Below are positions 1-64,000 of a stretch of DNA of 64,000 nt, piece after piece. The notes beneath the pieces are model-generated. The model was given only the letters and a program-made list of their open reading frames with translations. It was not told the origin of the DNA and ran no database searches. A program made the translations under genes and the position numbers. The DNA is taken from assembly GCA_030425425.1 (NCBI GenBank), contig JAUIAO010000009.1, positions 62,001 through 126,000 on the forward strand, in the 5' to 3' direction. The number at the start of each line of letters is the position of its first letter. Within the stretch, counting starts at the first letter, position 1. This DNA is from Bacteroidia bacterium (GTDB lineage Bacteria; Bacteroidota; Bacteroidia; Cytophagales; Cyclobacteriaceae).

Positions 1-1303
1 GGTGTACCTCCTTTAGGAGCGTTTCTATTTCTTTATTGCGTGTTTTCAATAAGGCTTGCTGATCTGCCATCTGCTGATATTGCTGCTCGATCAAGTGTTT
101 TTGTGATTCTGCTGCTTCTTTGAGCGACTCTACCTCATCATAGGCAGTAGCATACCTGTCTGATACCAGAAATGCAAGAGATAATACTGCCATCAGTCTA
201 AACAAATTGGGTAATGCCAAAAATCCGTCGAACGATTTGGCATAAATCATAAACTCCAAAACCCACCCACTTAGCGCAAGCAATAAGAAAACCAAAACGG
301 CCAAAAATGTTCGATTGCTAAATTTATTTCTTTGAATAATCAAAAAACCAAGTGATATCAAATAGCAGCTAAAGCCAATGATTACGGAGGGTAAAAGCGC
401 ATGCGTATACCAATGCAAAGGCAGCACAATCACTGCCAGCATGAGTATAGTAAAAGCCAAATTAAAAAACCGGTAAAACCTTCTGGGTAATATGAATGCA
501 ATCAGTGCCAATGAAGACCACCATACAGCATAAAATGAGAAGTATTCGATTCCTACGGTCAATTGCCAGGGCCATGATGGAAACAGTCCTTTAATGATAT
601 GTGTTCCATTAGACAATATCCTAATAGCATAGCCCAATGTTAGTACCACATAAATCAAATAATTGCGATCGCGCTTCCAGGTAACGAACATACCGAGGAA
701 GAATACGCCAATCATCATGAAAGCACCAGCCGTAAAACCATCTATCAAGTTATCGCGCATGAGTTCTTCTCTCAACTTCTTTACCTCACCTATCTTGATA
801 GGGTGAAAGAAACCTGCACTAGCGTGCTGATAATTCGAAACCTCTAAAATAATGGTGTTCTCTCCTGGTACTAATACGGCTTCCAAAACCTGTGGAATCC
901 ACTGTAATGACGAAGTTTGGCCCGATTTACCAACTGTTCCATTGCTACCAATGAGTACGCCATTGACATAAAAATTATAAGCGCTATAAAATCCCTTCAA
1001 CCTGAATCCTGCCCGTTGTTGTTCAGATACTTGCAGATAGGTCACGTAAGTAGCAAACCCAAATCCCTCAATAGTCTGACCATTTAATACGTATCCATTC
1101 CATCTACCAGGATGAACTATAGCTGTATCTGGTGCCTGCTCTATCAATGCCGGATTCTCACTGTAGAGCTCCATCCAATAAAAATTCCAAGGACCATCCA
1201 GTTCTTCCGGATCATTTTCATAGGTCTGTGCCCCAGTTACATTAGAGAGCAGACAACAAACAAGAAACACACAAAAATTTTCTAACAGGTTTCCAGCCAA
1301 CAT
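1..1303 (-). CDS. 7TM-DISM sensor histidine kinase, 3' end cut by window edge
   Basis: I translated this by hand on the minus strand from the ATG at 1303; the frame stays open for 434 codons to the window edge. An N-terminal hydrophobic segment is followed by a beta-rich extracellular domain (about residues 25-175, with a galactose-binding-like GENTIILEVSNY stretch). About seven membrane helices follow (roughly 185-385), then a coiled coil ending in KEIETLLKEVH. This order matches 7TM-DISM receptors, in which a jellyroll domain senses an extracellular ligand. The last visible residues are the start of the HisKA_2 phosphoacceptor motif (EVHHRxKNNLQ in the neighbouring kinase), so the window cuts exactly at the catalytic histidine. 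The ligand is unknown. A link to the adjacent glycan locus is inference only. Confidence 0.85.
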   Translation of the reverse strand, partial: MLAGNLLENFCVFLVCCLLSNVTGAQTYENDPEELDGPWNFYWMELYSENPALIEQAPDTAIVHPGRWNGYVLNGQTIEGFGFATYVTYLQVSEQQRAGFRLKGFYSAYNFYVNGVLIGSNGTVGKSGQTSSLQWIPQVLEAVLVPGENTIILEVSNYQHASAGFFHPIKIGEVKKLREELMRDNLIDGFTAGAFMMIGVFFLGMFVTWKRDRNYLIYVVLTLGYAIRILSNGTHIIKGLFPSWPWQLTVGIEYFSFYAVWWSSLALIAFILPRRFYRFFNLAFTILMLAVIVLPLHWYTHALLPSVIIGFSCYLISLGFLIIQRNKFSNRTFLAVLVFLLLALSGWVLEFMIYAKSFDGFLALPNLFRLMAVLSLAFLVSDRYATAYDEVESLKEAAESQKHLIEQQYQQMADQQALLKTRNKEIETLLKEVH

Positions 1304-1381
1304 GTTAGCAAAATTGGATTCCTGTTTTGCAATTAAAAATAGACCCCAGGGTCCTTTTCCCGATGAATGATTTTTCGTTAG

Positions 1382-1441
1382 TTACTGGTTACTGGGGAAC
1401 GAGTTATTGGTTATTGGTTATTGGTTATTGGTTATTGGTTA
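1382..1441. repeat. Tandem heptanucleotide repeat TTATTGG
   Basis: Five perfect tandem copies of TTATTGG occupy 1404-1438, preceded by two TTACTGG copies at 1382-1395. The run lies between two kinase genes. The short open frames that cross it encode repetitive, protein-unlike sequence and are not genes. Confidence 0.9.
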
Positions 1442-1615
1442 ATAAAAAAACTTTTATACTCAGATGTTCTACTAATAAAACCGACAACCGATCACCGACA
1501 CACGGATACACGGATACAACCATCACTGATTCACCCAATACCGATTATCGATCAAATACGCAGTAAGCAAACACCATTGAGCATGTTTTCACTACTCACT
1601 AATCAACCAAAACAC
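1442..1615. repeat. Degenerate heptamer-periodic intergenic sequence
   Basis: Together with the perfect array this fills the 312-base gap 1304-1615. Many units recur about every seven bases in the form CCGACAA, CCGATCA, CCGACAC, ACGGATA. Next to the stop codon of the TPR kinase, near 1590-1605, is TTCACTACTCACTAATCAA. A closely similar string lies next to the stop codon of the ABC-F gene near 50690. I see no gene here. The promoter of the downstream kinase must lie in this stretch, but I cannot place it. Confidence 0.55.
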
Positions 1616-4054
1616 TTACTCCACTTTTCGTCTGGCTTCCGAATCATAAAAATCTATGGTAAAAACATTCCCTTCTGTATAATGATGGGATAATTCGCCA
1701 AGTAGCTGATTGGACAAACGATAGGCTAATTTTAAACCATAACCGGTTTGAATCAGCTCTGCTAGTGGTTTCGGAAGATTATCTCCTTTATCTCTGACCT
1801 GTATTTGATATTTTCCTTCCCCGGTCTGCTGACAAGTGATTTTCAAATAAAGGTTATTCCCGATAAATGCATATTTAAAACAATTGGTTACGAGCTCATT
1901 GATTGCTAATCCAAGAGGCACCATGGTGTCCACATCAAAGGCCAGGTTTCCACAACCAACATGAAGCTCGGGTTCTTCATCCAGCAGATGAATCTCCGAA
2001 ACACTGGATACCAAATCGATGATGTACTCTTCTAAAGGAATCAAGTCGAGATCATCATGCATGTAAAGTTTTTGATGTATGAGTGACATAGTAGCAACCC
2101 GTGACTTACTGTCCTCCAAAATGATGGCAGCTGCAACCGGATCATCTCCAAGATCATCTATTTCGAGTAAACTAGTAATCACCTGAAGGTTGTTTTTTAC
2201 CCGATGATGAACCTCCTTTAGCAGAGTTTCGATCTGATGATTGCGTTTTTGAATTGATTTTCCCTGTGACTCAATCTGGAGATTTTTCTGATTAAGCATC
2301 CTGTTGTTTCTATAAATCAACCCTCCAGCTATCATCGTGAAAATCAAAATTACAATTGCAATTAGCGTCCACTGACGCTGGTTTTTCAATCCGGCATCTT
2401 TCAGCTGCACATCTTTTCTCAAGAGTTCATTTTCTTGTTCTTTTTCCAGAGTTTGAAACTGAATTTCCATCGCAGCATATCTTCTATCACTTGCTTCATT
2501 AAATAGACTGTCGTTCTGTATTTTGAATAGCTGATGAAAATGCAGTGCCTTTTGGTATTTTCCAGAAGCAGCATAGATTTTTGATGCCAGTTCAAAAACA
2601 TCTCGTTTCATTCGCTGATATTGGGTTTTGATCACAAGAGGTAAGGCTTCTCCTATCAACTTTTGAGCTTCACTGTAATCTTTTAGGTTTAAACGTACTT
2701 CGGCAATTCCGGCCAGATTACGAATCTTCATACCTATGATGAATTGCTCTTCACAGATTTCTAATGATTGCTGGAAATAACCTATGCTCTCTTCGTATCT
2801 CGTGAGCTTGACGAGAATGTTGCCAATATTATAAAGTGGAATCACCCAATGTGATTTGGGATTTGATTTTTTAATTTCAAAACATTGCTGATAGGCTGAG
2901 AGTGCTTCCACAAAATCTCCTGTGGACTCATAGGTATTACCATAACTATTATAAGCTTCTGCTATACCGTTTTTATTCTCCAATCGGCGAAAAATGGCCA
3001 TCGCCTTATCGATCATTTCAATCTGCAAATCCGTCTGATTATTGTCTAGATAGACTTGATACAATCTGATATAAGAATATCCCTTATGCCATTCGCTATC
3101 TAAGGAATCAGCTACAGTTAATCTCAGCTTAGAAAGCTCAATTGATTTGGAGAAGTCGCCTTTCATTCTGAAAGCATAGGCCAAATTATCCAGCTGCTTT
3201 AATTCTTGAACCCGGTTAAAATTAGCCCGGGAAAATGCCAACATCTTGTCGTAGCTTTTTTCCGCCTCTTCATAATTTCCCAAATGATAATATACCTGCG
3301 CTACCAACGCCTCGCATCTTATTGCCAAATTTTCTTGGCCAAGATCCACACATTCATCGCTTAGAAGTAATGTACTATCCAGTGCACCTTGAAGATTCGA
3401 CGATTTATAAATATGCCAATTCTGGATCAATCTGATCTCATTCAATAAATCTTGAAAATCATCATGATGATGAGGTATTGTAAGCTGTGCACTATCAATA
3501 TATAAACGCGCACTGTCCAAACTCCAGCCGTGTATATAGTTCTCCGCAATGGAGCCATAAAGTCTTGTCAAGTTTACAGAATCCGCTCTATTCTTTGAAA
3601 TGGCTAAGGACTTATTCAACAGTGGTATGGACCTTTCATAATTGCTCAGATTATATTCCATTAAACCAAAGTCTCTATAGGTCTTAATTAATAAAAACGA
3701 ATCTTCCGTCAGTTCTAAACACTGCTGGATGAATTGTCGCATCTGATCATATTCATTATGGTTGAAAGCCATCTCAGCTTTAGCCTGATACAACTTGGCA
3801 GACGCTTCATTGTCTAGATTAGATTCATTTACTTCTTCCTCAATAACATACAAAACAGAATCAGCAATCTGAAAATCATAGTTTTTAGTGATTTGGAACA
3901 ATTCAAATTGTGCTTCCAGGTTGCCTTTTTTTGCCTCTTCAAAGACTTGTTTTGATTGAATCAAAGTGGGTACTTGTCCCATCAACAAATAAGGAATCAT
4001 CAACAATAAGTTGATAAAGAACCTTTTCGATATGGATGAAAATCCTTCTTTCAT
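1616..4054 (-). CDS. TPR-containing sensor histidine kinase (HisKA_2 type)
   Basis: This 812-residue protein starts with a hydrophobic signal segment (about residues 10-28). A long run of tetratricopeptide-like repeats follows (about 40-500), then a coiled coil, one membrane helix (about 562-581) and a second coiled coil. The HisKA_2 dimerisation domain has the phosphoacceptor HHRVKNNLQ at 616-617. The HATPase domain shows an N box (INELVTNCFKY, near 718) and a G box (RDKGDN and GYGLKL). It is probably a membrane kinase with periplasmic TPRs. Its ATG follows directly on the TAA of the GH127 gene with no gap, so the two are probably cotranscribed. No response regulator is encoded nearby in the window. 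Confidence 0.88.
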   Translation of the reverse strand: MKEGFSSISKRFFINLLLMIPYLLMGQVPTLIQSKQVFEEAKKGNLEAQFELFQITKNYDFQIADSVLYVIEEEVNESNLDNEASAKLYQAKAEMAFNHNEYDQMRQFIQQCLELTEDSFLLIKTYRDFGLMEYNLSNYERSIPLLNKSLAISKNRADSVNLTRLYGSIAENYIHGWSLDSARLYIDSAQLTIPHHHDDFQDLLNEIRLIQNWHIYKSSNLQGALDSTLLLSDECVDLGQENLAIRCEALVAQVYYHLGNYEEAEKSYDKMLAFSRANFNRVQELKQLDNLAYAFRMKGDFSKSIELSKLRLTVADSLDSEWHKGYSYIRLYQVYLDNNQTDLQIEMIDKAMAIFRRLENKNGIAEAYNSYGNTYESTGDFVEALSAYQQCFEIKKSNPKSHWVIPLYNIGNILVKLTRYEESIGYFQQSLEICEEQFIIGMKIRNLAGIAEVRLNLKDYSEAQKLIGEALPLVIKTQYQRMKRDVFELASKIYAASGKYQKALHFHQLFKIQNDSLFNEASDRRYAAMEIQFQTLEKEQENELLRKDVQLKDAGLKNQRQWTLIAIVILIFTMIAGGLIYRNNRMLNQKNLQIESQGKSIQKRNHQIETLLKEVHHRVKNNLQVITSLLEIDDLGDDPVAAAIILEDSKSRVATMSLIHQKLYMHDDLDLIPLEEYIIDLVSSVSEIHLLDEEPELHVGCGNLAFDVDTMVPLGLAINELVTNCFKYAFIGNNLYLKITCQQTGEGKYQIQVRDKGDNLPKPLAELIQTGYGLKLAYRLSNQLLGELSHHYTEGNVFTIDFYDSEARRKVE

Positions 4055-6415
4055 TTACCTAACCGTCCTTACCGAAAACACAGGCCCTGCCCGGTGACCT
4101 ACATGAGGGATAAAATCAACTCGAATACTTGACTTACCTGATGTTAGCTCAACTGGAATCTGGTAAGGCACATCAATAAATTCACCGGGCTGTTTATCCG
4201 TGATGTTTTCAGTGGCGATTTTCTGACCTTCGATGAATATATCAAACGTTTTGGAACCGGTATAACCACCCCAGTACTCTGCTACCAAAGTGATTTGCTC
4301 TTTGGGATCTACTTTCATTAAAAATCCAAACTGTCCACCCCTACTTGCTACCCTGGCTTTCTTTCCTTTCATTTCATCTACATATATACTATCTCCTGTG
4401 AGCTGATGATCACGCTCTGGCTGCATCTCTCCCATTTCGAAATAGTCAATCGTCCGTCTTTCCAGTTCCTTTTTTGCTTCCAGCTTCGATTTATATTCTG
4501 CTTGATAAGCCTGCCATTGCTCCTCGTTGAACATGTCGAAATAGACAGAATACCTCCTATCATGAATTTTGTAAAAAGGCTTGAGTAAGATATCATTCGG
4601 ACTGCCAACCTCAACTGTCTCGAAGGTATTCACCTGACCTTCTATTCGGTGAACCCAGTCATTCAAATCTCTGGTTTCAGTCATGATCACAGGAACAAAG
4701 TCTGGTAAGCCAGCCTCTGGACTGTCAACTTCACCCAGATCTCCAGCCAAAACCAGTGGTCCGAACATAAATGCTACGCGACTATCATTATCGGGCATAG
4801 TCTCCACTCTCAAGGTAAAAGGAATATTCACAATAATTCTATCTCCGTTTTCCCATTCACGATTGATGGAGATAAAACTACCAGCTTGTTGATCCACTTT
4901 CTTCACTTCCCCATTTACACGCACCTTGATACCTTCTTTAGCCCATTTCGGATATCTGATTTTCAAATCAAATGATTTTGGCTCGTCGGTTTCAATTATC
5001 AAAGTAGTCCCTTGTTCTTCAGGGTAATTGGTTTGCTGAATGAGCTTCACTCCTTTTGCCTCCCATTTCACCTCAGAGGCAACGAACTGAGAGACATATA
5101 GCTCATCATTGTTGTGATAATAGATATTCGCTCCATACTTGGAGTGAGTTTCCATGCCACTTCCCACACAGCAGGTAAACCAATATGGATCTTGATAAAC
5201 CTTGTATCCACCCATCTCGAGAGAGAGATTATAAATGACTCGTCCGGTTTCCGGATGCTGGCTGGCAAGAATATGATTGAATAGTGCTCTTTCGTAAAAA
5301 TCCGCTACCTCTGCTGTCGGTTGCCATTCGAACAGATGACGAGAAAGCTTGAGCATGTTATAGACATTGCAGGTCTCTGTGGTATTGGCACTTAAGCGAT
5401 TCGATAGTTGATCAGGTTTGCCAAAATACTCATGATTACCATTGCCACCTGTGACATAGGAATGGTGATGAACTACCCGATCCCAAAAAAATAATGCGGC
5501 AACAGAATCGGAAGAAACGCCTTCTAATTCATACAGCTTTGACAATCCAATCAATTTTGGAATTTGAGTATTGGCATGCTTTCCGGGTAAGATATCCACT
5601 TCATTAGCTAAAGAATCCAAAATAGCCTTGTGATAGAATGTTCTTGAAAGCTTCAGATACTTATCATCATTAGTCAGTGCAAACAGCTCTGCAAAGGCTT
5701 CATTGATCCCTCCATGCTCACAGTGTAGCATGTTCTGAATTTGTTCTTCATTCAAATCATCTACCACCGTGTAAATCCAATCCGAAAATTTCGTAGCAAC
5801 TTCAATCGCCTGTTCATTTTCGCAATGCTGCTTTGCTGCCAGAAGTCCGGCCAGTATCTTATGCTGAGTGTAAAAAGGCGCCCACAATCCATTCAAGTCA
5901 AAACCTTGGGATCGAATACTTCCTTGAGCAACTTCCTCAGTAAAGACTTTCTTTCCATTTTTAAAAGCACCGATGTATCCATCCGCGTCAGCCGCCTGAC
6001 AATCACCCAATTCAGATACGATATAATCCACTCTATTTTTGTAATCCTCATTGCCTGTGGTGCTATACATCAAAGCACAAGCTTTCAAATAGTGCCCCAG
6101 ACTATGTCCTGCTATGGTTTCTGCCTCCCATCCTTCATAAGGATCGGCTTTTGGTTTTAAATCAGCTTCAATTCGGAATCGAGCTAGCAATCGATCCGGC
6201 TCAAAAGTCTCAAGCAGCATTTTCTGGTTCAGATCCGTGGCGTTCTTGAAGGGTCCATCGAGAAGTTTTACCTCTTTCAGATCAAATTGTTGAACTGGTT
6301 TAGGGGCTTTGTTTATTCGTTCTTTTTCAGATTGACAAGAGAAAACTATCAACGCAACTGTGAGTAACAAAGAACACAACAAAACTGATTTCATATGCTT
6401 TCTAATTTTTTCCAT
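4055..6415 (-). CDS. GH127-type beta-L-arabinofuranosidase (DUF1680 family) lipoprotein
   Basis: GH127 enzymes release beta-L-arabinofuranose from arabino-oligosaccharides. The characterised HypBA1 uses a zinc-bound cysteine nucleophile. Here Glu347 and Cys349 (TTETCN) and Cys415-Cys416 (FTCCVGSG) reproduce the zinc-binding set E-x-C plus CC, and Glu329 (GNHEYF) sits where the acid/base is expected. The N-terminus ends in a lipobox (IVFSC, Cys27), so this is a lipoprotein of the cell surface or periplasm. The (alpha/alpha)6 domain is about residues 45-440 and beta domains follow. The C-terminal 120 residues look like an added beta-sandwich. An in-frame ATG at codon 8 is an alternative start. 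Family assignment is firm; exact substrate is inferred. Confidence 0.9.
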   Translation of the reverse strand: MEKIRKHMKSVLLCSLLLTVALIVFSCQSEKERINKAPKPVQQFDLKEVKLLDGPFKNATDLNQKMLLETFEPDRLLARFRIEADLKPKADPYEGWEAETIAGHSLGHYLKACALMYSTTGNEDYKNRVDYIVSELGDCQAADADGYIGAFKNGKKVFTEEVAQGSIRSQGFDLNGLWAPFYTQHKILAGLLAAKQHCENEQAIEVATKFSDWIYTVVDDLNEEQIQNMLHCEHGGINEAFAELFALTNDDKYLKLSRTFYHKAILDSLANEVDILPGKHANTQIPKLIGLSKLYELEGVSSDSVAALFFWDRVVHHHSYVTGGNGNHEYFGKPDQLSNRLSANTTETCNVYNMLKLSRHLFEWQPTAEVADFYERALFNHILASQHPETGRVIYNLSLEMGGYKVYQDPYWFTCCVGSGMETHSKYGANIYYHNNDELYVSQFVASEVKWEAKGVKLIQQTNYPEEQGTTLIIETDEPKSFDLKIRYPKWAKEGIKVRVNGEVKKVDQQAGSFISINREWENGDRIIVNIPFTLRVETMPDNDSRVAFMFGPLVLAGDLGEVDSPEAGLPDFVPVIMTETRDLNDWVHRIEGQVNTFETVEVGSPNDILLKPFYKIHDRRYSVYFDMFNEEQWQAYQAEYKSKLEAKKELERRTIDYFEMGEMQPERDHQLTGDSIYVDEMKGKKARVASRGGQFGFLMKVDPKEQITLVAEYWGGYTGSKTFDIFIEGQKIATENITDKQPGEFIDVPYQIPVELTSGKSSIRVDFIPHVGHRAGPVFSVRTVR

Positions 6416-6580
6416 TGGGTTGTTAAAAAATCGATGACGTGTACAACTTTTATCCCTTTGATGAGACCAGTGCTGTATTCGTTTAAAATTTTATATACCA
6501 TGATACACACTTTTTGTGTTTCCAAATGTTTTGTTTCATATGATATATAAAAATCACTTAGAAATTAACATCATTTATTC
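6416..6580. promoter_or_regulatory. Upstream region of the GH127 gene
   Basis: The 165 bases between the DUF885 stop and the GH127 start contain a short inverted repeat (ACACA, five bases, TGTGT, near 6503-6517) and a TCATATGA palindrome near 6538. Both are plausible regulatory sites or a weak transcript end for the DUF885 gene. I could not identify a clear Bacteroidota promoter (TTTG/TAnnTTTG). Confidence 0.3.
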
Positions 6581-8335
6581 TCACTCAAAATCCATCGAAA
6601 ACCTCCACTTGGTCTTGAAATTCTTTTTGATTTCCTCTTTTTTCAAAATAGCCCTGAGAATTTCTATTGGAATGTTTCCTTCTCTCATCACCGCATCATG
6701 AAATTGCTTTTCTGTCCAGCCCTCAGCCAGCATTTCTTTCTTCAAGGCGTAAAACTGCAACCCTCCGGTCATGTATGCCAACTGGTAAAGCGGACCATAA
6801 CCACCTGTGAATGACCGCCTCACTTCGGCCTCAGCGTTTGCATATTCATGACCCACTCTGTTTACCAGCATATCAATACATTCCTGAGGAGTCATTTTGT
6901 TCATGTGATAGCTAAGTGAAAAAATGATGCGAGCACATCTGTGCATTCTCCAAAATAGCATCCCTATTCTTTCCTCCGGTGTATCCGGGAAGTCAAGATT
7001 CCAAAGATTGATTTCCCAATAAAGTGCCCAGCCCTCCATCCAGAATGGATTGTAAAACAGATTACGATAAGGCTTGTATCGGCTCGCCATAAACATCTGC
7101 ATGTGATGGCCCGGTATCAATTCGTGATGTACGGTGGCTGTAGAGAAATTGGGATTATTACCACGCATGCTCATCATTTTCTGGTCGTGAGTCATGGTAT
7201 TGGTCGGGTAAGAAATGATGATCGTTTCTCCACCAAGGAAAAACGGACTTACCAGTTGCCTTTCTGGTGACATCATTTTCATTCTCCATGTCTCCTTTGC
7301 AAACTCTGGAATGGTGATCAAGTCGCGTTCTTCTATAAAATGTACTGCTTCCCATGCCAGAGAATCGATTATTGCAGGCTGTTGTCCCGGAGGTACATAG
7401 GTATTCTTTACGTGTTCCAGAGCAGCCTTCCAATCAGTTCCATATCCAAGTTCTCGTGATGCTTTGAGCATTTCAGCCTCACAATATTGGAATTGTTCTT
7501 CTGCAGCTTTAATTAGTTCATCTGGTTTGTATGGAATAAATGAATATTCCAAACTCTTAATAATCGCTTCCTCTCCTATAGGCTTACCAACAATCCCACT
7601 TCCATCGTCTTTTGCTGCTTTGGTAGAATATCCCTCTTCTAAAAACTCAGCTGATCCCATCCCATCATCATAGTTCTCACCTAAAAAACCTGCGTAATCT
7701 TTCAAGGTTTCTTGCAACTGCTGATGCGGTTTTTCCATCCACCAGGTAAACATTGGATCATAGGCATTGTAAAAATCGAACGCTTCCTTTACGTTTTCAG
7801 CTAAGGATTCTATTGCCAGCCGGGCTTTATCCGCATCCATCCAATCATTGTAAGGAAGTGCTTTCATTTCTTCTTTCTTATCAGAAAAACCCACGGTAAT
7901 TTGACTCATCTGCTTCGCAAGCTGCTCGTACTCAGGGACTGATCCTCTTCTTCTTTTCCTCACAAAATCAAAAAGTGGCTCCAAACCATCCAGCGAATGT
8001 TTAACTCTTTTGAACTGTTCGTAATCGATTTGTAAGAAATAGTTTTCTTTTTCTAAGTGATTATTCAGCAACACAAAATCAGCTTTTCCTTGCTGTGATA
8101 GGCCATCAAAATCGATCTGAGATAGTTGATTCTGCCAGCTCTGAAATAAGTCAGTGAATCTTGAATAATACTCATCAGAGTATTTCAATGTGTATTTGCG
8201 CTGCAATGCCCAGTAGTCCGCACTATATTGCTCTATCGGCTCATAAAGCTCACTAGCTCCAGTGGATTGTCCAAAAACGAAATTTGAGAAAGTGACAAAT
8301 GATAAGGTAATAAAAAAAGAGAATTTCATACTCAT
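6581..8335 (-). CDS. DUF885 family zinc peptidase-like secreted protein
   Basis: The 584-residue protein has a signal peptide (MSMKFSFFITLSFVTFSNFVFG) and belongs by sequence pattern to the DUF885 group, related to zinc carboxypeptidases and dipeptidases. The diagnostic motif HHELIPGHHMQ, an HExxGH-like zinc site, lies near residue 400, with a downstream EGWALYWE element supplying a third ligand. The family is usually about 550-600 residues, so this copy looks complete. It lies in the same direction as GH127, 165 bases upstream of it. A peptidase inside a glycan locus is unusual, and the physiological substrate cannot be told from sequence. A non-cognate neighbour is possible. Confidence 0.8.
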   Translation of the reverse strand: MSMKFSFFITLSFVTFSNFVFGQSTGASELYEPIEQYSADYWALQRKYTLKYSDEYYSRFTDLFQSWQNQLSQIDFDGLSQQGKADFVLLNNHLEKENYFLQIDYEQFKRVKHSLDGLEPLFDFVRKRRRGSVPEYEQLAKQMSQITVGFSDKKEEMKALPYNDWMDADKARLAIESLAENVKEAFDFYNAYDPMFTWWMEKPHQQLQETLKDYAGFLGENYDDGMGSAEFLEEGYSTKAAKDDGSGIVGKPIGEEAIIKSLEYSFIPYKPDELIKAAEEQFQYCEAEMLKASRELGYGTDWKAALEHVKNTYVPPGQQPAIIDSLAWEAVHFIEERDLITIPEFAKETWRMKMMSPERQLVSPFFLGGETIIISYPTNTMTHDQKMMSMRGNNPNFSTATVHHELIPGHHMQMFMASRYKPYRNLFYNPFWMEGWALYWEINLWNLDFPDTPEERIGMLFWRMHRCARIIFSLSYHMNKMTPQECIDMLVNRVGHEYANAEAEVRRSFTGGYGPLYQLAYMTGGLQFYALKKEMLAEGWTEKQFHDAVMREGNIPIEILRAILKKEEIKKNFKTKWRFSMDFE

Positions 8336-8401
8336 AATTAAATACGTATCAATTAGATAAACCTTAAAAATACGGTAGTAATATCATTTTCTGTGTCTTT
8401 T

Positions 8402-8420
8402 ATACAATGTAATAAGTATG
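8402..8420 (+). promoter_or_regulatory. Candidate operator: ATAC/GTAT inverted repeat
   Basis: ATACAAT at 8402-8408 and GTATG at 8416-8420 form an imperfect inverted repeat 32 bases upstream of the DUF5695 gene. The pattern resembles the sites at 27180-27194 and 33429-33454, also upstream of glycan genes. It lies in the divergent spacer 8336-8451, which must also hold the DUF885 promoter. No protein is known to bind it. Confidence 0.35.
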
Positions 8421-8451
8421 ACACTTTGGTAAACACCTTCAAACAACATCC

Positions 8452-11157
8452 ATGAAACGTATTTCACTGATAATCACAGGACTTTTTGTAGCTACCCATC
8501 TATGGGGGCAGAATCCATGGAACAAAATGGCGCAACAGCCTAATACACTCCATCCAGAATTGGGCAGTGAGAATTATGAGACTGATCAATGGAAGATTGA
8601 AATATTCAACTATTCCCAAACAATCAAAAGGCTGGAACCAAAAAATGCTGAGAGGTTTGATTTCACACCTTCTGACAGACTGGAATTTCGTGATATCGAT
8701 GGCTGCTATCACCTTGGTGACATCAATCTGACATTGAAAATCGACAATGAATGGAAATCCTTTTCGTCAGCTAAGCAAAGGCAAAAATTAGTTGTAATTG
8801 AAGCTCGTGACAATGTACTTATGGGTGCAGACATTACACCCACAATGGGTGCAAACTTCCCAGTCAAGATTCTGAGGACCTGGGAAACAGATAAAGACGA
8901 TCTCATCCTTAAATTCAGAATTAAAAACATAAGGAATGAAAAGGTAGAGATTGGTTCTTTAGGGCTTCCAATGATTTTTAACAACATTCTTGACGGAAAA
9001 TCACTGGATGATGCACATGCCCAAAATGTATTCTATGATCCGTATATTGGTAAAGATGCAGGATATCTTCAGGTGGTGAGATTGCATGGACACGGGCCCG
9101 TCTTATTGGTTTTACCTGAAAAAAACACTGGTTTTGAAGCCTATAATCCACTCAATGATGACCCAACTCCCAGATGGATTCCATTTGAAGGTTTTCATGA
9201 ATGGATGGTGCACAGTAAAGCACATGCTGAGGAAGAATGGAACAATGCCAAACCCTGGAACACTCCCACATCAAAGGTCTTGGTTCCTGGAGAAGTGGCC
9301 ACCTATTCCTGGAGATTCACCACAGCTAATTCAGTAAAAGAAATCGAATCTAAACTTATCGAAAAACGAAAGCCTGTAGCAGTTGGCTTACCTGGCTATG
9401 TACTTCCAACAGATATTGAAGGCAAGTTGATGCTAAACTACCCGTCAGAAATCACCAACATCACTGCAGAGCCGGCTGAAAAATTGGAATGGAATGAGCC
9501 AGAACTTCTGGCAAATGGATGGAGAAAGCTCTCCATAAGAGGTGAAATTTATGGCAGATCTCGACTGACCATTACCTACGCTGATGGCATCACCCAAACG
9601 ATCAATTATAAAGTGATCAATCCCGAATCAGAAACTATTGACAGGTTGGGTAATTTCCTGACCACTAAACAATGGTATCAGAATGATGATGACATTTTTG
9701 GCAGAAGTCCTTCTGTGATGAATTATGATTATGAAAACAAAGAAATCGTCACTCAAGACAGTAGAGCGTGGATTGTTGGCCTTGGTGATGAAGGCGGATC
9801 AGGTCCGTACCTTTCGGCCATTATGAAACAATTGGTCCAACCGGATGCTGCGGAAATTAAGAAACTTACACGTTTCATAGACGAAACACTCTGGGGAGGT
9901 ATTCAATACAGTGAAGGACCAGAGAAGTATGGTGTCAGAAAAAGTCTGTTTTACTTTGAACCAGACAGTTTTCCAGCAGGTACGTACAGATCAGACATCA
10001 ATTATAATACCTGGGCTGCCTGGAATAAAGAACATTCTGAACTCACAGAAAGATCCTACAACTACCCACATGTCACAGCTTCACATTGGGTGATGTATCG
10101 TCTTGCCAGATATCGCACAGATTTGGTGAAAAACAGGTCCTGGAAATGGTACCTGGAGCACGCCTTTCACACGGCAATGGCTATGGTGGAGCATGCTTCC
10201 TACTACTCACAATTCGGCCAAATGGAAGGAACGATATTCGTAATGGTGCTAAAAGATCTGAAAAAAGAAGGACTCACTGCATTGGCGGACGAAATGGAAG
10301 CTGCAATGAAAAAACGCGCCGATCACTGGAAATCATTGGGTTATCCATTTGGCAGTGAAATGCCGTGGGACTCTACCGGACAGGAAGAAGTATATATGTG
10401 GTCCAAATATTTCGGCTATGATGAAAAAGCAGAAGTTACTCTAAATGCCATTCTGGCGTATATGCCAACAGTTCCGCATTGGGGATACAATGGAAGTGCA
10501 CGTCGATATTGGGACTTTCTGTATGGAGGGATAATCCAAAGAATAGAGAGACAACTTCATCATTACGGATCGCCCTTAAATGCTATTCCTGTACTCCGTG
10601 ATTACAGAGATAATCCAGATGATTTATATCTTCTACGAGTAGGTCATGCAGGTATGATAGGAGGTATTGCTAATATTACCGATGATGGCTTTGGACCAGC
10701 AGCATTTCATTCTTATCCTTCCACACTGAAAATTGATCCTCTTTCGGGTGATTATGGATCTGGCTTCTTTGGTTATGCAATCAACAATTCTTCATACCTG
10801 ATAAATGATGAACAGTTCGGATGGATCGGATTTGGTGGTAATGCTACTGAAATTGATGGGAATGTGAAGTTTGAATTAACATCCTCCTCAAAATCAAGAC
10901 TATACATTGCTCCAGAAAAGTTATGGATCAATTTGTACAGTGGACAAATCAAAGAGGCAAACTACAATACCGAAGATCGAACAATCACTTTAGTATTCAA
11001 TCCCAAAGACGAATTTACGCCCAAAGCATATCTTGATTTAACTGATATCAAGAAAAACGGAAATTATATCATTCCACGCAAGATCAAGACCGATAAGATT
11101 GGGTCTTATGTCAAGCTCAGGAACAAAGAAAAAAGTATTGTACTGGTAAAGAAATAA
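8452..11157 (+). CDS. DUF5695-like secreted protein of the glycan locus
   Basis: The 901-residue protein has a clear signal peptide (MKRISLIITGLFVATHLWGQ). I recognise it as resembling DUF5695 proteins, which occur in Bacteroidota carbohydrate loci and have no firmly assigned activity that I know of. The N-terminal ~390 residues look like beta-sandwich. Residues ~400-780 are rich in aromatic and helical segments (for example RSWKWYLEHAF) like an (alpha/alpha)6 barrel, and a short beta domain ends the protein. No standard glycosidase signature is obvious, so the catalytic residues are unknown. It is the only plus-strand gene in this arm, divergent from the DUF885 gene and followed by a strong terminator. 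A debranching glycosidase or lyase role is inference. Confidence 0.6.
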   Translation: MKRISLIITGLFVATHLWGQNPWNKMAQQPNTLHPELGSENYETDQWKIEIFNYSQTIKRLEPKNAERFDFTPSDRLEFRDIDGCYHLGDINLTLKIDNEWKSFSSAKQRQKLVVIEARDNVLMGADITPTMGANFPVKILRTWETDKDDLILKFRIKNIRNEKVEIGSLGLPMIFNNILDGKSLDDAHAQNVFYDPYIGKDAGYLQVVRLHGHGPVLLVLPEKNTGFEAYNPLNDDPTPRWIPFEGFHEWMVHSKAHAEEEWNNAKPWNTPTSKVLVPGEVATYSWRFTTANSVKEIESKLIEKRKPVAVGLPGYVLPTDIEGKLMLNYPSEITNITAEPAEKLEWNEPELLANGWRKLSIRGEIYGRSRLTITYADGITQTINYKVINPESETIDRLGNFLTTKQWYQNDDDIFGRSPSVMNYDYENKEIVTQDSRAWIVGLGDEGGSGPYLSAIMKQLVQPDAAEIKKLTRFIDETLWGGIQYSEGPEKYGVRKSLFYFEPDSFPAGTYRSDINYNTWAAWNKEHSELTERSYNYPHVTASHWVMYRLARYRTDLVKNRSWKWYLEHAFHTAMAMVEHASYYSQFGQMEGTIFVMVLKDLKKEGLTALADEMEAAMKKRADHWKSLGYPFGSEMPWDSTGQEEVYMWSKYFGYDEKAEVTLNAILAYMPTVPHWGYNGSARRYWDFLYGGIIQRIERQLHHYGSPLNAIPVLRDYRDNPDDLYLLRVGHAGMIGGIANITDDGFGPAAFHSYPSTLKIDPLSGDYGSGFFGYAINNSSYLINDEQFGWIGFGGNATEIDGNVKFELTSSSKSRLYIAPEKLWINLYSGQIKEANYNTEDRTITLVFNPKDEFTPKAYLDLTDIKKNGNYIIPRKIKTDKIGSYVKLRNKEKSIVLVKK

Positions 11158-11170
11158 GACCAATAAAATC

Positions 11171-11207
11171 AAAAAATCCACCTGGAATTAATCTAAGTGG
11201 ATTTTTT
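11171..11207 (+). terminator. Bidirectional intrinsic terminator
   Basis: A perfect 11-base inverted repeat, AAAAAATCCAC at 11171-11181 and GTGGATTTTTT at 11197-11207, has a 15-base loop and T-runs in both directions. It lies 13 bases after the DUF5695 stop and just beyond the GH51 stop on the other strand, so it can end both convergent transcripts. Confidence 0.85.
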
Positions 11208-11233
11208 GTTTGGTTAAATTCTCATTCGAGAAT

Positions 11234-13822
11234 TTATTCTCCCTTCACTCTAAACACGTTAAATGAATAAGGCTTAAGTGTTTGATTCAATTGCTTAGAA
11301 ACCTTAATTTTCACCTCTTCAGGTTTGACATCTTCATCATTTGGCTGGCCGGAAATAACGGACATCATGGCCTGCTGATCAGAAATACCCAAACTGGACA
11401 AATCCAGTGAGGCGTTGATCTCAGTCGGTAGTAGGTTGGCCATTTTTACGATATAGTCTCCACTTTGATCATCTTTTACCACCGAAATCGCAAATCGCTT
11501 TTTCACATCTTCAGAGTTGCTGGATATCGCCACTGCACTTGGCACATAGACATTACCTGAATTTTGACCGAATAGCTTCTGAACATAATAATCAATGGTC
11601 GGACGGATCTCTGTGTTGTTGAAGTAAATCAGATCTGGAGTCCAGTTGTGATGACCATCTTTCGCCAATAGTGGCGCAAAAGAAGTCATAGAAACTACGT
11701 CCGCATTGCGCTCCACATTGATTAGGTAAATCGCCTCTGAGAGTGAAGTTTCGATGTTCATTCTACGTCCATGTACATGAGCAGCATATTCTCCTAAATA
11801 CACCTTTGGTCCATTTCGATCATATTTATCGTAATAATCCTGATTATTGATAAACCATCCCGGAGGCTGATAATAATGCTCATCAACCATTGGAACATTG
11901 AGTTTTTTGGCAAACTCCCAACCGTATTCATAATCTGAACCACGATAAAAAGGCCCTACCGTCCCAATCACTACAATGTCAGGATATTTCTCAGTGACGG
12001 CATTGTAGATCATTTCAAATCGTTCTTCGAAAATATCTGTAATGAGATCTTCATTTCCGATCCCAAGGTATTTCAAATTGAATGGTTTTGGGTGGCCAGC
12101 TTCTGCTCTCACTTTTCCCCATTCGGTGTTTTTGTCACCGTTGGCCCATTCGATCAAATCCAGAATATCCTGCACATATTCATCCATCTCGTCCAATGGA
12201 ATACCTCCGCACTGTCCGTGACCACCCATGTGAGAATTCTGACAAGGGACACCCGCAGCAAGTACAGGAAGTGGTTGGGCGCCGATATCTTCACAATATT
12301 GGAAGTACTCAAAATATCCTAATCCGAGTGTTTGATGATAGTTCCAGATATTGGCCATCGGCACGCGGGCTTCCAGAGGTCCCACGCTATTTTTCCATTT
12401 ATAGATATTGTCCAGTCCATCTCCATGCGCCACGCATCCACCTGGGAAACGAACAAATTTCGGGCTCAAATCTGCCACTACCTGGGCCAAATCTGCTCTC
12501 AAACCATTCTTGTGTCCCTTGAAAGTATTCTGCGGAAATAGAGAAATCATATCAAGCGCCAACTTACCACTCTGTTGTGGCAGGATTTCTAAACGTCCAT
12601 CTACCAGATCATCGGTGGCTTTGATCACTGATGAAAAGTTCTTCCACTCTGTACCAATCTTTTTAATCGTTGCCTGGCCATAATTACCTGACCCATCTTT
12701 GCTGGTCAGTTTTACTAAAATGGATTTATTTTTCTCATCAAGTGATTTGGCAAAAACTGAGAAATCGTATTTTTCACCTTTCTTAAGCACTATTCCATCC
12801 CACCCTTCATTTACTAAACCTTTGCTTGTCGCTTTTCCACCCAGCACGGCATAGTGCGGATTGTTTGGATGAATAGGATCCAGAGTATCTACTTCAAATC
12901 CGTATTTCTCACCATTGAAAGACCATGACCAATGAGGATTCCATTCCTTATCTCTCCACTCCTTATCAATCGGATCATACTCAAAATCACGATTCTGAAT
13001 TAATTCCGCATATAAACCACCATCAGCAGCATAATTAATATCTTCGAAAAACACACCGATCAACTCATCACTAATTGGTTTTTGGTGCTCTGGTCTTAGC
13101 TTCACCTTTACTTCTACAGGATCTAAATTGGCAAACTTGGCAGGGTCATCCCTCATGACCTCTCTGCGCTGAGCTTCATGAAATTGCTCCCATTCTGCCT
13201 GCTGGATCAAGTCTTCAACCAATGCCCATGAAACCTTATTGGTCATACCACGATAAACCTCTCCGTTCAATTCTATTTCAGTTCTCGAATTAAGTCTTTC
13301 CGAACCATCTATTTCATCCGCCAGACCATAATGCTTAAAATCATCAGTTTGTACTTGCAAGACTTTTGGGTTGCTTTCAGCACCGTCTATCCAGCTAATC
13401 AAAAAGCCGTCTTTTGAAGGTATTATCTCCGGGTCTTTGATGCTTCCGTCATTTATCACTTCCGGGTATACCTGCGGTTCCCAATGAATGAGGTCGTATG
13501 ACGATGCATGTGCGAGCTGTTTTACATTAGGATTAAGAGCCCAGACACAATGCCACAGGCCAGATTCATCCTGAAACAAAAATGGATCATGCATTCGCTT
13601 CTGAGATCCCCAGCGACCAAAATCACTAAATAAAAAACGCTGATGCGGCCCTATACTGAACCAATCTACCTGATCGCGGCTCCATGCAAGCAACAAGCCA
13701 CTTCTGCCCTCGTGCCTCGAATATGCAAAAAGATAAACCGAGTCTGCAGGACCTTTATATTGAGCGAATGAGGACAAACAAATAAGCAGTAATAGAAATA
13801 AAATCGAATGTGTTTTTTTCAT
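11234..13822 (-). CDS. GH51 alpha-L-arabinofuranosidase with N-terminal GH43-like propeller segment
   Basis: The chosen ATG at 13822 gives a signal peptide (MKKTHSILFLLLLICLSSFAQ); an in-frame ATG at 13849 would add nine residues. Numbering from that upstream ATG, residues ~35-210 resemble part of a GH43-like five-bladed propeller (RMHDPFLFQDESGLWHCVWA and IKDPEII). This segment seems too short to be a full propeller. From ~245 the GH51 module begins (LIGVFFEDINYAADGGLYAE), interrupted by a carbohydrate-binding-like insert (~310-440). The barrel carries acid/base Glu600 (GIGNED) and nucleophile Glu657 (DEHYY), followed by a C-terminal beta domain. GH51 enzymes remove alpha-L-arabinofuranose from arabinan and arabinoxylan. 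The enzyme complements the GH127 and GH43 genes. Confidence 0.9.
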   Translation of the reverse strand: MKKTHSILFLLLLICLSSFAQYKGPADSVYLFAYSRHEGRSGLLLAWSRDQVDWFSIGPHQRFLFSDFGRWGSQKRMHDPFLFQDESGLWHCVWALNPNVKQLAHASSYDLIHWEPQVYPEVINDGSIKDPEIIPSKDGFLISWIDGAESNPKVLQVQTDDFKHYGLADEIDGSERLNSRTEIELNGEVYRGMTNKVSWALVEDLIQQAEWEQFHEAQRREVMRDDPAKFANLDPVEVKVKLRPEHQKPISDELIGVFFEDINYAADGGLYAELIQNRDFEYDPIDKEWRDKEWNPHWSWSFNGEKYGFEVDTLDPIHPNNPHYAVLGGKATSKGLVNEGWDGIVLKKGEKYDFSVFAKSLDEKNKSILVKLTSKDGSGNYGQATIKKIGTEWKNFSSVIKATDDLVDGRLEILPQQSGKLALDMISLFPQNTFKGHKNGLRADLAQVVADLSPKFVRFPGGCVAHGDGLDNIYKWKNSVGPLEARVPMANIWNYHQTLGLGYFEYFQYCEDIGAQPLPVLAAGVPCQNSHMGGHGQCGGIPLDEMDEYVQDILDLIEWANGDKNTEWGKVRAEAGHPKPFNLKYLGIGNEDLITDIFEERFEMIYNAVTEKYPDIVVIGTVGPFYRGSDYEYGWEFAKKLNVPMVDEHYYQPPGWFINNQDYYDKYDRNGPKVYLGEYAAHVHGRRMNIETSLSEAIYLINVERNADVVSMTSFAPLLAKDGHHNWTPDLIYFNNTEIRPTIDYYVQKLFGQNSGNVYVPSAVAISSNSEDVKKRFAISVVKDDQSGDYIVKMANLLPTEINASLDLSSLGISDQQAMMSVISGQPNDEDVKPEEVKIKVSKQLNQTLKPYSFNVFRVKGE

Positions 13823-13926
13823 TGAGGTTTTAATTTCAATTATTATCAAGTTAGTACTCTATAAAAGAGCTATTAAGTGTGCATAATACATTAACAGTTG
13901 AATTTTACATTTTAAGGCAAATGGTT
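13823..13926. promoter_or_regulatory. Spacer upstream of the GH51 gene
   Basis: About 100 AT-rich bases separate the GH51 start from the stop of the LamG/BNR_4 gene upstream. AAGTGTGCATAATACATT near 13874 is the only site-like string I see. A promoter is plausible but no consensus element can be assigned. Confidence 0.25.
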
Positions 13927-16900
13927 CTATTTTTTCAGTACTTTCAATTGCTCAACATCTCCCTCATTATTGATAATTTCCAAAATCAACAATCCCTTAG
14001 GTAGGTTTTCAAAATTCACTCTTTTAGTTTGTTCCTCGTTAAGCTCAAATCTTTTGACTTTTTGCCCACCCATCGTGTAGACGTTCATTTCTTTCAAACC
14101 TCGCACTCCTTCTATGATCAGATGATCTAGTACAGGATTGGGGTATACTAATAATTGATTATCAGAGACTTGTAGTATTTCTTGCTGTTCCTCTTCCAGC
14201 TCAAAATAAACATTGTAGTTGGATTTAGTTTGTCCATCTTCTGCTGTTACAATGACCAAAGCACCACCTGGAAGTTCTGCCGACTGAAAAATCTGAGAGG
14301 TAGCTTTTGAATTTTTCACAACTGCATCCACTAAGGGAATGTCTACAGTAGATTCTGGAAGAATAATAGTATAATTCAGAATCCCAGGTTCAAAATCTTT
14401 GATAGTTTCTCCGTCTATTGTCAAATCAATCAATGAAGCATCATCGGTAGTAGTCGTCAATATGTTCAACTGATAGATCTTACTGAGACCATCAGATGTT
14501 GTAGCTGTAATCTCTACAGTCCCTGGCACTTCGGTAATATCAGTCATAGTGACGTCCACTTCATTTTGAAATGGAATCGGTTCAATAGACGGAACGTTTG
14601 ACTCTCCGGAAGGTAACACGAAATATTGATCCAGGTCCATAGGATCAAAACCTTGAATGAGGTTGCCATTTATCCTGATATTTCTCAGAGAAGGATCATT
14701 GGTTTCAGCATGATATGAGACCATTACCTTACCATCATTATCAGCGTGAGCATAAGCAAACGAAAGCACATTATGCTCCATTAGCATCTGACGATCAATG
14801 ATTGGTTCATTTTGAGCCATTCCCTGACCTGCAATATCCAACGGAATCCAATCTTTCCATTCTCCTGCGGCCGATGCAAAATATACACGATAATCCCAGG
14901 CCACTACATATAGATTGTCCATGCTGTCCACGGCAATTTCACTTCGGTTACCTCCATCTGTCATGGCGATTAAGTCGCTTTTCCAGTCACCGTTTTTGTC
15001 TTTATAGATATGTCTTAACTCTCCGTCATTCACCCTGGCATCCCAAAAATTGGACGCATTTGGTTTGCTTTCATTGATATAAGACTGAAGAATATGGATC
15101 TTACCCTTGCTGTCCACCGCTTGTGATTCCTGATTGATCAAGCCACGATATGTTGATATCGGCACTACTACCAGCCCGTCAGTATCTCTGGTCAGTGGCA
15201 CAGGATTGGAATCTGACCTTCGGGTATTAGCTACGTGCTGTCCGGCATTATTGTACCAGGTTCGTCCATCGTCATCACTATAGGCATAGCTGATGTCATG
15301 ATTGGTCTGTGCGTCTGGTGTTTGCCTCCAAACCCAAGACACATGCAGTCTCCCATTAGGATCATAATGAATACCATTAATATAAGCGTTTTCGTTGACG
15401 GAAGTCCCATTTACATACTCACCGATATAATCCCAATTCTGATCACTACCAGAATATTCCCACAAATAAGAATTACCATCACCACTCCACCCTATCCTCA
15501 TCTCCAACAGCATGTCTCCGTTAGGTTTGCGCACAAATCTCGGATATGTAACATTAGAAATAGTGCTATCGCTGTTGCTCAAATAATCAATTTTCTCACC
15601 GAAAGATTCATCCGCCCATGCAAAATCTTCGGGTCTATTGGCTAACCCAACAACAGAACGTTGATAATGAAAAACATCATTGTGATGATCATAAGTGATG
15701 TGAATGGTGCCATCATTTGGGCAAATACCCATAGAAATGTTATAATGGTTATCTGCCTGACGCGCAGGTGAAATCACGTGATCGTCGAGTTCCATAATTT
15801 CCCAATAGCCATAGGGGAGCTTCTTCCGGGCAATAGCGACCTTTATCTGGCCATTATTCTGCTCATCATTCCAGTATGTTACATATTGATATCCATTATA
15901 AGTCATCAGGGCATCCTGCTGAAACGAAACAAAATTAGCCCCACCATTCGTAGTTTCTGCAAGTGTGGTCACCGTATCTTGTGGTTGACGGATCAGCTGA
16001 GAGAATGCCGATGGATTTACGATTACTTTACCGTCTGGAGAGGTGATCTCTGGGATATGGGTTTCCGTGATTGATTCCTGAGTCAAATCAAAACTAACAA
16101 CAGAAACATCTAGTTCATTTTCCACTGCAGCCTCTTTGCTAATCTGATACCGAATGAAGAAATAATTTTCTCCTTCTCTAAGGGCAACATTTCCTGAAAA
16201 CGTAATTTCATCATCACCCGGGCTACCTCCTAAAGAAGCCCACTCGATCATATTGCCTGAAGACTCATCGGCAGACCAACCAATGACTATATCCTCTATG
16301 TCCCCAACATCTGTCGTTCCCGCGGTAGTAAGTCTGAGTGAAGTCAGAGATAAGGGTGTGCTCTGATTTTTAGTATTAATCTTCAGGATTCCGACTGTGG
16401 CTTCCTTACCCAAATCCGCAAATTCAGAAGACCGAACAACCGTAGAATTCATATATTCCATTGGAGCATTCCAATCAGAAAGATCATATGTTCCCCCATT
16501 GATCGCCCCATGATTTTCACCTGCCAAATCTGTGGCATTCTGTGCCTGATCATCAAAATTCCAATAAGCTATTAGATTAGATTCCTCAGACGGATCTAAC
16601 ACGGAGCTGGCATTTGACATAAGTTGTGTTTCAGTCCTCGCTTCAGACCAAATTCTCACCTCATCTATCCAGCCTTTAAAAGCCCGGTTACTGACATCTG
16701 AATCCCAACCGAGATAAGTTTTCCCAGAGCTAAAATTTTCACCTGTGAAAGTCGCATTTTCTGTTTTACCAATTCCATCAATATATAAGGTTCTGCTTGT
16801 GCTGGTCATCACCACAGCAATATGATGCCATTTCCCTTCCTGTATATCGGCAGTTTCAGTACCCTGACCATACGTATCCCCACCATTTGCCATGTACCGC

Positions 16901-17208
16901 AACGACTGTGAAGTTGATTGCCATCCACTGGTATATTGCAATCCAACATTGCCTGGTCGGTTAAAAATCAATCCTGCGTTTGCCGTCTGTTGAGCATCAG
17001 ACTTTATCAACATTTCTATAGTGTAGGGCAAAGAATTTAAGTTCAACCCCGAAATGTCTACATGGCTATTATTACCATCTCCACCTGTGAGGTAAAGGGA
17101 ATAGTTTTGATCGTTTGCTTTTAATAAGCGATTAGGCGATTGTGCCTGGATTGTTAAAAATTGACAAGAAAAAAGAAGAGATAAGGTAAGCTGAAGAAAT
17201 CGACACAT
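13927..17208 (-). CDS. LamG plus BNR_4 propeller protein with T9SS sorting domain
   Basis: The ATG at 17208 gives a signal peptide (MCRFLQLTLSLLFSCQFLTIQAQ). The upstream ATG at 17253 adds an unlikely 15-residue extension. Domain order: a LamG/concanavalin-like fold (~residues 35-240, with GKWHHIAVVMTSTSRTLYIDG), a short beta linker (~270-400), and a BNR_4-type propeller (~410-830, with YWNDEQNNGQIKVAIARK and ITYDHHNDVFHYQRS). Two cadherin-like repeats and a C-terminal type IX secretion sorting domain (LLVYPNPVLDHLIIEG) follow. BNR_4 proteins include or resemble seven-bladed lyases such as ulvan lyase families PL24 and PL25. Here the His- and Tyr-rich propeller could be a lyase or a binding protein; the substrate is not determinable. 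The protein is probably secreted and surface-attached. Confidence 0.75.
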   Translation of the reverse strand: MCRFLQLTLSLLFSCQFLTIQAQSPNRLLKANDQNYSLYLTGGDGNNSHVDISGLNLNSLPYTIEMLIKSDAQQTANAGLIFNRPGNVGLQYTSGWQSTSQSLRYMANGGDTYGQGTETADIQEGKWHHIAVVMTSTSRTLYIDGIGKTENATFTGENFSSGKTYLGWDSDVSNRAFKGWIDEVRIWSEARTETQLMSNASSVLDPSEESNLIAYWNFDDQAQNATDLAGENHGAINGGTYDLSDWNAPMEYMNSTVVRSSEFADLGKEATVGILKINTKNQSTPLSLTSLRLTTAGTTDVGDIEDIVIGWSADESSGNMIEWASLGGSPGDDEITFSGNVALREGENYFFIRYQISKEAAVENELDVSVVSFDLTQESITETHIPEITSPDGKVIVNPSAFSQLIRQPQDTVTTLAETTNGGANFVSFQQDALMTYNGYQYVTYWNDEQNNGQIKVAIARKKLPYGYWEIMELDDHVISPARQADNHYNISMGICPNDGTIHITYDHHNDVFHYQRSVVGLANRPEDFAWADESFGEKIDYLSNSDSTISNVTYPRFVRKPNGDMLLEMRIGWSGDGNSYLWEYSGSDQNWDYIGEYVNGTSVNENAYINGIHYDPNGRLHVSWVWRQTPDAQTNHDISYAYSDDDGRTWYNNAGQHVANTRRSDSNPVPLTRDTDGLVVVPISTYRGLINQESQAVDSKGKIHILQSYINESKPNASNFWDARVNDGELRHIYKDKNGDWKSDLIAMTDGGNRSEIAVDSMDNLYVVAWDYRVYFASAAGEWKDWIPLDIAGQGMAQNEPIIDRQMLMEHNVLSFAYAHADNDGKVMVSYHAETNDPSLRNIRINGNLIQGFDPMDLDQYFVLPSGESNVPSIEPIPFQNEVDVTMTDITEVPGTVEITATTSDGLSKIYQLNILTTTTDDASLIDLTIDGETIKDFEPGILNYTIILPESTVDIPLVDAVVKNSKATSQIFQSAELPGGALVIVTAEDGQTKSNYNVYFELEEEQQEILQVSDNQLLVYPNPVLDHLIIEGVRGLKEMNVYTMGGQKVKRFELNEEQTKRVNFENLPKGLLILEIINNEGDVEQLKVLKK

Positions 17209-17302
17209 AAAAATCAGGTTCAAATTGGCTTTATACTTAAATAAACAGGCCATTATTCAAAATGATACAGTGAAAACTGGAAAATTTGTGACTAATTAAT
17301 GT

Positions 17303-18157
17303 TTATGGGGTTCCATCCTCTTTTACCTTCTGGTAAGCCCGAATATAGTCTATCTCATACTTAACTGGAAAAGCAGAATCATCGATTTCTCCACCCTGAT
17401 TACCTCCTAAGGCAAGATTCAAAATGAAATATTGACCAAAGCTTGCATCCTGAAATCGAAAAGGATTGTCTGTATTACCTTTCCAACCTTGATTGTAAGT
17501 CTCCTCAAGATTGGTTTCATTCAGTAATTCATCATCCAGATATAACCGGATAAACTGTTCATCCCAGTCCATCCGCCAAATATGAAATTCATCCAGCCAT
17601 GCAGGATTGTCATCCATCCATTTCTGCACGGGTATTTTCTTCGAATCCCAAATTGGTCGATAAGGTTGATCAGAGCTCCACGCCACGTTGGCCAAAATGC
17701 TACGATCATAAAACTCCATCAGATCAATTTCACCTCCTATCGGCCAGCTGTATCGATTCCCCACTGTCCAGATGGCGGGCCAGCAGCCGTCCGAATAAGG
17801 AATTCTGGCCCGGATTTCGAATCGTCCGTAAGTAAAATGATGTTTGCCACGGGTGTTCAAAGAAGCAGAAGTGTAAGGTTTGTCCAAGTGATTTTTGCGT
17901 CCTGTAATCACAAGTATCCCATCCTTCACATAGCTATTTTCATCACTGTTTGTGTAATACTGCGCTTCGTTGTTGCGGATATAGCCAATTTCATAATTCC
18001 AGTTTTCCAATGATGGGCTTCCCTCCTCATTGAATTCATCTTGCCATATCAGTTCATAGCCTTCGTAAACTGGAATATCCTCCGAAGACTTATCAATGCT
18101 ACAACCAATAAAAAAGAGGAAAACAATTGCGAAAATTAAACTTTGATTTGACGTCAT
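17303..18157 (-). CDS. GH16 family glycoside hydrolase lipoprotein
   Basis: GH16 enzymes cleave beta-1,3/1,4-glucans or galactans such as laminarin, lichenan, agarose or porphyran. The 284-residue protein begins with a lipobox (FFIGC, Cys19), so it is a surface or periplasmic lipoprotein. The catalytic signature GGEIDLMEFY carries Glu143, Asp145 and Glu148, the E-x-D-x-x-E set. LNTRGKHHFTYGRFEIRAR and FILNLALGGN are typical laminarinase-like GH16 elements. The ATG directly abuts the TAA of the GH43-DUF2264 gene, implying one transcript. The subfamily is not resolved; a laminarinase-like or galactanase role are both open. No truncation is visible. Confidence 0.88.
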   Translation of the reverse strand: MTSNQSLIFAIVFLFFIGCSIDKSSEDIPVYEGYELIWQDEFNEEGSPSLENWNYEIGYIRNNEAQYYTNSDENSYVKDGILVITGRKNHLDKPYTSASLNTRGKHHFTYGRFEIRARIPYSDGCWPAIWTVGNRYSWPIGGEIDLMEFYDRSILANVAWSSDQPYRPIWDSKKIPVQKWMDDNPAWLDEFHIWRMDWDEQFIRLYLDDELLNETNLEETYNQGWKGNTDNPFRFQDASFGQYFILNLALGGNQGGEIDDSAFPVKYEIDYIRAYQKVKEDGTP

Positions 18158-21118
18158 TTATTCAAACTTCACTGGTATGCTGCATCCTTGATTACAGTTG
18201 ATTCTGATTTCATCACCTTTATTTTTTACCTTCTTCACAAATCCCAGTTCCTCGTCTGTAAACGACTCGCCTGATGGCTTCCATAGCAACAATGCGATAT
18301 AAAGATCGTCTTTCTGGTTTGGATCAAAATGCGAAGTTGCATTGATGACTACACTTTCATCATACTCTGGGTGAAGTCCGGTGGTACTGACGACCTCCTG
18401 TCCTTGCCAACCGCTCACATTGACCACAGCTAATTGATACTCTCCATTATCAATGATCGTTACTGATTTTCCATTCACTTCTTTGGTTTCGGTGGTAATT
18501 CCCTTTCCAATATCTGGCAAAGCATAATGGCCAAGTCTCATTTCAACTGCTGCTGTACTCACCTGCTTATCCACTCTTAGTATTCCATTTGCAATCGGAA
18601 TATCTACCAATTGCATTTTAATGTGCTCATTGGTTTCCAATACGGCATTTCGATGATAGCCTCCATTTTCAAATTTTTGAAAATCATACAATCGGAAAAC
18701 TTCCCATTCCTTTTTCTGATTCAAGAAGGCATAATTCATAGCTACTTCCCCATTTTGGCCATCAGCCTGCCAATGAAAATTACTGTTATAAGACAGTTTG
18801 TTATAATTTTCTGAAGATCTGAATTTCTGCCAGTCATCTGCCACTCGCTCATGACACCATGCCCGGATTTCGGATGCCCCAATGGACGGATAATCCGTAA
18901 TTAATATCTCGGATGCTTCTTGAAACTTATTATAAACCTTATCTTTCTCTAGCTCATCCCAACCACCAGTATTTTCCGTAGCAGCCCAGAATGGATTATC
19001 ATCAGGCACCAATAATCCCAGGAAAGCTTTCCCCATCCAATATACGCTACCTCTGCAGCTATAATTCTGTGTTGCAGGCTCAAAATGCCCATAAAAACCA
19101 AGTGTGGGTACTCCGTCTTCCAAAAACTCAGGGTGCTGCAAAAACTGTAGCAATACACTGGAGCTAATGCTTCGCATCCATCCATAATTGATGTCCATTC
19201 CTTCATCTTTCAGAAAACCCATCAGCGGAAATGGCACTATACTTCCAAAGCGATAACTAATACTCCTGCCATACATGATCATCTCACCATCAGCATTGAA
19301 GAGGTATGGATAGTTGTTCTGTAGGTCTTTGAAATTAGCTATAAATTGGTCGGCAATCTCAGGAAAGTATTTCTTTCCGTAAAGCTCGGACCATACCATG
19401 CCATACATCTGAAAAGCCCACATGCTATAATAATCATAAGCCGGTGAATCATTGTACCAGCCCTGTCCACGGTAATGGGTCAGTGATTTTTTCAAATATT
19501 TCACCAACAACTCATCATTTACCTGATAGCCCTGGTCTTTGAAAAAACTCAGCACGAAAATGTTAAAGAATTTCCAGTTAGAATCTACCGTGGGGCCATC
19601 CCCATAGCTGAGCATCACGGATGCCAGTTTTTCCTTATGCTCATTTGAGAGCGGCTCCCAAAGGACATGAGGAGCAACTGAAAGTGAAATAGCAAGCGCA
19701 CCAAACTCCACCAAATTTTGACTTGGGCCTCCATTTGGAGATCTGGGAACAATATATGATCCACTTTCAGGATTTACCAATTGAGTAATCTGGTATCGAT
19801 AATAATCCGCAACTTTCACTCCATTGAGCTCCAGATCGGGATCTTCCATCAATAGCGGAGCAGCTACAAACAATGTCCTGCAGAGCCCTTCCAGTTTCTC
19901 TGTGGGTACTCGACCTTTGTTGTGAGGATAGCTCTTTCCAGGCAATTTTGGAAACTTCATCGGATCTTCTAAGCGATCTACGTAACTAAATGCGCCCTGT
20001 AGAAGATATCTGGCGGCATCTTTCCAATGCTGCTTCGTCATCCCTGTATTTGGGCTTAGTTGATAATCTGGATTTTGCAATTTGAACACTTCATTTTCTA
20101 TTCCTGCTCCTTCCAAAGTTGGCTTTACCGGCTTGATTGACCCATCATCATTAAACTCAAGCTTATCAATGCAAACCTCCCGATGATAGCCAGCACTTCT
20201 TCCCATCGTGATGCCTTCCGGCCTCTTGAAACGGTGATAGACAATGAACCAGTCATCGGTCCCTTGTGCATTGATCACAGAATTGTGACCAGTTCCAAAA
20301 ACTCCTAAAGTGGTATCTTTCTGAATAACCAGATTATTCTCAGGGGTATTTAACTGGCCAAGCGGAGAATCTGAGGTGGCATATCTTACTCGATAATCAG
20401 GTGAGCGTGTATCATTTTCCGACCACATGAAGTAGTATTTCCCATTTCGATAAAACACTTCCGTACCTTCTCTGAAGGTTCCTCCAATCTTAAGTACCTG
20501 AATACTTGAGGTGTCAATAGAAATTAAATCTTCATTCAGGGGTGCTACAGCCATGTACCCATTCCCCCAATACAAATAGTCTTTGCCTGTTTTAGGATCA
20601 GTAAATACATCCGGGTCTATCTCTATTCCTCGATTAATGCCGGCAGGCTTAAAATTAATCAGTGGTTTTCCCGAATCTTTAAATGGCCCAGTCGGGCTAT
20701 CGGAAGTTGCGACTCCTATTTTCTTACCCGCCGTGAAATAGTAGAAGTATTTGTACTCGTTGTTAATTTCTTTCTCCAGAATAGCCGGAGCCCAGGCATT
20801 GGTACTCGTCCACTCAACATCATTTTCGAGATCGAGTATTTTACCTTCCGGTTTCCAATTGATCAGATCATTGGAAGAAAATGTCTCAAAATAAGTTCCT
20901 GACCAATTGTCAAAGCCATCAGTGGTCGGATAGAGATAATATTTACCATCCTTTCGGGAGAATAAAATTTCCGGATCTGCATAATAACCTTTTAGTACTG
21001 GATTTGCTTTCACCCTTGATGAATCCGATGGGAGTAAATTCACTTCATTGATCGCTCCCGCGTAAAGTGCAGAAAGCATGGTGATAAAAGCAAGAAAAGG
21101 GAATTTGAATTGTAACAT
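18158..21118 (-). CDS. GH43 - DUF2264 fusion protein
   Basis: With the ATG at 21118 the protein has a signal peptide (MLQFKFPFLAFITMLSALYAGA); an upstream ATG at 21163 is in frame. Numbering from the upstream ATG, residues ~55-350 form a GH43-type five-bladed propeller with candidate catalytic Asp63 (YYADPEIL), Asp183 (IEIDPDVF) and Glu235 (REGTEVF). From ~365 to ~760 the sequence matches DUF2264 (HWKDAARYLLQGAFSYVDRL, GRVPTEKLEGLCRTLF), predicted here to be mostly helical, and a ~240-residue beta-rich tail completes it. GH43 enzymes commonly act on arabinan, xylan or galactan side chains. DUF2264 is uncharacterised, so the second activity is unknown. The gene is the first of a two-gene unit with GH16. 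Confidence 0.82.
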   Translation of the reverse strand: MLQFKFPFLAFITMLSALYAGAINEVNLLPSDSSRVKANPVLKGYYADPEILFSRKDGKYYLYPTTDGFDNWSGTYFETFSSNDLINWKPEGKILDLENDVEWTSTNAWAPAILEKEINNEYKYFYYFTAGKKIGVATSDSPTGPFKDSGKPLINFKPAGINRGIEIDPDVFTDPKTGKDYLYWGNGYMAVAPLNEDLISIDTSSIQVLKIGGTFREGTEVFYRNGKYYFMWSENDTRSPDYRVRYATSDSPLGQLNTPENNLVIQKDTTLGVFGTGHNSVINAQGTDDWFIVYHRFKRPEGITMGRSAGYHREVCIDKLEFNDDGSIKPVKPTLEGAGIENEVFKLQNPDYQLSPNTGMTKQHWKDAARYLLQGAFSYVDRLEDPMKFPKLPGKSYPHNKGRVPTEKLEGLCRTLFVAAPLLMEDPDLELNGVKVADYYRYQITQLVNPESGSYIVPRSPNGGPSQNLVEFGALAISLSVAPHVLWEPLSNEHKEKLASVMLSYGDGPTVDSNWKFFNIFVLSFFKDQGYQVNDELLVKYLKKSLTHYRGQGWYNDSPAYDYYSMWAFQMYGMVWSELYGKKYFPEIADQFIANFKDLQNNYPYLFNADGEMIMYGRSISYRFGSIVPFPLMGFLKDEGMDINYGWMRSISSSVLLQFLQHPEFLEDGVPTLGFYGHFEPATQNYSCRGSVYWMGKAFLGLLVPDDNPFWAATENTGGWDELEKDKVYNKFQEASEILITDYPSIGASEIRAWCHERVADDWQKFRSSENYNKLSYNSNFHWQADGQNGEVAMNYAFLNQKKEWEVFRLYDFQKFENGGYHRNAVLETNEHIKMQLVDIPIANGILRVDKQVSTAAVEMRLGHYALPDIGKGITTETKEVNGKSVTIIDNGEYQLAVVNVSGWQGQEVVSTTGLHPEYDESVVINATSHFDPNQKDDLYIALLLWKPSGESFTDEELGFVKKVKNKGDEIRINCNQGCSIPVKFE

Positions 21119-21517
21119 TAAGTTTTTGGCTATGAGATTATGGAAAACACCTTGTATAATCAAAGCATAAAATTATGAGAGTGATACACTTCAAGGCAAG
21201 GTTTATATGTAAAATGTACACACAATATTACTACTTGAAGACTTATCCTGATTTCGGATTTCCATCGATATTCGGATTCACAATTAATAATCCAACTCGT
21301 GGCTGAGTTATCAAGGTTGTTAAAGGAGTTTTCTCCGCAAACCTAATGTCATTGGACACAGACAGTCAGGGAATAAAACCCATTTATGGGATTTAGATGA
21401 AATATGATTCCTTGGTCTAATCTAGTTCCTCATATTTGAATAATATTAACGTTTTGAGGGTTGATATACGAATAAGGATGATATAGACTACCTTCCTCAT
21501 TAATTAGAATTGAATTC
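21119..21517. promoter_or_regulatory. Divergent intergenic region (399 bases)
   Basis: This spacer separates the GH43-DUF2264 gene from the plus-strand EEP gene and must hold both promoters. AAGTGTATCAC on the minus strand near 21180-21190 resembles AGTGTGTATCA upstream of GH127 and CACTGTATCAT upstream of the BNR_4 gene. That makes it a weak candidate for a shared site. No Bacteroidota promoter consensus could be assigned and no RNA gene is visible. Confidence 0.35.
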
Positions 21518-22585
21518 ATGGATTATTGGCTAAGCATACTTTTAGGAATATCGTGGTTGGTGAGTGTACTGAGTTTCTTACCAGCATTTGATATTCAGCA
21601 TTGGACTTTTCGAATTATGGATTTTATCCGGTTACAAGTTCTGGGAATATTAATAATTCTGCTTATTCTACTTTCGATATTCTCAGGTACCCATTTCATT
21701 TTAGAGACCTCTACAAAAATTGGGTTGTTTGCGGCAATTGTTTATCAATTGAAAGTTGTACTTCCATACTTTCCAATTGGCCGAAAGCAGAATCCGAAAT
21801 CATCAAATGCGATCTCTCTACTCAGCGTGAATGTATTGCAAAAGAATACAGACTATTACCGCCTCATTCAACGCATCAGGAAAGTCAATCCAGATATCAT
21901 CCTGACTTTGGAATCGAATAAAAGTTGGGAAAATGCACTTTCTGAAATTGAACGGGACTATGCATTTTCCCACAAAGCAGCTAAGGAAAATAGATATGGA
22001 CTACACTTTTACACTCGACTAGAGGTGAAAAATTGTACGGGACATGAATTAATCTCGGCCGAACACCCATCTGTAGAAATAGAACTCAGAGATGACCAAG
22101 GCAATGATTTTCTGTTTTGGGGAGTTCACCCTCCTCCCCCGAGTCCCACTGAAAAACCTACATCAAAACAAAAAGATGCAGAATTGATGGCCGTGGCAAA
22201 AAGAATTCGCAGTAGTCAATTACCAGTGATAGTGAGTGGTGACTTCAATAACGTATGCTGGTCTCGATCCTCAAAATTATTCACTAAAATTACCGATCTT
22301 ATTGATGCGAGAATCGGTCGTGGCTTTCATGGGTCTTTCCCTGTCAGACCAAGAATATTTAGATTTCCCATCGATTTACTATTTCATTCTGAATCGATCA
22401 AAATTCACTCCATTAAGACTTTGGAGGATATAGGTTCTGATCACCTACCTTTATATTCTATTTTTAGTGTTCCAAAAAATGAGGACGCTGCAAAATCTAA
22501 ACCAATATCAAAAGAAACAAAGGAAATCGTTCAAGACATGATTCGGGAAGGTAAGAAAGTAGCACCTGAAGAGAATATTGATTAA
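21518..22585 (+). CDS. Membrane-anchored endonuclease/exonuclease/phosphatase family protein
   Basis: The 355-residue protein has three N-terminal hydrophobic helices (to about residue 85) and then an endonuclease/exonuclease/phosphatase (EEP) fold. Characteristic elements are LLSVNVLQKN at the start of the fold, TLESNKSW (metal-binding Glu), VSGDFNNVCWS (Asp/Asn active-site strand) and the terminal GSDHLPL (Asp-His). EEP proteins hydrolyse phosphodiesters or phosphomonoesters. The multi-helix anchor is typical of a membrane group whose substrate is unknown. It begins the islet that splits the glycan locus and shows no visible link to it. A ~30-residue charged tail follows the fold. Confidence 0.8.
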   Translation: MDYWLSILLGISWLVSVLSFLPAFDIQHWTFRIMDFIRLQVLGILIILLILLSIFSGTHFILETSTKIGLFAAIVYQLKVVLPYFPIGRKQNPKSSNAISLLSVNVLQKNTDYYRLIQRIRKVNPDIILTLESNKSWENALSEIERDYAFSHKAAKENRYGLHFYTRLEVKNCTGHELISAEHPSVEIELRDDQGNDFLFWGVHPPPPSPTEKPTSKQKDAELMAVAKRIRSSQLPVIVSGDFNNVCWSRSSKLFTKITDLIDARIGRGFHGSFPVRPRIFRFPIDLLFHSESIKIHSIKTLEDIGSDHLPLYSIFSVPKNEDAAKSKPISKETKEIVQDMIREGKKVAPEENID

Positions 22586-22611
22586 GAAGAAGTCAGGTTA
22601 ATCAATTCTAA

Positions 22612-23052
22612 GTGACACAAGAAAGTAACATAAGAATCTCAAGACGGGATATACTATTTAAGGTATTCATCATTATCCAAATATTATCAGTCAATCTGCT
22701 TTTGTTCGGAATGAATGAACATATAAACACCAAGGTATTCCTTGCTTTGGTGTTCAATTCCATTATTATTTTGATGGCTTCATTTCGTTGGTTATCGCAG
22801 ATATCAATTCAAGATGATACTCTGATATCTAAGAATTTTTGGAAGAAAAGAACTCATTATCTAAATGAAATTATTTCTATTTCATACTTAAATTACTCTA
22901 GTAGTTGGTACTTGGCAAAGCGTATTCCTGTTAGGATTAAGTTTGAGAAAAATGTGCAGGTTAGGTTCTTTCCGACTAAAGATGGGATAAATATACTTCT
23001 CAATAAAATCGATGACCTAAACCATCCGATAATTAACGAATTAGACAACTGA
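22612..23052 (+). CDS. Small two-helix membrane protein of unknown function
   Basis: This 146-residue ORF uses a GTG start directly after an in-frame stop, 26 bases after the EEP gene. Two membrane helices (about residues 15-35 and 40-60) are followed by a soluble C-terminal part rich in beta strands (IPVRIKFEKNVQVRFFP). That pattern resembles membrane-anchored bacterial PH-like domains. I do not recognise a named family and assign no function. Confidence 0.55.
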   Translation: MTQESNIRISRRDILFKVFIIIQILSVNLLLFGMNEHINTKVFLALVFNSIIILMASFRWLSQISIQDDTLISKNFWKKRTHYLNEIISISYLNYSSSWYLAKRIPVRIKFEKNVQVRFFPTKDGINILLNKIDDLNHPIINELDN

Positions 23053-23076
23053 CTGATACAACTTTAAATAAACATC

Positions 23077-24138
23077 ATGACCCCAGATGACCTTGGATAT
23101 TACCCCGAACTAATAAACATTCAAAAAGAGAATGGCTGGGAAGGTTTTTCACTTGGCAGGATCATAGCCGAGCATAAGGAACGATACATTGTCAAAACTC
23201 CAGAACAGGAACTTGAAGCTGAAGTGATCGGTAATTTGAGATTCACTGCACAATCCAGAGCTGATTTCCCAGCAGTTGGGGATTGGGTGGCGTTCTCCCC
23301 ATTTGATGATGACAAAGCAATTATCCACGGTATTTTACCAAGGTATTCCCTAATTGAACGCCAAGCTGTTGGTAAAAAGGGCGAAAAGCAAATCATCGCA
23401 ACCAATATTGATTATGCTTTCATTGTGCAGTCTGCTAATCGGGATTTTAACATCAATCGATTTGAGCGATATATTACGATCTGTCATTCTGGAGGAGTAA
23501 AACCCATTTTAGTTTTAAGTAAAATAGATTTAATAAGTTCCGAAGAGCTCTCGTTATTACTTCAAAACCTGAAGGAGAGAATCAACAATCTGCCGATTAT
23601 CGAAATCAGCAATGAAACAAAGGAAGGAATTGATCAGATTAAAGAACTTATGGAATCTGGGAAAACATATTGCCTGCTTGGATCCTCTGGTGTTGGCAAG
23701 TCTTCTTTACTTAATTCTTTGACAGGAAACGATCAGATAAAAACCGGTGAAATCAGTCAGCAAATACAGCGTGGCAAGCACGTAACCACACACAGAGAAT
23801 TACACCTACTACCTGAAGGTGGCATCATCATCGATAATCCAGGAATGCGAGAAGTGGGTACCGCAGATGCTCACGATGGGTTAGAATCCACTTTCGATCA
23901 TATCATTGAACTGGCTCAAGATTGTAAATTCAAGGATTGTTCTCATACATCAGAAGTGGGTTGTGCTGTGCTGGAAGCTGTGAAAAATGACATTATCGAC
24001 TCGTCCACTTACGAGAATTATCTCAAAATGACTCGCGAACAGGAACATTATGAATCATCCGTTGCAGAAAGACGCAGGAAGGACAAAGCATTTGGTAAAA
24101 TGGTTAAGAATGTAATGAAGCAGAAGAAGCGTTTTTGA
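23077..24138 (+). CDS. rsgA: Ribosome small-subunit-dependent GTPase A
   Basis: RsgA is a circularly permuted GTPase that assists late maturation of the 30S subunit. An N-terminal OB-fold (~residues 20-75) precedes the GTPase module in permuted order: G4 (LSKIDL) first, then G1 (GSSGVGKSSLLNSL) and G3 (DNPGMRE). The C-terminal zinc-binding element CKFKDCSHTSEVGCAV supplies the Cys and His ligands. A basic tail (RRRKDKAFGKMVKNVMKQKK) fits ribosome binding. At 353 residues it is full length. It converges with the rhamnosidase gene and is a housekeeping gene embedded in the glycan locus. Confidence 0.95.
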   Translation: MTPDDLGYYPELINIQKENGWEGFSLGRIIAEHKERYIVKTPEQELEAEVIGNLRFTAQSRADFPAVGDWVAFSPFDDDKAIIHGILPRYSLIERQAVGKKGEKQIIATNIDYAFIVQSANRDFNINRFERYITICHSGGVKPILVLSKIDLISSEELSLLLQNLKERINNLPIIEISNETKEGIDQIKELMESGKTYCLLGSSGVGKSSLLNSLTGNDQIKTGEISQQIQRGKHVTTHRELHLLPEGGIIIDNPGMREVGTADAHDGLESTFDHIIELAQDCKFKDCSHTSEVGCAVLEAVKNDIIDSSTYENYLKMTREQEHYESSVAERRRKDKAFGKMVKNVMKQKKRF

Positions 24139-24210
24139 TTAGAACACGACATTTTGTACTCGTATGATTCATCATCAGTATCAGATTCCAAACCAACTAC
24201 CTTCATTAGG

Positions 24211-26946
24211 CTATTTACCTAGTTCGTATACAATTGTATGTCGTCCAGATCCCATCATTCCTAAACTAAGAAAGCCTTCATTTAGGGTTCCTTGCTTTTC
24301 ACTTCCGTCAATGGTCACCGATGTAGTTTCGGCACCAAAAGAAGGAAGGTAAATCTGTGCGGACATATTATCAGGAATGGTTATCTCCAAACTATATTTG
24401 TCCTTAGTTTTTTGCCAACTTACACTCACATCGCCTCGATCTGTTGGTATAATTCCCTGAGCATGATCCAAATTCTCTCCAAAGTCGAGCGGCTTGATTT
24501 GAATCAATTCATGTTGCGGTTTCAAGATACTTACACCTAAAATATACTTCTGAATGCCCAATGCGCCCACCGCTCCCCACGGATGTGAAAGACTTTCTCC
24601 GGAAGTAATGGCATCCCATGTTTCCCATGTAAATGTACCTCCAAGCGCGACTATTTTTGCCCAGCCATCCCATTCTGGATTGGTATATAAATCCATTAAA
24701 TGCTCGCCTTCCTCAGCCTGACCAATTGCCTCTGGCAGCCAGCGCAATGTCACCATACCCACACTCATATTTTTTTCTATGACAAAATCAATTACGTGAT
24801 TTCGGTTTTCTTCCGGTACAATTCCTAAAGCCAATGGCAGCATATTCGCATGTTGAGATGCATGATCACTTGTAGATTGATCAGACCTCAAACCATCTAC
24901 GTACAGGCCTTCATCATTAATCAATTGGGCATTGATCTTAGCTTTCAAAGCATCTGCTAATTCCCGATAATGCTTTTTCAATTTATCATTATCTAATTCC
25001 GCAGCAATCAACGACATGATTTCGAAATCACGATAGGCATAAGCATTTTGGATTGTCCTGGCAGATACATTCATATCATAACCATATCTCATCTGGGCCG
25101 GCCAATCTACAATTCCATAAAGGTACGGCCCACCTCCTCCAGTCAGGTTTTCGACCAAACCAGTTTGCTCGCTGATGTGGTTTGCTACATATTGGGCTAC
25201 TTTTTCAATCCGATTAAAATTATCAGATAAAAATTTCCTATCTCCACTGAACATGTAATAATCCCACGCCCAAAATGGAAACATCTGAGTGTAATCCGGA
25301 ATATCTCTTCCTCCATCCACATTAGGATAGACCGCATTCATGCGACCATCAGGCCAGTACTGGTCCTGTGAATCTAAAAACTCATTCAAAATTCTTAAAT
25401 TCATAGTGCGATCACCCGTAGTACTCATTGCCGTAGCTCCAATGGACCAGGAATCACCAAGAAATCCACCCTTTTCCCTGGTTGGAGTATCCACAAAACT
25501 TTCCTGAGTCCCCATCAAAATAGAGTGTTTCATTAAACTCCAAACCTGGTTGAGCATTTCATTAGAAGAGGAAAATGATGAGCGTGTTTCGTCCAGTTCA
25601 TATCTTCTTACTATGAATTTTACATTTTCAGAACTCAGCTTATTTGGGGAGTTTTCAATCTCTAAATATCGCATCCCAAGGTAAACCATTGGTTTGAAGG
25701 TGGCTTGCGTACCATTCAAAATAAACGAATATCGCATGTCCGTATTCTGATCTGATTCGGTCGAAACACTACCATCGCTATTCAGAGTATACCCGGCCAA
25801 AACATCCACCTGCTCGCCACTATTCCCACCAACGAACTGAATTTCTGGTACCCCAGCATAAACTTTACCCAAATCAACTACATAATGACCTTCCTCCAAT
25901 TCCATTACACTTTTAGGTTCAATTTTGGATTCTTTGAGGCGTGTTAGGTTTGACTGCATTACGCCTGTAAACGGGTCTACAGGATGACTGCCAATTTCCA
26001 CTGCCGCATCCCAAGAGCTATCATTATAATTGGATAGATTCCAATTTTCATCGTATTCTCTCGAATCGATCTTATCTACAAAACCGACACCTTCTCCATT
26101 TCTATACGGCTGGTTGACAATAAAATGAGTTGCCTGTTTTTGCTTCCAGGTATTATCTGTTCCTATGGCTTGGATACTTCCATTAGCATATTCAACTTCC
26201 AGTTTTAGAATAAATCCCCGGCTACTTTTCGGACGGCCTTGCCCTCCACCATACCAATGAACCAAACTAGCTAATTGATGATCATCCTCAGACTTTAATA
26301 AATCTGAAATATCGTATGCCTGATAATATTGATATTGAGGATAATGATATCCGGGTCCTTTGCCAATTATTTGCCCATCTATGTACAATTCAAAATCATG
26401 AACAGCTGAAACATAGACAATAGCGCGTTTTACATCCTGATCATCCAACTCAATTCTTTTTCTGAAATAAGTATAGTCCTCGTTATCGTCATTATTTCTC
26501 TTTATCCACTTGGAACCGGTCCAATCATCATTCGAAAGCAAACCGAAATCAAAATGTGAAGCATCAGAATATGTTCCTTCCTGTCCACTTTTGTCCCAGA
26601 TTTTGACTTTCCAGAAATACCGGGTGCCTGACTTTAACTTCTTGCCACCATACTGAATGTGGTTTTGCAGACTACTTTCTACTTTGCCACTATTCCAAAC
26701 CAGATTCGATTCACTTTTCAGCTCACTTATACTCCTCGCAACCACTATCTGATATGCCGATTGTAATTCATCATCATCAGGATCTTGCATATACCACCCG
26801 AAATATGGAGAGGCGGAAACCCCTACCGGATTATCAAGGTCACATGTTGTCAGATTAATTGCTGATGGGGCGCTGCCTTCCTGTGAGTCATTAGTACAGC
26901 CAAGACTGATCAAAATGACAATCGGAAATAATATGTTGAGTTTCAT
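24211..26946 (-). CDS. GH78 alpha-L-rhamnosidase lipoprotein
   Basis: GH78 enzymes are inverting alpha-L-rhamnosidases that free rhamnose from rhamnogalacturonan, ulvan or flavonoid glycosides. The 911-residue protein starts with a lipobox (SLGC, Cys17). N-terminal beta domains (fibronectin-like at ~25-135, then the rhamnosidase N-terminal domain at ~140-330) lead to the concanavalin-like domain and an (alpha/alpha)6 catalytic barrel. FVDTPTREKGGFLGDSWS carries the expected acid Glu491 and Asp498, and GGTFTWETWD near residue 790 carries the second catalytic Glu. A C-terminal beta-sandwich closes the protein. It is divergent from a rhamnogalacturonan acetylesterase gene, which supports a rhamnogalacturonan role. 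Confidence 0.92.
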   Translation of the reverse strand: MKLNILFPIVILISLGCTNDSQEGSAPSAINLTTCDLDNPVGVSASPYFGWYMQDPDDDELQSAYQIVVARSISELKSESNLVWNSGKVESSLQNHIQYGGKKLKSGTRYFWKVKIWDKSGQEGTYSDASHFDFGLLSNDDWTGSKWIKRNNDDNEDYTYFRKRIELDDQDVKRAIVYVSAVHDFELYIDGQIIGKGPGYHYPQYQYYQAYDISDLLKSEDDHQLASLVHWYGGGQGRPKSSRGFILKLEVEYANGSIQAIGTDNTWKQKQATHFIVNQPYRNGEGVGFVDKIDSREYDENWNLSNYNDSSWDAAVEIGSHPVDPFTGVMQSNLTRLKESKIEPKSVMELEEGHYVVDLGKVYAGVPEIQFVGGNSGEQVDVLAGYTLNSDGSVSTESDQNTDMRYSFILNGTQATFKPMVYLGMRYLEIENSPNKLSSENVKFIVRRYELDETRSSFSSSNEMLNQVWSLMKHSILMGTQESFVDTPTREKGGFLGDSWSIGATAMSTTGDRTMNLRILNEFLDSQDQYWPDGRMNAVYPNVDGGRDIPDYTQMFPFWAWDYYMFSGDRKFLSDNFNRIEKVAQYVANHISEQTGLVENLTGGGGPYLYGIVDWPAQMRYGYDMNVSARTIQNAYAYRDFEIMSLIAAELDNDKLKKHYRELADALKAKINAQLINDEGLYVDGLRSDQSTSDHASQHANMLPLALGIVPEENRNHVIDFVIEKNMSVGMVTLRWLPEAIGQAEEGEHLMDLYTNPEWDGWAKIVALGGTFTWETWDAITSGESLSHPWGAVGALGIQKYILGVSILKPQHELIQIKPLDFGENLDHAQGIIPTDRGDVSVSWQKTKDKYSLEITIPDNMSAQIYLPSFGAETTSVTIDGSEKQGTLNEGFLSLGMMGSGRHTIVYELGK

Positions 26947-26969
26947 TCGATGATAGATCTATTGTCAAA

Positions 26970-26985
26970 ATCACATTTCTGTGAT
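26970..26985. promoter_or_regulatory. Inverted repeat ATCACA-N4-TGTGAT
   Basis: A perfect six-base inverted repeat with a four-base spacer lies 24 bases upstream of the GH78 start codon. Its half-sites are in the opposite order to the Crp consensus TGTGA-N6-TCACA, so Crp/Fnr binding is not implied. It could be an operator or a transcript hairpin near the start of the GH78 mRNA. Confidence 0.45.
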
Positions 26986-27179
26986 CATTCTAAAAACTAG
27001 GCTAAAATAGAAATTATGACAGTCCCTTTTAGGTACAAGTTCAATAAATTAGGTAGGTCATTTTCAGAGGAATATATAAATATATGATTGTAGTAAACAC
27101 CTCTTTCGAGTCAAGCGATCTACCTACGTTCAGTCAGAAAATGTATTTTAGCATTGTAACTTGAAGTTTAAGAGTATCT

Positions 27180-27194
27180 CATACAATTAGTATG
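27180..27194 (+). promoter_or_regulatory. Candidate operator CATAC-N5-GTATG
   Basis: A perfect inverted repeat (CATAC, AATTA, GTATG) lies 96 bases upstream of the acetylesterase ATG. Its left half, CATACAA, is identical to the left half of the repeat at 33429-33454 upstream of the GH105 operon. A shared regulator of the rhamnose genes is inferred. Confidence 0.45.
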
Positions 27195-27290
27195 AAAAAA
27201 TCACCAATGCAAAATGGAACATGGAACTACTTTCGCCAATAGTTTTAGGCTAAGCATTTAATTGAAAAGAGTAAAATCAATATACTGATC

Positions 27291-28076
27291 ATGAAAACTA
27301 TTTTTAAAATTTCAATAGTCACTTTTTTAGCAATCATATCTTTTAGTTTCCAACAAGAGAAACCTACGGTATATCTGGTTGGGGATTCCACAGTGAAAAA
27401 TGGAAGTGGAAATGGCGAGAATGGTCTCTGGGGATGGGGTGATTTTTTAGCCAACTACATGGACAGTGATAAAATATCTGTTGAAAATCACGCTTTAGGA
27501 GGTAGAAGTAGTCGGACATTTATTTCAGAAGGAAGATGGGACAAAGTACATGATCAAATAGAGCCTGGGGACTATGTTATTATCCAATTCGGTCATAATG
27601 ATGGCGGGCCTATCAACGATGATTTCAGAGCACGAGGCACTATCAGGGGAAATGGTGAAGGAGCAGAACAAATTGACAATATGTTGACTGGCAAAAGAGA
27701 AATCGTCAAATCATACGGCTGGTACATCAGAAAATACATTGTAGATACCAAAGCAAAAGGAGCCAATCCTATTGTTTGCTCACCCGTACCGCGAAACAAA
27801 TGGGATGGTAAAAAAGTACAACGATCAACAAAAGAAGGCTATGCTCAGTGGGCCAAGGAAGCTGCTGAAATGGAAGACGCTTACTTTATAGACCTGAATC
27901 ATTTAGTTGCTAAAAAGTATGAATCTCTGGGACAGCAATATGTGACGGACAGCCTGTTTCTAACTGATCACACACACACCAATGAAAAGGGAGCAATCAT
28001 CAATGCTGAAATTGTGGCGAAAAGAATCAACAAACTAAAGAAGTGTGATTTGTCTGATTACCTGAAAAACAACTGA
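27291..28076 (+). CDS. Rhamnogalacturonan acetylesterase-like GDSL esterase (CE12 type)
   Basis: This 261-residue SGNH/GDSL hydrolase carries a signal peptide (FKISIVTFLAIISFSF). It shows block I LVGDSTVKNG with the nucleophilic Ser, a Gly block (ALGGRSSRTF), the Asn block QFGHNDGG, and the terminal Asp-x-x-His as DHTHTNEKGA. The GDSTV and GHND wording is typical of CE12 rhamnogalacturonan acetylesterases, which remove acetyl groups from galacturonic acid of rhamnogalacturonan I and allow backbone cleavage. It is transcribed alone, convergent with the rhaM operon. The length is close to the compact family form (~240-260), unlike the second esterase at 28443-29756. Confidence 0.88.
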   Translation: MKTIFKISIVTFLAIISFSFQQEKPTVYLVGDSTVKNGSGNGENGLWGWGDFLANYMDSDKISVENHALGGRSSRTFISEGRWDKVHDQIEPGDYVIIQFGHNDGGPINDDFRARGTIRGNGEGAEQIDNMLTGKREIVKSYGWYIRKYIVDTKAKGANPIVCSPVPRNKWDGKKVQRSTKEGYAQWAKEAAEMEDAYFIDLNHLVAKKYESLGQQYVTDSLFLTDHTHTNEKGAIINAEIVAKRINKLKKCDLSDYLKNN

Positions 28077-28116
28077 GATTAAAACTCAGATCAATGAACC
28101 AAATATTATTGTTTAC

Positions 28117-28431
28117 TCATTGAAGAAAAAAGACTTCCGGAAGCTCTTTTGAAACTGGTGAGTTGTCTGGATTAACCTCCATTAGATCTGACATATAATC
28201 CCACCATTTCTGAACTATTGGTTCCGCCCCTAAAGACTGACTTCCCCCATCACTGCTGTTGATTTGGTAAGCTAATAGGGAATTCGTCTCTTCATCAAAG
28301 AAAATAGAATACTCAGATACTCCATTCTCTTTTAGTAATTCTGTCAATTCGGGCCATATCTCATTATGTCTTCTGGTGTATTCTTCAATTACCCCAGGTT
28401 TCAACTTCATTTTAAATGCAACTCGTTTCAT
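28117..28431 (-). CDS. rhaM: L-rhamnose mutarotase
   Basis: RhaM interconverts alpha and beta anomers of L-rhamnose in the cytoplasm so that catabolism can proceed. The 104-residue protein has the full family pattern: MKRVAFKMKLKPG at the N-terminus, catalytic His22 in RRHNEIWPEL, the aromatic region YSIFFDEETNSLLAY and the C-terminal WWDYMSDLM element. It is the last gene of the GH105-GH2-esterase-rhaM run, 11 bases after the esterase stop. It ties the locus to rhamnose release. Its presence without rhamnose isomerase or kinase in the window means the rest of the pathway is elsewhere. Confidence 0.92.
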   Translation of the reverse strand: MKRVAFKMKLKPGVIEEYTRRHNEIWPELTELLKENGVSEYSIFFDEETNSLLAYQINSSDGGSQSLGAEPIVQKWWDYMSDLMEVNPDNSPVSKELPEVFFLQ

Positions 28432-28442
28432 CCTATTTTCAT

Positions 28443-29756
28443 TTAGTTCCCATCAGGTTTTTGTAAAGAACCATTTCTGGACATTGGCCATTTCCAGGAA
28501 GAGAAGGGATCAGGTTGTTTCGGATCGTATGGTTCACAATCATCTTTGAGATAATTCTTTAATTCAGAATCTGAAGTTCTTATTCCTTCAATGATACACT
28601 TGGCCAATTGCCATGCTCCGTAAGTACTGAAGTGGGTGTTATCAGCCAGTGGTTTCTCCTGCCCGGGAAATGTACCTGCATCATAATGAACAAAAGCTTT
28701 TTTCGACCCTTCAACACCCAATGCTTCATATAATGACTTACTCATGGAATTTAGATCAATTAACAACACACCCTCTTTTCTCGCCAATTTTCTCATGGCA
28801 TCAGGGTAGTCCTCCAATGTATTGATAATTTCACCCTCGTCATCAAATGCTCGTCTATTAGTAGAAGTGACGAAAACCGGTGTAGCGTCGTTTTCTCGTG
28901 CTAATTTGACGAATTTCATCAAATACTCATCATAAGTTGAATACGGTTCAACATGTCCCCCACCAGGCTTCTGATCATTGTGAGCAAACTCCATGAAAAT
29001 AAAATCACCCGGCTTGATAAGTGAAGCCACTTTATCAAATCTTTTTTCCGAAACAAATGACTTAAGCGTTTCCCCTGATTCTGCAAAATTGGCAACTACA
29101 ATTTCTGGTTTCAGAAAAACTGGAAACATCTGCCCCCAGGATGCCCAGGGTTCGTTTTCCTGATCCACTACAGTGGAATTTCCAGCAAGAAATATGGTCG
29201 GAACATCACTATCTGGAGTAATCATGACTGATTGTACAGAAGGGTTATCCCCTCCAAATTCGATAGAGAGGTTTCCATCCCAATTCAAATATTTGAACTC
29301 TCTGGACTTTAGTCTGATGCTATCCTCCTTGTTGATTTTGGCAGATCTGACATTAACTAGAAACTCTACCGTTCGACCAGCTCTGGCTGGCACTTGTAAA
29401 TTGTATGCCATTAATCTCCGTGACTCTGACTTAATGGTAGTGTTTTTAGAAGCTTTATCTCCCCCAAGCGTAACCTCAACCCGATAATTTCCCTCAGGTA
29501 ACTCTGCCCAAAAAACGAAAGGTTCCTTTGCCGTTATACATTTCTTGTTAGTTTCAACATTTCCTGTGATGCCGTATTTTATACCATTCTGGGTGTAAGG
29601 CCAAATAGTTTGACCATTCACTGGAATACCTTCATCAATGCGATCTCCGAAACTAAAAAATAGAGAACCGTCTGGCTGCTGAGCAAATCCAGGATGGTAA
29701 CTAAAAATGAAATAAATCAGCACTGAAAATACTACGGAAAAACACTTTCTTTTCAT
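28443..29756 (-). CDS. Two-domain rhamnogalacturonan acetylesterase-like GDSL esterase
   Basis: The 437-residue protein has a signal peptide and an N-terminal galactose-binding-like beta domain (~residues 30-185). An SGNH hydrolase domain follows, with FLAGNSTVVDQ (Ser block, Asn replacing Asp of GDS), NFAESGETLKSF, EFAHNDQKPGG and DNTHFSTYG (Asp/His). Such longer forms, with a beta-sandwich before the esterase, are common in Bacteroidota pectin loci. It probably deacetylates rhamnogalacturonan fragments and differs strongly from the 261-residue esterase at 27291-28076. It sits between GH2 (stop 18 bases upstream) and rhaM in one operon. Confidence 0.87.
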   Translation of the reverse strand: MKRKCFSVVFSVLIYFIFSYHPGFAQQPDGSLFFSFGDRIDEGIPVNGQTIWPYTQNGIKYGITGNVETNKKCITAKEPFVFWAELPEGNYRVEVTLGGDKASKNTTIKSESRRLMAYNLQVPARAGRTVEFLVNVRSAKINKEDSIRLKSREFKYLNWDGNLSIEFGGDNPSVQSVMITPDSDVPTIFLAGNSTVVDQENEPWASWGQMFPVFLKPEIVVANFAESGETLKSFVSEKRFDKVASLIKPGDFIFMEFAHNDQKPGGGHVEPYSTYDEYLMKFVKLARENDATPVFVTSTNRRAFDDEGEIINTLEDYPDAMRKLARKEGVLLIDLNSMSKSLYEALGVEGSKKAFVHYDAGTFPGQEKPLADNTHFSTYGAWQLAKCIIEGIRTSDSELKNYLKDDCEPYDPKQPDPFSSWKWPMSRNGSLQKPDGN

Positions 29757-29773
29757 CTGTTTTTAGTCAGGTT

Positions 29774-32224
29774 TCATTCTTTTACAGTCACCTTGATTTT
29801 TGCAGATTTGAGTCCTTTGGCTGTAGCCTTCACATTAATCACACCTTCTTCTCTTCCCGCTCTAAGAACTAGGAGTGCCTTTCCTTGAAATACTTTTTTG
29901 GTATTAGCTTGAAATGGCTCGTGACTTATCACATTGGCGCTACCTACTCCAGCATTGGTCCCAGCCCCTGACACTTTAAAGTTGATAAGATTATCCGCAT
30001 CAGGAATGATCAATCCATTTTTATCTACAACTTTTACTGTGACATAAGAAAGATCTAGCCCATCGCTATTGATGACATCACGATCAGGGATTAACTCTAT
30101 CTTGTAGGGGTCTCCAGCAGTTTGCAATTCATAAGTCGCTACTACTTCCCCTTCGATTTTACCTCTTACTTCAATTTGACCAGCTTGATATGGAACAACC
30201 CATTCCAGATTTTTCTGGATTTTAGGACCTGTATGTACGGGGTTTTCCGGATCATACTCTTCGTATGTATATGCTTTTATATCCTTGGTATAATACTCTT
30301 CCGGCACCTTTTTAGTGCCAAAGTATTCTCCATTGAGATATAGGTCTACTTCCTGAGTATTCGTTGGAGTAATGATCATCACAGAGTCCCTGTCGGTCCA
30401 ATTCCAATGAGAAAACATCGGCTGAAAACGCAGATTGACTTCATTCCAGAATTTCTTTGTTTCCTTACTCGGATCATATCCAGCTATGTAAACCATTGGT
30501 TCTTCGCTGTACAGACTTTGGATATAATAGCTGAATGGTTTCCAATGGTCATTCCAGTCAATGATACCATTCGGCCATCCTTTTGCAGGCCACCCAAATG
30601 ATTCACCAATATAATCGGTACCTCCCCAATAGAAGATTCCCACACCATAATCATGGTTGAAGTTGAACCACTCATTGCCTAAATTTCCAACTTGAGACTC
30701 GCTCAGAATAAAATTGAGCTGAGGATACTTGGCATGATCCATTGGCCAGAATTCTTCTCTGTAGTTGGTACTCACCACATCCATGTAAAAAGACATTTCC
30801 GGCGGCCCGGAAGTATAGTAGTCTTCTGTTTTGTACTTTCCGCTTTCACGTGCCGGATGCAATCCACAAGTAATCTTTCTGGACGGGTCGATTTGATTGA
30901 CTAGACTCATCATCTTTTTGAGCTGCCCAACCCCAAAATCACGGCTTGAACCTTTTTGCTGAAGTGTTTCGTTACCAACACTCCAAATGAATACGGAAGG
31001 ATGATTGCGATCCCTCCTAATAAAAGCTTCTAAACTCTCTTCCCAGTTTTCAGCAAATGAGTTGTCCGCACCAAAAAACTGATTGGTCCACTTATCGAAA
31101 GCTTCGTCAAAAACGAGCATACCATTTTTATCACACCAGTCCAGAATCGACTTATCGTGTGGATTATGAGCCAAGCGAATCGCATTACAGCCCAGCTTTT
31201 TGAGACCTTCTAATCTTCTCTCGAACCCTCTATGAAAAGCAGCAGCTCCGAGAGGCCCTAAATCGTGGTGAATATTTACACCTTTGAGAAGGATTTTTTC
31301 TCCATTTAGTGTCATCCCACTATTCGGATCAAACTCCACAGTTCTTACTCCGAATAATGTCTCGAATTCATCCTGCAATTCGTCATCTGCAAATACCGAA
31401 GTTTTTGCGATGTACAAATTTGGATTCTCTACTGACCACAGCTGAGGGTTATCTAACTTGAATTGCTGCTTATATGTAAAAACCTCTCCTGAACCTACAG
31501 GAACTACACTTGTTGTGCTCTGAATTTCTTCACATTGCGGATTAAACAATGTTGTAACCAGCCTTACTGGCTTTTTATCATCATCTGTATCATTCAGTAC
31601 TTCTATCTGCACATTCACATCTGCTGACACTTCCTGAATATTAGATGCTGTGATGTAAGTTCCATCCTTGATGATGTAAACATCGTTTCGTGTTTTCAAC
31701 CAAACATCACGATATATTCCCTCACCATTGTACCAACGCGAGCTCTCCATGTCGGTATTGTCATAAGAAACTGCAATCAAATTGTTTCCAGATTTGATTA
31801 CATCGGTAATCTCCACTTCAAACTCCTGATAACCATTAAGTTGATGAGCTACTTGCTGCGCATTCACAAAGACTTTCGCATCCCGGTAAACACCTTCAAA
31901 TTCTAGAAAATACCTTTTCCCAGATTCTAATTGGCCGATTTCCAATTTTTTGCGATACCAGCCTTTCAGTCGAGGCCTGAACCCATTTTTACGATCACTA
32001 TTGAGGCTATCCTCTATGAAAGCACCATAAATAGAAGCATCATGAGGTAGGTGAACAGTTTCCCAATTTTCATCATCAAAACTCACCATCTGGGCACCCT
32101 CAATATCCTCTTGAATGAATTTCCAATCAAAATTAATGATCTCATCCTGACGTGGCTGAGCATATACCTCAAATGCCAGAAAGGTGAAATACAGGATAAA
32201 ACCTATTACTTTTTCTCGATTCAT
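29774..32224 (-). CDS. GH2 family beta-galactosidase-like enzyme
   Basis: GH2 members are exo-acting beta-galactosidases, glucuronidases or mannosidases. The 816-residue protein has a signal peptide, the sugar-binding domain (~30-180), an immunoglobulin-like domain (~190-295) and a TIM barrel. Acid/base Glu419 lies in WSVGNETLQ and nucleophile Glu509 in FILSESQVG. IRLAHNPHDKSILDWCDKNGMLVFDE is the typical GH2 strand and is close to the Bacteroidota DUF4982-bearing type. The C-terminal ~200 residues hold further beta-sandwich domains of that type. Its ATG overlaps the GH105 stop by four bases, so the two are translationally coupled. Removal of terminal galactose from side chains is the probable job; beta-glucuronidase is the alternative. 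Confidence 0.88.
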   Translation of the reverse strand: MNREKVIGFILYFTFLAFEVYAQPRQDEIINFDWKFIQEDIEGAQMVSFDDENWETVHLPHDASIYGAFIEDSLNSDRKNGFRPRLKGWYRKKLEIGQLESGKRYFLEFEGVYRDAKVFVNAQQVAHQLNGYQEFEVEITDVIKSGNNLIAVSYDNTDMESSRWYNGEGIYRDVWLKTRNDVYIIKDGTYITASNIQEVSADVNVQIEVLNDTDDDKKPVRLVTTLFNPQCEEIQSTTSVVPVGSGEVFTYKQQFKLDNPQLWSVENPNLYIAKTSVFADDELQDEFETLFGVRTVEFDPNSGMTLNGEKILLKGVNIHHDLGPLGAAAFHRGFERRLEGLKKLGCNAIRLAHNPHDKSILDWCDKNGMLVFDEAFDKWTNQFFGADNSFAENWEESLEAFIRRDRNHPSVFIWSVGNETLQQKGSSRDFGVGQLKKMMSLVNQIDPSRKITCGLHPARESGKYKTEDYYTSGPPEMSFYMDVVSTNYREEFWPMDHAKYPQLNFILSESQVGNLGNEWFNFNHDYGVGIFYWGGTDYIGESFGWPAKGWPNGIIDWNDHWKPFSYYIQSLYSEEPMVYIAGYDPSKETKKFWNEVNLRFQPMFSHWNWTDRDSVMIITPTNTQEVDLYLNGEYFGTKKVPEEYYTKDIKAYTYEEYDPENPVHTGPKIQKNLEWVVPYQAGQIEVRGKIEGEVVATYELQTAGDPYKIELIPDRDVINSDGLDLSYVTVKVVDKNGLIIPDADNLINFKVSGAGTNAGVGSANVISHEPFQANTKKVFQGKALLVLRAGREEGVINVKATAKGLKSAKIKVTVKE

Positions 32225-33381
32225 TTTTGATTCAATTTATACACTTCACTACCTCCCAAGAGAAAACACCCTAAACCATAATCTTCAAAGTCAGGGACTT
32301 TATCATAAGTTAAAGGCTGACCAGTAGATGGCTCTTTCCCAGTACTTTGCACATATCCCAGAAAACCATTTGGATGTAAAGATTTCTCTAATAATGCATT
32401 CCATGCTTTGGTCATAGGCTGATAATACGTTGCAGAATCAATAAGATCATTTCTCAATCCCCAGGCCATTCCATAGACGAATAAAGAGGTTCCAGTAGCC
32501 TCCGGGCCACCATAATTGTTTGGATCATGGAGACTTGCATTCCAAAAACCATCTTCTCTCTGAACCTTTATCAATGCAGCAAGCATTGCCTTAAGATCCG
32601 ATTCATATTCTGCTCTATGTGGCTCATCCTCCGGTATATCTTCCAGAACTTTTACCAATGCCGCAACAACCCAACCGTTTCCTCTGGACCAATAACAATC
32701 CTCACCATTTGGCTCAGTATAAGGCGGCACGTAATCAGCATCTCTCCACCACAGACCATCTTTAGCGTTGTATAAGCCCCCTCCGGTGTTGTATTTGGAT
32801 TCCGCATACATGTCATACATTCTTTCATAGTAAGCTGTATTTCCATATATTCTCCCTAGTTTGGAAAACACGGGCATAGCCATTTGGATGGCATCTATCC
32901 AATCCCAATCATCAATTTTATCAGTCACCATCATACTATCAATAGATGCTTTAGTGCTATCAATCACAGCGTCTGGATGACCCAACTCATAAAGATCAAT
33001 GTAGGTCTGACCCGCACATTGATTATCGGCATTTCTAGTCATGATGCCATATCGAAAACTCCAATCATGAGCTTCTGCCCAAGAAACAGCATATTCCACA
33101 TATTTCTCTTGTGGGTCAATAGAATTGAGGGCCATCAATCCTTCATAATAAACACCGCGCGTCCAAATGTGGCTTGGCCAGGTTTTGCGTCCTACTATTG
33201 GAGCTCCAGTATCTGGCCATTTGTTCATAAAGTAATCATTGGCCTGACGCATGGCAGCTAATGTTACCTGATTTTCAGGCAATTTTTGAGAAGACTGGGT
33301 ACAGCCTGCAATCAAACCGGCCGAAAGAAATAAAGTGAAAATCTGAAGTATTTTCTGAACTTTTAATGAGTATGTTTTCAT
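32221..33381 (-). CDS. GH105 unsaturated rhamnogalacturonyl hydrolase lipoprotein
   Basis: GH105 enzymes hydrolyse the unsaturated uronic acid that a polysaccharide lyase leaves at the non-reducing end of rhamnogalacturonan or ulvan oligosaccharides. The protein is a lipoprotein (lipobox GLIAGC). The (alpha/alpha)6 barrel shows TRNADNQCAGQTYIDLY, the motif region WSRGNGWVVAALVKVLEDIP, and HDPNNYGGPEATGTSLFVYGMAWG. All three are typical of GH105. I place the start at 33381, which gives the most compact signal; the ATG at 33402 is also in frame. It heads the four-gene operon. Presence of this enzyme implies that a lyase acts upstream; none of a classical family is in the window. Confidence 0.9.
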   Translation of the reverse strand: MKTYSLKVQKILQIFTLFLSAGLIAGCTQSSQKLPENQVTLAAMRQANDYFMNKWPDTGAPIVGRKTWPSHIWTRGVYYEGLMALNSIDPQEKYVEYAVSWAEAHDWSFRYGIMTRNADNQCAGQTYIDLYELGHPDAVIDSTKASIDSMMVTDKIDDWDWIDAIQMAMPVFSKLGRIYGNTAYYERMYDMYAESKYNTGGGLYNAKDGLWWRDADYVPPYTEPNGEDCYWSRGNGWVVAALVKVLEDIPEDEPHRAEYESDLKAMLAALIKVQREDGFWNASLHDPNNYGGPEATGTSLFVYGMAWGLRNDLIDSATYYQPMTKAWNALLEKSLHPNGFLGYVQSTGKEPSTGQPLTYDKVPDFEDYGLGCFLLGGSEVYKLNQK

Positions 33382-33428
33382 TTTCGATTGTGAACAATTC
33401 ATTGCTTACATTTTTACGGAATTATCCT

Positions 33429-33454
33429 CATACAAGAATATATGATTTTGTATG
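33429..33454. promoter_or_regulatory. Candidate operator CATACAA-N12-TTGTATG
   Basis: A perfect seven-base inverted repeat with a 12-base AT-rich spacer lies about 27-50 bases upstream of the GH105 start on the minus strand. CGTATGAT recurs near 33473. The half-site CATACAA also occurs upstream of the acetylesterase at 27180. Its position suits a promoter-proximal operator for the GH105-GH2-esterase-rhaM operon. Confidence 0.5.
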
Positions 33455-33599
33455 TTAGATATTTTATGAATTCGTATGATTTGGGTGACATTCTCATTTT
33501 TGGATTCATAATCAGCCAATACGGCAATTTAAGGCATTAAATCAGATGAAAATGAACAAATCATTTAACTAATGAAAAGCAATGATTGAACTTAAACCA

Positions 33600-36500
33600 C
33601 TATCTAATGATCTGAACATAACCATTAATCGTTTGCCGATCTGCGCGTGGTTCATTGAGTTCTAACACGAAATAATATATTCCTGAAGGAAGTTCATCAC
33701 CGTCCCAATCATTCTGATAGTTCAGCTGTTCATAAACAGTCTGACCATTCCGATCAATGATCAACAATTTACTCTTGCGGTATGCTTCCACATTATCAAT
33801 CACGAAAGTCTGATTCTGCTCATCACCATTTGGTGTAAAAACATTGTATGCATATAGTTCTGGAACAAAAGAAACACAGCTCTCATTGGACCAGGAGTAG
33901 GCTTCATTCCCCATTTTTTCTATTGCCATTACTCGAAAACAATAATCAATACCTATCGGCTCTTGAAGAACTGTAAAATTGGTCATATCCGTATTTCCAA
34001 CATACGCCAGTGAATATCCATCGATTGATTGATATATTTCATAGGTAAGCACACCATTTTCCCATCCTAAATATGGGCTCCACTCTAATTTTATTAGGTT
34101 GGAATTCTCCTCAGCGGAGGCATCCAAAACCATATTATAATGCGAAACTGAAATTGTTTCTTGATCGCATCCAACATCAGATATAGAGAAATAGTATTCA
34201 TAATTGAAACTAGTATTGGTTCCATATTCATTGAATTCTTCTTGCGTTTCTTCTACATCATGAGTTTTAATACCCTCATCGCTTTTCCGGTAAATCAACC
34301 GCTCGAAATCACCATAATCATCATCACTCATCACCCAAGAAATATCCATTTTGAGCGCTTCGCTGGTGTCGCTGGTCACTTGAATGATCTCTGGTTTTGG
34401 AGGAATGATTGTGAACTCAGAAGACAAAAAAGCCCGATTGGTACAAGAGCCATACTCATGATAAGCTGTGATCTGCAATTCATGTGTACCTGGGCAAGCA
34501 TATTGAAAATGAAATTCTTCGTCTAATCTCGCGGAATCAACCATATTTTCACCATCCATGACCCATGAAACAAATTCAAAAAGTGTATCAGCTTCAATTT
34601 TTAGGGTAAAAGGTTCTCCGACCTGAAATTGTCTCTTCTCTGGAAAAAGAGAAATTATGGAATCAGGAGTACCTTCCATAATAACGATGAGTGTGTCTGA
34701 CGTTCCATCACAGATTTCATCCCCGGGCACAGATTGATGAAACCATATTTTACCCTCATTTCTATCTAACCAATTCACCATGACACTTTGCTCCCCCTGA
34801 CCTTCTATGATTTCTCCTCCTTCAACCTGCCAGTCATAAACCGACCCCTGAAAATAATAAGCAGAATATTGATGATCATCAGGACTTGCCAGACATATAG
34901 AATCTGCTCCCAGAGGTGCCTCAGGCTCTAACCGCACATTGACTTTTACGGGAAACCTCACCGAATCACCTGTACAACCAAATGCTGCTGTATTGGTGGC
35001 TAGTAAATGAATAGCTGCGTCCGAATTGGCAGATCCCCAATTTACACGAATACTATCCCGATGTGATTCTATAATTGTTCCTCCTTCCACCAACCAGTCA
35101 GTTGAAAAATCCTCTGGGTTTTCTGTGTAGTAAAGCACGTCCTCTGTATCCGGACAAACTGAACGTGGACCAAAAACAGGAAGAATTGGATTAATCACCG
35201 TCAGGTTTTGCACCTCCGTTTGTTCTCCACCACCTTCACAGCTTGTCTCTTCTGAAAACCCAGTAAGTTTCAAAGTGTATTTTCCTTCCTCTTTATATTG
35301 ATGGAATACAGGGTCCTGGGTGAATGAGGTTGTTTTAGTGCCATCCCCAAAATCCCAATCATACTGATTATAAGGTTCATCTGTTACAGGCTTGAATGAG
35401 ATCAAATCATTTTTACAAAGCTTGTTGAAAGGAATCTGTATACCATCAGAATTCCTGATTTCCACACCCAGACTCAGGTTGGAAAGATTGGCACCTGCTG
35501 AATAGCCAAATGATTCATTATCTCCGTAACCATATACATAGGCAATAAAACCATGCGGAGATTTAAGGGTGTGATTACCTCCGTCGATGGATATTCGGGC
35601 AAAACTGTAAACAGAATTCCCCGGTACAACTTCAAAATAATTCTGAATAACCTGATCATCTAACAACAGGTCTTCTAAACCAACTGTTGGTGCAATGACA
35701 TTTAATGAAAAAATAGTCGTAGAAACGATATCTGGTGCATTAAACGTAATTTCAGTGAGCAACTGCTCATTCGGACTCAAAACCACAAAAAACGGGTCTG
35801 CAGTGGTTCCATCACATCCTTGAGTGCGACTAAACTGCCCTACTGTAATTGGCTTATCAGAAGTAATGATATTTTCGTTATCCAAACGTCTTTGTATCCA
35901 TTCATTTGCATCCAGATTGACCGTTTCCCCTGCAAGATTGACTGCAGTATTGTCTTCTGCTGCCAGTACTTTCACCTCATCACCTCCTTCTCTCGGTTCA
36001 TAGCTCACTGTGATATATTCTTTACCCCAGGTTTTGATTGGATACATCTGTGCAAACAGATGATCCATACCGCTTTGCACTTCACAGAGACCGACCATTG
36101 TACATTGGTTACCTCCAAATACAGCAATACTAGTACAGCTATTATTCCCGCTTATTCTTGCTGTGACTTTGGTACCTGTGAGGTCACCTCGTGCCATAAG
36201 TTGGTATGTTTCACCTTGATTTAGAGTTACACTTAATGTCTCACCTGGCTGATGATCATTTTCAGTCAAAACAGAAGGAATGATATCTACAATGGTCTGA
36301 TCCTCAGTAGCGACTATGAGTAATTCTGAATCGGAAAAATTATCATCTTGCTTATTCCCAGTTTCCCAATGAGACATCACGATGTATTCATTGCTTAATG
36401 AGTAAGTCGGTAGAATACCTGTTTCATCCGCACTGAACTCTCGCTTATTAATAGCAAAAACACTGATTTCTTTTTCGGCCGTTAGATGAATGCCTTTGTT

Positions 36501-36824
36501 ACCGATTCCACTCTCATCACCGGCCATGGCTTCCTGGGTATTCAAGCTGATGCGGGTTGCTAATCCAGGTACTACCTCAAAGTTTACAGGTTGAAAACCG
36601 CTTAAGTTGGGTATTGATAATACACCCTGAGTAGTATCAACCGCACTTACATAAACTTCAAGGCTTATTGGTACATCTGCAGGATCTCTGTCCCAATTAT
36701 TCATAAAACCAAACCAGAAATCTTTTCCTTCGGTGGATAGATTTTGTCCTATCGTCTGGTTATTCACCATTAACTCAATCAGGATAGAGATCAGAATTAT
36801 GAAAAAATTTCTCATTGAAATCAC
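33600..36824 (-). CDS. Large secreted protein: IgGFc-binding-like domain, PKD domain, gliding-type C-terminus
   Basis: The 1074-residue protein has a signal peptide and an N-terminal ~430-residue region rich in beta strands that resembles the IgGFc_binding domain (GKDFWFGFMNN, NLSGFQPVNFEVVPG). A PKD domain follows (YDWDFGDGT, near residue 480), then several Ig/fibronectin-like modules. The C-terminal gliding-motility-associated domain begins at NVFTPNGDEQNQTFVIDN and ends DELPSGIYYFVLEL. That C-terminus is a type IX secretion signal (CHU_C type), so the protein is probably exported to the cell surface. Adhesion or surface attachment is the family guess; no enzyme motif is seen. An ATG three codons later is also possible. 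The gene stands alone. Confidence 0.8.
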   Translation of the reverse strand: MISMRNFFIILISILIELMVNNQTIGQNLSTEGKDFWFGFMNNWDRDPADVPISLEVYVSAVDTTQGVLSIPNLSGFQPVNFEVVPGLATRISLNTQEAMAGDESGIGNKGIHLTAEKEISVFAINKREFSADETGILPTYSLSNEYIVMSHWETGNKQDDNFSDSELLIVATEDQTIVDIIPSVLTENDHQPGETLSVTLNQGETYQLMARGDLTGTKVTARISGNNSCTSIAVFGGNQCTMVGLCEVQSGMDHLFAQMYPIKTWGKEYITVSYEPREGGDEVKVLAAEDNTAVNLAGETVNLDANEWIQRRLDNENIITSDKPITVGQFSRTQGCDGTTADPFFVVLSPNEQLLTEITFNAPDIVSTTIFSLNVIAPTVGLEDLLLDDQVIQNYFEVVPGNSVYSFARISIDGGNHTLKSPHGFIAYVYGYGDNESFGYSAGANLSNLSLGVEIRNSDGIQIPFNKLCKNDLISFKPVTDEPYNQYDWDFGDGTKTTSFTQDPVFHQYKEEGKYTLKLTGFSEETSCEGGGEQTEVQNLTVINPILPVFGPRSVCPDTEDVLYYTENPEDFSTDWLVEGGTIIESHRDSIRVNWGSANSDAAIHLLATNTAAFGCTGDSVRFPVKVNVRLEPEAPLGADSICLASPDDHQYSAYYFQGSVYDWQVEGGEIIEGQGEQSVMVNWLDRNEGKIWFHQSVPGDEICDGTSDTLIVIMEGTPDSIISLFPEKRQFQVGEPFTLKIEADTLFEFVSWVMDGENMVDSARLDEEFHFQYACPGTHELQITAYHEYGSCTNRAFLSSEFTIIPPKPEIIQVTSDTSEALKMDISWVMSDDDYGDFERLIYRKSDEGIKTHDVEETQEEFNEYGTNTSFNYEYYFSISDVGCDQETISVSHYNMVLDASAEENSNLIKLEWSPYLGWENGVLTYEIYQSIDGYSLAYVGNTDMTNFTVLQEPIGIDYCFRVMAIEKMGNEAYSWSNESCVSFVPELYAYNVFTPNGDEQNQTFVIDNVEAYRKSKLLIIDRNGQTVYEQLNYQNDWDGDELPSGIYYFVLELNEPRADRQTINGYVQIIR

Positions 36825-37120
36825 TTCCTAAAGATATGACTTTTGAGAATGGAGGATCAACAATTAAACCCGGAATATGCATTAGAAAATCTATTACGAC
36901 CCTAACTGACTGCAAATCAGTGAAATATAGGACTTTTTCATTCTCACCATAGCCGTGCTATGCTTCGAATGATCAAACTCCCTGATTTATTGTCACTTAG
37001 GTTCTCATAACGAAGTTCTAATACATAATCCGGGTTAAACCAGATTTCATGATATACACCACAACATTTCCAGAAGTATCAGGTGAAATTTTGAAAATCT
37101 GTTTTCTATCTAGAAGCTCA
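36825..37120. other. Intergenic region without a recognised gene (296 bases)
   Basis: Between the large secreted protein and the ethylene-receptor-type kinase I see only short inverted repeats, CATAGC-CGT-GCTATG at 36948-36962 and ACTGA-N7-TCAGT near 36905. No coding frame of note is visible. Confidence 0.3.
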
Positions 37121-38389
37121 TTATACTTTCTCCTTGATAATGAACCTGGTACCTTGCTCATCACTTAATATTTCCAATTCACCATTCATGGCATTTACAA
37201 ATGTATCTATGAGCATCATACCAAAGCTACCCTGATTGATCGATCTGATATCGAAACCTGAGCCATTATCTCCAATCTCTATTAATCCACCATCTTCAGA
37301 AATCTGAATAAAAAAATGATTTTCCCTCCCTATTTTAAAAGCATGCTTGGCACTGTTCATGTAAATTTCGGAGATCACCAAACCAAAATTCAATGCATTG
37401 TCTGGAAGAAAAGTGATTTTTTCATTGATATCAATTCTGGTATTTACATCCAAATCATCATCGATAACAGAACTCAAGGAATTGATAATTTCATAAACGA
37501 AATGCTTAATATTTACTTTTTCTCCGACATCAGATTGAAGAAGTTTATCATGCAGTTTTGAGATGGACAAAATTCGCATTGCCACTGGCTTAATGGATCG
37601 ACTGGTTTCTGGAGGCAAAGATCTTAGCCTCAAATCCAGCATATTTAAGATCACCTGAAGATTATTTTTAATTCGATGGTGAGTTTCTACAAACATCTGT
37701 TTGTTCAAGTCCAGTTGATTTTTCAACTCAAGCTCATACTTCTTACGGGTTTCTATTTCCAGCGCCAGCTGTTTATTGACCTCATTTAGTTCCTGGGTCC
37801 GAACCTCCACTAAGCGCTTCAATTCTTCAGGGCCTTTTAATGACAATAATCTACCTGATTCTATCACAGCAGCCACCAATGTACTGAAACTTATAGCAGC
37901 TGTAAAAACTTTGACAAGTATGAGCAAATTGTAAACAGGGTACCAAAAAATGATGGCATCTAGTAGATGTGTGATTCCACAGAAAAGAATGAAAAAAGAA
38001 AACAGCCACAGCAAAACTCGAAAAGGAATATATTTTGATTTCCTTCTTTGAAGCACGAATATCAAATAAGATGGAATACCAAAATATGAAAGAAAAGTGA
38101 TGATATCAGCGATCACAAAAGTCCAGCCTTCGAAACCAGTCCAGCTTCCACAATACCATCTCGCCGGTCTGCCAGAGACTTTGAGAAGATTACTAAAAAA
38201 ACTATTGAGTTCACCTAATGGGCTGCCTGGAATGGGTGGTTTAGAAACACATAAACCACTAAAACAAACAGTATCATTGGGATAAAAAATGGTCAATACT
38301 AATCCGCTACCAAGAATAAGCAGAATCAATAGTAAAGTTATAAGAAACGGTACGCGTAGTTTTAATGGAGAAAAGAATTCTCGTGTCAT
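37121..38389 (-). CDS. Ethylene-receptor-type sensor histidine kinase
   Basis: The 422-residue protein has a first membrane helix (~13-36), a short extracytoplasmic segment with Cys42, Cys47 and Cys80, three more helices (~90-178), a coiled coil (~185-230), and HisKA_2/HATPase domains (ETHHRIKNNLQVILNM, His237-238). The three-helix block matches the ethylene-binding domain of plant ETR1: Asp95, Tyr102, Ile105 and Pro106 have the same spacing as ETR1 Asp25, Tyr32, Ile35 and Pro36. Cys137 and His141 (FCGITHL) match the copper ligands Cys65 and His69. RWYCGSWTGFEGW before helix 2 resembles the cyanobacterial relative. Copper-dependent ethylene or small-molecule sensing is inferred. No response regulator lies nearby. 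Confidence 0.82.
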   Translation of the reverse strand: MTREFFSPLKLRVPFLITLLLILLILGSGLVLTIFYPNDTVCFSGLCVSKPPIPGSPLGELNSFFSNLLKVSGRPARWYCGSWTGFEGWTFVIADIITFLSYFGIPSYLIFVLQRRKSKYIPFRVLLWLFSFFILFCGITHLLDAIIFWYPVYNLLILVKVFTAAISFSTLVAAVIESGRLLSLKGPEELKRLVEVRTQELNEVNKQLALEIETRKKYELELKNQLDLNKQMFVETHHRIKNNLQVILNMLDLRLRSLPPETSRSIKPVAMRILSISKLHDKLLQSDVGEKVNIKHFVYEIINSLSSVIDDDLDVNTRIDINEKITFLPDNALNFGLVISEIYMNSAKHAFKIGRENHFFIQISEDGGLIEIGDNGSGFDIRSINQGSFGMMLIDTFVNAMNGELEILSDEQGTRFIIKEKV

Positions 38390-38456
38390 AGCTGGGTAAT
38401 TAGTTGTAGGTAATTGTAAACTAATGACTAAACCCTACGAATACAAAAAATATAAA

Positions 38457-38481
38457 ACCTTCTCCCGAAACGAGAGAAGGT
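38457..38481 (-). terminator. Intrinsic terminator of the korAB operon
   Basis: ACCTTCTC at 38457-38464 and GAGAAGGT at 38474-38481 form an eight-base hairpin. On the minus strand a T-rich run follows. It lies about 130 bases after the korB stop and upstream of the kinase, so it probably ends the korAB transcript. Confidence 0.7.
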
Positions 38482-38612
38482 CAATAAACAAGTGTTATGA
38501 ATTAGACTTGAACATTCCATTCAAAAAAATGTCCTAAATGGAGAGAATGAAATGTTCAAGAAAATCTCATGAGCCATAGAAAACCTACAACTCACAAAAC
38601 GAACTTGTAATG

Positions 38613-39659
38613 CTAATTTACTTCCCAGTGATCATCACCGAGTAGTAGTTCTTCCAGTGTACCTTCACCTTGTACTTCTTTAGCGTAGGCTATCTGATCT
38701 GTTACTCTTTCATCATAAGGCTTCTTATCCAATGCTAAGAACACTCCAACTGGATGAGGTAATTCTGGATCATCATCCATACCAGCAAGAATATAAGCCA
38801 AAGTGCTGTCAGTCTCATCATGCACCAGCAAATCATTAATCGAATACTCATCGCCCAAAGTCACCGCTTTGAGTTTGAATCCATCGAGAATGATTCCTTT
38901 GTCATGTTCTTTACCAAACACCAAAGGCTTGCCGTGTTCCAGATTGACTGTATTGTCGTCTCTCACGTCTTTCTTTGTGAAATCGTCGAAAGCTTCGTCA
39001 TTGAAAATCAAGCAGTTAGTCAACAATTCCACGAATGAGAATCCTTTGTGACGAGCCGCTCTTTCGATCAAATACTGAATATGGAATCTGTCCTTATCAT
39101 ACCCACGAGCTACAAAAGGCGCCCCACTGGCAATCGCCATATGAACAGGATTAAATGGTGTCTCTAACACTCCAAGTGGAGAGGTCTTAGTCACCTGACC
39201 CTGCTTGGAGGTCGGGGAATACTGCCCTTTTGTCAAACTGTAAATCTCGTTGTTGAACATCAACACATTCAAATCCACATTTCTCCTGCAACCATGTATG
39301 AAGTGATTTCCACCGATACTCATATTGTCACCATCACCAGTCACTACCCATACGGATAGATCCGGTCTGGAAACTTTCAATCCTGAGGCTATCGCTATTG
39401 GTCGTCCGTGAATACCATGAAAGCCATAAGTCTCCATGTAATATGGGAATCGGCCAGAGCAACCAATGCCCGATACGAAAGCAATTTTTTCTTTTGGCAC
39501 ACCCAGGTCAGGCATGAATTTCTGAACCGGGTAGAGCACAGAATATGCTCCACATCCCAAACACCACCTCACATCATTGTCCGGTTTAAAATCCTTGGCA
39601 GTCAACTGAGAACCACCATTGGTATCCATTTGTGTGAATTGATCAATTATAGTGCTCAT
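38613..39659 (-). CDS. korB: 2-oxoacid:ferredoxin oxidoreductase beta subunit
   Basis: The beta subunit binds thiamine diphosphate and an iron-sulfur cluster and, with the alpha subunit, converts a 2-oxoacid (commonly 2-oxoglutarate) plus CoA to acyl-CoA, CO2 and reduced ferredoxin. RWCLGCGAYSVL carries the Cys ligands. VVTGDGDNMSIGGNHFIHGCRRN is the ThDP-binding GDG...N motif, and YSLTKGQYSPTS is the conserved loop. At 348 residues it matches the family. Its start overlaps the stop of the alpha-subunit gene by four bases. No separate delta or ferredoxin gene is present. 2-Oxoglutarate is the likely substrate, but a related 2-oxoacid cannot be excluded. Confidence 0.88.
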   Translation of the reverse strand: MSTIIDQFTQMDTNGGSQLTAKDFKPDNDVRWCLGCGAYSVLYPVQKFMPDLGVPKEKIAFVSGIGCSGRFPYYMETYGFHGIHGRPIAIASGLKVSRPDLSVWVVTGDGDNMSIGGNHFIHGCRRNVDLNVLMFNNEIYSLTKGQYSPTSKQGQVTKTSPLGVLETPFNPVHMAIASGAPFVARGYDKDRFHIQYLIERAARHKGFSFVELLTNCLIFNDEAFDDFTKKDVRDDNTVNLEHGKPLVFGKEHDKGIILDGFKLKAVTLGDEYSINDLLVHDETDSTLAYILAGMDDDPELPHPVGVFLALDKKPYDERVTDQIAYAKEVQGEGTLEELLLGDDHWEVN

Positions 39660-41503
39660 GACATTACCTCCTCTCCTACTAGGATTTCTTTTACTTTATT
39701 TTCGATTTCAGAAGCCTTAAATGGCTGTCCCTGTACTTTGTTGAACCCGATGATATCCCTGAGATATTGCGCCTGAAGCACCATTTTCAACTGACCTGTA
39801 TTCATCTCTGGCAACAAGATATTTCTATAGTTTGCCAATACATTTCCAAGATTTTTAGGGAATGGATTCATATGCTTCAGATGCAGATGTGCCACATCAT
39901 ACCCTTCTTCAGTCAACCGATCCATGGCCGTGGTGATTGCACCTTTGGTACTTCCCCAACCTACAATCAACAATTCTCCTGACTCTGGCCCAGTGACTGT
40001 TGCATCAGGAATGTCATTCTGAATTCCCTGGATTTTTCTCTGTCTGATATCAGTCATTTTCTGGTGGTTGGCTGCATCATAGCTCACTTTACCAGATCCG
40101 TCCTGTTTCTCCAAACCACCAATTCTGTGCTCCAGACCCTTCATACCCGGGAATACCCATGGTCTCACCAAAGTCTCAGGATCACGCATATATGGCTGGA
40201 AGTTTTCTTTATCCACTTCCAGATTTTTCACCAAACTTGGCAATTCTGCTGGACTAGGAATTTTCCATGGCTCAGTACTTTGGCCAATGTATCCATCGGT
40301 CAGGAGTAAAACTGGAGTCATGTATTTCAATGCCAGTCGAGCGGCCTCAATGGTCATGTCAAAGCAATCCGACGGTGAAGATGCTGCAATGACAGGCATA
40401 GGAGCTTCTCCGTGTCTTCCAAACAATGCCTGATTCAAATCTGATTGCTCAGGTTTTGTAGGCATACCAGTACTTGGCCCTGCTCTCATCACATCTACTA
40501 CGATCAGCGGAAGCTCAGTCATCACCGCCAAACCTAACGCCTCAGTTTTCAAAGACAAACCCGGACCAGAAGTGGTGGTAACAGAAAGATAGCCACCATA
40601 AGAAGCACCAATAGCACTGGTAATACCAGCTATCTCATCTTCAGCCTGAAGGTGTTTTACGCCATATTTTTTGTAACTGGAAATATACTGAAGAATCTCA
40701 GTAGCTGGTGTGATTGGGTATGAACCCAGAAAAAGTGGCAGCTCAGCTTTACGTGAAGCTGCAACCAATCCAATAGCTACTGCCTGGTTTCCTGCGATAT
40801 TTCGGTAGTTTCCGGGTTCGAAATGTTTGTTACCAACTTCAAATTGCGTTTCAACAATATTTTGTTGCTCCGCATATTCCCATCCCAGTTGCAATACGCT
40901 TGTATTGGCTTTTAGTGCTTCTTCATTCTTTCTGAATTTCTTTTCCAGCCAGTTGACAGTAGAACTCATATTGAGATCTATCAACCAATAGACAATTCCA
41001 AGAGCGAGGAAGTTTTTGGACTTTTTCAAGGTCTTTGGAGGAAAACCATGTTCTTTTAGCTTAGCACGAGCTTCACCCACCATATCCAAGGCAATAACCT
41101 TGAAATCTGCCAGTTCATCAGTATCAATAGGACTTTGCTCATATTCAGCTAGCTTGAGATTTCGCTTATCAAATCCATCAAGATTAGCTATAATGATTCC
41201 TCCTTTTTTCAAATTGGGAAGGTTCACTTTCAAAGATGAAGCATTCATTGCGACAAGCAAATCAATCTCATCTCCATGAGTAGAAATATCCTTGCTACCT
41301 AATCTCAATTGATAAGCACTTACACCATACAATGTACCTTCAGGGGCGCGAATTTCAGAAGGGAAATCCGGGAACGTAATCAAGTCAATCCCTGTGCTTG
41401 CCAGTGCGTCCGAAAACTTCTTACCAACAAGCTGCATTCCGTCACCGGAATCGCCAGCAAAGCGAACGGTGAGTTCAGAAATTTTAGTTTTTGTTAATTC
41501 CAT
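39656..41503 (-). CDS. korA: 2-oxoacid:ferredoxin oxidoreductase alpha subunit (fused gamma-alpha)
   Basis: The start is set at 41503 (MELTKTKISELTVRFAGDSG). The ORF extends upstream to 41638, but that 45-residue extension does not look like protein sequence of this family. An N-terminal gamma-like domain (~1-190, GDSGDGMQLVGKKFSDAL) precedes the alpha pyrimidine-binding domain (LFLGSYPITPATEILQYIS) and a C-terminal transketolase-like domain (LLIVGWGSTKGA). It couples translationally to korB through the ATGA overlap. It is the standard fused subunit of Bacteroidota 2-oxoacid oxidoreductases, which drive the TCA cycle with ferredoxin. Confidence 0.88.
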   Translation of the reverse strand: MELTKTKISELTVRFAGDSGDGMQLVGKKFSDALASTGIDLITFPDFPSEIRAPEGTLYGVSAYQLRLGSKDISTHGDEIDLLVAMNASSLKVNLPNLKKGGIIIANLDGFDKRNLKLAEYEQSPIDTDELADFKVIALDMVGEARAKLKEHGFPPKTLKKSKNFLALGIVYWLIDLNMSSTVNWLEKKFRKNEEALKANTSVLQLGWEYAEQQNIVETQFEVGNKHFEPGNYRNIAGNQAVAIGLVAASRKAELPLFLGSYPITPATEILQYISSYKKYGVKHLQAEDEIAGITSAIGASYGGYLSVTTTSGPGLSLKTEALGLAVMTELPLIVVDVMRAGPSTGMPTKPEQSDLNQALFGRHGEAPMPVIAASSPSDCFDMTIEAARLALKYMTPVLLLTDGYIGQSTEPWKIPSPAELPSLVKNLEVDKENFQPYMRDPETLVRPWVFPGMKGLEHRIGGLEKQDGSGKVSYDAANHQKMTDIRQRKIQGIQNDIPDATVTGPESGELLIVGWGSTKGAITTAMDRLTEEGYDVAHLHLKHMNPFPKNLGNVLANYRNILLPEMNTGQLKMVLQAQYLRDIIGFNKVQGQPFKASEIENKVKEILVGEEVMS

Positions 41504-41574
41504 AATACTTGTTATTTGGGTCCACCTTCCAAAAAAAATCATGCAGAAGGTCGTTAGGTATCCCATAGGTATAA

Positions 41575-41592
41575 ATTCATTCAGATATGAAT
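41575..41592. promoter_or_regulatory. Inverted repeat upstream of korA
   Basis: ATTCAT, six-base spacer, ATGAAT, about 70-90 bases upstream of the chosen korA start on the minus strand. It is a weak candidate operator for the korAB promoter. Confidence 0.25.
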
Positions 41593-41738
41593 TATGACTT
41601 AGGTTAGGAGACAAACTAACATTTGTACAATTGATCATATATCATGATTCGCACCTGACAATGATCAGTTTATTATGTATCAATTATTACAATAGATTTG
41701 AGAAACCCAGGTCTATTGAACAAATTCAAAGGTTTTAG

Positions 41739-41767
41739 AACTGATTTTAATATCATTAAAATCAGTT
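41739..41767. promoter_or_regulatory. Perfect 13-base palindrome upstream of the octaheme cytochrome
   Basis: AACTGATTTTAAT at 41739-41751 and ATTAAAATCAGTT at 41755-41767 form a perfect inverted repeat with a three-base loop (ATC), followed by three T. It ends 21 bases before the ATG of the cytochrome gene. No plus-strand gene precedes it within 285 bases, so an operator or 5' leader hairpin is more likely than a terminator. Confidence 0.55.
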
Positions 41768-41788
41768 TTTGCCCTAGCTTAGCTTTTA

Positions 41789-44008
41789 ATGAAATTTCAC
41801 ACCCAAATACTTCAAGTTTTCTGTTTGCTTATCCTATTGATCCTGATCAATTGTAATCCTTCTGCCAAAAAAGTGGAGTTGAATGCTGACCATAAGATTC
41901 CAATGTTAGCACAATCTTCATTTGTAGGAAGTGAATCTTGTAAAGAGTGTCATGAGAAAGAATATCAGAGCTGGATGGGATCTCACCATCAGCTGGCTAT
42001 GCAAGAAGCTAATCAGCAGACAGTACTTGCCAACTTTAATACCGAGGTAGAGTTCAATGGAGTAAAAAGCACATTCTTTGCTGACTCTGGAAATTACTAT
42101 GTGAAAACAGCTGGTAAAACGGGAGAAATACAGGACTTCAAAATCATCTACACTTTTGGTGTAACACCACTTCAGCAATACATTGCGGAATTTCCGGATG
42201 GTTCATATCAATGCCTGCAAACTGCCTGGGATTCTGAAAAGGATCAGTGGTTTGATCTGCAACCAAACCTTGAAATCGAACCTGGAGAATGGCTCCACTG
42301 GACAGGAAATGCAATGAAATGGAATACAGCTTGTGCAGATTGTCATTCTACCAATGTCCACAAAAACTTCAATCCTTCTAACGATTCCTATAATACTACC
42401 TATTCAGAAATAACCGTAGGCTGTGAGTCTTGCCATGGTCCGGCCTGCGCTCATGTACGTCATTACGAAAAAGAGCTCAAAGGTACCCCTCCTGAGATGT
42501 ATATGTCAGGATTGGAGCAACAAAAAGAGTTGGTTCAGAAATGTGCAAGGTGTCATTCCAGACGCACACAGATTACCTCATTTTTCAATTATGACGGACA
42601 CTTTCTGGATCATTACGAGCCGCAGTTGATCACCTCTCCTACTTATGAAACCGATGGTCAGATTCTGGATGAGGACTATGTATATGGATCATTCATGCAG
42701 AGCAAAATGTACCATGAGGGAGTATCATGCAAAGACTGCCATGACATGCACAGCACGAAACGAAAAATGGAAGGCAATCAGCTCTGTATGCAGTGTCACA
42801 AACCACAATACGATTCCAAGCAACATCACTTCCATGAAATGGACACGGAAGCCTCCCAATGCATCAACTGTCACATGACCGGGAGATACTACATGGGCAA
42901 TGACTTTCGCAGAGATCATAGTTTCAGAGTACCGAGACCTGACCAAAGTGATCAATTCAGCACGCCAAATGCTTGCAATGGCTGTCACGATGATCAATCT
43001 ACACACTGGGCGTCTGAAAAAGTAAAAGAATGGTATGGAGACAAAAGAGCAGATCATTTTTCAGACCACTTGCTGAAGGGGTTTGCAGGTGATAAGAATG
43101 AACTTTTCTATCTACTAGATAATCAGAAATACCCGGATATAGCCAGAGCTTCTGCCCTGTCCTATCTCACATCGATGGTGGCACCTGATGATCTTGACAA
43201 AATTGCGAAGTATTTGAAGGACACTTCAGCACTTGTACGAAATGAAGCGGTGAAAGTAATTGGTTTGAACCAATCTCCCGAAATTGGTGCCCCACTGCTT
43301 AGAAAATTGCTCGATGATCCCGTAAGAATGGTAAGGATCACTGCAGCTGAGAAATTGAACCTGTGGGGACAGGCAGAGCCTGAGAATCCAGACTTTACCA
43401 AAGCCAATGAGGAGAATCGTGAAATGCTTGACATGATTGCTGATTTCCCTGGTGGGCAGCAACGTATCGCTGAGCTTTCACAGGCAAAGGGTGACATTCC
43501 AAAGGCAATAGCAGCCTATGAGAAAGCACTGGAAATAGACAATTACAACAACACCATTCGCATGAACCTGGCCTTGCTGCTCTACCAAACCGGAGATGCC
43601 AGCAGCGCAGAAAACCTTTACCTCAAAGTGATCAATCAGGAACCGCAGGTCAGCTATCCATACTACATGCTGGGCCTGCTCTACAATGAACAAAGCCAAC
43701 CACAGAAAGCACAAGGGTTCATGAAGCAGGCGTGTAATAAGGAGCCTTACATTGACAGGGCGTTTTACAACTATTCAATTATGCTACAGCAAGCTAATCA
43801 GCATCAGAAATCTATTTCTATCATTCAAAAAGGACTGAATCGTGGTGGACAAAATCAACCAGACCTACAGTACATGAAGCTACTAGCCGAGATGAAACTA
43901 AAGCAATGGAAAGATGCAAAGGCCACAGCTGAACTACTAGTGGAATTGACGAATGGTGATCCAAGATTTGTGCAGATTTTGGAGGAATTTGAGGGCAGGT
44001 TGCAGTAG
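41789..44008 (+). CDS. Octaheme c-type cytochrome with HEAT and TPR repeats, lipoprotein
   Basis: The 739-residue protein is a lipoprotein (LILINC). It has eight CxxCH haem motifs (CKECH, CADCH, CESCH, CARCH, CKDCH, CMQCH, CINCH, CNGCH) spread over ~residues 50-400. The pattern resembles the cytochrome c554-type multihaem group. Residues ~430-560 contain HEAT-like repeats (VAPDDLDKIAKYLKD, SALVRNEAVKVIG), and ~565-735 hold TPRs (GDIPKAIAAYEKALEID). The combination suggests a surface or periplasmic electron-transfer protein with a protein-binding tail. The partner oxidoreductase is not in the window. It is transcribed divergently from korAB. Confidence 0.85.
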   Translation: MKFHTQILQVFCLLILLILINCNPSAKKVELNADHKIPMLAQSSFVGSESCKECHEKEYQSWMGSHHQLAMQEANQQTVLANFNTEVEFNGVKSTFFADSGNYYVKTAGKTGEIQDFKIIYTFGVTPLQQYIAEFPDGSYQCLQTAWDSEKDQWFDLQPNLEIEPGEWLHWTGNAMKWNTACADCHSTNVHKNFNPSNDSYNTTYSEITVGCESCHGPACAHVRHYEKELKGTPPEMYMSGLEQQKELVQKCARCHSRRTQITSFFNYDGHFLDHYEPQLITSPTYETDGQILDEDYVYGSFMQSKMYHEGVSCKDCHDMHSTKRKMEGNQLCMQCHKPQYDSKQHHFHEMDTEASQCINCHMTGRYYMGNDFRRDHSFRVPRPDQSDQFSTPNACNGCHDDQSTHWASEKVKEWYGDKRADHFSDHLLKGFAGDKNELFYLLDNQKYPDIARASALSYLTSMVAPDDLDKIAKYLKDTSALVRNEAVKVIGLNQSPEIGAPLLRKLLDDPVRMVRITAAEKLNLWGQAEPENPDFTKANEENREMLDMIADFPGGQQRIAELSQAKGDIPKAIAAYEKALEIDNYNNTIRMNLALLLYQTGDASSAENLYLKVINQEPQVSYPYYMLGLLYNEQSQPQKAQGFMKQACNKEPYIDRAFYNYSIMLQQANQHQKSISIIQKGLNRGGQNQPDLQYMKLLAEMKLKQWKDAKATAELLVELTNGDPRFVQILEEFEGRLQ

Positions 44009-44074
44009 GTGAAAATCAGAATTCGATCAAAACAAAAGGTTATTCAAAATAGAATTCAGTGAACTAAAATCAAA

Positions 44075-44359
44075 TTGGAACTTCTAATAATTACGCTAAT
44101 TATTTGGTGGGTTAAATCATTATTTCAATGGGAATACATGAAAACTCAAGACAAAAGCCTTAACAAATATGGATCATTAATTGACTTTCAATTAAGAGGC
44201 CCGAAGAAGGATTTTGAAAAAACAATATATATCATGTTCGTATTTCCAACTTTCGTTAATTCAAAATCTAAAAATGGGATTTATTTGAATATAGTATCAA
44301 TCATTTATCTCCTAGCCATAATGATTTTGGCTTATGTAGTGATCAGAGATTCCATTTAG
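44075..44359 (+). CDS. Small hypothetical membrane protein
   Basis: A 94-residue ORF with a TTG start has a hydrophobic N-terminus (ELLIITLIIWWVKSLF) and a C-terminal membrane helix (VSIIYLLAIMILAYVVI). The middle is charged. I do not recognise a family. It lies 66 bases after the cytochrome gene on the same strand. The TTG start and small size make it uncertain; an internal ATG at 44138 is an alternative. Confidence 0.4.
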   Translation: MELLIITLIIWWVKSLFQWEYMKTQDKSLNKYGSLIDFQLRGPKKDFEKTIYIMFVFPTFVNSKSKNGIYLNIVSIIYLLAIMILAYVVIRDSI

Positions 44360-44407
44360 CGATTTCAATAGGCCTTATATTAGATCAAACAAAAAGCAGG
44401 AATTACC

Positions 44408-44614
44408 TTATAGCTCATTCAAAAAATCTTCAATTGGCTGCTTTGGAAGCTTGCCTTCTTGCATTTGTTTCACCTGATGTAAACTTTGTTGAAGTCCTTC
44501 CAAAGCTTCAATCACTTCTTCTGAATCTTCCACCTTCACATAGTCCAAGGTCTTGATAAACTCAATGAAAGTATCAAACTTATTATCGGCAATATTTAAT
44601 GTCAGCTGTTTCAT
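44408..44614 (-). CDS. Antitoxin-like small protein without partner
   Basis: The 68-residue acidic/helical protein (MKQLTLNIADNKFDTFIEFIKTL...) has the layout of small antitoxins: an N-terminal strand-like MKQLTLNI and a helical, acidic C-terminus ending EDFLNEL. Such proteins usually precede a RelE/ParE-type toxin gene. Here, downstream of its stop on the minus strand, only ~50 bases precede the opposite-strand ORF, so there is no toxin. It may be a solitary remnant or a chromosomal antitoxin. Function is inference. Confidence 0.5.
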   Translation of the reverse strand: MKQLTLNIADNKFDTFIEFIKTLDYVKVEDSEEVIEALEGLQQSLHQVKQMQEGKLPKQPIEDFLNEL

Positions 44615-44716
44615 GTTTCCAATTTTTCTATTCCAAAATTAGTGAATTAACACAACAGAATGGCGAGGATACAATACTTATGCTCGATGTTCAAGCACAG
44701 AGCCAATCCTGTTTTA

Positions 44717-44734
44717 TCACTCCGAGACGAGTGA
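44717..44734. repeat. Inverted repeat TCACTC-N6-GAGTGA
   Basis: A perfect six-base inverted repeat with CGAGAC spacer lies 57 bases upstream of the AlkD-like gene. It could be a REP-like or regulatory hairpin; nothing more can be said. Confidence 0.3.
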
Positions 44735-44790
44735 GCAGATTTTACCTCCGACACATCATTTGGAAACAGACTTTGGGTTAATTTGATAAC

Positions 44791-45462
44791 ATGGAAGAAT
44801 ATCTCAGGGAACTCAGAAAGGAATTTGAAGCTCACAGAAATGAGGAATACGCAAAGCAGCAGTCTGCATATATGCGTTACAAATTCATATTTTTCGGTTT
44901 CAATTCCACTCTAAGACGCGAGATCGCAAAGCCTTTTCTTGATAAAAACTACCTACCTGATAAAGCTGAATTTCATCCAATCATTCAAGCTCTTTGGGAA
45001 ATGCCACAGAGGGACTATCAAATGTTTGCGTTGGACTTTATGAAGCGCTATGTCCGCAAAATAGAAGAATCCGATATGGAAATCTTCGAATACACCATTA
45101 CCCATAAAAGCTGGTGGGATACTGTAGATTTCATTGCTGCAACGATGTTAGGTGCATACTTCAAAAAATTCCCCGAACTACGACAACAGTATGTTGATAA
45201 GTGGCTGTCTTCTGGCGACATTTGGCTACAGCGATCCGCATTGCTTTTTCAGCTCAAATACAAGGAAGAGTTTGACACATCGCTGCTCACCTATACCATC
45301 AAGCCTTTACTGGGCTCCAAAGAGTTTTTCATCAACAAAGCCATAGGCTGGATGCTGCGACAATACGGAAAATCAAACCCCGATTGGGTGATAAACTACG
45401 TGAAGGAAACACCCGAATTGGCCAACCTGAGCAAGAGGGAAGCTTTGAAGCACTTGGGTTAA
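44791..45462 (+). CDS. DNA alkylation repair protein (AlkD-like)
   Basis: The 223-residue protein is an all-helical HEAT-like repeat protein of the AlkC/AlkD group of DNA glycosylases, which remove alkylated purines without base flipping. Family signatures are YMRYKFIFFGFNSTLRREI at the N-terminus, THKSWWDTVDFIA (conserved Trp-Trp-Asp) and WLQRSALLFQL. The length matches AlkD (~220-230). Its 3' end overlaps the convergent HEPN gene by four bases, so both stop codons are shared sequence. Repair function is family-based. Confidence 0.85.
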   Translation: MEEYLRELRKEFEAHRNEEYAKQQSAYMRYKFIFFGFNSTLRREIAKPFLDKNYLPDKAEFHPIIQALWEMPQRDYQMFALDFMKRYVRKIEESDMEIFEYTITHKSWWDTVDFIAATMLGAYFKKFPELRQQYVDKWLSSGDIWLQRSALLFQLKYKEEFDTSLLTYTIKPLLGSKEFFINKAIGWMLRQYGKSNPDWVINYVKETPELANLSKREALKHLG

Positions 45463-45848
45463 TTCGAAATCATTGATTCAATTAGATCAATCAAGTCTTT
45501 TACAGGTTCCATATAAGGCTTTACCTTTTCCTCTGTAAAATCGAACAGATCTGAATAATCACCTTTTTGCCTCCAGGTGAAAAGTTGAGAATACACCTTT
45601 CCATAATCCAATGCTATTTTTTCTGAAGCGATAAAGTATTTAGAAAAATTAGACTTTGTTCCATTATGTGTCGTGGGACTCAAGTCATGAGCAAGTAGCA
45701 AAGCCGAAACTGCATAAAACGCAGCATAGTATAACCTATTAATTGCCGAATTATATCTTTTATGCTCAATTAAAATCAGAGCATCCTGATGCGTTTCATA
45801 TGCACGTGCCATACGATAGCTTATCAAGTCTTTCTTGGAACCTGTCAT
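45459..45848 (-). CDS. HEPN-domain protein, probable toxin of HEPN/MNT pair
   Basis: The 129-residue helical protein has the HEPN pattern (LIEHKRYNSAINRLYYAAFYAVSALL) and a following acidic/helical part. HEPN toxins are usually RNases neutralised by a partner nucleotidyltransferase. Its ATG overlaps the stop of the MNT gene by four bases (ATGA), so translation is coupled. The variant RNase motif RxxxxH is not obvious to me. Activity as a toxin is inferred from gene order. It also overlaps the 3' end of the AlkD-like gene. Confidence 0.75.
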   Translation of the reverse strand: MTGSKKDLISYRMARAYETHQDALILIEHKRYNSAINRLYYAAFYAVSALLLAHDLSPTTHNGTKSNFSKYFIASEKIALDYGKVYSQLFTWRQKGDYSDLFDFTEEKVKPYMEPVKDLIDLIESMISN

Positions 45849-46165
45849 TTAATTCTTAGACCTTCACTCTCAATAGACTCATGAAGTGGAATCTGGGCAT
45901 ATTTCGTCTGCCAATCTTTCTTTGAATAGATCAAAGGTGACAACACCTCCCCCGTTTCCAATTCAAGTCCATAATAATCATCCATTATTTGCCTTTCACG
46001 ATCAAATGAAACTTCATTCTCATTCAATAATATGAGTAAATCCCAATCAGAGAATTCGGAATTATCACCACGAGCATGAGACCCAAATAATATGATCTCC
46101 GAATCTGGATGAGTTCTTGATGCTACTTCGTTAATTTTCTGTACGATGATATCTGTATCATTCAT
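45845..46165 (-). CDS. MNT-type nucleotidyltransferase, probable antitoxin
   Basis: The 106-residue protein carries the minimal nucleotidyltransferase motif ILFGSHARGDNSEFSDWDLLILL, with GSxARG and the paired catalytic Asp residues of SDWDL. In characterised HEPN/MNT systems, MNT adds AMP to the HEPN toxin and blocks it. It is the first gene of the pair, ahead of the HEPN gene. The upstream spacer (46166-46329) shows no other gene. The catalytic motif looks intact. Confidence 0.82.
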   Translation of the reverse strand: MNDTDIIVQKINEVASRTHPDSEIILFGSHARGDNSEFSDWDLLILLNENEVSFDRERQIMDDYYGLELETGEVLSPLIYSKKDWQTKYAQIPLHESIESEGLRIK

Positions 46166-46329
46166 TGGCCTAATTTAATTCAAAATATTTTGATCATTCC
46201 CGTTTAGCTTTCCAAACCAAATCGATCATTTCCTAAAAGTCTCCTTTGTTGAAATTGGTATTGCTTTCAGTATCTACACCGCAAACCAAAACCATATTTA
46301 AGGAGCCTATCATTTCGAGATATCACATT

Positions 46330-46560
46330 TCACATCCTTTTCATTAACTGACTCAATCCAATCAAAATAATAGCACCTGCCATGATCGGCACCCACATCC
46401 AGACTACCTGATCGATGTTTTCAAAATTGTACAATAAAAACCCAATGGCTCCAATGGCCACAGATATTCCCAGAAGCAGGATGATTTTGCTGATCACCCC
46501 TGTCTTACTCTTATCTACTTCTGATACTGACTTGTTGGATAAAAAACCTCTTTCTAGCAT
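46330..46560 (-). CDS. Small two-helix membrane protein
   Basis: The start is placed at the ATG at 46560 (MLERGFLSNKSVSEVD), giving 76 residues; the ORF reaches upstream to 46608. Two membrane helices (ISKIILLLGISVAIGAIGFLLY and VWMWVPIMAGAIILIGL) with a short cytoplasmic N-terminal segment are visible. I recognise no family. It may be cotranscribed with the zinc-ribbon membrane protein gene, 70 bases upstream. Confidence 0.5.
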   Translation of the reverse strand: MLERGFLSNKSVSEVDKSKTGVISKIILLLGISVAIGAIGFLLYNFENIDQVVWMWVPIMAGAIILIGLSQLMKRM

Positions 46561-46630
46561 GACACAAACATTTGATTCAAAATAAATGGATTCAAAATGT
46601 CTGAACAATGATTTTTAACATCGCTGGATA

Positions 46631-47401
46631 CTAAACAAGCTGATGATCATGTTCCGGATGGTCGTGATGAGAAGCATGCTTCTCCTCTTCCCAGCTAGGA
46701 ATTTCTATATCCTTGAGCTCCATATGTCCGCAATAGCTGCATTCATAGTGCTTTCGCAAAAGTCCTCGCTTGTGTTCCTGTGGTGCAATCACCACTTCTT
46801 CGTTTTTCTCCAATAAGGTTCGGAAATTACAACTATCACAGATTTCAGGATGGAATCTGGTATCATACTTTTCGATCACCTTGTAATTGGTGAGTTTATC
46901 CAGCCACACATCATAATCTACAGACAAGGTATCTTCCTCCTCAATCATTTCTTTAGTGAGATGAATGTCTTCCTGCTCTTCGTTGAGCAACACCATCTCA
47001 TGGCCGTCAGGAGATTGCATGGGACCGAAACGAATGTCATTCAATCGTTTTTCCAGAATAAAAGGATGGTAATAAGTCATGTATTGCCAAAGCACATATC
47101 CAAGTCCATACCCTATCACAACTGACACCAGCGTATTGAACATGTATCCAAACTTCTCATGAACACCGATAGTCAGCCCCAACAATACGAAGGTGTAAAA
47201 ACCAACTGCCAATGAAAGTAAGATAGCTGCTCCGCGCATGGCTTTTCCCTCGTGTTGGGACACAAATTTGTACTTACTCGTCCTTGATTTGAAACTTTGA
47301 GCTTGTACCGTATAAATCAAAAATAGGAATACCGACAATGAAAAAAGCATATTTCCAATGTCCAAAACGAGATTCAGAGGATGATCATAAAAGGCTTCCA
47401 T
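46631..47401 (-). CDS. Membrane protein with zinc ribbon and His-rich tail
   Basis: With the ATG at 47401 (MEAFYDHPLNLVLD) the protein has 256 residues; the ORF opens at 47524, but that extension is unlikely. Three or four membrane helices (~residues 10-110) precede a soluble region containing a zinc-ribbon-like element, CDSC...CSYCGH, and a C-terminal His-rich tail (HASHHDHPEHDH). No known family is recognised. Metal binding is plausible from the Cys and His content but unproven. It lies between the small membrane protein gene and the cytochrome c peroxidase gene. Confidence 0.55.
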   Translation of the reverse strand: MEAFYDHPLNLVLDIGNMLFSLSVFLFLIYTVQAQSFKSRTSKYKFVSQHEGKAMRGAAILLSLAVGFYTFVLLGLTIGVHEKFGYMFNTLVSVVIGYGLGYVLWQYMTYYHPFILEKRLNDIRFGPMQSPDGHEMVLLNEEQEDIHLTKEMIEEEDTLSVDYDVWLDKLTNYKVIEKYDTRFHPEICDSCNFRTLLEKNEEVVIAPQEHKRGLLRKHYECSYCGHMELKDIEIPSWEEEKHASHHDHPEHDHQLV

Positions 47402-47533
47402 GATGATAAAGTTTAAAATTGTTGAACTAAATCTACAGGTATAATCTAGAGAAATTCTGGAGCAAAAACTATGATGATGGTCAGGCTGAAGGAGGATAAA
47501 AAACACATTAAAGTTCTCAATCAATATAACAGA

Positions 47534-47557
47534 AAAAGACAGCCAAGGCTGCCTCTT
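47534..47557 (-). terminator. Intrinsic terminator after the cytochrome c peroxidase gene
   Basis: On the minus strand GGCAGCC-TT-GGCTGTC forms a seven-pair stem (one G-T) followed by TTTTTC. It lies 27 bases downstream of the peroxidase stop codon. Confidence 0.7.
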
Positions 47558-47583
47558 TCATCTATCAACTAACCGGTAAAAAT

Positions 47584-48822
47584 CTATTGAAATGGATTAG
47601 ACCACTTAGGATTGGTATAAACATCCGATCCCGTTAATGTTCTCAGGAATGCTTTCAACGCCTCTCTTTCCTCATTGGTGATATCCAGACTGAAAACCCC
47701 ACCTGGAGGCATCCCCGGACCTGGAGGTAATGTTAATCTTCTATCAAGGTTTTCGATTCCTGCTGGATCTATTTCGTTGTAGTGATCCAAGACAGCATCC
47801 AGATCGGCCAAAGCTCCATCATGCATCAGCGGGCCATTAAACTCTCCTGCAGGATTGATCAAATCTCTCAAAGAAGGAGCTCTGGTTACGGTAAAATCTT
47901 GCGCTCCAGTAAAGGAACTCACGTGCCCATTGTTCAGAGTATTAGGATCTATATCAAACTCCGGAGCAGCATGACAACCGGCACAACCAACTCCACCTGT
48001 ACGCACACCCTGATTGTCAAAAACCGGAGCAGCCATAAACAATTGCTTGCCTTGATTTTCCTGATCTGAATAATTCGGAAATGGCGCTGTGTCAGCATCT
48101 ACCTGCGCCCTACCCTCATCAAATTTGCTATCAAAAGACTGGATACTTCGAACAAACTGAGCCAGTGATTTTTGGATTCGCTCTTCCGTAATCGACGAAT
48201 CTCCATCAGCAAAAGCAAACAATGCAGGGTAGTAATCAATTCCTTCCATTTTAATAATCAAACCATCCAAAGTCGGATTACCTTCTTCCCCGCTAAAACC
48301 CATTTCGGTATGATCCTGTATCGGCATTGTCGTTTGAATTTCTAATGTTTCAGCACGCTCATCCCAGAAAAATTTGGCCTCAACCGCAAATCGGCTATTG
48401 ATCAAGCGCATACTATGACGTCCTGTAGTTCCATTCACCCCTTCGGAAGCTACATCAGGGTCAGAAAAGGCAAAAGCCTGCTGATGACAGCTCGAGCAGG
48501 AAACCGTCCCGTCAATTGACAGATTCTTATCATAAAACAGAACCCGTCCCAGTGTAGCTCCTTTGTCTGAGACTGGGTTATCCATTGTATTGTCTTTAGT
48601 GATATAGTCTGGAATGTCCTGATTGGCATAATTGTAAAGATTTTCCAGATCCAAATCACCAAATGACTCCCAAATATTGGTTTCTTTTACTTGAGAAGTG
48701 TCTACCTCACTGGATGTTGTATCAGTCTCTATTTCTTCTACCGTTTCTATGGGTTCGATGATTTCTGGCTCTGTACATGCTATCGCAATTCCAAAAAATA
48801 ATAAATATGGTATCTTCTTCAT
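47584..48822 (-). CDS. Di-haem cytochrome c peroxidase (MauG/CCP family) lipoprotein
   Basis: The 412-residue protein has a lipobox (FGIAIAC) and an acidic, Thr/Glu-rich linker. Two haem motifs follow, CSSCH (VSCSSCHQQAFAF, ~residue 115) and CAGCH (VGCAGCHAAPEF, ~residue 280), with the intervening FFWDERAETLEIQ. This is the layout of bacterial di-haem peroxidases, which reduce hydrogen peroxide in the periplasm using cytochrome electrons. The C-terminal LTLPPGPGMPPGG loop resembles the MauG-like subgroup. It is preceded by a 256-base spacer, beyond which the Crp/Fnr gene runs in the opposite direction. Confidence 0.87.
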   Translation of the reverse strand: MKKIPYLLFFGIAIACTEPEIIEPIETVEEIETDTTSSEVDTSQVKETNIWESFGDLDLENLYNYANQDIPDYITKDNTMDNPVSDKGATLGRVLFYDKNLSIDGTVSCSSCHQQAFAFSDPDVASEGVNGTTGRHSMRLINSRFAVEAKFFWDERAETLEIQTTMPIQDHTEMGFSGEEGNPTLDGLIIKMEGIDYYPALFAFADGDSSITEERIQKSLAQFVRSIQSFDSKFDEGRAQVDADTAPFPNYSDQENQGKQLFMAAPVFDNQGVRTGGVGCAGCHAAPEFDIDPNTLNNGHVSSFTGAQDFTVTRAPSLRDLINPAGEFNGPLMHDGALADLDAVLDHYNEIDPAGIENLDRRLTLPPGPGMPPGGVFSLDITNEEREALKAFLRTLTGSDVYTNPKWSNPFQ

Positions 48823-49078
48823 ACAGTTGTTGTTTGGGTATGAAACGGTAAGAGGAAAAATTACCCTACTTTGGAGTGTTAAGAAATTGGGTTTGTTTTC
48901 TTTTACTCAAATATTACTCCTTTTCTGAGCATCTTATTAACCAATGTCGTATTGGAAATAATGGCATGGAAATAAGAAATTAACTTTTTCAATTTCCAAA
49001 CTTAAAATCATACGACGCAACAGTTTATTTTAATATGCTGTTAAACAATCGAAACACAAATTGAGAAGCTTTCATAAA

Positions 49079-49657
49079 ATGGAACATATATTGGTCACTT
49101 TGTTGTCAGAAATGACAACACTTTCAGAAGAAGAGAAACACGCTATTGAAGACAGCTTTCCTATCAAAACTTATGAAAAAGGTACCTACCTGATGAAACA
49201 AGGAGAAGTAGCCCGAAATGCATATTATGTGATAGCGGGTTGTCTACGAGAATTTGAGCTAATTGATGGTGAAGAAAAAACCACGGCGTTTTATACCGAA
49301 GAACAGTCAGCGATAAATTTCAATAGCCTGGTCAACCAATGCCCTTCTAAACGGAACTTCATCTGTGAAGAATTGACTACTGTGGCCATTCTCAATGGAG
49401 AGAAAGAGCAACAACTGTATAAAAAGTTTCCTCGATTTGAGTCATTCTGTAGATCTGGAACGGAACAAATGATGGGTGCGGGACAGGAGCAATTGGCTGA
49501 ATTTATCACCTTGAAGCCAGAACAGCGATATTTGAAAATACTACAAGAGCGACCAGATTTGATCAATCGTGTACCTCAGTATCATCTGGCAAGCTATCTG
49601 GGCATCAAGCCTGAATCTCTCAGCCGCATCCGAAAACGAATCGCCTTAAATGACTGA
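49079..49657 (+). CDS. Crp/Fnr family transcriptional regulator
   Basis: I chose the ATG at 49079 (MEHILVTLLSEM); the ORF track would extend to a TTG at 49061. The 192-residue protein has an N-terminal cyclic-nucleotide-binding-like jellyroll (KGTYLMKQGEVARNAYYVIAGCLREFE) and a helix-turn-helix C-terminus with ASYLGIKPESLSRIRKRI. No CxxC cluster of the Fnr type is seen, so it is closer to the small Crp-like regulators of Bacteroidota. It is divergent from the cytochrome c peroxidase gene, but a regulatory link is only suggested by proximity. Confidence 0.85.
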   Translation: MEHILVTLLSEMTTLSEEEKHAIEDSFPIKTYEKGTYLMKQGEVARNAYYVIAGCLREFELIDGEEKTTAFYTEEQSAINFNSLVNQCPSKRNFICEELTTVAILNGEKEQQLYKKFPRFESFCRSGTEQMMGAGQEQLAEFITLKPEQRYLKILQERPDLINRVPQYHLASYLGIKPESLSRIRKRIALND

Positions 49658-49680
49658 GAAGCTTCGCTTCATTTGATAAT

Positions 49681-49704
49681 GATCACAATGCTTTCAAAGT
49701 GATC
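49681..49704. promoter_or_regulatory. Inverted repeat GATCAC-N12-GTGATC
   Basis: A perfect six-base inverted repeat 24 bases after the Crp/Fnr stop. It could be part of a transcript end or an operator for the barrel-protein gene at 49885; evidence is weak. The rest of the 227-base spacer 49658-49884 shows nothing recognisable. Confidence 0.25.
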
Positions 49705-49884
49705 TCTTCGTTCATTTTATCCCAACTCATTTCTTGAAAAAGTAATAGCTAGTGCTTTGCTTCATTTGAAAAGAATAACTCATTGGGCTCTATGTTTTTT
49801 TTAAGCGATTTACTTTCTTGACTTTAGTCAATGAAATCCTCCTCTATGGCACTGAACTTTGAATAAAATTCAAAATAAGAAGCC

Positions 49885-50499
49885 ATGCAAAAAATCATTA
49901 TTACCCTCGCACTAATCGTTACGATGAGTTTTAGTACCGCTGCACAGTTCAATTCCGAGTATTATAAGGATCATCAGTATTTTGTGAGTAGTTCCTTTTT
50001 TATGTTGGGTAATTTTCTGCCCTCGCCACCAAGATATTATCAGCTGAATTTCGGGTATCGCATCAATTCAAAAAACACCATCATCGCAGAAGCAATCACC
50101 TGGCAATATCATGCCCCTCTAGGTATACCATATAGCAGCAATTCGTTTGAATCGGATGATGCAAAATTTCCGGGAATTGTACGGGATTATGGGATTGGCC
50201 TGGCATATCAGCATTTTATCTGGAAACGACTATATGCTACTGTCCACGTAACACCATTTTTACAGCAATATTTAACCAAAGACGAAAAGAAAATCCAGAA
50301 TGGGTTTCAGCTTTTCACAGTAGGCCGACTGGGATATCACTTCACTATTTTAAAAAATAAAATGCTCATTGAACCGTCTGTAGCATGTACAGCCTGGCCG
50401 ATCAACACCAACATGCCTGCTGATTTTCAGGTGGAAGAAGATAAATGGAACAATTTTTTTCTATTCGAACCGGGATTACATTTCGGATTTAATTTTTGA
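49885..50499 (+). CDS. Secreted beta-barrel-like protein of unknown function
   Basis: The 204-residue protein has a signal peptide (MQKIIITLALIVTMSFSTAAQ) and alternating aromatic strands (NFGYRINSKNTIIAEAITWQY, LFEPGLHFGFNF). A terminal Phe (NF) suits an outer-membrane beta barrel. I recognise no named family; porin-like or lipid-active barrels of this size exist. It is monocistronic, with a strong terminator 17 bases after the stop. Confidence 0.6.
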   Translation: MQKIIITLALIVTMSFSTAAQFNSEYYKDHQYFVSSSFFMLGNFLPSPPRYYQLNFGYRINSKNTIIAEAITWQYHAPLGIPYSSNSFESDDAKFPGIVRDYGIGLAYQHFIWKRLYATVHVTPFLQQYLTKDEKKIQNGFQLFTVGRLGYHFTILKNKMLIEPSVACTAWPINTNMPADFQVEEDKWNNFFLFEPGLHFGFNF

Positions 50500-50515
50500 T
50501 CGGAAAAGTGATAAC

Positions 50516-50549
50516 AAACCAGCCGAACCTTGCATTCGGTTGGTTTTTT
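50516..50549 (+). terminator. Intrinsic terminator of the beta-barrel gene
   Basis: AACCAGCCGAA and TTCGGTTGGTT form an eleven-pair stem with one G-T pair, followed by a T-run. It lies 17 bases after the stop codon. Confidence 0.88.
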
Positions 50550-50608
50550 CTACTTAAAAAACACAAACCGCTTGTTGGTCAACCGTCATACAATTTTAAA
50601 AAAATTGC

Positions 50609-50693
50609 AACTATTCACTACTCTCTGGTCTCCAATTATCTACTCACAAATCACTAATCCACTATTCACTATTCACTCCTCACTAATCAACTA
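50609..50693. repeat. Heptamer-periodic repeat at the end of the ABC-F gene
   Basis: The sequence repeats about every seven bases (ACTATTC, ACTACTC, then CACTAAT, CCACTAT, TCACTAT, TCACTCC, TCACTAA, TCAACTA). It reaches the TAG stop codon of the ABC-F gene at 50691. The string TCACTAATCAA recurs near the stop codon of the TPR kinase at about 1595. No protein-coding gene is supported. Confidence 0.75.
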
Positions 50694-52598
50694 CTCCCCA
50701 AGCTCCTCAATCAATTCCTCCCACCGATCATTAAGCTTTTCCAACTCAGTTTTCTTTGATTGATACTTTTCGTTGACAGCTTCCATCTTATCTGCATCTT
50801 CAAACACCTCCGGCTTGGCCAATTCCGCCTCTAAAGTGGTAACTTCCTCTTCTCCTGCTTCTATCTGAGCTTCTATTTCGGCTATTTCCTTTTTGAGCTT
50901 TTTCTCTGCATCATCAGTTCTGAGCTTAGGCTTGGTATTTTCTTTTTTGCCTTTTGTTTCCTGCTTCGAGCTTCCGTCTTCCAACTTCCCATTCCCAGCT
51001 TCCCGCTTATTATTGTACCACCACTCCCACTCTTCATAGGTGCCAGGATATTCCTTAATCTCCTGGTCTTCTATCCACCAAATCTTAGTGGCAACTTTAG
51101 AGATAAAGTCCCTGTCGTGAGAGACGAGCAAAAACGTCCCTTCAAACTGCTGAAGAGCTTGCACCAAAATGCTCACAGAGAGCATATCGAGGTGATTAGT
51201 TGGTTCATCAAGCATAAGGAAGTTGGATTCTGAAATCAAGGTTTTCGCCAAAGCAACTCGAGACTTCTCTCCCCCACTCAGCACTTTGATTTTCTTGAAC
51301 ACTTCATCATTGGTAAACAAGAAACACCCTAATACTCCACGCAACTCCAAATCTGTTTTTCCAGAACCTGCCTGCTTCAGTTCATCCAGTATTTCGTTTT
51401 CTATATTCAGAGCTTCCAGCTGATGCTGTGCATAAAAAGCAGTGGAAACATTATGCCCGGTCTCTACTTTTCCTTCATGCGGCTCAGTGCCCGCCACGAT
51501 CCGAAGAGCTGTTGATTTCCCTTTGCCATTGGCCCCAATAAAAGCAATCTTGTCACCACGCTCTATGTGTGCATTGGTATGTTTGAGTATTTCCAAATCA
51601 CCATAGCTTTTGGAGATATCATTGAGCCGTGCCACATGACGACCAGATTTAGTCTTAAAAGTAAATTTGAAATTTACTTCAGCGGTATCATCCACCACAG
51701 CATCAATGCGATCCATTTTCTCAAGCATTTTCACTCTGGACTGTGCCTGTTTGGCTTTAGTTGCTTTGGCTCGGAATCGCTCTATAAAACGCTCTGCTTC
51801 TTTTATCTTCTGCTGCTGATTCTCATAGGCGTTTTGCTGAATTTCATTACGCAATTCTTTCTCCTCTTCCCAGAAATCATAGTTCCCATTGTACAGGTTC
51901 AATTGATATCCTGTGACTTCTACAATTTTATTAATCGCAGAATTGAGGAAACGGCGATCGTGACTTACTATGATACATGCCCCTTCATACGTCTGCAAAT
52001 AGTTTTCCAGCCATTGAATAGATGGTAGGTCAAGGTGGTTGGTAGGCTCATCGAGCATGAGCAGGGAAGGCTTCTCAAGAAGCAATTTTGCCAGCATCAC
52101 ACGCATTCTCCATCCACCAGAAAACTCCTTTAATGGTCTGTGCAAATCTTCGGTTCTAAAACCTATCCCCTCTAATATTTCCTCTGCTTTGGCCTGAATG
52201 CTATAGCCATCCAATGCCTCATATCGTTCCTGGAGCTTTGAGAGCTTATTTACCAATTCTTCCTGATAATCCGTCTCCATTTGATGTAGCACCTCCTCTA
52301 TCTGAATCTCTATTTTCAAAGCTTCCCCAAAAGCCTGCATCGCTACATGAAGAATAGAGTCATCCGTGAGATACGAGAGCAAGTCCTGATTGAGGAAACC
52401 AATGGTAGTTTCCTTACTCTTGCTCACTTCTCCAGCAGTAGGCTGCACATCGCCCACTATCATTTTGAGCAATGTGGACTTACCAGTTCCATTCAAGCCA
52501 ATCAGACCAATCCGATCCTTTGGCCCAATAAATAATGAAGCATTGTCATACAGTGGACGATCTCCCAGGTAATACGATAGATTGTTGATACTAATCAT
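50691..52598 (-). CDS. ABC-F family ATPase
   Basis: ABC-F proteins are soluble tandem ATPases that act on the ribosome (translation factors or antibiotic resistance). The 635-residue protein has two nucleotide-binding domains: Walker A GLNGTGKSTLL and GANGKGKSTALR, signatures FSGGWRMRV and SGGEKSRVALAK, and Walker B LLMLDEPTNHLD and FLMLDEPTNHLD. A long charged linker lies between them. The C-terminal coiled coil (KKLKKEIAEIEAQIEAGEEE) is typical of the Uup/YheS-like types. The segment coding NGKLEDGSSK, between the second domain and the coiled coil, is built from heptanucleotide repeats at 50963-51004. The exact ABC-F class is uncertain; no resistance role is implied. Confidence 0.9.
   Translation of the reverse strand: MISINNLSYYLGDRPLYDNASLFIGPKDRIGLIGLNGTGKSTLLKMIVGDVQPTAGEVSKSKETTIGFLNQDLLSYLTDDSILHVAMQAFGEALKIEIQIEEVLHQMETDYQEELVNKLSKLQERYEALDGYSIQAKAEEILEGIGFRTEDLHRPLKEFSGGWRMRVMLAKLLLEKPSLLMLDEPTNHLDLPSIQWLENYLQTYEGACIIVSHDRRFLNSAINKIVEVTGYQLNLYNGNYDFWEEEKELRNEIQQNAYENQQQKIKEAERFIERFRAKATKAKQAQSRVKMLEKMDRIDAVVDDTAEVNFKFTFKTKSGRHVARLNDISKSYGDLEILKHTNAHIERGDKIAFIGANGKGKSTALRIVAGTEPHEGKVETGHNVSTAFYAQHQLEALNIENEILDELKQAGSGKTDLELRGVLGCFLFTNDEVFKKIKVLSGGEKSRVALAKTLISESNFLMLDEPTNHLDMLSVSILVQALQQFEGTFLLVSHDRDFISKVATKIWWIEDQEIKEYPGTYEEWEWWYNNKREAGNGKLEDGSSKQETKGKKENTKPKLRTDDAEKKLKKEIAEIEAQIEAGEEEVTTLEAELAKPEVFEDADKMEAVNEKYQSKKTELEKLNDRWEELIEELGE
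50963..51004. repeat. Heptamer repeats inside the ABC-F coding sequence
   Basis: Six seven-base units (GCTTCGA, GCTTCCG, TCTTCCA, ACTTCCC, ATTCCCA, GCTTCCC) fill 42 bases, an exact multiple of 21, so the reading frame is kept. They encode a 14-residue spacer of low-complexity charged and Gly/Ser residues between the second ABC domain and the coiled coil. Confidence 0.8.
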
Positions 52599-52673
52599 GG
52601 CCGCAAAGTTATCAGTATGATTAATAAATCAATTACATCTGCTGAATTCCTCGTAATTTCATAGATTATCGAA

Positions 52674-53603
52674 ATGAAACGCTTCACAACAGTTTTATTG
52701 GTTTTTACAAGCTTCATTTCTATGGCCCAAATGAGGGTAATCAGAAATGATCAGGGCATCTTGATTATGGAGGGTGAAGATTCAGTTTTACAATATCAAG
52801 CCAAACCAAAATCCCTCAACGGAGCATACACCAGAGCCAATTATATTCATCCTTTATATTCTCTAGACGGCAGTGTGTTGACAGAGGATTTTCCTCCAGA
52901 TCATCCACACCAACGTGGGATTTTCTGGGCGTGGCATCAATTGTACTTAAGTGGCAAACGAATTGGGGATGGCTGGGAAACGAAGGATATCAACTGGAAA
53001 GTAGACACCCTTTTCACCTTTGAGTCTGCTAGTCAAGACACTCCTGTAGGGATTTACCCAACAGTATATTGGCAATCCGATTTGGTCAAAAATCAGGCAG
53101 GGGAAAATATCAATTTGATAGAAGAACAAACTCAGATTTTAGTTTATCCAAAACAAGATGATTATCGACTAATTCAGATAACTATTCAACTTCTTGCACT
53201 CCATGACGATATGATGCTCGGTGGAGCTGAAAACGAAAAAGGTTATGGTGGTTTTTCTGTGAGGATGAGACTTCCTGAAGGCACAAAATTTTCAGGCTCT
53301 AAAGGGACGGTAATTCCTGATAACCTCCCTGTTCATGCTGGTAATTGGATAGATATTTCGGGTCAGCTGGAGCTGGAAAATGAATTATCCGGAATCACTA
53401 TTCTACAGCACCCAGATAACCCTGGGTTTCCCGGACCGTGGATTCTCAGAGAGAAAAAGAGTATGCAAAACGCGGTGTTTCCTTATCCCGGAAAAAAATT
53501 AATTCCCTTTCCTACAGACTCACCCATTACCTTGAAATATCGGCTAATCATTCACCGGGGGCGTGTAAGTGACCTGGATTTGGAAGCGCTCAATAATAGG
53601 TAA
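52674..53603 (+). CDS. DUF6807 family secreted protein
   Basis: The 309-residue protein has a signal peptide (TVLLVFTSFISMA) and the family pattern YIHPLYSLDGSVLTEDFPPDHPHQRGIFWAWH, plus GYGGFSVRMRLPEGT. DUF6807 proteins are often annotated PmoA-like and occur in polysaccharide or sugar loci of Bacteroidota and Planctomycetes. No enzymatic activity is established to my knowledge. The beta-rich fold and the conserved His/Asp (DHPHQRG) could bind a metal or a sugar. It is divergent from the ABC-F gene and monocistronic. Confidence 0.75.
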   Translation: MKRFTTVLLVFTSFISMAQMRVIRNDQGILIMEGEDSVLQYQAKPKSLNGAYTRANYIHPLYSLDGSVLTEDFPPDHPHQRGIFWAWHQLYLSGKRIGDGWETKDINWKVDTLFTFESASQDTPVGIYPTVYWQSDLVKNQAGENINLIEEQTQILVYPKQDDYRLIQITIQLLALHDDMMLGGAENEKGYGGFSVRMRLPEGTKFSGSKGTVIPDNLPVHAGNWIDISGQLELENELSGITILQHPDNPGFPGPWILREKKSMQNAVFPYPGKKLIPFPTDSPITLKYRLIIHRGRVSDLDLEALNNR

Positions 53604-53708
53604 TCAGTATTCGATATCCGTATAAATCCTGAATCTTTATAAGAAATAAACCAAACGCACTTTGCTGGGTTTATCATGATATATTTTTGTGGTCCATTAT
53701 CCTATAAC

Positions 53709-54533
53709 ATGAAGCAATCCACCATAAAAAGGTTCGTTGAGCACCCGTTCACCCAAAGGTTCATCATATTTCTTATTATTCTCAATTCCATACTTATCGG
53801 ATTAGAAACATCGCCCGTTTACATGGAGCACTTCGGTTTCTACATAGACCAAATCGACAAAATCATACTTTTCATATTCGTAGCTGAGATTTTCCTGAAA
53901 TTGTACGCTTATGGTTGGAGGTTTTTCGGCAGTGCATGGAACCTGTTTGATTCGGCGGTAATCCTCGTATCAGTCATTCCGAGCATAGGTGCGTCTTTCA
54001 CTGTACTGCGTGCATTGAGAATCTTAAGAACACTTCGATTGCTCAATAATATACCGAAGCTCAAAATCATCATTGAATCATTGCTCCATGCCATTCCAAG
54101 TATAGGCTGGATCGCCGTTCTGCTGACAATTATTTTTTACATTTTCGCGGTTATTGGTAATAATCTATTCGCTACAGCGCACCCTGAGTATTTCGGATCA
54201 CTGACAGGGTCACTCTTCACGTTGTTTCAAATAATGACTCTGGAAAGCTGGTCATCTGGCATTGCAAGACCTATCATAGGTGAAATGCCTTTCGCGTCTA
54301 TTTACTTCGTAATATTTATTCTAATTGCTACCTATACCACACTCAATATTTTCATTGCCATTGTGGTAAATACTATGAATGAACTGCACCGAGCCGGGCT
54401 AAATGAAGAAGAGGAACACATCAAGAAATTTGTTCACTCGGAGCATGAAAGACTCAATAATCAAATTGCCGATATGAAGAGCGAACTGAGCGAAATCAAA
54501 GAATTACTCAAACAACAAACTGCTAAGCCTTGA
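53709..54533 (+). CDS. Voltage-gated sodium channel, NaChBac-like
   Basis: With the ATG at 53709 (MKQSTIKRFVEHPFT) the protein has 274 residues; a start at 53676 is also in frame. Six membrane segments S1-S6 are visible. S4 carries a regular arginine pattern (VLRALRILRTLRLL). The pore loop has TLESWSSG, matching the sodium-selective filter TLESW of NaChBac/NavAb. A C-terminal coiled coil (LNNQIADMKSELSEIKELLKQQ) fits the tetramer-stabilising bundle of these channels. It is a single-domain bacterial Nav. Four bases of its 3' end overlap the downstream ABC ATPase gene. Confidence 0.88.
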   Translation: MKQSTIKRFVEHPFTQRFIIFLIILNSILIGLETSPVYMEHFGFYIDQIDKIILFIFVAEIFLKLYAYGWRFFGSAWNLFDSAVILVSVIPSIGASFTVLRALRILRTLRLLNNIPKLKIIIESLLHAIPSIGWIAVLLTIIFYIFAVIGNNLFATAHPEYFGSLTGSLFTLFQIMTLESWSSGIARPIIGEMPFASIYFVIFILIATYTTLNIFIAIVVNTMNELHRAGLNEEEEHIKKFVHSEHERLNNQIADMKSELSEIKELLKQQTAKP

Positions 54534-55519
54534 CTCTTCTTACTGCAAAATCCATCCACAAGTCCTTTGATCAGCAAAAGGTACTGAAGAACATCAGCAT
54601 TGAGATTGAAAGTGGTGAGATACATGCGATAATAGGCCGTAGTGGTTCAGGTAAAAGCACTTTGATCAGATGTCTGGCTGGTCTGGTAGATGTTGACTCT
54701 GGTGAAGTATTATTCAATGGCGAAGCGCTGGAAGGTCCAAAAAAGCGATTAGTACCAGGCTATGAAGAAATCAGGTTGGTTCATCAGGACTTCCAACTGA
54801 AGCATAAAATGTCTGTAAGAGAAAATATCCGATATGAATTGCTCTCCTTTCAGGAGGATTATCAGGAAGAGCGTATAGCTGTGCTATTAGATTTATGCAA
54901 AATCAAGCACCTGGCGGAGCGTGATATCTCCATGGTATCGGGTGGTGAAAAACAACGTGTGGCTATCGCAAGAGCTATGGCAACAGAACCTGACATATTG
55001 TTATTGGATGAACCTTTCAGTAACCTCGATCTCAACACCAAATTCACTCTATTGGAAGAACTGAAGATTATTGCTAACACTACGCATACAGCAATAGTAA
55101 TGATCACCCATGACGCACGAGATGCGATGGAAATCGCCGATCACGTAATAGTGATGAGGGCTGGGGAAGTAATCCGATCAGGAACTCCACAGGAAGTATA
55201 TCGTAAACCAGAAAACCCACACGTTGCGGAAATAATCGGCATATATAACACATTGAACATAGAACATCTGAATAAACTGGACATCTCTACATCGTTTCAA
55301 TCAAAAAATATCGGTTTATGGATTGAAGATGTTGTAGTCGGGGAAAAAAGGTTTGTTGGCAAAGTTGTCAATAGAACTTTCAGCGGTCCTTATCATAAAA
55401 TTCAAATAGATTTTGTAGGCGTTAAGCTCTGGGCTCTAGATTTCTCGCACCTGATCAAAGTTGATGAGAAGGTGAATTTCAGTATCAAGTCTGAACGTCT
55501 ATTTGCCCTGAATTCCTGA
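54530..55519 (+). CDS. ABC transporter ATP-binding protein (orphan)
   Basis: The 329-residue protein starts with a TTG whose bases overlap the TGA of the channel gene. It has Walker A GRSGSGKSTLI, signature VSGGEKQRVAIAR, Walker B DILLLDEPFSNLD and a His switch (MITHDA). A ~90-residue C-terminal domain resembles the TOBE domain of CUT1/Fe/polyamine importers. No permease or binding protein is encoded nearby, so its partner is elsewhere, or it could act in a different way. No other plausible start exists. Coupling with the channel gene is only by position. Confidence 0.8.
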   Translation: MTLLTAKSIHKSFDQQKVLKNISIEIESGEIHAIIGRSGSGKSTLIRCLAGLVDVDSGEVLFNGEALEGPKKRLVPGYEEIRLVHQDFQLKHKMSVRENIRYELLSFQEDYQEERIAVLLDLCKIKHLAERDISMVSGGEKQRVAIARAMATEPDILLLDEPFSNLDLNTKFTLLEELKIIANTTHTAIVMITHDARDAMEIADHVIVMRAGEVIRSGTPQEVYRKPENPHVAEIIGIYNTLNIEHLNKLDISTSFQSKNIGLWIEDVVVGEKRFVGKVVNRTFSGPYHKIQIDFVGVKLWALDFSHLIKVDEKVNFSIKSERLFALNS

Positions 55520-55540
55520 GATATTTGGTTATTTTTGAAT

Positions 55541-56164
55541 ATGTCAAAGAACTATCCGGAACGAGAAGACAATATTTATGATTTTGCGGTTTTGGAACCG
55601 GAAGCAACCTATAGCTATGCTGATTATCTGAAATGGCAGTTTGAAGAACGTGTTGAATTGATTAAAGGAAAGATTTTCAAAATGTCGCCTGCTCCCAGAA
55701 CTAGACATCAGGAAATTCATTCCAATCTCTTTGTGGACTTAGGCAGTTATTTTAGGAAAAAAGACTGTAAAATTTTCTCCGCTCCCTTCGATGTTCGGTT
55801 TCCTAACAATCCAACAGACAGTGATGCTCAAACTTTCACAGTGGTTCAGCCGGATATTTGTATTGTTTGTGATAAATCGAAATTGGATGTAGCAGGCTGT
55901 AAAGGAGCTCCTGACTTGATTATTGAGATACTTTCCCCCTCCACTTCATCCAAAGATCTGAGAAACAAATACGAGTTATACGAAGAGCACGGAGTAAAAG
56001 AATACTGGGTAGTGTATCCAGGAGAAAGCGTCATTGAAATCTTCGAATTATCAGATTCCGGTAAATATACTTCCAAAGGCAAATTTCTTGGAAACGACAT
56101 AATTTCCACTCCACTATTCCCTGATCTTATTTTAAAATTGGAAGAAGTTTTTATTGAAGACTAA
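55541..56164 (+). CDS. Uma2 family endonuclease-like protein
   Basis: The protein has 207 residues from the ATG at 55541 (MSKNYPERED); the ORF also opens with TTG at 55535. It shows the Uma2/PD-(D/E)xK pattern: YADYLKWQFEERVELIKGKIF, VQPDICIV (catalytic Asp), PDLIIEILSPSTS (Glu strand) and KYELYEEHGVKEYWVVYP. Uma2 proteins are a widespread family of putative nucleases of uncertain role. Its TAA shares one base with the following ATG. Confidence 0.82.
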   Translation: MSKNYPEREDNIYDFAVLEPEATYSYADYLKWQFEERVELIKGKIFKMSPAPRTRHQEIHSNLFVDLGSYFRKKDCKIFSAPFDVRFPNNPTDSDAQTFTVVQPDICIVCDKSKLDVAGCKGAPDLIIEILSPSTSSKDLRNKYELYEEHGVKEYWVVYPGESVIEIFELSDSGKYTSKGKFLGNDIISTPLFPDLILKLEEVFIED

Positions 56165-57495
56165 TGTCCCAAAACATCGAATTCCCATTACCAGAAGATT
56201 TTATCAATCGCATTAGGAGTCAACTTTCAGACTATGACATATTTCAACAGTCTGTAGACCAGGAAGCCGGCACCTCTATCCGACTCAACCCAACAAAAAT
56301 CAAGAAAGACGAAGATGAGGTGTATTCTGAAAAAGTACCTTGGAATAATTTAGGCAGATATCTTGAATCCAGACCAAAGTTCAGCCAGGATCCCTTATAT
56401 CATGCTGGACTGTACTATCCAATGGAAGCCAGCTCCATGTTTCTGGACTATGCGTTAAAGCAAATAAAACTTGTTCCGGATGCGCTAATGCTGGATTTGT
56501 GTGCTGCTCCGGGAGGTAAATCATTAATTCTAAAAGATAGCTACCCGGAACAGTTTCTCCTGAGCAATGAAATAGATTCTAAGCGAGTACATGTCCTCAA
56601 AGAAAACGCCATTCGCTGGGGTACGAAAAATCATTTGGTCATCCAAAGTGATGCTGCCAGACTGCAAAAAAGTGACCTGAAGTTCGATCTCATTGTAGTA
56701 GATGCGCCGTGTTCCGGTGAAGGACTTTTCCGTAAAGACAAAAAGAGCAGAACAGAATGGTCGCTGGAAAAAGCTACCGGCTGTGCTATGCGACAGCAAG
56801 ACATTTTGGAGGACACTCTCCCACTTTTGGCCGCTGATGGGTGGTTGATCTATTCCACGTGCACTTTTAACCCTGAAGAAAACCTCGAACGAGTGCAGCA
56901 ATTGATGGATGCCGGCTTAGAAATTCAGGAAATTCCCATAGATGATCAATGGGGAATTGAGAAAGTTACAAAAGGTGAAGCCCTGGGCTATCAATTCTGG
57001 CCGCACAAAGTACATGGTGAAGGATTCTTCATCTCGATCTTAAAAGCAACAGGAGAACCAGAAGAAAAAGTTCTAGAAACACCTAGAATTAAGAACGAGC
57101 GATTTGATCATCTCAAGGATCTGAATTTGGAAGACCTGATCGTTCAAAAAGCAGATAAGGCCTATATGGGTTTGACAATTACCGAACTAGAAGTAGCACA
57201 TGCTCTGAAGAAGTGCGGAAATATCGTGAAACGAGGCATTATGCTTGGAGAGGAAAAAGGCAAGGATTTCATTCCGGCTCACGACCTTAGTTCTCAGGAC
57301 TTTATCAAAGACTTTCCAAATCAGCTGGAGTTGAGTATAGAGCAATCGTTGGAATACCTAAAAGGTAATGCCTTGCCTATCACTCACACCAAAGGTCCGG
57401 TATTATTGACTTATCAGGGTTTAGGGATTGGATTTGGTAAGAGCATAGGCAACCGAATCAATAATCTGTTGCCGAAACACCTAAGAATTTTCTAA
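56164..57495 (+). CDS. rRNA cytosine-C5 methyltransferase, RsmF/YebU-like
   Basis: The 443-residue protein is a SAM-dependent m5C methyltransferase of the NOL1/NOP2/sun family. It shows SAM motif I LMLDLCAAPGGKSL, the motif IV Pro-Cys (DAPCSGEGLFRKD) and motif VI TCTFNPEEN, with the catalytic Cys pair in DAPCS and STCTF. A C-terminal ~130-residue domain matches the RNA-binding tail of RsmF (FSS-type). The ATG overlaps the stop of the Uma2 gene by one base. Its 3' end overlaps the convergent CHASE2 gene by 15 bases. Modification of 16S rRNA is family-based. Confidence 0.9.
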   Translation: MSQNIEFPLPEDFINRIRSQLSDYDIFQQSVDQEAGTSIRLNPTKIKKDEDEVYSEKVPWNNLGRYLESRPKFSQDPLYHAGLYYPMEASSMFLDYALKQIKLVPDALMLDLCAAPGGKSLILKDSYPEQFLLSNEIDSKRVHVLKENAIRWGTKNHLVIQSDAARLQKSDLKFDLIVVDAPCSGEGLFRKDKKSRTEWSLEKATGCAMRQQDILEDTLPLLAADGWLIYSTCTFNPEENLERVQQLMDAGLEIQEIPIDDQWGIEKVTKGEALGYQFWPHKVHGEGFFISILKATGEPEEKVLETPRIKNERFDHLKDLNLEDLIVQKADKAYMGLTITELEVAHALKKCGNIVKRGIMLGEEKGKDFIPAHDLSSQDFIKDFPNQLELSIEQSLEYLKGNALPITHTKGPVLLTYQGLGIGFGKSIGNRINNLLPKHLRIF

Positions 57496-58641
57496 AGATT
57501 TCTTTTCCCTTCTTTTCCACCACAGACCGATCAAATAGTTGAGACCAATCAAGTAGAAACTGAGAATAAAAACGTTCATGGCCTTGTTGAAAGAAACGTA
57601 AGATATGACACTCACAATGGCCAGATATACGATAAAACTTCCCCCTACGGCCATTTCTTTGAATTTCAGTTTCAGGACGAATAATTCATCTGGCAAAAAC
57701 ACAATTAAACTGATCAAACTAAATGAAATGATCAGAAATGCAAAGTACTGCCAGCTTAGCAAATGCTCTCCGTTGAGCAATGAAAGATATAAATTGGCCA
57801 ACAACAACGGACCCGAGATCTCACCTACCAGAGTTTCAAAGTTGTCATTGGCGAGGAAGTCACCTACAATCACAATCCGATCCTTCACCAATGATTCAAT
57901 CGTTTCATCGTCAAGATAAATGACATCCGACAAGTTGATAAAAGGATAACCTCTTGTAACAGTAAGCTTGTACTGACTAATTCTCAAATCCGGTATGTAA
58001 TAGTTCAACCCCCATCGATCACCTTGCTTCAGAAATTGACCATCAGACTCGACTTCTACATCTAATATCCCCTCTATCACTTTCAACGGCACCACCTTCA
58101 ATGAATCATTATGAATCAAACGATATTTCAAAAAGATATCGTCTAAAGTCTCCACATTAGCCAATCCGGAATTATTGTCAAAACGAGGCGCCAACTTAGC
58201 TCCTTTATCATCTGTAGTGGTGGACATTACCACTCTCGGAAGGGCCTCTATTTGTGGTGCGAACATATCATCATACTGGCTTTCATCACCAAAATAGATA
58301 TCATATATAGCCCACTTATGTTTATCAATACGATTTAGTGCCTCAGTGAACAACGCCAATTGCATTCGATCCGTTATCACTTGATTACCTAGAGGAAAAC
58401 CTGCCTCATCAAACTTATCGATGAGGTCGTTGGAATAGCTGGTATTGACAAATAAGAATTCCTCAGGATAAGGAAACTGACCAACATCAAATGCAATACG
58501 CTTGACAATAATCGACCACTGAATCAATTTATCCTCTCCTTGAAAAGTCCATGGTAACCGCTGAAGGAATATACTTCCAATAGTCAGCAAAACCCCATGA
58601 ATAAGGGAAATGATAATGATTCGTGGATATCTTACTTTCAC
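57481..58641 (-). CDS. CHASE2-domain membrane protein without effector domain
   Basis: The 386-residue protein has an N-terminal membrane helix (~8-25), a CHASE2-type extracytoplasmic domain (~45-285, with WAIYDIYFGDESQYDD and FLANDNFETLVG) and three C-terminal membrane helices. CHASE2 domains are sensory modules usually fused to histidine kinases, GGDEF or adenylate cyclase domains. Here the chain ends ~20 residues after the last helix, with no effector. Its start overlaps the stop of the FecR-like gene by four bases, so the two are translationally coupled and may form one sensor. Confidence 0.8.
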   Translation of the reverse strand: MKVRYPRIIIISLIHGVLLTIGSIFLQRLPWTFQGEDKLIQWSIIVKRIAFDVGQFPYPEEFLFVNTSYSNDLIDKFDEAGFPLGNQVITDRMQLALFTEALNRIDKHKWAIYDIYFGDESQYDDMFAPQIEALPRVVMSTTTDDKGAKLAPRFDNNSGLANVETLDDIFLKYRLIHNDSLKVVPLKVIEGILDVEVESDGQFLKQGDRWGLNYYIPDLRISQYKLTVTRGYPFINLSDVIYLDDETIESLVKDRIVIVGDFLANDNFETLVGEISGPLLLANLYLSLLNGEHLLSWQYFAFLIISFSLISLIVFLPDELFVLKLKFKEMAVGGSFIVYLAIVSVISYVSFNKAMNVFILSFYLIGLNYLIGLWWKRREKKSLENS

Positions 58642-59402
58642 TGAATCGAAAGGAAAATTGCCTGTAACCTACTTTGGTCTGTATGTCCGTAGGTATCTTG
58701 TATATATGATGAGACGTTATTCCACGGATGATCCAAACCAGACTTTTTAATGATTTCAATTTCTTCCACTAAAGCATCAAAATCAGGAATCAAAACATGT
58801 AGATCAGCCACTTTCCTGCGATCTCCTCCATCATTGTACAAAAGCTCCAAATCCGCTTCCTCAGGAATTTCATCTCCTTCAAAAATCTCCTGGGGCACAA
58901 TCAATGCCTTGTTATCATCGTAAGGAAGGTCATAAATTTTACCATCCAAATTGATGCTAAATCCATGTGAATCATCCATTGGATACTCTTCTAGATCAAA
59001 TGCAATACCTGTTGTGTCCAGTAATGCAAGTTGCCTTCTGGAGAAATAGGCCTGCACTACGAAATCATCTGCAAACCCCATATCATCACCTATCGCACGG
59101 GTCATGGCGTTACTTTTTACTGGCATAAAAATGTCATTGATCACAAAAGCTAACTCACCATTGGCTTTAGCCTTGTCCGGCTGAGGTTTTAAAATCACCC
59201 GACCTTTGGCTGGACTGATCGCTGCAAGCATGTCCTGTTCTGTGCCGTATTTCACCTCATCCGTTGTGGAGATTTTAGCTCCACGTGCTACGGGCTCTCC
59301 ATTAATGGTTACATCACCTTTAATGAACAATACTGTAAAGGTCTCCTGAGAAAAAACGGAAAACGAAAAAGCTAAGAGTAGAATTGCGAATAAATGCTTC
59401 AT
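58638..59402 (-). CDS. Secreted FecR-like domain protein
   Basis: The 254-residue protein has a signal peptide (MKHLFAILLLAFSFSVFSQ) followed by a segment resembling a FecR domain (VLFIKGDVTINGEPVARG, RGAKISTTDEVKYGT, ~residues 25-75), and a second beta-rich half. FecR-like modules with CHASE2 are known together in one protein in other bacteria; here they are separate but coupled genes. The FecR assignment is moderate. The partner gene (CHASE2) starts inside this gene's stop codon. Confidence 0.6.
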   Translation of the reverse strand: MKHLFAILLLAFSFSVFSQETFTVLFIKGDVTINGEPVARGAKISTTDEVKYGTEQDMLAAISPAKGRVILKPQPDKAKANGELAFVINDIFMPVKSNAMTRAIGDDMGFADDFVVQAYFSRRQLALLDTTGIAFDLEEYPMDDSHGFSINLDGKIYDLPYDDNKALIVPQEIFEGDEIPEEADLELLYNDGGDRRKVADLHVLIPDFDALVEEIEIIKKSGLDHPWNNVSSYIQDTYGHTDQSRLQAIFLSIQ

Positions 59403-59480
59403 ATCATTAATCAGTGGAGTGAATTATTACGACTTTAAGAAATTATAGTAAATACAAAAATGCAAAACTTTTACGACCCA

Positions 59481-59978
59481 TCATACGAAGATCAAAACAA
59501 GTGCGAACACAATTCCAGCGATGGCTACATAAATACCCTTTTTGAAAATCCCTGAATTTGGTGTAAACATCAAGAAAGAGGATATCACATAAAACAATAA
59601 CGAAACGCCAAAAAACACATTAAGAAAGGACAATGATCTACTGCTTGTTGCCTTATGAAGGTGAGTCATTTTATCCAGTAAATATGGCAATTCCTTTTTA
59701 GTATAGTTAACCTCTCTTGTTTCAATATTGAAGCTACCTTGTTTGAAATACGCAACTCCGTTTTCCTCTTTATCTATTTGAAATCGTTTTATCCTCAATG
59801 CAGACCCAAGGTTTTCAGCGGTCGTTCCTTCTGGTAAAACTTCGTTGACTCTTATTTCCTTTTTGAAAGCATCAGTATCCCTGTAAACTAATACGATTCC
59901 ACTGAGGGCATAAACTGCCATGATCCCCGCTAGAAAAAAACCTAAGTAGCGGTGATAAATTCGCATTTTCTTATTCAT
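59481..59978 (-). CDS. PepSY-associated membrane protein
   Basis: The 165-residue protein has an N-terminal membrane helix (YHRYLGFFLAGIMAVYALSGIVLVY) with the HR/YLGFF pattern of PepSY-associated proteins, a short extracytoplasmic domain, and two C-terminal helices. PepSY-TM proteins are often paired with TonB receptors and are proposed to reduce ferric siderophores. It lies 30 bases downstream of the TonB receptor gene. Its size is below full PepSY_TM (~350), so it is the short type. Confidence 0.75.
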   Translation of the reverse strand: MNKKMRIYHRYLGFFLAGIMAVYALSGIVLVYRDTDAFKKEIRVNEVLPEGTTAENLGSALRIKRFQIDKEENGVAYFKQGSFNIETREVNYTKKELPYLLDKMTHLHKATSSRSLSFLNVFFGVSLLFYVISSFLMFTPNSGIFKKGIYVAIAGIVFALVLIFV

Positions 59979-60008
59979 TCCTAAAAATTGAAGATTTAGT
60001 CCGAAAAA

Positions 60009-62411
60009 TTAATGGCGTCTTCCGCCTGTGTAGGTCATGGCTTCACCTTTGCCGAATCCATAACTAAAGCCAAAAGTAATGAACCGACCTCTATACCTTC
60101 TGTCATACGAATTAAAACCTGGCTGATTTACAGTGGATTCGAAAATTCTGGTAATGAATAGGTCTCGCACTGAAGCGTAAACCACTCCTTTGCCATTAAA
60201 AATCTTTTTTCTCGCACCTAGATTCAGAGCAGGTCTGGCTGATATTTTCCCTTGCACGGTTTCATAACCTGATTCATAATTGCCACTCATTTCCAAATCA
60301 AATCCTTCTGGCAACTTGAATTTCAAAATAAGGTTAGACATCCATCTGTCAGCACTGAAATCGACTACTGTTCCTTCTAGTTCTCCATATCGATCAAAAT
60401 AGTTGTAATTGAAGTCAAAGTTTGCAGTAAGCCATTTTACGGGATCATATTTTGCATTGTATTCAATACCTGTAGCGTTGGTACGTCCTAGGTTTACAGG
60501 CTTGGTAATGCTAATATTTTCATCTTCATCAAAAAAGGTAATCCTTTCGATGACTCCTTTTGTAAAACGATGGTATACCGAAAAATTCATTGAAATTTTC
60601 TCCCGATCATAGATTGTCCCTACTTCGTATGAATCTGTAAACTCTGACAGCAACTCCGGGTTACCTTGCCGGATACTATAGTTGTTTCTGATATTGAAAA
60701 ACGGGTTCAGGTCCCACAATCTTGGTCTGTAAATTCTCCGGGAGTAACCGGCTTGGACGGAAAGGTTTTTACGAATTTTATAAGAAGAATGTAAGGTTGG
60801 GAAAAGATTGGTAAAATTCTGATTATTCGCCTGATTGGTATTGGTTAAAAGCGTATTTAGTTCGGTGTTTTCTACTCTAAGCCCGAGTTTCAGACCCCAC
60901 TTCTTTTTCTCATAGGCACCAGTAGCATACACGCCAAGCACATTCTGCTCATATTCAAAAAGATTTGTGAGGCTATCGTTTATCACCCATTCTCCATTAT
61001 TAAAATTCTGAACTTCGTAATCATTCCCGACATCATTGAGGAGATATTGACCTCCCGCTTCCAGGGTAATGGCATCAGAAAAAGGCTTGGTATAGTCTAA
61101 CTTGAAGGTATATTTACCTTCTTCAAAATGAGTGGCCGTTTTTTGAAGTTCATCTATTTCAGGAGTTCCTGAAATAATTTCATTCTCAAAATCTGAAGAC
61201 TGATCTTTGCCAAAGTAGCTTCCAATTGCTGAAATGACTAAATCATGATCTTCATGATCAGTAAAATCACGTTTATACTGTAAGTCAAACTGATACTTAG
61301 GGTTAGTTGCTCCTGTTACCTCAGTTCTTTTCCATTCGGCAATTTCACTATCTGCATAAGCCATGGCGAATTCAGTCTCAGATGGCTGATCTTCTATCTC
61401 CAATGCATAATTACCGGAAAGCGTAATTACATTGTTGTCATTGATGAAATAGTCAGCACCTAATATCACATTATAAAACTGCTCGTTCCTGTATTCCAGT
61501 CCATCCGAAAAAATCGTAGTATCTGTAGTAAAGTTTTCATTGATTGATTTGGTATAGCGCGGCATTTCCCGATAACCTACTCCCAGCTGAGAAAACAGGT
61601 TGAAATTTTCGGTACGATGATTTAAGCTCAAACCAATACTGTGATTGTGGGGCACTCCAGAGTTGATAGAAATCGAACCATTAGTGCCTTTCTTTTCTTC
61701 TTTCTTTAGAATAATATTAATAATCCCAGAGGTTCCCTCTGCCTCATATTTCGCTGATGGATTGGTAATCACTTCTACACTTTCGATCATATCTGCGGTG
61801 ATCGTTCCCAGAGCATTTCCATTGTCGCTGGAAGTTAACACTGATGGTTTTCCATCTATAAGGATCTGTACACCTGATGACCCACGCAAACTCACCGCAC
61901 CTTCTATATCCACATTGACAGAGGGGACATTTCCTAATACATCCAACGCACTTGCTCCTTTGCTACTCAGGTCTGAGCCTACATTGAACACTCTTTTATC
62001 TAGTCGAAATTCTGTAGTTGACTTTTCTCCCTGAATTACGATAGCCTCCAATTCTTTGCTATTCTCTCCAAGCTGGATGGTTCCGAGATTGATCTCTCTT
62101 CCGGTGAACTCAAAATCTTTGATCCCTACTTTTTCAAACCCAATAAAACTCACCTCCACGTAAAAATCTTTGGTTGAACTTTTCAAGCTAAAAGTTCCAT
62201 CGGTCAGCGTGGTGGTACCAGTAATTGGCGTTCCAGATGCCTCATCCAGCAAAGCAACCGTAGCAAACTCCACAGGGTTTCCGGTTTCAGCTTCCACCAC
62301 CTTACCTAATATGGTATAGGTAATAGGCTCAGCCGAGAGTACCTGGGAGAGCAATAAAATGGATAATGAAAGTATGCACCGAATCATATAGTATTTGAAT
62401 CTCATATTCAT
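60009..62411 (-). CDS. TonB-dependent outer-membrane receptor
   Basis: The ATG at 62411 (MNMRFKYYMIRCIL) gives a signal peptide; the ORF extends upstream to 62534, overlapping manA, which I think is not used. A carboxypeptidase-like regulatory domain (~residues 35-110, VAEAETGNPVEFATVALLD) precedes the plug (GSSGVQILIDGKPSVL, TNPSAKYEAEGTSGIINIIL) and a ~600-residue beta barrel of the OMP_b-brl_3 type ending in FGFSYGFGKGEAM. Such receptors import iron-siderophores or other nutrients by TonB. No SusD gene accompanies it, so a SusC-type glycan porter is unlikely. It is cotranscribed with the PepSY gene. Confidence 0.85.
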   Translation of the reverse strand: MNMRFKYYMIRCILSLSILLLSQVLSAEPITYTILGKVVEAETGNPVEFATVALLDEASGTPITGTTTLTDGTFSLKSSTKDFYVEVSFIGFEKVGIKDFEFTGREINLGTIQLGENSKELEAIVIQGEKSTTEFRLDKRVFNVGSDLSSKGASALDVLGNVPSVNVDIEGAVSLRGSSGVQILIDGKPSVLTSSDNGNALGTITADMIESVEVITNPSAKYEAEGTSGIINIILKKEEKKGTNGSISINSGVPHNHSIGLSLNHRTENFNLFSQLGVGYREMPRYTKSINENFTTDTTIFSDGLEYRNEQFYNVILGADYFINDNNVITLSGNYALEIEDQPSETEFAMAYADSEIAEWKRTEVTGATNPKYQFDLQYKRDFTDHEDHDLVISAIGSYFGKDQSSDFENEIISGTPEIDELQKTATHFEEGKYTFKLDYTKPFSDAITLEAGGQYLLNDVGNDYEVQNFNNGEWVINDSLTNLFEYEQNVLGVYATGAYEKKKWGLKLGLRVENTELNTLLTNTNQANNQNFTNLFPTLHSSYKIRKNLSVQAGYSRRIYRPRLWDLNPFFNIRNNYSIRQGNPELLSEFTDSYEVGTIYDREKISMNFSVYHRFTKGVIERITFFDEDENISITKPVNLGRTNATGIEYNAKYDPVKWLTANFDFNYNYFDRYGELEGTVVDFSADRWMSNLILKFKLPEGFDLEMSGNYESGYETVQGKISARPALNLGARKKIFNGKGVVYASVRDLFITRIFESTVNQPGFNSYDRRYRGRFITFGFSYGFGKGEAMTYTGGRRH

Positions 62412-62521
62412 AGTTGTCTCACTACAATAAATGTTGGTACAGAGAAATTGTTTGAAAAAATCAATGAACGGATAAATAAATGTATGAACAACACTTTTGA
62501 TCTGTATTCTATAGGTTGGAC

Positions 62522-63715
62522 TTAGAGCGGGCACTTGGCCTTATACAAAATAGCGTGTTCCGACTCAATTCTGTAGCTAGTATTGGCCGTAGCTGCAAAG
62601 ACTTCTCCCCTTGCTAGTGTAAAACTTTCTTTATCAGATTTCACTATTGTCTCACCTTCCAGGACAATTAGGATTTCCAATGTTTTGGTTGAAGTTTTAT
62701 AAGCGGAATTGGCATTCATATCAATCTTACTAAGCTCAAAATCAGGTGCAGAACTATGATAAATTCTTTCAAGGCCGTCTGATTGTAAATCTCCTTTTAG
62801 AATGTTCGGAATGGTCTCAGAAAAAGTAACATGCTTTAGCAGCTCAGTCACATCCACATGCTTTGGTGTCAAACCTCCCCTGAGTACATTATCAGAGTTG
62901 GCCATAAGTTCCATATTCTGCCCCTCCATGTAAGCATGAGGCACACCTGCATCCTGAAAAACAGCCTCACCTTCTTTTACATTGACGATATTAAAGAAGT
63001 AGATGGAATATAGTCCTTTGTCCAAATCACCTTTTGGACAGAAGGTCAAAAATGCTCTTGCCGCCCAGAAATCAGGACTGGATTTCTCAATTTTACCTTC
63101 CTGATATTTTGTCAAAATTCGATCGATCAAAGGCCGCAAAGTCCTATTCGTATCTTCAGGAGACTCTTCCATCACGAATTGATATAACCCTTTATAACCA
63201 GATTGCTCAAAAATTGGCAGTAGATGAATTAGCTCATTCGTACTTCCCAATGTCTCTTTTAATTCGTCTTTGGGTTTAAAACCGTGTAATAGCCAAAAAT
63301 CACCCAACGCCACCATGATTTCAGGCTTGTGATTATCGTCTTTATAATTTCTAAATGGCGCACTCAGTGGAATTCCTTTTTCGTTTTCCAGCGCAAAACC
63401 TTTTTCCGCTTCCTTCTTAGAAGGATGAACTTGAATAGAAAGTATATTATTGACATCCAACACTTTAAATAAGTATGGCAGTCTTCCGAACTTTTCATAT
63501 ACTTTCTCACCTAATAAACCAACCGGATCTTTTCTGATCAGTTCGTTCAGCTTAAAATTTTCGCCTTCCAAGGTCGCAGGAGCTTTATCATGAGCACCCA
63601 TCCAATATTCCGCACACTTTTCCTCTGTTGTCTGTAGATCCAAAAGATTAGGTATATAAAAATCCCCACCCCAGGCATAATTCTGAATGACTCCTTTTAT
63701 TTTGAAAATCGACAT
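62522..63715 (-). CDS. manA: Mannose-6-phosphate isomerase, type I
   Basis: ManA interconverts mannose-6-phosphate and fructose-6-phosphate. The chosen ATG at 63715 (MSIFKIKGVIQNYAWGG) gives 397 residues; the ORF also opens at 63793. It shows metal-binding QVHPSKKEAEKGF, HKPEIMVALGDFWLLHGF and VPHAYMEGQNMELMANSDNVLRGG, which includes the conserved Asn-Arg-Gly. The cupin C-terminus is complete. It is monocistronic, upstream of the TonB receptor gene. Confidence 0.92.
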   Translation of the reverse strand: MSIFKIKGVIQNYAWGGDFYIPNLLDLQTTEEKCAEYWMGAHDKAPATLEGENFKLNELIRKDPVGLLGEKVYEKFGRLPYLFKVLDVNNILSIQVHPSKKEAEKGFALENEKGIPLSAPFRNYKDDNHKPEIMVALGDFWLLHGFKPKDELKETLGSTNELIHLLPIFEQSGYKGLYQFVMEESPEDTNRTLRPLIDRILTKYQEGKIEKSSPDFWAARAFLTFCPKGDLDKGLYSIYFFNIVNVKEGEAVFQDAGVPHAYMEGQNMELMANSDNVLRGGLTPKHVDVTELLKHVTFSETIPNILKGDLQSDGLERIYHSSAPDFELSKIDMNANSAYKTSTKTLEILIVLEGETIVKSDKESFTLARGEVFAATANTSYRIESEHAILYKAKCPL

Positions 63716-63987
63716 GAGAAATGATTTATACTGTGAGTAAAAATGGTGGGGCAAATTAAGTGTGATAACTACCGATATCCAAAGATCAAGCAAATTTCAA
63801 AGTTGCGATTTGACCACTGTGATTTGTGGGCTTTTCTAATGGTCCAAAAACGACTATTTTGCTTACTATTGCAGCATAGAACTTTTTTGTAGCATAACCC
63901 GTAAGAGCGGTTAAGTATTTTTCAAATAAACAAAGGTGCTTAGATTCTATACAACTTCAGCGCCTTGAAACATTAAACTTTTAACAA
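63716..63987. other. Intergenic region downstream of the last full gene
   Basis: About 270 bases with no gene, T- and A-rich. They probably hold divergent promoters of manA (minus) and the gene beginning at 63988. No conserved element could be placed. Confidence 0.3.
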
Positions 63988-64000
63988 ATGAAAACAACAC
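63988..64000 (+). CDS. Possible start of a gene cut by the window edge
   Basis: ATGAAAACAACAC at 63988 begins MKTT, typical of a signal-peptide start, in an AT-rich context (TTTTAACAA upstream). Only 13 bases are visible, so no product can be named. Confidence 0.3.

Follow-up and report, generated by a model that had tools for sequence, protein, structure and literature searches.

The gene at positions 37121-38389 on the minus strand of the window (the whole stretch of 64,000 nt that was analysed) encodes a 422-aa membrane histidine kinase, P0001, which combines a domain of the ethylene-binding type (EBD) with a HisKA_2 kinase. P0001 most likely works as a Cu(I)-dependent sensor of the ethylene type, from the bacterial ethylene-receptor family but with a swapped kinase; we give this reading a probability of roughly 0.6. 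ORF reading and translation revealed an intact ORF with an ATG start on the minus strand, and a plus-strand gene in this interval was ruled out by many stops in that frame. The following features were assigned:

37121-38389, minus strand: whole gene, P0001, 422-aa membrane histidine kinase (EBD, HisKA_2, HATPase_c), from ORF, sequence and Pfam
38288-38356, minus strand: extra N-terminal hydrophobic helix, residues 12-34, from model helix and sequence; membrane position presumed
38138-38287, minus strand: outer cap, residues 35-84, with C42, C47 and C80-x2-W83, from the alignment; periplasmic side presumed
37841-38137, minus strand: ethylene-binding-type three-helix membrane domain (Pfam ETR1_N 88-175), from Pfam and model helices 85-115, 124-147 and 153-183
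38105-38107, minus strand: D95, equivalent to ETR1 D25, from alignments
37967-37981, minus strand: C137-x3-H141, predicted Cu(I) ligands, equivalent to ETR1 C65/H69, from alignments
37910-37912, minus strand: K160, equivalent to ETR1 K91 and AzoEtr1 K98, from the ETR1 alignment and the H+19 spacing quoted for AzoEtr1
37703-37831, minus strand: predicted long signalling helix 187-229, from membrane domain to kinase, from the model
37469-37687, minus strand: HisKA_2 phospho-acceptor domain 235-307, H-box THHRIKNNL, from Pfam
37136-37384, minus strand: HATPase_c 336-418, from Pfam
38456-38482, minus strand: terminator-like stem-loop (12 pairs, 6 GC) and T run, between the korB-like gene and the P0001 gene

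P0001 belongs to the ethylene-receptor family. Residues 88-175 matched the Pfam profile ETR1_N (PF25487) at 1.6e-23, with 83.2 bits versus a cut-off of 27. This was the only ETR1_N match in a profile search of the genome (5.85 Mb), and none of 14 control genomes gave a match. A sequence-only reading had proposed an ethylene-type membrane domain for this kinase and had named the lack of a significant profile match as evidence against it; the search was run, and the match lay 56 bits above the cut-off. The junction of the EBD to HisKA_2 (PF07568), also proposed there, was borne out by a match of residues 235-307 (6.3e-15, 55.5 bits versus a cut-off of 22.3). Residues 336-418 matched HATPase_c at 4.1e-6, with 27.6 bits being barely above the cut-off of 26.4. 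From what is known of the family, the phospho-acceptor in the H-box is presumably H238. P0001 showed no match to PAS.

For comparison with ETR1 we used the first 133 residues of the Arabidopsis protein, which scored 117 bits against ETR1_N. We take D25, Y32, I35, P36, I62, C65 and H69 to be its seven ethylene-binding residues. D25, Y32, I35 and P36 align to D95, Y102, I105 and P106 with a constant offset of 70, which is the spacing that had been noticed from the sequence alone. I62, C65 and H69 align to I134, C137 and H141 with an offset of 72, so that P0001 has two extra residues in the loop between helices 1 and 2; the earlier assignment of Cys137 and His141 to ETR1 Cys65 and His69, with just this insertion, was thus correct. 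The signalling lysine of ETR1, K91, aligns to K160. This residue, I134 and the minus strand had not been part of the sequence-only reading. Published work, cited here and below from the accessible parts of the papers, names D25, I35, P36, I62, C65 and H69 of ETR1, while Y32 is not among the residues named there (PMC11819568, PMC6586836). ETR1 mutants in C65 or D25 lose ethylene binding (PMC11819568), and exchange of Asp25 to Asn lowers the ethylene affinity about 100-fold (PMC13012798).

Homology speaks strongly for P0001 being a putative ethylene-type sensor that depends on copper, since its bacterial relative AzoEtr1 is reported to bind ethylene (PMC11819568). In such a sensor, Cu(I) would be held by C137 and H141 of the three-helix domain, D95 and K160 would connect the copper site to the signalling helix, and ethylene or a similar small pi-ligand would reach the copper from the membrane. 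Ligand binding would then alter the HisKA_2/HATPase_c kinase activity (H238), in a presumed dimer and in a direction that is likewise presumed, and the phosphate may be passed to a response regulator whose gene lies in another part of the genome. Among the other proteins of the genome is a copper-type ATPase (43% over 732 query residues), which bears CPC and GMxCxxC motifs.

A structure model of P0001 had a mean pLDDT of 84 and a pTM of 0.67, with helices at residues 12-34, 57-66, 85-115, 124-147, 153-183 and 187-229. The three EBD helices were confident, with block pLDDT values of 87-98 from residue 91 onward, and residues 1-60 were of low to middling confidence. From the N-terminus, the predicted layout runs through the extra helix and the cap to the three-helix domain and then to the long signalling helix. 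The topology is presumed, and a C47-C80 or C80-C80' disulphide may form. The outer cap could be a sign of another ligand. No solved structure related to the membrane domain was found by sequence, including phmmer against the PDB, or by Foldseek at E ≤ 0.001. Among viral folds, the unnamed protein A0A8E4UZR7 of BFVD was alone in matching at E ≤ 0.001 (7.2e-5), with a probability of 1.00, a TM-score of 0.45 and 23% identity.

Relatives were collected by scanning GTDB for the motif [WFR]P[AP]RWxCGxW. At least 190 stretches encode relatives, and 80 of these were kept, a sample that leans to this motif clade. By title, 55 of them are from Bacteroidota (Fulvivirga, Hymenobacter, Mucilaginibacter, Dyadobacter and others), 16 from Planctomycetota and 9 from other or unnamed organisms. 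A sample spread across the phylum contained 21 genomes out of 395, from 14 of 171 genera, with an ETR1_N match above the cut-off. The range of plants and some cyanobacteria given in the sequence-only reading is too narrow, since the family is spread widely across Bacteroidota and beyond, and proteobacterial members have been published (PMC11819568, PMC7700396). Varied outputs of bacterial EBD kinases are likewise on record in these papers.

The EBD alignment comprised 100 rows (the window protein, 80 GTDB loci and 19 sequences from further genomes), with 24-42% identity to P0001. The Tyr and the His were present in all 100 rows, C137, I105 and I134 in 99 each and the Pro in 98. At the place of D25, 91 rows have D, 5 have S (L089, L109, L124, L126, L139) and 4 have N (L137, L042, L030, L035); in these S and N rows a low affinity or a different ligand might naturally be looked for. 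The lysine column was more variable, with K in 45 rows, R in 43, L in 10 and S and D in one each. Ser replaces the copper-ligand Cys in a single row (L135:4737-5252). Outside the classical site, C80 and W83 were each found in 99 of the 100 rows, C47 in 31 of the 32 rows having a residue there and C42 in the window protein alone, all of this in the cap part, where the alignment is loose.

The EBD tree (100 rows, 124 columns, midpoint root) left many forks unresolved. It split the motif clade (89 rows) from the remaining 11 rows with support of 100/100; a form of MPHGxCYxW is present in 10 of these 11. P0001 groups with the same-genus receptors L006, L012, L016 and L125 (the latter on the contig of L062) at 95/82; its end branch is long (1.26), and the tree program called its placement unsure. 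The EBD of P0001 also had the second lowest score of the 21 matching genomes, 86.7 bits compared to 99-131 in 19 of the 20 others and 102-105 in the four same-genus receptors. The two-residue loop insertion, beside the long branch and the low profile score, means that the function may have drifted. Four of five same-genus genomes had an EBD match (G001, G003, G004, G005); for the fifth, G002, the matches listed included kinase matches only and no EBD.

Among described systems, AzoEtr1 of Azospirillum brasilense is similar to P0001 in its three-helix EBD with D, C, H and K and in its histidine kinase output. According to its published description (D35/C75/H79/K98; PMC11819568), the C-to-H distance of 4 and the H-to-K distance of 19 are equal in both proteins, and the D-to-C distance is 42 in P0001 versus 40 in AzoEtr1. 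AzoEtr1 includes a PAS domain, and its stop codon is overlapped by a response regulator gene (PMC11819568), whereas P0001 has HisKA_2, no PAS match, no regulator nearby and an extra N-terminal helix with a cap. Plant ETR1, judged by its first 133 residues, shares the seven ethylene-binding residues with P0001; unlike ETR1 and SynEtr1, the latter compared by its published description, P0001 has no GAF domain and carries HisKA_2 instead. The same-genus receptors (L006/L061, L012/L063, L016/L065, L125/L062) share the outer cap with a cysteine, the PARWxCGxW motif and the EBD, but are EBD-PAS-HisKA-HATPase_c proteins of 671-814 aa, and a single-domain response regulator follows in three of the four cases (next door in L061, L062 and L065, absent at L063).

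In one group of relatives, a CPC-type P-type copper ATPase is followed in one ORF by an EBD, a PAS domain and a histidine kinase. Such ORFs were seen in three genomes of two families, at L067:5440-10035 (plus strand), L068:8392-12987 (minus strand) and L174:247-3657 (minus strand). By Pfam, the proteins of L067 and L068 (1532 aa each) consist of HMA, E1-E2_ATPase, Hydrolase, ETR1_N, PAS, HisKA and HATPase_c. L174 has the same order from E1-E2_ATPase on, with 1137 aa in view and the N-terminus beyond the examined stretch. A search of 197 genomes of that class for the whole junction returned, among the matches listed, G240 itself and G470 (58%), and the third fusion genome, G428, came from the phylum-wide spread sample. 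By eye, cytochrome bd-like genes lie ahead of the fusion ORF in L067 and L068, and response-regulator-like genes come after it. Copper genes beside EBD genes were not supported as a rule: in 172 loci, scanned with one pattern in ATG-started ORFs, the CPC motif occurred only in the fusion ORFs L035/L067 and L037/L068. The plant copper ATPase RAN1 interacts with ETR1 (PMC6656775), which makes the fusion a natural parallel tying an EBD to copper.

A Cu(I)-based sensor of something else, either copper itself or one of the Cu(I)-binding molecules CO, acetylene, isoprene or NO, is the strongest competitor of the ethylene-type reading, although we regard it as rather unlikely. Few residues of the alignment are as constant as the copper ligands, three genomes carry an EBD fused to a copper-type ATPase, and the adjoining cytochrome bd-like genes in two of them (by eye) point in the same direction. 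To our knowledge, the named hosts of relatives are mostly not plant symbionts, which also speaks for another ligand. The fused EBD in L035/L067 has N at the place of D25 and D at the place of the lysine, which counts against an ethylene role of the fusion. On the other hand, P0001 and its relatives have also kept those residues of the ETR1 site that are not copper ligands (Y, I, P and I), and these would be unneeded for copper sensing alone. Furthermore, the bacterial homologs reported to act respond to ethylene (PMC11819568, PMC6682694), and AzoEtr1 binds it (PMC11819568).

The kinase part distinguishes P0001 from its motif clade. Pfam domains were assigned at E ≤ 0.001 to 78 proteins, the window protein and 77 of the 80 relatives, the three above 900 aa being excluded. 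ETR1_N was found in all 78, HATPase_c in 63, HisKA in 45, a receiver domain in 10 and HisKA_2 in a single one, which was P0001. At least 17 of the other proteins have HATPase_c together with no match to HisKA or HisKA_2. The pairing of EBD and HisKA_2 is not unique to the window, since the EBD-joined kinase of L165 (5905-7017, on an IMG/VR contig of 279 kb) matched both HWE_HK (9.8e-27) and HisKA_2 (6.6e-9) in Pfam. L165 differs from P0001 in its other form of EBD (NPHGLCLLWRP), the stronger match to HWE_HK than to HisKA_2 and its length of 371 aa. The genome of P0001 encodes further HisKA_2-class kinases, seen as kinase-half matches and including a TPR-HisKA_2 kinase at window 1616-4054, which has the same phospho-acceptor and ATPase classes but TPR repeats as the sensor and no EBD.

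P0001 is an orphan kinase. The contig scan found no response regulator within about 38 kb, and the nearest receiver matches on the contig were at C36:60460 and C36:36648; the genome as a whole gave 112 receiver matches. The sequence-only reading had stated that the neighboring genes do not reveal the output, and indeed none of them does; no ethylene- or plant-related genes were noticed among the neighbors examined. An adjacent 1074-aa protein (window 33600-36824, minus strand) has a CHU_C type IX secretion domain besides IgGFc_binding and PKD domains. That the P0001 gene forms a conserved operon with the neighboring korAB-like genes seems unlikely, as the terminator-like site stands between them; because this site follows the korB-like gene, the P0001 gene is probably its own transcription unit (2 terminator-like sites were found versus 0.8 expected in shuffles). 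At E ≤ 1e-50, korB matches occurred in 7 of 19 genomes, including its own and one other same-genus genome.

Orphans are not rare in the family. A receiver domain was present within the protein in 13 of the 80 relatives, and 40 had a receiver on the same strand ≤2.5 kb downstream, 31 of these within ≤400 nt. Taken together, 52 of the 80 have a fused or nearby (≤2.5 kb) receiver, and 28 have neither, two of them for lack of room; the window likewise has none. The receiver profile used for these counts was built from 11 receivers, mostly adjoining EBD genes, and leans to that kind, and the extra loci L064 and L079, which gave no motif match, were excluded. The genus relatives thus have PAS-HisKA receptors, mostly with a regulator, and P0001 has a HisKA_2 kinase and no such neighbor. 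Most simply, a PAS-HisKA receptor at the level of the genus would have lost its partner and become joined to a HisKA_2 kinase, with the order of events being presumed.

Alternatively, P0001 may be a decaying or re-purposed receptor, whose membrane domain mostly serves to anchor or dimerise the HisKA_2 kinase and binds no ligand. The long branch, the low profile score and the missing neighboring regulator, which three of the four same-genus relatives have, would agree with this. However, none of the eight functional positions has been lost in spite of the divergence, the ORF and the kinase domains are intact, and orphan status is weak evidence of decay, since 28 of the 80 relatives also have no detected nearby regulator. 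We therefore judge decay to be improbable. Chance resemblance among hydrophobic helices, the kind of spurious match seen as transporter noise when P0001 was searched against the PDB with phmmer, is refuted by the curated profile match 56 bits above the cut-off, the 14 negative control genomes and polar residues that are invariant or nearly so in 100 homologs, and has practically no probability left.

The EBD occurs in further arrangements. In eight loci from Cyclobacteriaceae to Flavobacteriaceae (L052, L053, L110, L116, L127, L143, L148, L159), a stand-alone EBD of 159-207 aa is followed by a separate gene of 385-500 aa and a single-domain response regulator, which makes up a split operon of the ethylene-receptor kind. 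Pfam supports the kinase in L116 and L127 and the regulator in L116; the others were assigned by a home-made profile and by likeness. In L092, L113, L118, L133 and L054 an EBD is followed by a gene of 259-479 aa and no regulator was detected. EBDs above the Pfam cut-off were also seen in the 8 IMG/VR loci examined out of 12 found (L166, L172, L168, L170, L171, L164, L161, L165); six of these EBD proteins are 122-269 aa long with no kinase match, and L161 and L165 have kinase domains. By PHROGs, the EBD at L166:5980-6351 lies between genes for the terminase large subunit and the portal, and the EBD at L172:5968-6333 has a terminase upstream. No named phage relative of the L166 EBD was found in INPHARED at E ≤ 1e-3.

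For the Cu(I) ethylene-type sensor kinase proposed here, the novelty of the window protein itself is modest and lies in the HisKA_2 output in this clade, the outer cap and the orphan status, by which it differs from the known receptors. Bacterial ethylene receptors have been described experimentally from Synechocystis, Geitlerinema and Azospirillum (PMC11819568, PMC6682694). EBDs in Bacteroidota, fusions of EBD and copper ATPase, split EBD operons and phage EBDs were not found in titles and opening parts of abstracts of the open-licence literature. As a tentative view, which we hold with less than even confidence, the Cu(I) EBD may serve Bacteroidota and Planctomycetota as a general gas-sensor module that recombines freely, as suggested by the split operons, the copper-ATPase fusions, the phage-like contigs and the re-wiring to HisKA_2 behind a cysteine-bearing cap. 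The fused copper ATPase is of the kind thought to load the plant receptor (cf. RAN1, PMC6656775); if this view is true, bacteria would have a counterpart to the loading of ethylene receptors with copper by a dedicated P1B ATPase. The copper-ATPase fusions would offer a handle on how copper reaches the sensor, and the re-wired kinase of P0001 a handle on how the sensor couples to different kinases. The large conserved branch in Bacteroidota and Planctomycetota raises the question of what free-living bacteria would learn from ethylene or from another copper ligand.
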